Positions 1-22,505 of a stretch of DNA of 22,505 nucleotides are shown in pieces. The stretch is from a virus: IMG/VR virus record IMGVR_UViG_3300035698_006047, positions 1 through 22,505 of that record. One strand, 5' to 3'. Made by a program: the position numbers and the translations under genes. Each line of letters begins with the position of its first letter. Positions within the stretch are counted from its first letter, which is position 1. The notes under the pieces were generated by a model, which saw only the letters and a program-made list of their open reading frames with translations, was not told the origin of the DNA and searched no databases.

Positions 1-247
1 CGTAAGTGCACCAGACCGAACAGCCGCCGGCACCGTAACCCTCCCGTCGTTAGTGCTTAGCGCAGCGGGTAACATAAGTGCACCAGACCGAACAGCCGCC
101 GGCACCGTAACCTTGCCGTCGTTAGTGTTTTTTGCGGACAGCAGGCGCAATGCGGATTATACTGTTGTAACCACACCCCTTTCATTCACAGTAGTAACTA
201 CTAAAAACGAGTACGTAATCAAGAGGAACGGCGTATGCCATCTTTAA
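1..247 (+). CDS. C-terminal part of a repeat-containing phage structural protein (5' truncated)
   Basis: The frame is open from base 2 to a TAA at 245-247 and has no start inside the window, so only about 81 C-terminal residues are present. The first part consists of a 24-residue repeat containing SAPDRTAAGTVTLPSL, seen twice with near-identical DNA; it is rich in Ala, Thr, Gly and Ser. The non-repetitive end reads ...VVTTKNEYVIKRNGVCHL. The other two forward frames are closed early by stops, which supports this frame. Its 3' end overlaps the next start by 13 bp, as elsewhere in this operon. By position, just ahead of the gpN-like gene, it should be a tail-associated protein. I do not recognise the family, and the upstream part is needed to name it. 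Repetitive Thr/Val/Ser segments like this often form beta-rich fibrous regions, which is inference. Confidence 0.7.
   Translation, partial: VSAPDRTAAGTVTLPSLVLSAAGNISAPDRTAAGTVTLPSLVFFADSRRNADYTVVTTPLSFTVVTTKNEYVIKRNGVCHL
3..127 (+). repeat. 72-bp in-frame tandem repeat, two visible copies
   Basis: Bases 3-55 and 75-127 match at all but two of 53 positions, with a period of 72 bp (24 codons). They lie inside the truncated structural gene and keep its frame. The array probably continues upstream of the window. The near identity suggests recent duplication. Confidence 0.9.
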
Positions 248-615
248 ATACAGCAACGGTGAACTCCCAGGCGGACAACATCGGCACCGATTTTACCACC
301 GCAACCTTAATCATTTACGACGGCACCCCACCCGCCAACGCAAACACCGCGCTCTCAGGTAACACCGCGTTAGCCACTCACACCTTGACCGGTTTTGGTG
401 CAGCTGCGGCGGGCGTAATAACCGCCAATGCAATCGCAGACGCAACCATCGCGAACTCAGGTACCGCATCGTTTGCGCGCTTAGCACTAGCGGGTGCCAC
501 GATGCAGATCACTGTCGGCACTTCGGGCGCCGAGTTGATCGTTGACAGCTTGACGTATACAGCGACAGGCACGTCGTCAATCACAAGTTTGACCATAACG
601 CAGCCAGCGAGCTAG
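235..615 (+). CDS. Small phage structural protein with a WFR-like beta domain
   Basis: 126 residues starting at ATG 235, preceded by a good ribosome site (AGAGG near 222-226). It is built almost only from small and beta-forming residues and has no membrane segment or cysteine. The layout is familiar from contractile-tail phage operons: an early ...LIIYDGTPPANANTALSGN... segment, then a domain of the form A-x-F-A-R-L...G...GTSGAEL...G...ITSLTIT. The same pattern recurs twice in the N-terminal half of the large protein at 5518-7386, where it reads WFR...DG...G...L, so the two genes share a module. A structural tail or baseplate role is inferred from that and from position; no enzymatic motif is visible. 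The function is otherwise unknown. Confidence 0.75.
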   Translation: MPSLNTATVNSQADNIGTDFTTATLIIYDGTPPANANTALSGNTALATHTLTGFGAAAAGVITANAIADATIANSGTASFARLALAGATMQITVGTSGAELIVDSLTYTATGTSSITSLTITQPAS

Positions 616-619
616 AACC

Positions 620-940
620 GTGCCGCTGCTAAGCATCCCCGCTGCGAGAGGGCGGGACAATGTCACGCGCCTAGGCGTCGAGGACGCAGACGGCACCCCG
701 TTCAACCTCGACACCGCAGGCGCAACGCGGGCCACCGTCAGTGTGTGCACCCCGTTGCAAAGCGCGACAGTAGAGGCTACATGGGCGGGCGCAATCGTGG
801 AAGTGGTGCTAGGGGGCCTAGACTTACCCCCCGGCACGTACCCCGCGAAGCTCGTGTACTATTCCGCGACCCGACCCGACGGCGAAGTACTCGCCGGGCC
901 TGGATTCGTAACCATGATTAACATCGGGATGGTTTGCTAA
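620..940 (+). CDS. Small hypothetical phage structural protein
   Basis: 106 residues beginning at a GTG at 620, four bases after the preceding stop. There is no strong Shine-Dalgarno sequence, so translation is probably coupled. The sequence (RGRDNVTRLGVEDADGTPFNL, then alternating polar and hydrophobic stretches such as ATVSV, VEVVLGGLDLPPGTY and KLVYYS) suggests a compact all-beta fold like those seen in small baseplate or tail accessory proteins. Its TAA at 938-940 shares one base with the ATG of the next gene (TAATG). I do not recognise a named family and see no catalytic motif. The assignment rests on the tightly packed tail operon and on the codon pattern. Confidence 0.7.
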   Translation: MPLLSIPAARGRDNVTRLGVEDADGTPFNLDTAGATRATVSVCTPLQSATVEATWAGAIVEVVLGGLDLPPGTYPAKLVYYSATRPDGEVLAGPGFVTMINIGMVC

Positions 941-2163
941 TGTCATGGGAAGAGAGGATACAAGAGGCCGCGCTCAACACCCCATCGGGTGTGCGCTTGC
1001 CTTTCCAATTCGAGGACGTGTCGGTCAGTTTCGACCGGCGCACTGTTGCGTATAGCTTCCCGCTAGTCGACGGCACCTACGTGCAAGACCAAGGCACAGG
1101 CGGGCGGCGTGTGCCTTTGCGGATGTTCTTTTGGGGCGTAGACCACGACCTAGAGGCGGCAGTATTCAGCGCCGCGCTAAGCGAGAAGGGCACCAGCAAG
1201 CTAGAGCACCCCCGGTACGGCGTGATTGACGTCTTACCCTTCGGGGAGGTAAACCAACGCGACGACTTAAAGACCGGCGCAAACCAGACTATTTTTGAAG
1301 TCACTTTCTACGAGACGATCGGCCCGCTGTACCCGACCGCCACCGCGTCCCCAGGGTCCAGCGTATTGGAGGCGCTCGAAGCGTACGCCGCCGCAGGGTC
1401 TAATGAGTTCGCAGACACGGTGGACACGTCGACAGCGTTTGGCCGTTCTGATTTAAAAGCCCAGTTCGATCAGGGGTTAGTTAGGGTTAACGCCTTCCTG
1501 GCCCCTATCGCCGAGACACTAGACGCGGCGGAGGCGGAGTACCGCGAGATCGAGGCGTCTATAAACGCCGCGATAGACCAGTTGATCGCCACCCCCTTGA
1601 CGCTGGCCTTCCAAACGTACCTTTTGGTTACAGCGCCCGCCCGGTCCGCCTCGGCGGTAAAAGACCAGCTCGCCGCGTACGCAGCCCTAACAGGCTCGTT
1701 GATCGCGGGGCAAGGCGCTGCCGTGACCGAGAACCAGTTCCGGTCGGACAACCTACTCGCTAGCGACGCCGTGGCGGGCGCGTGCACCGCAGCGCTGTAC
1801 GCAGATTACCAGATTAAAAGCGAAGCAATCGCAGCAGCCGAGGCGATCACAGCGCAGCTAGACGCGCTCGTCGCATGGCAAGACGACACCGCCGCCGCGC
1901 TAGGGGTGACCAGCACTGGCGGCGGGTACCAAGCAGTCCAGCAGCTAGTCGCCACCACAGCCGAATTTTTGGTACAAACATCGTTTAACCTTAAGCGCCA
2001 AGACTCCATTACGCTAGGCGCTAACCGCGCCGTGATTGAGCTAGAAGCCGAGCTGTACGGCACCGTCGACGAGAACCTCGACCTATTGATCAACACCAAC
2101 AACTTGACCGGGTCCGAACTAATCGAGTTGCCAAGGGGCCGCCGCATTGTCTACTACGTATAA
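940..2163 (+). CDS. DNA circularisation / tail protein, Mu gpN (gp43)-like
   Basis: The best start is ATG 940, which overlaps the previous stop; a TTG six bases upstream is less likely. This gives 407 residues. The N-terminal ~120 residues (SWEERIQEAALNTPSGVRLPF...DVSVSFDRRTVAYSFP...YVQDQGTGGRRVPLRMFFWG...HPRYGVIDVLPFGEV) match what I know of the DNA circularisation protein N-terminal family, represented by Mu gpN. The rest is a long Ala/Glu-rich helical region, ending in a short segment with LPRGRRIVYYV. In Mu the equivalent protein belongs to the baseplate region, and the circularisation label comes from older literature. The following gpP-like hub gene fits the Mu order. The 3' end overlaps the next gene by 17 bp. 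Confidence 0.85.
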   Translation: MSWEERIQEAALNTPSGVRLPFQFEDVSVSFDRRTVAYSFPLVDGTYVQDQGTGGRRVPLRMFFWGVDHDLEAAVFSAALSEKGTSKLEHPRYGVIDVLPFGEVNQRDDLKTGANQTIFEVTFYETIGPLYPTATASPGSSVLEALEAYAAAGSNEFADTVDTSTAFGRSDLKAQFDQGLVRVNAFLAPIAETLDAAEAEYREIEASINAAIDQLIATPLTLAFQTYLLVTAPARSASAVKDQLAAYAALTGSLIAGQGAAVTENQFRSDNLLASDAVAGACTAALYADYQIKSEAIAAAEAITAQLDALVAWQDDTAAALGVTSTGGGYQAVQQLVATTAEFLVQTSFNLKRQDSITLGANRAVIELEAELYGTVDENLDLLINTNNLTGSELIELPRGRRIVYYV

Positions 2164-3364
2164 CACCATACAGGGTGACACATACGACGCCGTATCCCGC
2201 AAGGTGTACGGCGTCGAGGTGTATGCAGACCTGCTAGAAAAATCTAACCCCGGACGGCCTGGCCCGTTCGCAGCGGGGGAGGTGTTGAACGTACCCCCGG
2301 TCACGCCGGGCTATGTCCCGCAAGACGCCACGCCGCAGCGGGTGTCCATCACGATAGGCGGCCGCACCGTTACCGTTTTTACCCAAATAGAAGTCGAGAG
2401 GGCGTTCGATAAGATCGACACGTTTTCCCTGGTTGCGCCCCTCACACCAGACGACCCACTATTCCGCGAGATATTCCGCCCTTTATCGTTTCAGCGCGCC
2501 GTGGTCGGGCTAGAAGGCGCCCCGGTGCTTGTGGGTACTTTGGTCAATGTCACCCCGGCTACGTCCGCAGGGGGCCGCACGGTAGCCCTAACGGGGTACG
2601 CATTGCCCGGCGTGCTATCTGATTGCATGACACCGGCCAGCGCGTACCCGGTGGAGTTTAACGACCTATCACTGCAGGGGATCGCCGACACGTTGTGCGC
2701 CCCTTTCGGTATTCAGCCCAGATTTGTAGACGACCCCGGCGCGGACTTCACCCGCGTTGAGCCACGCACCGACGAGCCGGTACTAGGTTTTTTAGTCCGC
2801 CTTGCCGCGATGCGGGGGGGCGTGTGGGGCAGCGGCGAAGACGGCGCGTTGGAGTTCCGCAAATCAAAAGCAGCCGGGGTGCCGGTCGCGGAACTGGCCG
2901 AAGGGCAACCACCGCTAATGTCGGTCGACCCGGTGTTCGACCCGCAGGCGTACTTCTCAGAAGTCACCGCAGTGGCCCCGGTCGATATCGGAGCGGAGGG
3001 GGGGCGACAAACAGTTAAAAACCCCTTCGTACCCGGTAGCATCCGCCCCTTTACGTTTAAAGTGCAGAACGCCGATAACGTCGACGTGATGGATGTTGCC
3101 CAGGCCAAAATTGGCCGAATGTTTGGGAACGCAGCCACGTACGTAGCGGAGGTTAGCACGTGGCTAGATAAAAACGGCGACGCGTGGGCGCCCGGCTCTT
3201 TCGTGAGCCTACAAGCCCCCGGTGCGCTGGTCTACGAGCCGTACGTCTTCGAGGTGCGGGCGGTTAAATTGCGCTTAGGGGGGGACGGCGAAACGGCCAT
3301 ACTCTCGCTAGTCATTCCTGGCGCATTCGATGGCAAAGTGCCCGAGGTGTTACCGTGGGATTGA
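2147..3364 (+). CDS. Baseplate hub protein, Mu gpP (gp44)-like, with fused LysM-like N-terminus
   Basis: Starts at TTG 2147, preceded by AAGGGG about 8 nt upstream, inside the end of the previous gene; 405 residues. Residues ~5-52 (YNTIQGDTYDAVSRKVYG...LLEKSNP...GEVLNVP) form a LysM/tail-protein-X-like module, which is usually a separate small protein in P2-type phages. Residues ~65-395 resemble the gpP/gpD hub family: beta-barrel segments (SITIGGRTVTVFTQIEVERAFDKIDTFSL), a LQGIADTLCAPFGI helix, and a GVWGSGEDGALEFRK segment. This hub sits at the centre of the baseplate under the tape measure and carries the spike. The fusion gives both modules fixed stoichiometry. The next gene encodes the spike, as expected. 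Confidence 0.85.
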   Translation: MSTTYNTIQGDTYDAVSRKVYGVEVYADLLEKSNPGRPGPFAAGEVLNVPPVTPGYVPQDATPQRVSITIGGRTVTVFTQIEVERAFDKIDTFSLVAPLTPDDPLFREIFRPLSFQRAVVGLEGAPVLVGTLVNVTPATSAGGRTVALTGYALPGVLSDCMTPASAYPVEFNDLSLQGIADTLCAPFGIQPRFVDDPGADFTRVEPRTDEPVLGFLVRLAAMRGGVWGSGEDGALEFRKSKAAGVPVAELAEGQPPLMSVDPVFDPQAYFSEVTAVAPVDIGAEGGRQTVKNPFVPGSIRPFTFKVQNADNVDVMDVAQAKIGRMFGNAATYVAEVSTWLDKNGDAWAPGSFVSLQAPGALVYEPYVFEVRAVKLRLGGDGETAILSLVIPGAFDGKVPEVLPWD

Positions 3365-3882
3365 TCGGCGTTGTACGAGAATTCATTCGCACCAAACGCG
3401 GCACGGCTAACGTGTCTGACGTGGTCGTCTCAACCGGTGGCGGCGCGAACTCAACGGCCCCCCACTTCTCCGCGTCGGGCGACGACGCCCCCGCGTTACC
3501 CAGTGACGCCGCAGCAATGGTGCGCATCGACGAGGTAGGCGCAGGGCGTACGATGATTGTAGGGTACATCGACCCGAAGAACGCGCAGACAGCGCAACCC
3601 GGCGACCGGCGCGTTTATGCCCGAGATCCCGAGACGGGCGACCAGGTGGCCGAGCTATGGCTCAAGTCGACCGGCGAGATCACACTCAGCAATGCACTAG
3701 GTGCTATAGTGTTAGGTAGTGATGGGTTTGTAAACATTAACGGCGTGACGTTCTCCCCAGCCGGGGCGGTTGCGGTGCCAAGTAGTCTCACGCTCGACGG
3801 CAAGCAGTTAGCGGGACACAGCCACCCGCAAGGGCCAGACAGCGCGGGCAACATTGAGCAAGACACAGGGCCAAACAGATGA
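3355..3882 (+). CDS. Baseplate spike protein, Mu gp45 / P2 gpV-like
   Basis: The GTG start at 3355 follows GAGG at 3344-3347 within the hub gene; 175 residues. Residues ~50-90 hold the predicted OB-like region (MVRIDEVGAGRTMIVGYID...PGDRRVYARD). Residues ~100-150 show short repeated beta strands (LWLKSTGEITLSNALGAIVLGSDGFVNING), as in the triple beta-helix of gp45/gpV spikes. Near the C-terminus is H155-S-H157 (GHSHPQG); this His-x-His pair coordinates iron at the apex of known trimeric spikes. The protein would form the membrane-piercing tip of the contractile tail. The gene overlaps both neighbours (10 bp upstream, 4 bp downstream). Confidence 0.88.
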   Translation: MGLIGVVREFIRTKRGTANVSDVVVSTGGGANSTAPHFSASGDDAPALPSDAAAMVRIDEVGAGRTMIVGYIDPKNAQTAQPGDRRVYARDPETGDQVAELWLKSTGEITLSNALGAIVLGSDGFVNINGVTFSPAGAVAVPSSLTLDGKQLAGHSHPQGPDSAGNIEQDTGPNR

Positions 3883-4328
3883 CAACAGCACAGCAAGGCG
3901 ACTTACTGTTACGGCAGACCGCCGACGGCGGCGACATTACAGTCGAAGACGGTTACGCAGCCCTGACGGGGACCTTCGAGACAGCGGCGTACTTGTCCCT
4001 GTTCGGGGGCAATGACGACGACGACGGGAGGCTAGACAACCCCCGGCAATGGTGGGGCAACTTCGACGAGCCGGACACCAACAGGCAGCAACGCAGCGAG
4101 ACGCAGCACTTGCTAATCGCGCTAGAACCCCGCCCCGGTAACCTGCGGCGGGTAGAAGACGCAGCCAAACGCGACTTAAACTGGGTGATTACAGAGCGAG
4201 CCGCGTCGAGCGTGACGGCGGCCGCATCAATGCCTGGCGTTAACCGGGTGAAAATAACGATAACCATCGAAGCGCGGGGCGAGCGTGAGCAGTTCGCGTT
4301 CTTCGAGAACTGGGAGGCTTCACAATGA
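3879..4328 (+). CDS. Baseplate protein, Mu gp46-like
   Basis: 149 residues, ATG 3879 overlapping the spike stop as ATGA. Features of the GP46 family are visible: an N-terminal DLLLRQTADGGDITVEDGYAAL segment, a central WWGN motif (NPRQWWGNFDE) followed by S-E-T-Q-H-L-L, and a C-terminal RVKITITIEA strand. GP46 is regarded as a wedge component equivalent to P2 gpW/T4 gp25, linking the hub to the gpJ-like wedge encoded by the next gene. The order 45-46-47 is exactly that of Mu. An acidic run, DDDD, lies at about residues 46-49. Confidence 0.85.
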   Translation: MTTAQQGDLLLRQTADGGDITVEDGYAALTGTFETAAYLSLFGGNDDDDGRLDNPRQWWGNFDEPDTNRQQRSETQHLLIALEPRPGNLRRVEDAAKRDLNWVITERAASSVTAAASMPGVNRVKITITIEARGEREQFAFFENWEASQ

Positions 4329-5521
4329 CACAGGTATTACCGAGCACCGCCGAGGTAACCGCAAACCTGGTCGCCCAACTAGAGACAGAGCTTGCGCAGA
4401 CTGTACCCTGGCTGCCTAAAAACGCCCTGCGCGTGCTGTGCAAAGCTATAGCCGGCGTGTTTACCCTGCTTTACAAATACCTTGGGTACATGACGCTACA
4501 GCAGTTCGTTAAAACCGCACAGTACGCTGACACGGACGTTAACGGCCGAAAGCTAAACCCCTTACTGTTTTGGGGTCAGCTGATCGGGGTGGGGCCTCCC
4601 GCTGCAGCGACTAACGCAGTGCTAACCATCGACGTGACGGTCACCACCCAAACTGGGCAGCTAAACGTAAATACGCAGCTCCGGAACGCGTCAAACGGCG
4701 TCACGTACTTGACGCTCGCCTCGGTGCTTCTTAACGCCGCCACGGTCTCGGTGCAGGTCCGCGCGTCGCAAGACACGGCGGGGGGCAGGGGAGAGGGGGT
4801 GGTGGGCAACTTGAACCCCGGCGCTGTGGTAACCTTCGTTAACCCCCAGTCGAACGTAAGCCAGGCCACCACGGTGACCTCGCAAGACACGACCGGCGCA
4901 AACGCAGAGGCCGTGGAGGTGTACCGCCAGCGCATTATTGACAGGTTCCAAAAGCGGCCCGAGGGCGGTGCCCCTGCGGATTACGAGGCGTGGGGCGAAG
5001 AGCTAACCGGCATCGTGAGCGTGTACCCGTACACCTCGCCGTGTCCCGGCCAAGTCGACCTATACGTCGAAGCTACGCCCGCGAGCAGCGGCAGCCCCGA
5101 CGGGAACCCGACCACCGCACAGCTGCAAGCCGTACAAGACGCGACACAGTTAAACGTGTCGGGCCTCGCCAGTAGGCGCCCGATTGGCGCGCTCGTGAAC
5201 ACCTTCTCGATTAACCGCCTACCGTTTAACGTGCAGATCGTTTCACTCGTAGCTGACGACCTCGCCACGCTAACCAGCCAGATACAGCAAGCCGTCGACG
5301 AGTACATGGCCGGCCGCGAGCCGTTCATACCGGGCTTGTCAGCCCTCCCCCGCAAGGACCGAGTAACACAAACCGCGCTCGGTGGAATCGTCGAGGATCT
5401 TGTTAGCGCTGCGGGTGGAACATTTACCGCCGTGAGGCTACTATCAGGCACCACAGTCGTGCCGGTGTATACCCTCGGTGCGGGCGAGAAAGCAAAAACG
5501 GGGGCGATTAGTTACGTATGA
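4325..5521 (+). CDS. Baseplate wedge protein, Mu gp47 / gpJ-like
   Basis: 398 residues, ATG 4325 overlapping the preceding stop by 4 bp. The family pattern for baseplate J-like proteins is present: a helical N-terminus with KNALRVLCKAIAGVFTLLYKYLGYM, then the WGQLIGVGPPAAATNA region, a beta-rich middle with QDTTGANAEAVEVYRQRIIDRFQKRPEGGAPADYEAWG (residues ~190-230; this Y-R-x-R-I and G-A-P-x-D-Y signature is typical), and a C-terminal VTQTALGGIVEDLVSAAGG segment. The protein bridges wedge and tail-fibre attachment. In Mu and P2 it is followed directly by gp48/gpI; here a propeller protein gene comes between. Confidence 0.88.
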   Translation: MTQVLPSTAEVTANLVAQLETELAQTVPWLPKNALRVLCKAIAGVFTLLYKYLGYMTLQQFVKTAQYADTDVNGRKLNPLLFWGQLIGVGPPAAATNAVLTIDVTVTTQTGQLNVNTQLRNASNGVTYLTLASVLLNAATVSVQVRASQDTAGGRGEGVVGNLNPGAVVTFVNPQSNVSQATTVTSQDTTGANAEAVEVYRQRIIDRFQKRPEGGAPADYEAWGEELTGIVSVYPYTSPCPGQVDLYVEATPASSGSPDGNPTTAQLQAVQDATQLNVSGLASRRPIGALVNTFSINRLPFNVQIVSLVADDLATLTSQIQQAVDEYMAGREPFIPGLSALPRKDRVTQTALGGIVEDLVSAAGGTFTAVRLLSGTTVVPVYTLGAGEKAKTGAISYV

Positions 5522-7386
5522 CAATCACGATAAACAGCGCACTAGACGACGCACGCCTGGGCGAGGTGGTTGCGGCCGCTGGAGCAGGGTCTTACATAAT
5601 CTTATACGGCAACGACAAGCCCGCACAGTTCGGTGGGGTGGGCGTTGAGCACACCACGCGGGGCGAGTTACAGGCCCCACACTGGGGCGCGGTCGCTGCC
5701 GGTGTGGTTGACTCGTCCCCCTTCGCAGACGTGACCGTAACCGAATACGGGGCGCTTAAGTGGTTTAGAGTTTACGGCCCTGGCGGCGTCTCGGTTCTGG
5801 AGGGCACCGTCGGCGGCCCCGGCTCGGGCGCAGGCGTGGAGGTGGCCCAAACGGGCGGCTTTACCCCCGGCCAGGTCGTGACGATAAGCAGCATTCGTTT
5901 AACCGAAACACCCGCGCTGTATGACAATCAGAGCACCGTATCGCCAGCCGTGCAGGATGCCCGCCTAGCGGTCGTGTGGACAGCCATAACCACGGGCGGG
6001 GGTGACGCTAACGTCGAGTTATTCACAGGCACTCGGCCTGCCAATGGCGGGGCCGCAGGTGTCGGCGCGTCGGCATCGTTCGACCTAGCCCAGCCGGATT
6101 TTTCCGCCCCATCCGACGAGGGGTACACAGACACCGGACCACGGGGGCCAGAAAGCGCGAGCGAAGCGGGAGCCTTAACGTGGTTCCGCCTGCAAGATCG
6201 CGCGGGGGGCTTCATCCTTGACGGCTCCGCAGGCTTGCGCGACTCGGACGCGGACCTAGAACTCAACACCAACAACATCGCGGTGAGCGACACGATTCGC
6301 CTTTCAGACATCGTTCTGCGGGAGCGGGGCAACGCGATACCCTTGCCGGTGTTCGGGCCAGAGGGCACGGGAGCGTTTAGTATACCGTCGTTGGCCGTAG
6401 CCGCCCTCGCAGTGCCCCCGAACGACGCGTCGGCATGGGCACCGATGCTTAAGGGCCTTAATTCGGGGAACACCGCCGCCACGTTTAGGTCTGCGGCGGC
6501 CGACGGCCTCGGCGTCTGGGTTGTGGTGGCGTCGTTCGGCTACGCTGCACGCTCGACAGACGGGGGCCTTACATGGCTGCCGCTAGTTAGGGGCCTTAAT
6601 TCGGGGAACACCGCCGCGTCATTTCAGAGCGTAGCCACCGACGGCCTCGGCGTCTGGGTTGCGGTGGCGTCGTTCGGCCACGCATCGCGCTCGACGGACA
6701 ATGGGGCTACATGGTCGCCACTGGTCAAGGGCCTTAATTCGGGGTCGGACACGGTCGACATATTCGGCATTACCGCCAGCGGGAGCGTTTGGGTGTCGGT
6801 AGCTTCGAGCGGGTATTGTGCACGCTCGGCGGACAACGGGGCTACATGGTCGCCACTTGAACAGGGCCTAAACTCAGGTTCTGTAAGCGCCGTCTTCGAT
6901 GGGGTTTGCACGAACGGCCTCGGCGTCTGGGTTGCGGTGGCGTCGTTCGGCTACGCTGCACGCTCAACGGACAACGGCCTCACGTGGGGGCCGATGGTCA
7001 GGGGCCTCAACTCTGGGAGCACAAGCGCGTTATTTACGGCTGTCGATATAGACGCGACCGGCGTTTTAGTCGCAGTAGCTTCGGGCGGCTACGCTGCACG
7101 CTCAACGGACAACGGCCTCACGTGGTCGCCACTGGTCAGGGGCCTCAACTCGGGGAGCGCAACAGGCTCAGTACTGGCAGTAGCGACCGACGGCCTCGGC
7201 GTCTGGGTCTCAGGGCATTTAAGCGGCTACGCATCGCGCTCGACGGACAACGGCGCTACGTGGCTTCCGATAGTTAGGGGCCTTAATTCGGGGAACACCA
7301 CGACGTCAATACTCGGTGTGGGGTCAGATTCGGACCGAGTCTGGGTTGCGGTTTTCCTGAACGGGTACGCATCTCGCTCAGCATAA
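5518..7386 (+). CDS. Putative receptor-binding tail protein: two WFR-type domains plus seven-bladed Asp-box beta-propeller
   Basis: 622 residues, ATG 5518 overlapping the wedge gene. Residues ~1-128 and ~140-277 are two divergent copies of one domain. Each begins with an A-x-x-D-A-R-L stretch, continues with a Y/F-x-G-x-x-x-P-A segment and ends with K/T-W-F-R...G...L. The same domain type occurs in the protein at 235-615. From residue ~302 to the end run seven repeats of 45-46 residues, each with GLNSG, a VWVAVAS-type strand, SGYAxRS, and an Asp-box, S-T-D-x-G-x-T-W. The seventh repeat stops before its Asp-box, while NDASAW at ~302-307 supplies the missing strand. Asp-box propellers occur in sialidases and in glycan-binding and phage tail proteins; no sialidase Arg triad is evident. 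Host-surface binding is inferred. Confidence 0.75.
   Translation: MTITINSALDDARLGEVVAAAGAGSYIILYGNDKPAQFGGVGVEHTTRGELQAPHWGAVAAGVVDSSPFADVTVTEYGALKWFRVYGPGGVSVLEGTVGGPGSGAGVEVAQTGGFTPGQVVTISSIRLTETPALYDNQSTVSPAVQDARLAVVWTAITTGGGDANVELFTGTRPANGGAAGVGASASFDLAQPDFSAPSDEGYTDTGPRGPESASEAGALTWFRLQDRAGGFILDGSAGLRDSDADLELNTNNIAVSDTIRLSDIVLRERGNAIPLPVFGPEGTGAFSIPSLAVAALAVPPNDASAWAPMLKGLNSGNTAATFRSAAADGLGVWVVVASFGYAARSTDGGLTWLPLVRGLNSGNTAASFQSVATDGLGVWVAVASFGHASRSTDNGATWSPLVKGLNSGSDTVDIFGITASGSVWVSVASSGYCARSADNGATWSPLEQGLNSGSVSAVFDGVCTNGLGVWVAVASFGYAARSTDNGLTWGPMVRGLNSGSTSALFTAVDIDATGVLVAVASGGYAARSTDNGLTWSPLVRGLNSGSATGSVLAVATDGLGVWVSGHLSGYASRSTDNGATWLPIVRGLNSGNTTTSILGVGSDSDRVWVAVFLNGYASRSA
6418..7383 (+). 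repeat. Seven in-frame propeller repeats, period 138 bp (one 135 bp)
   Basis: The landmark GGCCT of each copy lies at 6454, 6592, 6730, 6865, 7003, 7141 and 7279, giving periods of 138, 138, 135, 138, 138 and 138 bp. Copies share long stretches, for example the coding region for DGLGVWVAVASFG around 6502-6540, 6640-6678 and 6915-6952. This near identity points to recent duplication or gene conversion within the gene. Confidence 0.92.
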
Positions 7387-7394
7387 CGCTGCCC

Positions 7395-7421
7395 CCCACC
7401 TAGTAATACGGGTGGGTTTTA
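7395..7421 (+). terminator. Rho-independent terminator after the propeller gene
   Basis: CCCACC (7395-7400) pairs with GGTGGG (7411-7416) across a 10-base loop and is followed by TTTTAT. It starts nine bases after the propeller stop codon and is the only intergenic gap of any size within the tail block. It would attenuate transcription into the gp48-like and fibre genes. Confidence 0.65.
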
Positions 7422-7464
7422 TCTATACTTGACAAAACGGTAGACTGACAGAGGGTGACAACAG

Positions 7465-8388
7465 ATGGCCGACGACCACATAGGGCTTGCGGACGGGAAC
7501 CTACCCCAGCCCCAGCCTTCTAGCCCCAGCCCTGCAGAGGTAACGCCAGCGGGCGCGACGGACTCAGAGGTGGCAAGCTTGTTCAGGGCGTTCCGCCATC
7601 TTTTGCCCCGCGCGACCGCGTGGCGGCTCACACTAGACAGCCAGCTGCGACAACTCATAACCGCGCTATCTAACAACTTTTCACTCGTAAAGACGTACGC
7701 CGATTTGACGTTCCGTGACCTCGACCCCGCCGTCACCACCTCGTTGTCAGCATTCGAGGAACAATTCAACCTAGCCACCACCGGGCTGACTGAATCCCAG
7801 CGCCGCGTAAACCTCGCGGCCGCATGGGCTTACACCGGGTCGCTTTCACCGCATCACGTGCAGTCAGTGCTACAGGCTGCAGGGTTCGACGTGTACGTAC
7901 ACGAATGGTGGGCGCCAGGCACAGAGAACCCCGTCAACACCCCTGGCTGCGTCGCAGCACGTAACCCCGCCACGTACTTGAATTCGACGGCTGGTGGACC
8001 TGCAGCGGGCACGAACGCGGGCGAGGCTAAGATGCAAGCGGGCGAGTCGTTCGCACAGGCGGGCAACACGAAAGGCAAGATAGGCTACCCGCTCGTCAAT
8101 AAAATAACCGTAACGACTCCAAACTATTTGGTCGGTGCGGGCGAGGCTAAGATGCAAGCGGGCGAGTTCACCGCCCAGGCGGGCAACTACGACGTTTTGA
8201 ACAACACCCCCGAAGGGTACAGCGTCCCCACCGACACCGCGAAGCACCCGTATTTTTTCTACGTGTGTGGCCCCGTATTCCCGAACCCCGCCACGGTGCC
8301 GCTCGCTCTGCGGGATGACTTCGAGAACCTAGTAATAAAACACCGGCCAACCCACTTATGGGCCGGAATAATCGTAAACTACGCATAA
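7465..8388 (+). CDS. Baseplate/tail protein, Mu gp48 / YmfQ-like (DUF2313)
   Basis: 307 residues; ATG 7465 sits 6 nt after a strong GAGGGTGA ribosome site. After a Pro/Ser-rich N-terminus (~residues 12-30), residues ~35-110 hold the family signature: L-L-P-R-A-T-A-W-R, F-R-D-L-D-P (in TFRDLDPAVTTSLSAFEEQFNL), then a helical region R-R-V-N-L-A-A-A-W-A-Y-T-G. A VHEWW segment follows. Two copies of G-E-A-K-M-Q-A-G-E, each followed by an A-Q-A-G-N, occur at ~186-202 and ~226-242 and are encoded by a 31-bp direct repeat. The C-terminus HRPTHLWAGIIVNYA is typical. The protein connects the gpJ-like wedge to the tail fibres; the fibre gene follows directly. Confidence 0.82.
   Translation: MADDHIGLADGNLPQPQPSSPSPAEVTPAGATDSEVASLFRAFRHLLPRATAWRLTLDSQLRQLITALSNNFSLVKTYADLTFRDLDPAVTTSLSAFEEQFNLATTGLTESQRRVNLAAAWAYTGSLSPHHVQSVLQAAGFDVYVHEWWAPGTENPVNTPGCVAARNPATYLNSTAGGPAAGTNAGEAKMQAGESFAQAGNTKGKIGYPLVNKITVTTPNYLVGAGEAKMQAGEFTAQAGNYDVLNNTPEGYSVPTDTAKHPYFFYVCGPVFPNPATVPLALRDDFENLVIKHRPTHLWAGIIVNYA
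8017..8167 (+). repeat. 31-bp direct repeat, two copies 120 bp apart
   Basis: Bases 8017-8047 and 8137-8167 are identical and in the same frame of the gp48-like gene. They encode G-E-A-K-M-Q-A-G-E each time. Identity at synonymous positions as well points to a recent duplication or to gene conversion. Confidence 0.9.
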
Positions 8389-8404
8389 ACAAAGGGCCTT
8401 AAAA

Positions 8405-9439
8405 ATGGCAATCAATCCGAGTACTGCATACCCAGCACAGATGGACACTACCGTGCCCGCCGAATACCCCTACGGGAAAGCGCAAGACATCACCGCACCG
8501 GACGACGGCACCGGCACGCCATGGATATCGCCCGTAATTAACGACATACTGGGCGAGCAACAGGCCGCGCTATCTGAGGCGGGTGTGGTCCCGTCCGGCA
8601 CGCCCGAGAAGGTCGGCGCAGCGCAAGTCCTAGCGTCTAAAATGTCGTTAGCGGCTGCGGCCACGTGGGCGGTAGGCGGGGGCGCTGCGAACGCGCACAC
8701 CGCGACACCTGTCTCGGGCCGGTCGATGGCACCCACACCAGTAGAGGGGCAGACGGTGACATTCGTGCCGACTACGACTAACACAGCCAGCGCGACTCTG
8801 CAATGGCTGCCGGGTGGGTCCGCCGACTTTTTGCGCAAGATGGAAGACTTGACAACCGGGCTTACGGGGTACACGCAACAACCCCTAGTAGCTGGGGATA
8901 TCGCAAAGGGGGTCCCGGTGACGGTGCGCCGGGAGGGGTCGGTCTGGGTGGTGGTAGGCACCCCCTCGATCAGTAAGTACACTATGTCGGGGAATATCGC
9001 CGTCCTAGACGGCTCTCTCGCCGAATCATTCTCGATGAAGACAGAGCTAGCCGACGCCACATACGAGTCGGTCGGCCCCACTGGATCGGGGGCGGCGTAC
9101 GAGTGGGCAGGGTTGGACGGGCTGCCACAGGGCACGAAGGGGATTTATGTTGCGGTTAGCATAATCGCGGCTAACACGTCACCAGGGTCAAACCAGACAG
9201 CGTCCCAAATCGGTGCGTGGGTGCGCAGGGTCGGTGCGTCTGGCTTGACCCTGGTAGATGAGACCGCCGTCGTGCTAGGGGGCACTGCGATAGCGGCGGG
9301 CGTGTCTTGGCACGTACGCGCGCTAGGTACGGCATTCGTGCCACTCAACTCCAACGGTTTGTTTGAGGCAGCATGGTCGGACAACTCCGGGTCGTCGTCA
9401 GGTGACGTTAAGATGATGTTGAAGGGGTATACAATCTAA
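8405..9439 (+). CDS. Tail fibre protein
   Basis: 344 residues, ATG 8405, 16 nt after the gp48-like stop. Residues ~15-80 resemble the N-terminus of prophage tail fibres: EYPYGKAQDITAPDDGTGTPW, then NDILGEQQAALSEAGVVPSG, then GAAQVLASKM. This part normally attaches the fibre to gp48/gpI. The middle contains a collar-like beta region (TVTFVPTTTNTASATLQW). The C-terminal ~150 residues (MSGNIAVLDGSLAESFSM...WHVRALGTAFVPLNSNGLFEAAWSDNSGSSSGDVKMMLKGYTI) look like a beta-sandwich tip domain. No chaperone gene follows, unlike many fibre loci. The stop overlaps the next ATG by one base (TAATG). The receptor is unknown. Confidence 0.75.
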   Translation: MAINPSTAYPAQMDTTVPAEYPYGKAQDITAPDDGTGTPWISPVINDILGEQQAALSEAGVVPSGTPEKVGAAQVLASKMSLAAAATWAVGGGAANAHTATPVSGRSMAPTPVEGQTVTFVPTTTNTASATLQWLPGGSADFLRKMEDLTTGLTGYTQQPLVAGDIAKGVPVTVRREGSVWVVVGTPSISKYTMSGNIAVLDGSLAESFSMKTELADATYESVGPTGSGAAYEWAGLDGLPQGTKGIYVAVSIIAANTSPGSNQTASQIGAWVRRVGASGLTLVDETAVVLGGTAIAAGVSWHVRALGTAFVPLNSNGLFEAAWSDNSGSSSGDVKMMLKGYTI

Positions 9440-9969
9440 TGGACCTAATCTCGGCGATAGGGCTAGCCAAGTTTGTTCCTGATGTTATCGGACTATTCAG
9501 CAGTAAGCGCGGCAAGGGCGCCGCGAAGGCTATCTCGGTTGTAGGCGGTATCGCCGAGGCGCTAACAGGGAAGAAAGGCGACGCGGCGGTGGACGCCATC
9601 GCCAGCTCGCCCGAGATGGCCTACAAGTTCAAAGTAGCTGTGATGGCCAACTCGCACATACAGAGCCAGATCGAGCTAGAAGACCGCAAAGACGCGCGCA
9701 GGATGTACGCCATCAACCCTGAGCAGATCGACAAGGTGGCGGCTAACATCCTCTCGTACAATATCCCGGTCGTTTTTCTACTCGTCATTATCAATGTTCT
9801 GGTGGTGTATTACTTCAAAGAAAGCGCGCCGCTCATAGCGATTATCTCGAATTTTATCGGGATTGTTATGCACGCGTTACTGAGTGAGCGGCAAGCGTTA
9901 GTTTCGTTCTGTCTAGGCAGTTCGATTGGTTCCAAAATGAAAAACAAACCCACCGGGCAGGGGGAGTAA
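9439..9969 (+). CDS. Membrane protein, probable holin (3TM holin-like)
   Basis: 176 residues, ATG 9439 overlapping the fibre stop. The N-terminal ~100 residues are soluble, with a charged helix ending in IELEDRKDARRMY (~79-90). This D-R-x-D-A-R-R stretch ahead of membrane helices is typical of phage 3TM holin/GTA-type holin families. Membrane helices are clear at ~109-126 (IPVVFLLVIINVLVVYYF) and ~129-148, with a possible third at ~150-164. The C-terminus is basic (KMKNKP). Its place directly after the tail fibre and before two other membrane proteins fits a lysis cassette. Holin activity is an inference from topology and position. Confidence 0.6.
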   Translation: MDLISAIGLAKFVPDVIGLFSSKRGKGAAKAISVVGGIAEALTGKKGDAAVDAIASSPEMAYKFKVAVMANSHIQSQIELEDRKDARRMYAINPEQIDKVAANILSYNIPVVFLLVIINVLVVYYFKESAPLIAIISNFIGIVMHALLSERQALVSFCLGSSIGSKMKNKPTGQGE

Positions 9970-9973
9970 TCAC

Positions 9974-10279
9974 GTGCTAGAATTAGGCAAGGTAGAGGTC
10001 GCGGCGACGCTGGGCGCACTAATCACGGTGATTGGGGTACTCTGGCGGATGATCAGCGCGTGGTACGAGAAAGAAGCCAAGAGGCTGATTGACTGCGAGA
10101 AAAAACACAGCGATGTGCAGGGCGTCGTGGTAGACCTAACGGGTAGGATCAACCTCCTAACTGGGCGGATGGAGGGCGTCGAGTCTCTATCGAAAAGTGT
10201 TCTAAAAGCAATAGAGGAATCGAATACATGCAAAAAATCGCCGAGTTGTTCTCGAACGGACTCACAGCTACTACAATAG
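9974..10279 (+). CDS. Single-pass membrane protein with coiled coil, possible lysis accessory
   Basis: 101 residues; the GTG start at 9974 is preceded by GGGGAG about 7 nt upstream. One hydrophobic helix at ~11-27 (ATLGALITVIGVLWRMI) is followed by a charged, heptad-like helix (YEKEAKRLIDCEKK...VVDLTGRINLLTGRMEGVESLSKSVLKAIEE, ~30-82) and a polar tail. An N-terminal anchor with a coiled coil is the topology of inner-membrane spanins (Rz) and of some phage holin-like proteins. No outer-membrane lipoprotein partner (Rz1 lipobox) was found nearby. It overlaps the next gene by 52 bp. The function is unproven. Confidence 0.6.
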   Translation: MLELGKVEVAATLGALITVIGVLWRMISAWYEKEAKRLIDCEKKHSDVQGVVVDLTGRINLLTGRMEGVESLSKSVLKAIEESNTCKKSPSCSRTDSQLLQ

Positions 10280-10656
10280 TGCTCGCCGCCGTGGTGGTAT
10301 TCTTATGGGCCAAATCGGCCCGCCTCGCGTTGAACCGGGAAGGGCCACTCACGACAGAGGACTGGTTTATCCTGGGCGTTTTCCTGGGCTTCGTTAGCGT
10401 CGTTCTGGACAATGCGTACTGGTTGGTCGCGTGGTCCCTGGTGTACGTTGACAGTCCGGCCGCCTCGGACGCTATGGCGCACGGGGTGTTCTGGAATATC
10501 CCGTTTAGACAGGTGCTAGGGTCGGCGGCTGCGTATTGCCACGTCCGCGCCGCTTTCCAGTACGGGGGCAGCCGCGACCGCCGCGCCAATAAAATGCTGT
10601 TGTTCGCCGCACTCGCGGGCGTCACGTACTCCGTTCTACTTATCATCGGGGCATAG
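10228..10656 (+). CDS. Multi-pass membrane protein, unknown (lysis region)
   Basis: 142 residues; ATG 10228 is preceded by AGAGGA inside the previous gene. Hydrophobic segments at ~14-28 (ATTIVLAAVVVFLWA), ~46-60 (WFILGVFLGFVSVVL), ~63-75 and ~121-141 (NKMLLFAALAGVTYSVLLIIG) suggest three or four membrane helices. I recognise no family. As the third consecutive membrane gene after the tail fibre it could be a holin or antiholin, or an unrelated host-envelope effector. It is the last gene of the plus-strand late block and converges on the minus-strand replication operon. Confidence 0.6.
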   Translation: MQKIAELFSNGLTATTIVLAAVVVFLWAKSARLALNREGPLTTEDWFILGVFLGFVSVVLDNAYWLVAWSLVYVDSPAASDAMAHGVFWNIPFRQVLGSAAAYCHVRAAFQYGGSRDRRANKMLLFAALAGVTYSVLLIIGA

Positions 10657-10761
10657 CACCCTGGGGGGACGGTACGTGAAGCTCGGGTATTCAATAAGCG
10701 ACGCGTGTAGACAAGTTGATTCTTCGACACTCGGCGGCAATTGCCCAAGTAAAGAGCCAAT

Positions 10762-10790
10762 TAATAAAAGATCTAGCGGCCTAAGCCGCT
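10762..10790 (-). terminator. Terminator of the minus-strand replication operon
   Basis: Read on the minus strand, AGCGGC pairs with GCCGCT across a four-base loop (10790-10775), followed by AGATCTTTTATT (10774-10763). The hairpin begins at the stop codon of the TraR/DksA-like gene. It lies in the 133-bp gap between converging operons; on the plus strand no T-run follows, so it is best read as minus-directed. Confidence 0.7.
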
Positions 10791-10981
10791 TAGGGGTGCC
10801 CCCCTAAGTCTCGGCACCGTCCACACCGCCCGCGCACGACGCGGGCGAAGTGCCCCCCACAGTCTGCGCAATCACCCGGTGCACCGTTAGGCATGGCGGC
10901 CAGCTTTGCGCGGCTCGCCTCGACCGCTTCGTCTGCGCGGCGTTGGGCCACTTCGTTCGCTTCATCAATTAGGTCTGTCAT
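10790..10981 (-). CDS. TraR/DksA-like C4 zinc-finger protein
   Basis: 63 residues. The N-terminus carries D3-x-x-D6-x-A8, which matches the DxxDxA motif with which DksA and TraR reach into the RNA polymerase secondary channel. It is followed by a helix (EVAQRRADEAVEASRAKLAAM). The finger is C38-x2-C41-x11-C53-x2-C56. That is about six residues shorter between the Cys pairs than in F-plasmid TraR as I remember it. It overlaps the upstream XRE gene as ATGA and is the last gene of the operon. Such proteins mimic DksA plus ppGpp to retune host promoters. The assignment rests on both motifs; the short finger is the main doubt. Confidence 0.72.
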   Translation of the reverse strand: MTDLIDEANEVAQRRADEAVEASRAKLAAMPNGAPGDCADCGGHFARVVRGRCGRCRDLGGHP

Positions 10982-11148
10982 TTCTTTTCTACCAGTAGTC
11001 GCACGGCAGTAGCGCCGATTGCGGGGATTTTATGTTCGCCGCGTTCCCACTTCGCCCAGGTGTTGGGGTGGATGTCGAGCGCTTCGGCAATTTGCTTTTG
11101 AGTATAGCCCAGTTTTTTGCGGGCGCTTTTTAGTTCTTCGCTAACCAT
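10978..11148 (-). CDS. XRE-family helix-turn-helix regulator
   Basis: The likely start is ATG 11148, because AAGGA lies 9 nt upstream; longer in-frame starts would sit deep in the polymerase gene. The result is 56 residues, essentially one HTH_3 domain. It reads LKSARKKLGYTQKQIAEALDIHPNTWAKWERGEHKIP: helix 2 is TQKQIAEAL, and the recognition helix NTWAKWERG contains the usual W-x-x-x-E-x-G. There is no effector or dimerisation domain, as in small phage Cro-like proteins. It lies between polymerase and TraR-like genes, so it would be made early. An operator target cannot be read from the protein; the inverted repeat at 17050-17092 is one candidate. Confidence 0.85.
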   Translation of the reverse strand: MVSEELKSARKKLGYTQKQIAEALDIHPNTWAKWERGEHKIPAIGATAVRLLVEKK

Positions 11149-11153
11149 CGTGG

Positions 11154-13550
11154 CTAATCCTTCTGGTATCGTTTGTGCCGCCAACCTGCGGCGCGTATTG
11201 GCCACCAGCTCGCCCAGCTCGGGCGCACTGACATAATGTCCTGCATTTCTTCAACCGACCCAACCCCCTCGGGAACCTCGGCGCATATCTCGTCGTGAGT
11301 ATGTAGGACAGGGGGATACCCCGCAGCCTCACACCGTAGCATTGCGTCGGCTTGTAGATCCCGTGCGACGGCTTGCACCACGTTCTCGAATAAACGGCCG
11401 CCGTATGTTTCTTCCCGTGACCAGCCTACTGGACCTTTTTGCGAATTGGTATTCCATTGCTCAAAAGACAGCTTCACGCACGGCTTACGTGTGAACCTGT
11501 CAGACCCCGGAGTCAAGCGGGGGCGGTGGTAGTGGATGTTACGGCCCGACGGCAGGCCACAGAACAGTATGTCACTCTCGACCCGGTACGATATCCCGTA
11601 ATACTCGAAACGCTGGCCGGGGTGTTGCACCGCCGATACGGCCGCGCCTTCCAGACCGTACAGTCCCGGAACCCCGTCCCATGGTTTGCCTCCGGGGGGC
11701 GTGACGAACTGCCCGCCCCACATTTCTACAATCTCGGGCGACGCAGCGCGCCAGGCCAGAACCGCAGCTTTTATATCGTCGTCGGACAAGGTGCACCCAA
11801 ACGCCAACCATGCCCCGACCCCGCCACCAAACCCGCTCGCCAGCTCGGCCACTTTGCCAATTTTCTTACGGTCAGGGTGAGCCACGCCGTTGGCGGCTTT
11901 GTACGCTTCGTACTCGTCAATAGGCGTGCCGGTTATCTTACTCGCGGACATCGTGTAAATGCAGGCGGTGGGGTCGTTGAATACTTCAATCCGCCACATG
12001 CACCTGGATAGGCAAGCAGCGACCACAGCCTCGATTGCGGAGAAGTCGCAACAGATCAGATCATGTCCCACCTTTGCGGTGAGCAGCCCCCGCAGCGTGC
12101 CACATATGGCCGTGATAGGGTCACCCCATGTGCGCTCGACGTGTGCAAGGTCGCGCGTTTTGATGTCGACCATTGCGTCCTCGACGTGTTCGACTTTCCA
12201 GTCCTCCGCCTCGCGCCACTCGTGCGACCCACAGTGCGGGCAAACCTCGGTGCCCCACGCCTGCGATGTCCGCAAGTGGTCGCCTAGGCCGAACGCCCTG
12301 CCGCATGTCATGTCCGCGCACACCGCCGTCCTAGGCCCGGCGGCAGTGATGTTCTGCAGTTGTACGCCGCCAGCGGACCAACGCCCCGACCGGTCGGCAC
12401 CGCAGTACGTGTATTGACACCGCACCCTCCCGTCGCTCGACTTTTGGGCGATAAAGGTCCGCACTTTCTTAACGTTTGCGGCGCCTAAAATCGCGCGTAT
12501 TTCTAGAACGCGCCGCACTACGGGTGGTAAGTCGTGTTCTAGAAACTCCGCAACTGTTTCCTTTTTGATGTCGGGTATCTCGACGCCCTGCAAGACGCAC
12601 CATTTTTTCATTTCGGCGACTTTCGCGACCCCATCGACCGCCCCCTCGGTGATGCGTGTCAGCTCTTCGCCGTACTTAACTTCGGTCTGTTCGAGTATCG
12701 CCAGCGCGGCGTATAACGCTTCGGTGTCGATCTGCATCCCGCGCACGTTGATGCGCTGGTCCAGCTGCCATATCTCAAGCTCGTGCGGAGTAAGGTCGGG
12801 AACGCGGGCGCTTAGGTCGTCCTCGGCGTATACGTCGTCTTTGTTGTACGAGTACATGGACACATACGTCTCCCACCCCTCCGCCGGGGTGACGCGGTAC
12901 GCGGGCCGCTTTTTAGTCCATTTATATGGGCGGCACAGTTTCATCATGGCCTTGTGGCCTTCTTTTTGCTTTGGCATCGACCCGAGCACCTTGGCAGCCG
13001 CGTCTAGACCCCCGGGCAGGTTGTACCGCCGGGACTTAGCCGCAGAGCACCGCAATTGCTCAAGCGGCAGCACAGGCCAACCGTGCGCCCTGCGCGCGGC
13101 GATATTCCAAATCAAAAACTCAAACATGGCGTGGTGCGCTTCGAGTACACCCCCCGACGCCACGTAATTGATCAGCTCGACCGGTGCGGGCATCCCCGGC
13201 ACCCACAGGCGCGCCCCCCGCCCGTCTCGCATATCCCACGCGAGCGACATCACCTCGGTGGTGTGGTGCTCAGCGTACGCGGCGGTCCCGGCCACTGCGA
13301 TGCCACCCTTGCCTTGCGACCCCGTGCCCCGTACTTTTCCGTCTTTCAGCTCGTACGCGACGGCGCTGTACGTCTCGAAGTCGAACGACGGGTAAACGGT
13401 CGATAACTGCCCGTGCATGTGGACAACCCCGCCCACCCGCAGCGCCTTAGCGTTGCAGGGGTGCACGTCTTCTAATGAATCGACGTACCGGTCGAAGTCG
13501 TCCACGAAGTACGCATCAGACGGGGGGTGGCAGATCAAATCATTTTGCAT
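11154..13550 (-). CDS. Family A DNA polymerase with 3'-5' exonuclease
   Basis: The start is taken at ATG 13550, giving 798 residues; the longer open frame upstream overlaps a membrane gene and is Cys/Ser/Arg-rich and unlike polymerase. Exonuclease motifs: D57-F-E59 (ExoI), A-H-H-A-M-F-E144 (ExoII, with His and Glu where Pol I has Asn and Asp) and Y235-N-K-D-D239 (ExoIII). Polymerase motifs: R390-W-S...QLQN, motif A D502-F-S-A-I-E507, motif B R561-K-K-I-G-K566...F574-G, and motif C H752-D753-E754. A Cys4 insert (C411-x4-C416...C437-x2-C440) sits before motif A. There is no 5' nuclease domain. It is the replicative enzyme of the phage, in an operon with SSB-like and nuclease genes. Confidence 0.95.
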   Translation of the reverse strand: MQNDLICHPPSDAYFVDDFDRYVDSLEDVHPCNAKALRVGGVVHMHGQLSTVYPSFDFETYSAVAYELKDGKVRGTGSQGKGGIAVAGTAAYAEHHTTEVMSLAWDMRDGRGARLWVPGMPAPVELINYVASGGVLEAHHAMFEFLIWNIAARRAHGWPVLPLEQLRCSAAKSRRYNLPGGLDAAAKVLGSMPKQKEGHKAMMKLCRPYKWTKKRPAYRVTPAEGWETYVSMYSYNKDDVYAEDDLSARVPDLTPHELEIWQLDQRINVRGMQIDTEALYAALAILEQTEVKYGEELTRITEGAVDGVAKVAEMKKWCVLQGVEIPDIKKETVAEFLEHDLPPVVRRVLEIRAILGAANVKKVRTFIAQKSSDGRVRCQYTYCGADRSGRWSAGGVQLQNITAAGPRTAVCADMTCGRAFGLGDHLRTSQAWGTEVCPHCGSHEWREAEDWKVEHVEDAMVDIKTRDLAHVERTWGDPITAICGTLRGLLTAKVGHDLICCDFSAIEAVVAACLSRCMWRIEVFNDPTACIYTMSASKITGTPIDEYEAYKAANGVAHPDRKKIGKVAELASGFGGGVGAWLAFGCTLSDDDIKAAVLAWRAASPEIVEMWGGQFVTPPGGKPWDGVPGLYGLEGAAVSAVQHPGQRFEYYGISYRVESDILFCGLPSGRNIHYHRPRLTPGSDRFTRKPCVKLSFEQWNTNSQKGPVGWSREETYGGRLFENVVQAVARDLQADAMLRCEAAGYPPVLHTHDEICAEVPEGVGSVEEMQDIMSVRPSWASWWPIRAAGWRHKRYQKD

Positions 13551-13752
13551 AGTGGTTGACCGTGCCAACGACCGAGCCGACCAACGCTGCGACGCACACC
13601 AGGGCCAGCGTGATGTCCTGCCACAACAGGAGCAAGACGAAACCCCCGAACGAGTCGTAATGGAGTGCAACCTCGACGAGTTTCGCTAACACGAACACCA
13701 ACGCCGCGAGCATCGCAGCCCATTTTAACGCGTGAATTACGGCTTTTTTCAT
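13540..13752 (-). CDS. Small two-helix membrane protein
   Basis: 70 residues from ATG 13752, sharing ATGA with the upstream gene and overlapping the polymerase start by 11 bp. The basic N-terminus MKKAVIHALK leads into hydrophobic segments at ~11-29 (WAAMLAALVFVLAKLVEVA) and ~36-64 (GGFVLLLLWQDITLALVCVAALVGSVVG). I recognise no family. A membrane protein embedded in a replication operon could anchor replication, exclude superinfecting phage, or be a small inhibitor of a host envelope process; none of these is shown by the sequence. Tight coupling on both sides supports that it is translated. Confidence 0.65.
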   Translation of the reverse strand: MKKAVIHALKWAAMLAALVFVLAKLVEVALHYDSFGGFVLLLLWQDITLALVCVAALVGSVVGTVNHYAK

Positions 13753-14306
13753 TTTGACGCCTCGGCTTTTTTACGTAATGACTTGACGCGTTCCCGCGTT
13801 TCGCTGTTTATGACCATCACCTGCGTCCCGTTCTTTACGGAGGGGAACCCCTCAAAGATGGGCGCCGCCACCACTAGCATTTCGAGGGTCGTTACCGCAT
13901 TAACGACAGCCCACAGGTCCGCGCGCAGGGCCGCTTCGGATTCTTTTACTTGTTTCGCAGCCGCCTCCGCTACTTGAGCCGCCTTCGCGACCCTCCCCCC
14001 TAGGTCGTACACGGCGTAGTTGCTACTCCTGCCGGGGTGCTCGACGGGCTTCTCGAGCGAGACGTACGTCTCTGATTTTTTGGTTTGCACAATGTGTATC
14101 CCTTCTGCGAACCGGGTCGCGTTGTGCTTCCGCAGTACCTTCATTTCGTTAGCGGGCGCCCGGTCGTTGAGGCCCTTTATCACCGCCTTGCGGGCATGCC
14201 CTAACTTAGTGGCGGCGGCTTTCTTTACAGCGTCTAGGGCGGTAGTGTTTTCGATCGCCCAACGTACTAGGGCTTCCCGGAGTCTTGCACTTAGCTTGGT
14301 TGACAT
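13749..14306 (-). CDS. Conserved phage protein, possibly Nmad5-like; function unknown
   Basis: 185 residues, ATG 14306 with AGGG about 10 nt upstream. It is highly charged and helical: LSARLREALVRWAIE at the start, then NDRAPANEMKVLRKHNATRFAEG. A central YVSLEKPVEHP segment precedes a long Ala/Lys/Glu helix (GRVAKAAQVAEAAAKQVKESEAALRADL), and the C-terminal part reads AVTTLEMLVVAAPIFEGFPSVKN. The layout (an N-terminal helix bundle, a short beta section, then a helix with V-T-T-L before a W/P-rich segment) resembles a widespread phage family that I recall being annotated as a nucleotide-modification-associated domain (Nmad5). This resemblance is loose. It lies between the SSB-like and membrane-protein genes. 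Confidence 0.6.
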   Translation of the reverse strand: MSTKLSARLREALVRWAIENTTALDAVKKAAATKLGHARKAVIKGLNDRAPANEMKVLRKHNATRFAEGIHIVQTKKSETYVSLEKPVEHPGRSSNYAVYDLGGRVAKAAQVAEAAAKQVKESEAALRADLWAVVNAVTTLEMLVVAAPIFEGFPSVKNGTQVMVINSETRERVKSLRKKAEASK

Positions 14307-14352
14307 TTCGTAATTACCCTGTGTTGGTGCAGCGTCCGTGCCGCGTGGTTGG

Positions 14353-15198
14353 CTACTGGCCGGGCAGGTAGTTATGTGCCTGTGTTGGTGCTGCGTAGCC
14401 TTGCGGCGGTACGACCTGTGCTGGTGCTGGTGCTGGTGCTGCGTAGCCTTGCGGCGGTACGACCTGTGCTGGTGCTGGTGCTGGTGCTGCGTAGCCTTGC
14501 GGCGGTACGACCTGTGCTGGTGCTGGTGCTGCGTAGCCTTGTGGCGGTACGACCTGTGCTGGTGCTGGTGCTGCGTAGCCTTGTGGCGGTACGACCTGTG
14601 CTGGTGCTGGTGCGGAGTAGCCTTGCGGCGGTACGGCCTGTGCTGGTGCTGGCGGGGGGCCGCCGAATGCGGAGCCTACGTCGTAGCCACCTTTGCCCAG
14701 CTTCAACACAGGTGATTGCGCGCTGGCGATGATGCCGACGCCGTCAAGCCCGGCGGACACCCCACGGTTGCCGCCTGCATTAATTGAGTAGCAATGGCCT
14801 AGGATGTCGACCGTTTGCCCGGTGTAGAAAAGCGCGGCGTATTGCTGCGGGGCCAACTCGGCGTTATTCTCGTCGAAAACTTTAGGTGCGTACTGGCTTT
14901 TAAACGAGACGACGGCCCAGCCGTTGAACATCCCCTCGTACTCGGCAGCCGTCGCGGTGTTCACGGGCATACGCCCGCCGGAGGGTAGAATGCCTTTGAA
15001 TTCGGACGTTAGCAGCTTTTCTTCTGCGGCGGCGGTAAACTCGGCGACTTCGGGGTGGCCAGGGGGGAAAGCCACTTTGATCGACCACTTCGGCTTCCCG
15101 GCGTTTGAGCCCTGTTCCTGTATTTCGGGTGTCGTGACACTGTCCCACAACACGATTCCACGATGTAACTTGACGCGACCTTCTGCGTATACTGTCAT
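14353..15198 (-). CDS. ssDNA-binding protein (DUF2815/gp2.5-like) with repetitive uncharged C-terminal tail
   Basis: 281 residues; ATG 15198 has AAAGGA 9 nt upstream. Residues ~1-175 resemble the DUF2815 ssDNA-binding family related to T7 gp2.5: an early GIVLWDSVTTPEIQE, then KPKWSIKVAFPPGHPEVAEF, G-x-x-x-V-S-F-K-S-Q-Y-A-P-K-V, L-F-Y-T-G-Q-T-V-D, and GVSAGLDGVGIIASA. The last ~90 residues are a low-complexity tail with six PPQGY-S/A-A-P-A-P-A-Q-V/A-V units. They contain no charged residue and end ...HNYLPGQ. The acidic tip that recruits partners in gp2.5 and bacterial SSB is missing. Neighbours are the DUF2800 nuclease and polymerase, the usual partners of DUF2815 genes. Confidence 0.8.
   Translation of the reverse strand: MTVYAEGRVKLHRGIVLWDSVTTPEIQEQGSNAGKPKWSIKVAFPPGHPEVAEFTAAAEEKLLTSEFKGILPSGGRMPVNTATAAEYEGMFNGWAVVSFKSQYAPKVFDENNAELAPQQYAALFYTGQTVDILGHCYSINAGGNRGVSAGLDGVGIIASAQSPVLKLGKGGYDVGSAFGGPPPAPAQAVPPQGYSAPAPAQVVPPQGYAAPAPAQVVPPQGYAAPAPAQVVPPQGYAAPAPAPAQVVPPQGYAAPAPAPAQVVPPQGYAAPTQAHNYLPGQ
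14380..14660 (-). repeat. Six tandem 42-48-bp repeats in the SSB-like gene tail
   Basis: The marker GTAGCC (plus strand) recurs at 14395, 14443, 14491, 14533, 14575 and 14617, so the period is 48, 48, 42, 42 and 42 bp. The difference is a third copy of the hexamer GGTGCT in two units. This adds one Pro-Ala pair and looks like replication slippage. Confidence 0.92.
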
Positions 15199-15199
15199 T

Positions 15200-16378
15200 T
15201 TATTGTTTCCTTTGGAAAGCCCGAGCGCATACGGTATTGTCTGCGTCGGTTATTTTCATAGACCCCGAGGGGCGTTCGCTTATCGTTTTAATCGCCGATT
15301 CAAAGAAAGGCCGGACCGCTTTCGGTGCGGCGTCGATGCTCTGTTTCGGTGTCTTCACTGCGTCGGTGGCGATGTCAAAACCAAACTGACTCGCCATCGC
15401 TCGGGCCACCGCAGGTGTGGTGGTCCACTTCAACCGCCCCCGCGTAGACGCTAGACCCAAACCGGGTACAGCCTCACCGCGCTGCAGCCTTTGCGTTAAC
15501 AGGGCCTCGATGCCGTCTAGGCGTTCCTGCAGTACCTTGCCACCGGCCTTCAGTATCTCACGCTCGGCGGCTAAATCCGGCGCGCTCATGTCGTCCAGAA
15601 TAACCCGACTGCCCGCTACGTCTATTAGGTTGTAACCTGCAGCGCGAGCAGATGAACACGAACCAATTGCGGGGCAGTCCCGGCAATGTGCGCCGGTCGT
15701 GAGCGTGCCACCCTCGACAGCTTGCTCTGCTTTCAGCGCCAGGGTGTTGCGGTCTGCGCGTAGGTCTGAAAAAACCCCGTTACGTTCTCGCAATATGCCT
15801 CGACCGTCGAACGCGAAAGGCTGGACAACCCCAAACGAGAAACGCACCTCGCGGTCGTCGACGCTATGTAGCCCGCACACATCGTCGTATACCCCTAGCC
15901 CGTACACGTTTAGCTGGTCCACCGCATCGGTGGCCCGGTGCCCGTGCTTATAATCCCGCACGATGATAGCGGTAACCTCGCCTGCCGCATCGCGGCGGAC
16001 TATCGCCGCATCTAACTCCCCAGAGCAGTGCGTCGGGTGTATCGACACAGCGTGGACCGGATGGTCGAGCAACACCTGTGAGAAGTCACCCCCACAAAGT
16101 CCGCCCATCTCATCCACGAAGTACTGCGCGCCCTCTGCAATCTCTTCGGTTACGATTGTTCGGTCGGGGTCCTGTTTCCCGACGTACCCGTGGCACGCGG
16201 TAGGGCTGGCCACCTCGCCGCGTAGCGCCCGCATCGTTTGAGAGGCCACCCAGTGAGCGGCGGTCCCCTCAATCGTGCGTGCGTTAGGTGGCCGGGGCGT
16301 TACCATTTGAGACGCCAGTGGCGCCCCACTGCAATGCCCCCACACGCCCGAAAAGCTGGGGCGAAGGTAAGCGGCCAC
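15200..16378 (-). CDS. PD-(D/E)XK nuclease, DUF2800 family, with probable Fe-S cluster
   Basis: 392 residues from a GTG at 16378 that overlaps the upstream stop (TAGTG). The family layout is clear: an N-terminal W-G-H-C16, then E37-G-T-A-A-H42, G-E-L-D123 and D142-Y-K144, followed by Q155-L-N-V-Y159. Together these form the nuclease core and QxxxY motif seen in RecB/AddB/Cas4-like enzymes. C232-x2-C235-x5-C241 together with C16 reproduces the one-plus-three cysteine pattern of the Cas4/AddB Fe4S4 cluster. The C-terminal ~150 residues form a helical extension. DUF2800 genes usually stand next to DUF2815 ssDNA-binding and family A polymerase genes, as here. A 5'-3' or end-processing role in phage recombination is inferred. 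Confidence 0.82.
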   Translation of the reverse strand: MAAYLRPSFSGVWGHCSGAPLASQMVTPRPPNARTIEGTAAHWVASQTMRALRGEVASPTACHGYVGKQDPDRTIVTEEIAEGAQYFVDEMGGLCGGDFSQVLLDHPVHAVSIHPTHCSGELDAAIVRRDAAGEVTAIIVRDYKHGHRATDAVDQLNVYGLGVYDDVCGLHSVDDREVRFSFGVVQPFAFDGRGILRERNGVFSDLRADRNTLALKAEQAVEGGTLTTGAHCRDCPAIGSCSSARAAGYNLIDVAGSRVILDDMSAPDLAAEREILKAGGKVLQERLDGIEALLTQRLQRGEAVPGLGLASTRGRLKWTTTPAVARAMASQFGFDIATDAVKTPKQSIDAAPKAVRPFFESAIKTISERPSGSMKITDADNTVCARAFQRKQ

Positions 16379-17019
16379 TAGCCCGCCATCCGTTGAGTTA
16401 ACAGGTTGTACAGGCTGGCCACGTTGTCCGCGTGGTGCGGGTTGGCCGGGAAAATATCAGGCAATGCGATGCCCAGGTCGCCCCACGCTTTCGCTATCAT
16501 CGCCTCGTCGAGGTGGCCAGCCGCTTGCTGTGTTGACACCCAATGCATTAGCGCGCCGCCGTCTGCAGGTGCTGGCGCCACGGTTGCCGCTGGTGTCGAT
16601 GTGAAAGCCGCTTCGGTGACGCCCTGGGGCGGCGTGGACGTGTCCTCGGGTTCCACTGGCTCGGAATGCTGCGAGGCGTACCAAATATCGTACGCGGCTT
16701 CCTCAACGCGTGGGCGTTTTTTCCACTGCCCCGCGCGTTTGTTAGTTGAACCGTAGAACGGGTCCTTTGCCTTGCAGCAAAATTCAGGGTTAAAAGCGAC
16801 GCCCCTGTGGTCTGACTCCGCGGGGTATTCTCCGGTCGGCTCAGTCTCAGCGGGCGGAGCGTCGAAGAGTGACGGCGTGGCCGTTGGGGCTGGTTCGGCC
16901 AACTCAGGTTCTGCCGGGGCCTCGGCCATTTCGGGCGTGGCGCCCGTCTTCGCAGCGATGAAAGCCTGCAGCGCTAAAAGATCGGCGCGTGTGTCGTTTG
17001 TGTCGAAAGTTATCTGCAT
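16378..17019 (-). CDS. Conserved phage hypothetical protein, first gene of the replication operon
   Basis: 213 residues, ATG 17019, about 39 nt downstream of the predicted minus-strand transcription start. A short N-terminal helix (DLLALQAFIAAKTG) is followed by a Pro/Glu/Ala-rich linker (~30-68). The core, ~69-118, contains HRGVAFNPEFCCKAKDPFYG and then GQWKKRPRVEEAAYDIWYAS. A second Pro/Thr/Ala-rich linker leads to a C-terminal helical part (GGALMHWVSTQQAAGHLDE...). The F-N-x-x-F-C...P-F-Y...G-Q-W-K-K-R pattern is one I have seen in phage replication modules without an assigned function. It could be a replisome accessory or scaffold; no catalytic motif is evident. Confidence 0.7.
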   Translation of the reverse strand: MQITFDTNDTRADLLALQAFIAAKTGATPEMAEAPAEPELAEPAPTATPSLFDAPPAETEPTGEYPAESDHRGVAFNPEFCCKAKDPFYGSTNKRAGQWKKRPRVEEAAYDIWYASQHSEPVEPEDTSTPPQGVTEAAFTSTPAATVAPAPADGGALMHWVSTQQAAGHLDEAMIAKAWGDLGIALPDIFPANPHHADNVASLYNLLTQRMAG

Positions 17020-17049
17020 GTCGTTCGTTCCGTGGTTGGTTAGTTATGT

Positions 17050-17078
17050 TTGACAGTGGTGCTAATTATGCGTAGTCT
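17050..17078 (+). promoter_or_regulatory. Sigma70 promoter driving the helicase operon
   Basis: TTGACA (17050-17055, perfect -35) is separated by 17 bp from TAGTCT (17073-17078, four of six -10 matches). Transcription would start near 17085, about 25 nt before ATG 17110. The -35 box is the left arm of the inverted repeat described separately. Confidence 0.7.
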
Positions 17079-17092
17079 GACACCATTGTCAA
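17065..17092 (-). promoter_or_regulatory. Sigma70 promoter driving the replication operon
   Basis: On the minus strand TTGACA (17092-17087) is 16 bp from CATAAT (17070-17065, five of six matches). The start would be near 17058, leaving a leader of about 39 nt before ATG 17019. It overlaps the plus-strand promoter face to face, so both cannot be bound by polymerase at once. Confidence 0.7.
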
Positions 17093-17109
17093 CTACTTTA
17101 GAGAATTAA

Positions 17110-18819
17110 ATGCACCTACGAGGATACCAGGCCGATTTCGACCGGGGCATAACCGCCGCGTTTGAAGACTACGACAACCTGCTGGCCGTGCTCCCGACCG
17201 GGGGCGGTAAAACAGTAGTCTTCGCCCATCGCATGATGCATACCGAAGGGCCACGGCTTGCGGTGGCGCATCGGCGGGAGATCGTAGGGCAGATCAGCGT
17301 AGCGCTAGCGCGGGCGGGGGTGTTGCACCGCATCATCGCGCCACGTGCCACCGTTAACCGCATCCGCAACCAACACTTACGCAAGCTAGGGCGCTCATTT
17401 GTAGACCAGAACGCCGAGGCGGGCGTCGCATCGGTGCAAACGCTGTGCAGCCGCGCGAGTCGTTCGGATAAAGCGACGCAAGCGTGGCTAACGGGGTGCA
17501 GCCTCTCCGTGTTCGACGAGGGGCACCACTACGTTAAGAAAGGGCAGTGGGCCGACGCAGTAAACATGGTACTCAACGCGAAACGACTATTCATAACCGC
17601 TACGCCAAAGCGCGGCGACGGGCTAGGCATGGGCGTAGCGGCCGACGGGTTTTGTGAAACGATGGTGACCGGCCCCTCAACAAAATGGCTAATCGCACAG
17701 GGGTACCTCTCGCCGTACCAGTACAAAGCACCTTCGAGCGACATCGACCTAGAAAACTTGCCGCGCACCGCATCGGGTGAAGTGAGCGCCAAAGCGCTGC
17801 GGGAGCGCACAGTCGAGTCTAGCTTAGTTGGTGACGTGGTCGACCAGTATTTTAAATTCGCAGCGGGTAAGCGCGCCATTGTCTTCGCGTCAGACATCGC
17901 CACCGCCCGCGAAATGGAGGCTGCATTCGTCTTGCGTGGCGTACGGGCTAAAGAGCTAAACGGCGACACCGAGGATGGGGAGCGCGCCGACGCAATCGAA
18001 GACTTTGCACAGGACAGGCTGCAGGTGCTAATCAATGTCGACCTGTTCGACGAGGGGTTCGACGTGCCCGCCGCCGATTGCGCCATATTGGCCCGCGTGA
18101 CCGAGTCGCTCGGTAAGTATCTACAGATGGTCGGCCGTGTACTGCGTTCGGTATACGCCGACGGGTACGACCTAGAAACACAGGGGGGGCGGCTGGCTGC
18201 CATCGCCGCCGGGCCTAAACCCACCGCCATCATTATCGACCCGGTGCGAAACTGGGAGCGCCACGGCTTGCCGACCTGGCACCGCGAATGGACCTTATCG
18301 GGTACCGAGAAGGGGTCCCGGCGGGTAAGCGACACGGTACTGCAGAAAATATGCACTGAGTGCACCCAACCCTACGAAGCGTACCACCTGGCGTGCCCTA
18401 GCTGCGGGGCGGTGCCCGAGGTGTTCGAGCGCGCCACACCGAAGCAGGTTGACGGCGACTTGGTGTCGTTGGATGTCGAAGCACTCGACGCGCTGTTCTC
18501 GGGTTACGCTGCGGCGAACCAAACCAGCGAAGAGTACGCGCTAGGGCAAGTAGCCCGGAATGTACCCCCTATCGGCAGGTCTAACGACTTGAAAGCGCAC
18601 CGGGCACGGCTGGAACGCCGCAAGGTGTTGCGCGAGTTGGTTGGGTGGTGGATGGGCGCACAGCCAGAAGACAGAGACACGCGGGAGAAACAAAAGCGGT
18701 TTTTCCTGCGGTTCGGTGTGGACGTTATGACCGCGTACACACTCAACGCTAAAGACACCGACGCATTGTGCGAACTGATATCAAAGAAATTTCATGAGGA
18801 TTTGAGAGATGCTGAATAA
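17110..18819 (+). CDS. Superfamily 2 DEAD/DEAH-type helicase
   Basis: 569 residues from ATG 17110. Helicase motifs in order: LRGYQ (Q-like motif, ~3-7), Walker A P29-T-G-G-G-K34-T, Walker B D136-E-G-H-H140, motif III T163-A-T-P, GKRAIVFASDI (motif IV region), DLFDEGFDVP (~311-320, motif V) and Q339-M-V-G-R-V-L-R346 (motif VI). The DEGHH and QxxGRxxR forms place it with the type III restriction/XPB-like helicases. A C4 zinc knuckle follows at C415-x2-C418...C429-x2-C432, then a helical C-terminus. No nuclease domain is fused. It is the first gene of a divergent operon and probably unwinds DNA for replication, recombination or transcription-linked functions. The ribosome site is weak (AGAG). 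Confidence 0.92.
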   Translation: MHLRGYQADFDRGITAAFEDYDNLLAVLPTGGGKTVVFAHRMMHTEGPRLAVAHRREIVGQISVALARAGVLHRIIAPRATVNRIRNQHLRKLGRSFVDQNAEAGVASVQTLCSRASRSDKATQAWLTGCSLSVFDEGHHYVKKGQWADAVNMVLNAKRLFITATPKRGDGLGMGVAADGFCETMVTGPSTKWLIAQGYLSPYQYKAPSSDIDLENLPRTASGEVSAKALRERTVESSLVGDVVDQYFKFAAGKRAIVFASDIATAREMEAAFVLRGVRAKELNGDTEDGERADAIEDFAQDRLQVLINVDLFDEGFDVPAADCAILARVTESLGKYLQMVGRVLRSVYADGYDLETQGGRLAAIAAGPKPTAIIIDPVRNWERHGLPTWHREWTLSGTEKGSRRVSDTVLQKICTECTQPYEAYHLACPSCGAVPEVFERATPKQVDGDLVSLDVEALDALFSGYAAANQTSEEYALGQVARNVPPIGRSNDLKAHRARLERRKVLRELVGWWMGAQPEDRDTREKQKRFFLRFGVDVMTAYTLNAKDTDALCELISKKFHEDLRDAE

Positions 18820-18967
18820 AATACTACGCGTGGTACTCTGCGTTTTCCTGGGCTTTGTGTGGGCTGCGGCCACGTGGCCTCTTACACAAGACGTGCGGGG
18901 CGCGACGATGGTGTGGCTTTGCGCCGCTCTGCTCACCGCGTTTCTAGTTGTGGAGCGTAAACGGTGA
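18809..18967 (+). CDS. Small 52-residue membrane protein
   Basis: ATG 18809 lies 8 nt after a good TGAGGA ribosome site inside the end of the helicase gene and the frame ends with TGA at 18965-18967, which overlaps the next start (GTGA). The product is 52 residues: a basic start (MLNKILR), a hydrophobic helix (VVLCVFLGFVWAAATWPL), a short polar loop (TQDVRG), a second helix (ATMVWLCAALLTAFLVV) and a basic end (ERKR). That is a two-helix hairpin with both ends probably cytoplasmic. I recognise no family. The ribosome site and overlaps on both sides argue that it is real. Confidence 0.7.
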   Translation: MLNKILRVVLCVFLGFVWAAATWPLTQDVRGATMVWLCAALLTAFLVVERKR

Positions 18968-19452
18968 GCATGGAAGAGTGGCAAGCGCAGCACCCGGCAG
19001 CTGCGAGGGACTTGGCGCGCGTCTTCGGTGCGATACCCTGGCCCGAGATAAACCCGGCGCATGACGACAAGTCGGAAGCGTGGGCACAGCAAAAGGACCG
19101 TTTCGCAATCCGCGAGGCCAGAGCGTTTTCGTGGCGCAATAACGTAGGGGCCACCCCCGCGAGGTGTGACGACTGCGGCGCAAAACAGCAGCCGGTGCGG
19201 TATGGGCTGGCGAACGACTCCGCGCGGCTTAACAAACAGATAAAATCAAGCGACTTAATTCTCGCAATACCACGTTTAATCGAACAGAAGCACGTCGGCA
19301 CCGTTATTGCGCAGTTTGGGTCGGTGGAGAGTAAAAAACCGGGGTGGGTCTATACGGGTAAAGGGCGAGAGCCAGGGCAAGCGGCTTGGTTAGCTTTAAT
19401 TAATAGAATAGGCGGATTTGCCACTTTCAGCACCGGGGACTTAAAGCTATGA
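18964..19452 (+). CDS. VRR-NUC / PD-(D/E)XK-type nuclease
   Basis: 162 residues from GTG 18964 (GTGA overlap); ATG at 18970 is an alternative start. The N-terminal helical part is followed by a C68-x2-C71 pair (RCDDCGAK) and PVRYGLANDSARLN. The nuclease core has S-S-D97-L-I, then F-G-S-V-E122-S-K124, then Q139 with AAWLALINRIGGFATF. D...E-x-K...Q and a closing W-x-x-x-x-x-x-x-G-G-F-A helix-strand is the VRR-NUC pattern found in phage nucleases that process branched or flapped DNA. Its neighbours are the SF2 helicase and, across the promoter, the DUF2800 nuclease. A structure-specific endonuclease is likely; Holliday-junction activity is not shown by the sequence alone. Confidence 0.75.
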   Translation: MSMEEWQAQHPAAARDLARVFGAIPWPEINPAHDDKSEAWAQQKDRFAIREARAFSWRNNVGATPARCDDCGAKQQPVRYGLANDSARLNKQIKSSDLILAIPRLIEQKHVGTVIAQFGSVESKKPGWVYTGKGREPGQAAWLALINRIGGFATFSTGDLKL

Positions 19453-19748
19453 GTACTAAAGATAGGGTGCTAAGCGCTGCGGTATCTGAAGCAGTGCGGG
19501 TCGGATACGGAAACATAACACGGGATGGCGTGGGGAAAGTGGCGGGCGTTTGTGGCCCGTCGGTGTTGTACCATTTTCGAAGTATGCTAGCGTTAAAAAA
19601 GGCCGTTATGGCCTACGCAGTGCGGTGCGCTATTTTGGAGATAGTCGCGCAGGGTGTCGTGTCTCGCGACCCCGTAGCCGAGGCGGCCCCAGAGTGTATG
19701 AGGGTCTCGGCGTTGCTGATTTTCTCCCCGCAGTCCGCGCAGCGGTAA
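19449..19748 (+). CDS. Small TetR-like DNA-binding regulator
   Basis: 99 residues, ATG 19449 overlapping the previous stop as ATGA. The first ~55 residues match a TetR N-terminal HTH domain: KDRVLSAAVSEAVRVGYGNITR, then DGVGKVAGVCGPSVLYHF (with the usual G-x-x-Y-x-H-F ending of the recognition helix), then LALKKAVMAYAV. A short helical part follows (AILEIVAQGVVSRDPVAEAAPE). The large ligand-binding domain of cellular TetR proteins is absent, so this is a minimal phage version that would have to dimerise through a short C-terminus. The last ~40 codons are overlapped on the other strand by the zinc-ribbon gene. It could act at the inverted repeat at 17050-17092 as an autoregulator (inference). 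Confidence 0.75.
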   Translation: MSTKDRVLSAAVSEAVRVGYGNITRDGVGKVAGVCGPSVLYHFRSMLALKKAVMAYAVRCAILEIVAQGVVSRDPVAEAAPECMRVSALLIFSPQSAQR

Positions 19749-19873
19749 CCCCCCTCACTCGCGAAGGACACCAGGGGGCCTTTGCATTTCGGGCAGGGCT
19801 TCACTTCGAGACCGGGGGGAAGTTTAACGACGCGCGGGCAGAGTCGCGGCCCCGTGGTGCTTCTAGGTGCCAT
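19613..19873 (-). CDS. Zinc-ribbon protein, last gene of the sigma-factor operon
   Basis: 86 residues from ATG 19873, which has AGGGGA about 8 nt upstream, inside the end of the cupin-like gene. Residues ~10-50 are the recognisable part: C27-P-K-C30...C45-A-D-C48, a classic two-knuckle zinc ribbon (with an extra C12), preceded by RVVKLPPGLEVKP. After ~58 the sequence becomes Ala/Ser/Thr-rich and looks less conserved. It converges with the TetR-like gene and overlaps it by 136 bp. The strong ribosome site and ordered Cys pairs favour a real gene. A DNA- or protein-binding role is likely, but no partner is evident. Confidence 0.65.
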   Translation of the reverse strand: MAPRSTTGPRLCPRVVKLPPGLEVKPCPKCKGPLVSFASEGGYRCADCGEKISNAETLIHSGAASATGSRDTTPCATISKIAHRTA

Positions 19874-20352
19874 AATAGGTTCCCCTGCGGGTGCGGAGTG
19901 TATACGGTGCCGGGGTTGAGGTACGTCGGCGCTCCGCGTAGGAACCCCCAGCCTTTGTGCCTGCCGTCTCTCATTTGCCGCTCACCGTGCATGAACAGCG
20001 TCCACGTGAACGGGTCCACCCGTGCGATGCGGTGGAAGTGGTTGCCAGGTATGTAGTTAAACCACCGTACCCTCCGCGTGTTAGTCAAGCAGCCGCTCGG
20101 CCCTGCGAAGGGCATAAGGTCCTCGACGACCTCTTCGGAGTACCCGCCTTTCAGCACCACAGCCGCCGCGCGGGCCCAGGGGTGGTTGTGCACCTCTTCG
20201 TCGCCGTCGCAGGACACGAACCGGTGTAGGTAAAACGTGACACCGAACACGTGCCCGAGGAGGTACCGTTCGAGGTAAGGCTCGCCGGGGTTACGCTGGA
20301 TCAGGCGACAGGGTAAGAGGCCCGAGAGCCAGAACAGGAAGCGGTTTAGCAT
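19801..20352 (-). CDS. Cupin-like phage protein
   Basis: The best start is ATG 20352, which overlaps the upstream stop by 7 bp and follows a GTGGTGA ribosome site; 183 residues. The core has H55-N-H57-P-W, then VVLKGGYSEE (~66-74), and later N-H-F-H107-R-I, TLFMHG (~118-123) and WGF. Two histidines, a downstream acidic residue and a late histidine on successive strands are the metal-binding arrangement of cupins, and this H-N-H-P-W...G-G-Y-x-E...F-H-R-I protein is common in phage genomes without a known substrate. The N-terminus (LNRFLFWLSGLLP) is hydrophobic enough to be a peripheral membrane helix. Its enzymatic activity is unknown. Confidence 0.75.
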   Translation of the reverse strand: MLNRFLFWLSGLLPCRLIQRNPGEPYLERYLLGHVFGVTFYLHRFVSCDGDEEVHNHPWARAAAVVLKGGYSEEVVEDLMPFAGPSGCLTNTRRVRWFNYIPGNHFHRIARVDPFTWTLFMHGERQMRDGRHKGWGFLRGAPTYLNPGTVYTPHPQGNLLWHLEAPRGRDSARASLNFPPVSK

Positions 20353-20765
20353 GATGTCACCACCCACATGCACTCGCCACCGCGCACGAAGTCGACGAGT
20401 TCCTGCTCAACCGCTGCGCAGTCCCACACGCGTCCGATGCCGTCGCTATGTCGCCCGACCAGTACGCACGCGTCGGTGTCCTCGGCGTCGTTTCCCCTGT
20501 GCACTCGTATGCCCTCGTAGCGGCACCCGTGACGATCTAACACCCCCTCGGGTTTAGTGCTCAGCATGACCATGTCCCTGCTGAATCTCGGGGAGCGCGA
20601 GACAGTCGCGAAGTACGCCCCCTCCGGTATACACGTCTCGCTTGCGATCTTGACGCCCACGGGTCGCGCGACGTCTTCGAGTGTGTGGGCCTTTTGGGTG
20701 CCGAAGTAAACCACGCCCATCGTTGCACCTTTCTGATACGTTCGCACCTGCGTAACTATTTTCAC
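20346..20765 (-). CDS. DUF5675-family phage protein
   Basis: The start is placed at GTG 20765, which forms a GTGA overlap with the sigma-factor stop; the resulting N-terminus VKIVTQVRTYQKGATMGVVYFG fits the family, while the longer upstream extension does not. That gives 139 residues. Typical elements are HTLEDV (~27-32), CIPEGAYFATVSRSPRF (~45-61) and the diagnostic R-V-H-R-G-N-D-A-E-D-T-D-A-C-V-L-V-G (~86-103). In family members this last segment usually reads H-x-G-N...G-C-x-L-V-G; here the Gly before Cys is Ala. The fold recalls L,D-transpeptidase-like or phage endolysin-associated domains, but no activity is established. It is not a convincing endolysin on sequence alone. Confidence 0.75.
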   Translation of the reverse strand: MKIVTQVRTYQKGATMGVVYFGTQKAHTLEDVARPVGVKIASETCIPEGAYFATVSRSPRFSRDMVMLSTKPEGVLDRHGCRYEGIRVHRGNDAEDTDACVLVGRHSDGIGRVWDCAAVEQELVDFVRGGECMWVVTSC

Positions 20766-21328
20766 CGTGTAACCCCCATAGCGCCCAGCGCTTCGTCCCT
20801 GATTTGTTCTATGCGTTGCCGTGACACCCCCATCCACTCAGCTACCACGCGCGCGGGGTGCCCCTCGGACAGGTAGCGGACGACATCTCGTTGTATCGCG
20901 TTGAGCTGTTCGACGGCGCGGGATAGCATTACCCTGTCCTCGACCGGTTCGCCGGTTCGCGTGTCGAAGACGTCCTCCAGGTTCGCGCTGTGCGCGAGGG
21001 CGCCGTGTTTGTTGTACATCCACTTGCCGGGCGTCACGATCGCGGCGTTAACGCGCAGGTACTCACCAACGGCGCGGCCGATGACGAACATCGCATACGG
21101 TGCGAACTTCCCTCGGCCCGTGTCGAAGCTGGAAGCCGCGACGATTAACGCCGCGTTGCCTTCTTGCACGATGTCCGCGAAGTTATCCCGTGATGCGTTT
21201 CGGTGCTTAGCTACGTAAATCGGTAAGTCTAGGTTAGCGGCCACTAGCTGCGCAGGTGTCGCCGTCTTTTCCTGTTCTGGTGTCAGGTGCGCCACTGCGC
21301 GCACGGTTTTTATGTATTCGTTAAGCAT
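20762..21328 (-). CDS. Phage-encoded sigma70-family RNA polymerase sigma factor
   Basis: ATG 21328 follows GGAGG by 7 nt, the best ribosome site in this operon, so the upstream in-frame extension is discounted; 188 residues. Region 2 lies at ~20-95: LVAANLDLPIYVAKHRNASRDNFADIVQEGNAALIVAASSFDTGRGKFAPYAMFVIGRAVGEYL shows the D-I/L-V-Q-E-G-N core-binding motif and F-A-P-Y-A -10-recognition helix in two adjoining parts. Region 4 at ~140-185 has QRDVVRYLSEGHPARVVAEW and MGVSRQRIEQIRDEAL, a -35-recognition HTH. Region 3 is short. It would redirect host core polymerase to phage promoters, possibly to late genes. Its own promoter at 21666-21693 looks like host sigma70. Confidence 0.9.
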   Translation of the reverse strand: MLNEYIKTVRAVAHLTPEQEKTATPAQLVAANLDLPIYVAKHRNASRDNFADIVQEGNAALIVAASSFDTGRGKFAPYAMFVIGRAVGEYLRVNAAIVTPGKWMYNKHGALAHSANLEDVFDTRTGEPVEDRVMLSRAVEQLNAIQRDVVRYLSEGHPARVVAEWMGVSRQRIEQIRDEALGAMGVTR

Positions 21329-21359
21329 TTCAAAGCCTCCCACAGTCCGCAGACTATGA

Positions 21360-21602
21360 TTAATTGTCCGTCTTCGTAGACGCCCCACCGTCCAGCGTAC
21401 CGGATGCCGTTTGGCCCGGTGTACGGCGCTGGCAACCGTTTGATTCTAATTCGCAATATTCCACCTTCATTCTGTCAAGTGTAGCCCGTCCCGCGTCGAT
21501 GCACGCGGGCGGATCGTCTTCGTTCACGTCCCATTGCAGCCCGCATCGCCCGCAGTGCATCTGGTCACTGTACCGGCGAGCGGCGCAGTTCGGAGTGTTC
21601 AT
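21360..21602 (-). CDS. Small zinc-binding phage protein
   Basis: ATG 21602 is preceded by GGGGTG about 5 nt upstream; 80 residues. The N-terminal ~35 residues read NTPNC6AARRYSDQM, then H-C17-G-R-C20-G-L-Q-W-D-V, ending D-D-P-P-A-C34. Four cysteines and the C-G-L-x-W-D-V...D-D-P-P-x-C signature are typical of a small phage and plasmid zinc-finger family whose function I do not know. The remainder is polar with no domain signal. It is the first full-size gene after the promoter at 21666-21693 and precedes the sigma factor by 31 bp. A possible leader peptide overlaps its start codon. Confidence 0.65.
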   Translation of the reverse strand: MNTPNCAARRYSDQMHCGRCGLQWDVNEDDPPACIDAGRATLDRMKVEYCELESNGCQRRTPGQTASGTLDGGASTKTDN

Positions 21603-21631
21603 TGTGCACCCCATTTTTCTACTTTAAACAT
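21599..21631 (-). CDS. Possible 10-residue leader peptide
   Basis: ATG 21631, with AGG about 5 nt upstream, opens a frame MFKVEKWGAQ that ends in TGA overlapping the next start codon (ATGA). It lies in the ~56-nt leader after the predicted promoter. Such an overlap would couple translation of the zinc-finger gene to the peptide. It is too short to judge by composition. Confidence 0.35.
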   Translation of the reverse strand: MFKVEKWGAQ

Positions 21632-21665
21632 GGTTACCTGCCCTGTTTCGTGTGGGTATGTACTT

Positions 21666-21693
21666 AGTATACACCGGTCCGGTGGGTGTGCAA
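21666..21693 (-). promoter_or_regulatory. Sigma70-like promoter with palindromic operator in the spacer
   Basis: On the minus strand TTGCAC (21693-21688) is 16 bp from TATACT (21671-21666, five of six -10 matches). The spacer contains the perfect palindrome CACCGG-T-CCGGTG at 21672-21684, directly abutting the -10. It would start transcription near 21658, upstream of the zinc-finger and sigma genes. A dimeric repressor at the palindrome would block the promoter. Confidence 0.6.
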
Positions 21694-21696
21694 GTT

Positions 21697-21771
21697 TTAT
21701 TTTAATGTATCAGCTAGGAATCTCAGAACGCTGGCGCGGCGGACCGGATCGTCTATGCGCATTAGGAGCAT
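21697..21771 (-). CDS. Possible 24-residue small protein
   Basis: ATG 21771 is preceded by GGGGTG about 5 nt away and follows the stop of a 13-codon ORF (21773-21814) by one base. The product, MLLMRIDDPVRRASVLRFLA followed by DTLK, is amphipathic and basic/acidic balanced. It ends just upstream of the promoter at 21693. No family is recognisable at this length. Confidence 0.3.
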   Translation of the reverse strand: MLLMRIDDPVRRASVLRFLADTLK

Positions 21772-21772
21772 T

Positions 21773-21814
21773 TCACACCCCACAATCCCGTCGAGAGGCT
21801 ATGGCTTCGCGCAT
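21773..21814 (-). CDS. Possible 13-residue ORF with strong ribosome site
   Basis: TTGGAGG lies about 8 nt upstream of ATG 21814; the frame MREAIASRRDCGV ends one base before the ATG of the 24-codon ORF. The ribosome site is better than those of most genes here. That suggests either a real micro-ORF or the remnant of a gene cut short. Confidence 0.3.
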   Translation of the reverse strand: MREAIASRRDCGV

Positions 21815-21880
21815 TTCAAGTCCTCCAAAAATTTAATACCTGTGCATTCCCCTCACCTAAATGTCCTTATTCGTCATCTC

Positions 21881-22075
21881 TTAACTGTTCGCACAGCTCC
21901 AAAAAAAATCAGGCTTGCTTTTCTCTTTTATGCTTACCGCTATTTCTGGGTTTGCGAACTGATGTGTAAAGATTGGTCTCCCTAATAACTTTTCAGCGTA
22001 ACTGTGCAAGTCCTCAAATGGACCCAGCAGTATTCCAGTATACGCGCCGATAATTGCAGCTTCGTTTCTTGTCAC
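21881..22075 (-). CDS. Small conserved phage protein (YTGIL...LGRPxFTH family)
   Basis: 64 residues from GTG 22075, which follows AGGAGA by ~5 nt. The sequence TRNEAAIIGAYTGILLGPFE, then DLHSYAEKLLGRPIFTH and IKEKSKPDFF matches a widespread small phage protein with the pattern E-A-A-I-I-x-A-Y-T-G-I-L...F-x-D-x-H-x-Y...L-G-R-P-x-F-T-H (I recall it as a DUF7736-type family, name from memory). The function is unknown. It is 45 bp downstream of the cysteine-rich gene and probably shares its transcript. The DNA around it is less GC-rich than the rest of the window. Confidence 0.72.
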   Translation of the reverse strand: MTRNEAAIIGAYTGILLGPFEDLHSYAEKLLGRPIFTHQFANPEIAVSIKEKSKPDFFWSCANS

Positions 22076-22089
22076 AGTCTCTCCTATAT

Positions 22090-22103
22090 GCGGCCTAAGC
22101 CGC
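22090..22103. other. Hairpin GCGGCCTAAGCCGC, copy of the 10776-10789 hairpin
   Basis: A 5-bp stem with a four-base loop sits in the 44-bp gap between the cysteine-rich gene and the 64-aa gene, next to the latter's ribosome site. The same 14 bases form the stem-loop of the terminator at 10775-10790. No T-run follows here on either strand, so termination is uncertain. Confidence 0.5.
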
Positions 22104-22119
22104 GTTGGTTTGCATGTTA

Positions 22120-22505
22120 TTAAATCCCGCTGAAATCGCCATATTTTCCATAGCAGCCAGAGCAGCGAGAGCAGTCGGAGCAGCGAGAGCAGCCATAGCA
22201 GTCGGAGCAGCCGTAGCAGCCAGAGCAGCCAGAGCAGCCGTAGCAGTCGGAGCAGCCAGAGCAGCCGTAGCAGTCGGAGCAGCCAGAGCAGCCAGAGCAG
22301 TCGGAGCAGTCGGAGCAGCCAGAGCAGCGAGAGCAGCGAGAGCAGTCAGAGCAGCGAGAGCAGTCAGAGCAGCGAGAGCAGTCATAGCAGGCACTATTTG
22401 ACTCGTTTTGCTTTTCGAAATCGGGGTGTTTTTTTGCGAAATCTTCGCTTACACCGTTCTCGCCTTTGTCTTCTCGCTTAAGAAAATCGGTATATTTTTT
22501 GTATA
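22120..22505 (-). CDS. Cysteine-rich [S/Y]-[D/G/R]-C tripeptide repeat protein (5' end beyond window)
   Basis: The frame is open from the right edge (first complete codon 22503-22501) to TAA at 22122-22120, giving 127 C-terminal residues; the start lies outside. Residues 1-39 of the visible part are charged (YKKYTDFLKREDKGENGVSE, DFAKKHPDFEKQNESNSAC). Then come 26 consecutive tripeptides, each Ser or Tyr, then Asp, Gly or Arg, then Cys; the last part is YGKYGDFSGI. Cys is TGC in all 26 units, and unit differences are limited to Ser/Tyr, Asp/Gly/Arg and synonymous TCT/TCC changes. That is the signature of selection in this frame. I know CS-x repeat proteins with a similar N-terminus from phages and prophages, usually followed by a further conserved domain that is absent here. 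The function is unknown; metal binding or a disulfide-laddered solenoid are possibilities. Confidence 0.82.
   Translation of the reverse strand, partial: YKKYTDFLKREDKGENGVSEDFAKKHPDFEKQNESNSACYDCSRCSDCSRCSDCSRCSRCSGCSDCSDCSGCSGCSDCYGCSGCSDCYGCSGCSGCYGCSDCYGCSRCSDCSRCSGCYGKYGDFSGI
22152..22385 (-). repeat. 9-bp minisatellite, 26 perfect-length units
   Basis: Plus-strand units all begin AGCAG and vary only in the last four bases (ccag, cgag, tcgg, ccgt, ccat, tcag or tcat). There is no length change in 234 bp. A partial unit (AGCAG) follows. A 27-bp higher-order block (ccag-ccgt-tcgg) occurs twice in a row as units 9-11 and 12-14. The array encodes the tripeptide repeats of the cysteine-rich gene. 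Confidence 0.95.

Follow-up and report, generated by a model that had tools for sequence, protein, structure and literature searches.

The right edge of the 22,505-nucleotide viral stretch analysed here (the window) contains a gene for a protein in which cysteine occupies every third position of an uninterrupted array, and which by sequence comparison is a member of a large uncharacterised phage family whose array stands in place of known rod-like repeat domains. The N-terminal segment of the protein has 36 residues and is followed by SAC and then by 26 uninterrupted [S/Y]-[D/R/G]-C triplets (22386-22153); at the DNA level, TRF reports a 9-base array of 27 copies at 22148-22390. The gene, its parts and its downstream neighbour are arranged as follows.

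22120..22505, minus strand: cysteine-triplet repeat gene (frame 22503-22123, stop 22120-22122), with its 5' end beyond the contig edge
22396..22503, minus strand: N-terminal cap module A, YKKYTDFLKREDKGENGVSEDFAKKHPDFEKQNESN, defined by the 22-sequence alignment A1 and a leave-one-out profile
22153..22395, minus strand: array of 27 gapless x-x-C triplets (SAC, YDC and 25 [S/Y][D/G/R]C)
22123..22152, minus strand: ten-residue tail YGKYGDFSGI, followed by the stop
21881..22075, minus strand: DUF7736 protein (64 aa), the next gene downstream (Pfam PF24875, E = 1.9e-19)

As the initial annotation described, no stop interrupts the minus-strand frame between the window edge and its end at 22120, and its 26 triplets are unbroken; the exclusive use of TGC reported there for the cysteine codons extends to the SAC triplet (27 of 27). 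The 3' end of the gene is clean, since the DUF7736 gene, with a GTG start at 22075 and a ribosome-binding site (AGGAGAG) at 22079-22085, begins 44 bases past the stop. At the other end, the concern that a stop codon might lie shortly upstream of the edge without a start is answered by the closest relatives, whose N-termini read M(K)TKI(Y/F) and would place the window start codon about 4-6 codons past base 22505. We are thus highly confident from these alignments that the frame is a real gene from which only about 4-6 N-terminal codons are missing at the contig edge; when the neighbouring sigma-70-like gene was used as a query, no closer phage that supplies the missing start emerged.

A search of viral contigs for relatives gave 92 related stretches, 80 of which were kept, and relatives with the same frame and modules are present in at least 80 viral loci, with a gapless array in 77 of the 80. 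Complete arrays contain 6-64 triplets with a median of 31, loci L166 and L174 being short members with six and nine, and 17 of the 80 contigs end within the array, which is what assembly failure at this point would produce. The window protein falls within this SxC-array family, defined by a gapless array of at least six x-x-C triplets that are mostly S-[DGR]-C (27 here), and it carries the conserved type A cap, which leads into GCWNC or ACYDC; the window cap scores E = 2.2e-18 (999 shuffles) against a profile built from A1 with the window left out. The same cap is recovered in two groups of isolated phages, represented by Flavobacterium phage FL-1 and Vibrio phage 1.238. Pfam and NCBIfam give no match to the window protein, and none is found among known anti-phage defence families. 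PHROG 15341, which comprises phage SxC-array proteins, has an S-x-C array that matches window residues 38-117 at 4e-14, in line with the initial view that the relatives are phage and prophage repeat proteins with no established function. The PHROG 15341 profile spans 276 positions, whereas the window protein matches the array part only and lacks the C-terminal domain.

The absence of this domain was correctly recognised at the outset. A C-terminal HTCxTTHCRAGW domain or an alternative module is common in the family, and present in most relatives, but is not universal, being absent both from the window protein and from NVP1238B_69 of Vibrio phage 1.238 (L083); a profile of the domain (alignment A2) run against the six-frame translation of the window finds no copy in the gene or elsewhere. 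The idea that the repeat itself is the functional part in a protein without this domain holds to the extent of one independent parallel, namely L083, a complete gene of 124 aa with a cap, an array and a short end. Its cap is of the window type (52% identity in the A1 alignment), but its triplets mostly have D, K, E, W and G, not Ser, at positions 1 and 2, such that only the cysteine spacing is kept. L083 also carries the InterPro label IPR016133 (insect antifreeze).

Because a 9-base repeat is readily open in several frames, and two further Ala-rich open frames across the window array were indeed seen as first reported, the array could in principle be a non-coding minisatellite with the cysteine frame as a by-product. 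Individual arrays are nearly uniform in their 9-base unit, but the unit differs from array to array, with 18 combinations of Ser codon, Cys codon and third base of the middle codon, and the use of all six Ser codons and both Cys codons argues for selection on the protein and not on a DNA repeat. The other five frames are interrupted by stops in 12-62 of 146 arrays and the cysteine frame in none, although the latter is open by construction of the set whereas the other five were not so selected. The flanking modules are conserved in frame, and since the frame in relatives runs from cap through array into the C-terminal domain, the reading frame is settled in favour of the cysteine-containing protein, and not of a different frame conserved among relatives. 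We conclude with high confidence, from codon usage across arrays, that the array is selected at the protein level; the codon evidence and the conserved flanks together rule out the minisatellite, to which we attach a negligible probability.

The pattern of substitution within the arrays is strongly position-dependent. Cysteine is replaced 11 times beside about 4,560 Cys triplets (S five times, L three, A two, Y once, and never H or D), as against 104 minority synonymous Cys codons, and a single register break was found across arrays. D, G or R occupies the middle position in 87% of triplets, and nearly all of the variation is concentrated there: minority amino acids number 2,348 and minority third bases 209. 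All of these counts, those for Cys included, are of states and not of independent events, since triplets duplicate. Ala and Val are nearly excluded from the middle position even though they are one base away from the Asp and Gly codons. Closely related pairs illustrate how arrays diverge: the 600 bases on either side of the array are identical in L008 and L018, yet the arrays differ by three triplets and one substitution, and between L016 and L020, whose flanks match exactly (367 and 600 bases), the arrays differ by five triplets and local shuffling. Comparisons of this kind show that whole-triplet gain, loss and shuffling change the arrays quickly. No four-triplet (12-residue) periodicity of the middle residues was detected (ratio at lag 4 = 1.01), nor any preferred value of array length modulo 4. 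We also note three contigs that both start and end with parts of a cysteine-array gene, as if circular genomes were broken there: IMGVR_UViG_3300044802_000032 (L013/L037, in which the two array copies differ), 3300028841_000222 (L031/L099) and 3300002098_000051 (L040/L114).

The C-terminal modules connect the SxC arrays to better-known repeat proteins. In bacterial genomes searched with the HTCxTTHCRAGW domain, about half of the loci found have it behind SxC arrays, at least 15 have it behind pentapeptide repeats (PF00805), and one has it behind an LRR-like repeat (L177), with profile E-values of 1e-30 to 3e-44. Independently, in the PHROG library, PHROG 31265 matches the C-terminal part of L009, and the pentapeptide proteins match PHROG 31265 over most of their length. 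An LRWPV...IGCQxH module is situated behind SxC arrays in L023 and L200, behind pentapeptide repeats in two phages, Jess A of Caulobacter and Acba_16 of Acinetobacter, and behind a left-handed hexapeptide helix in one Vibrio phage (profile E-values for this module 3e-19, 2e-17 and 2.5e-11), and a GCFxGDLxxF module follows both an SxC array (L046) and hexapeptide helices. Three unrelated C-terminal modules thus stand behind both SxC arrays and solenoid-type repeats, from which the SxC array is likely to be a solenoid, and we have moderate confidence, on the strength of the shared modules, that it is a solenoid-equivalent rod. Two considerations count against this: the modules follow linkers and could be shuffled without a common fold, and the SxC and pentapeptide proteins have different N-terminal caps.

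The pentapeptide-repeat phage proteins (PHROG 31265, PF00805) have the HTCxTTHCRAGW domain in common with the SxC relatives and are similarly rich in D, G, R and S at outward positions, but they have a five-residue repeat, a Leu/Ala core and another cap, whereas the window protein contains neither pentapeptides nor this domain, with no A(D/N)LXX repeats and no PF00805 match in a Pfam comparison. The left-handed hexapeptide beta-helix phage proteins (PHROG 7964 and 5070, annotated as LpxA-like/acyltransferase) have two C-terminal modules in common with L023, L200 and L046, but have a six-residue repeat and no Cys array. A fourth small module, RYxIxNVQxTKEEYExxM, is present in the SxC-array proteins L013, L026, L032 and L080, whose cap (M..EEILxxTKxE) differs. 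Several individual loci are peculiar in other ways. L173 and L188, on contigs that binning assigned to Patescibacteria, encode SxC-array and pentapeptide proteins carrying the HTCxTTHCRAGW domain, and are possibly from phages of these bacteria or binning errors. In Flavobacterium phage FL-1 (L082, about 4560-4590) a frameshift within the HCRAGW motif, either a sequencing error or a real loss, puts the C-terminal domain out of frame with the array, and GenBank annotates pieces of the array protein as separate hypothetical proteins. In Vibrio phage 1.209.O (L202, 1155-1468), CRISPR spacers are annotated on the strand opposite a hexapeptide-helix repeat gene, and seem to be false calls made on the coding repeat of that gene itself.

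For the array, AlphaFold2 yields no confident structure in either of two proteins (pLDDT ~27-53), but in L009 the cap is predicted at pLDDT ~89 and a helical C-terminal domain at ~95. Foldseek and profile searches find no PDB relative of the HTCxTTHCRAGW domain, and its one good structural match in BFVD is a 74-residue protein that is probably a C-terminal fragment from phage FL-1. The initial annotation had entertained a solenoid with three residues per turn, which is not supported by the prediction (pLDDT ~27-39 for most of the array); a beta-solenoid-like rod in which every third residue points inward is better supported. Such a geometry is seen in beetle antifreeze protein, whose 12-residue coils have inward positions 2, 5, 8 and 11, i.e. 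every third residue (PMC8038014). In TmAFP (PDB 1ezg), a short-coil solenoid, two of the four inward positions are Cys (PMC8038014), and an x-x-C array on this geometry would have Cys at all four. TmAFP is secreted and disulfide-bonded, with a period of 12 and a Thr ice face, whereas the window array has neither a Thr face nor a 12-residue period, and distinct faces are not visible in the middle residues of the arrays because that periodicity is absent. The insect-antifreeze 12-residue repeat TCTxSxNCxxAx is likewise not found in the window protein, and only the every-third-residue spacing is common to both. The match to 1ezg in sequence falls short of significance (E = 0.026, with a strong composition bias), and together with the lack of a four-triplet period this makes the antifreeze likeness an analogy and not family membership.

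We favor a model in which the window protein, probably cytoplasmic, consists of a small cap at the N-terminus and, behind it, a stiff rod formed by the 27 x-x-C triplets. The rod would fold as a narrow beta-solenoid with Cys inward and Ser and D/G/R outward, as in beetle antifreeze protein, and the near-invariant thiols would hold the core by packing, disulfides or bound metal. Cysteine is more strictly kept than a packing core needs, which favors thiol chemistry, although our confidence in any particular chemistry or binding partner is low. In phages, the SxC rod occupies the slot otherwise held by pentapeptide, left-handed hexapeptide or LRR-like solenoids and would normally present a C-terminal module, which in the window copy has been lost or was never present. 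The D/G/R face, outward in this model, varies quickly by gain, loss and shuffling of triplets, and its variability suggests that it could be a variable binding surface used early in infection. A simple acidic DNA mimic is not favored, as the net charge averages only -0.18 per triplet and is positive in 19 of 138 arrays. Taken whole, with the cap, the stiff Cys-inward beta-solenoid rod, the variable outward surface and the early use, we give the proposal an even chance of being right. It is somewhat more doubtful that the S-x-C arrays constitute an undescribed solenoid class, a tripeptide counterpart of the pentapeptide repeats with a thiol per third residue in the core and a fast-varying D/G/R surface, which phages exchange for other solenoids within a shared repertoire of rod proteins that have C-terminal modules in common.

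There are other plausible models to consider. Known metal and Fe-S sites have the C-x2-C-x2-C spacing, and the array could be a metallothionein-like or poly-iron-sulfur scaffold for Zn, Cu(I) or Fe that derives its order from metal clusters; near-invariance of the cysteines and the failure of metal-free AlphaFold to find a fold for the array are consistent with this. The rare Cys replacements are S, L, A and Y but never His or Asp, the C-terminal modules are common to solenoids without structural metal, and the triplet number is free over 6-64 with no preferred length modulo 4, such that we find a metal-thiolate protein rather unlikely. Less probable still is that the array is a flexible, disordered thiol-rich segment that keeps the cap and the C-terminal module apart or acts as a redox buffer by taking up oxidants, even though the low AlphaFold confidence, the wide range of array lengths and the weak sequence constraint on the D/G/R position all agree with it. 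Disorder would not account for an exact period without slips, broken once, nor for the near-exclusion of Ala and Val from the middle position, and in the window and Vibrio 1.238 proteins the array is followed by little or nothing that it could link.

A further model concerns the window copy alone and is compatible with any of the others, in that this copy could be a decaying, non-functional remnant left after a C-terminal deletion. Its tail includes GKYGDF (in YGKYGDF), which is similar to the GKxGDF linker that a few relatives have ahead of the C-terminal domain, so that secondary loss of the domain is possible; most relatives with full ends keep the domain, and, the contig being a fragment, an intact second copy could exist outside it. 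Set against this, neither a stop nor a frameshift interrupts the array, the next gene follows 44 bases past the stop with a good ribosome-binding site, and a complete Vibrio phage protein has the matching architecture. We regard decay as unlikely, though less so than a flexible linker.

The genomic context of the array genes is suggestive of their role. A replication or recombination gene from the counted clusters (whose representatives are YqaJ, RecT, ERF, AAA_24, DnaB and DUF3799) is carried by 42 of 118 loci of at least 7.5 kb, a raw count uncorrected for background. The window gene is flanked by genes for a sigma-70-like protein, DUF5675, a helicase, DUF2800, an Enc34-type ssDNA-binding protein and a weak match to DNA polymerase A, and L035 has the helicase and next two genes in common with the window, with its SxC gene directly after them. 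These neighbours and the L035 synteny point to an early-region role for the array gene, which is likely but not proven. Two other repeats are present in the window. The Enc34-type ssDNA-binding protein (PF10991; gene 14353-15198, minus strand) contains a 42-base tandem repeat of 6.3 copies at 14375-14652 that encodes a Pro/Ala-rich (APAPAQVVPPQGYA)n tail, where such proteins often have an acidic tip. On the plus strand at 5518-7386, a 138-base repeat encodes BNR/propeller-like units of 46 residues (LNSGNT..GLGVWVAVASFGYAARSTDNG.TW), within a gene that is situated after the baseplate genes and probably specifies a tail fibre.

The literature searched offers no precedent for as many as 64 cysteines in a strict three-residue register in a protein that is probably cytoplasmic; the Cys repeat treated in PMC7379824 is eukaryotic and unrelated. 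The register is kept at the protein level across phages of very different base composition, and the shared C-terminal modules tie the array protein to pentapeptide, hexapeptide and LRR-like phage proteins. Through these modules, a structure determined for the window protein or for another short member, L166 for instance, would inform a whole class of unexplained phage early-region genes, and would tell whether a thiol-cored or a metal-cored tripeptide solenoid is present in nature.
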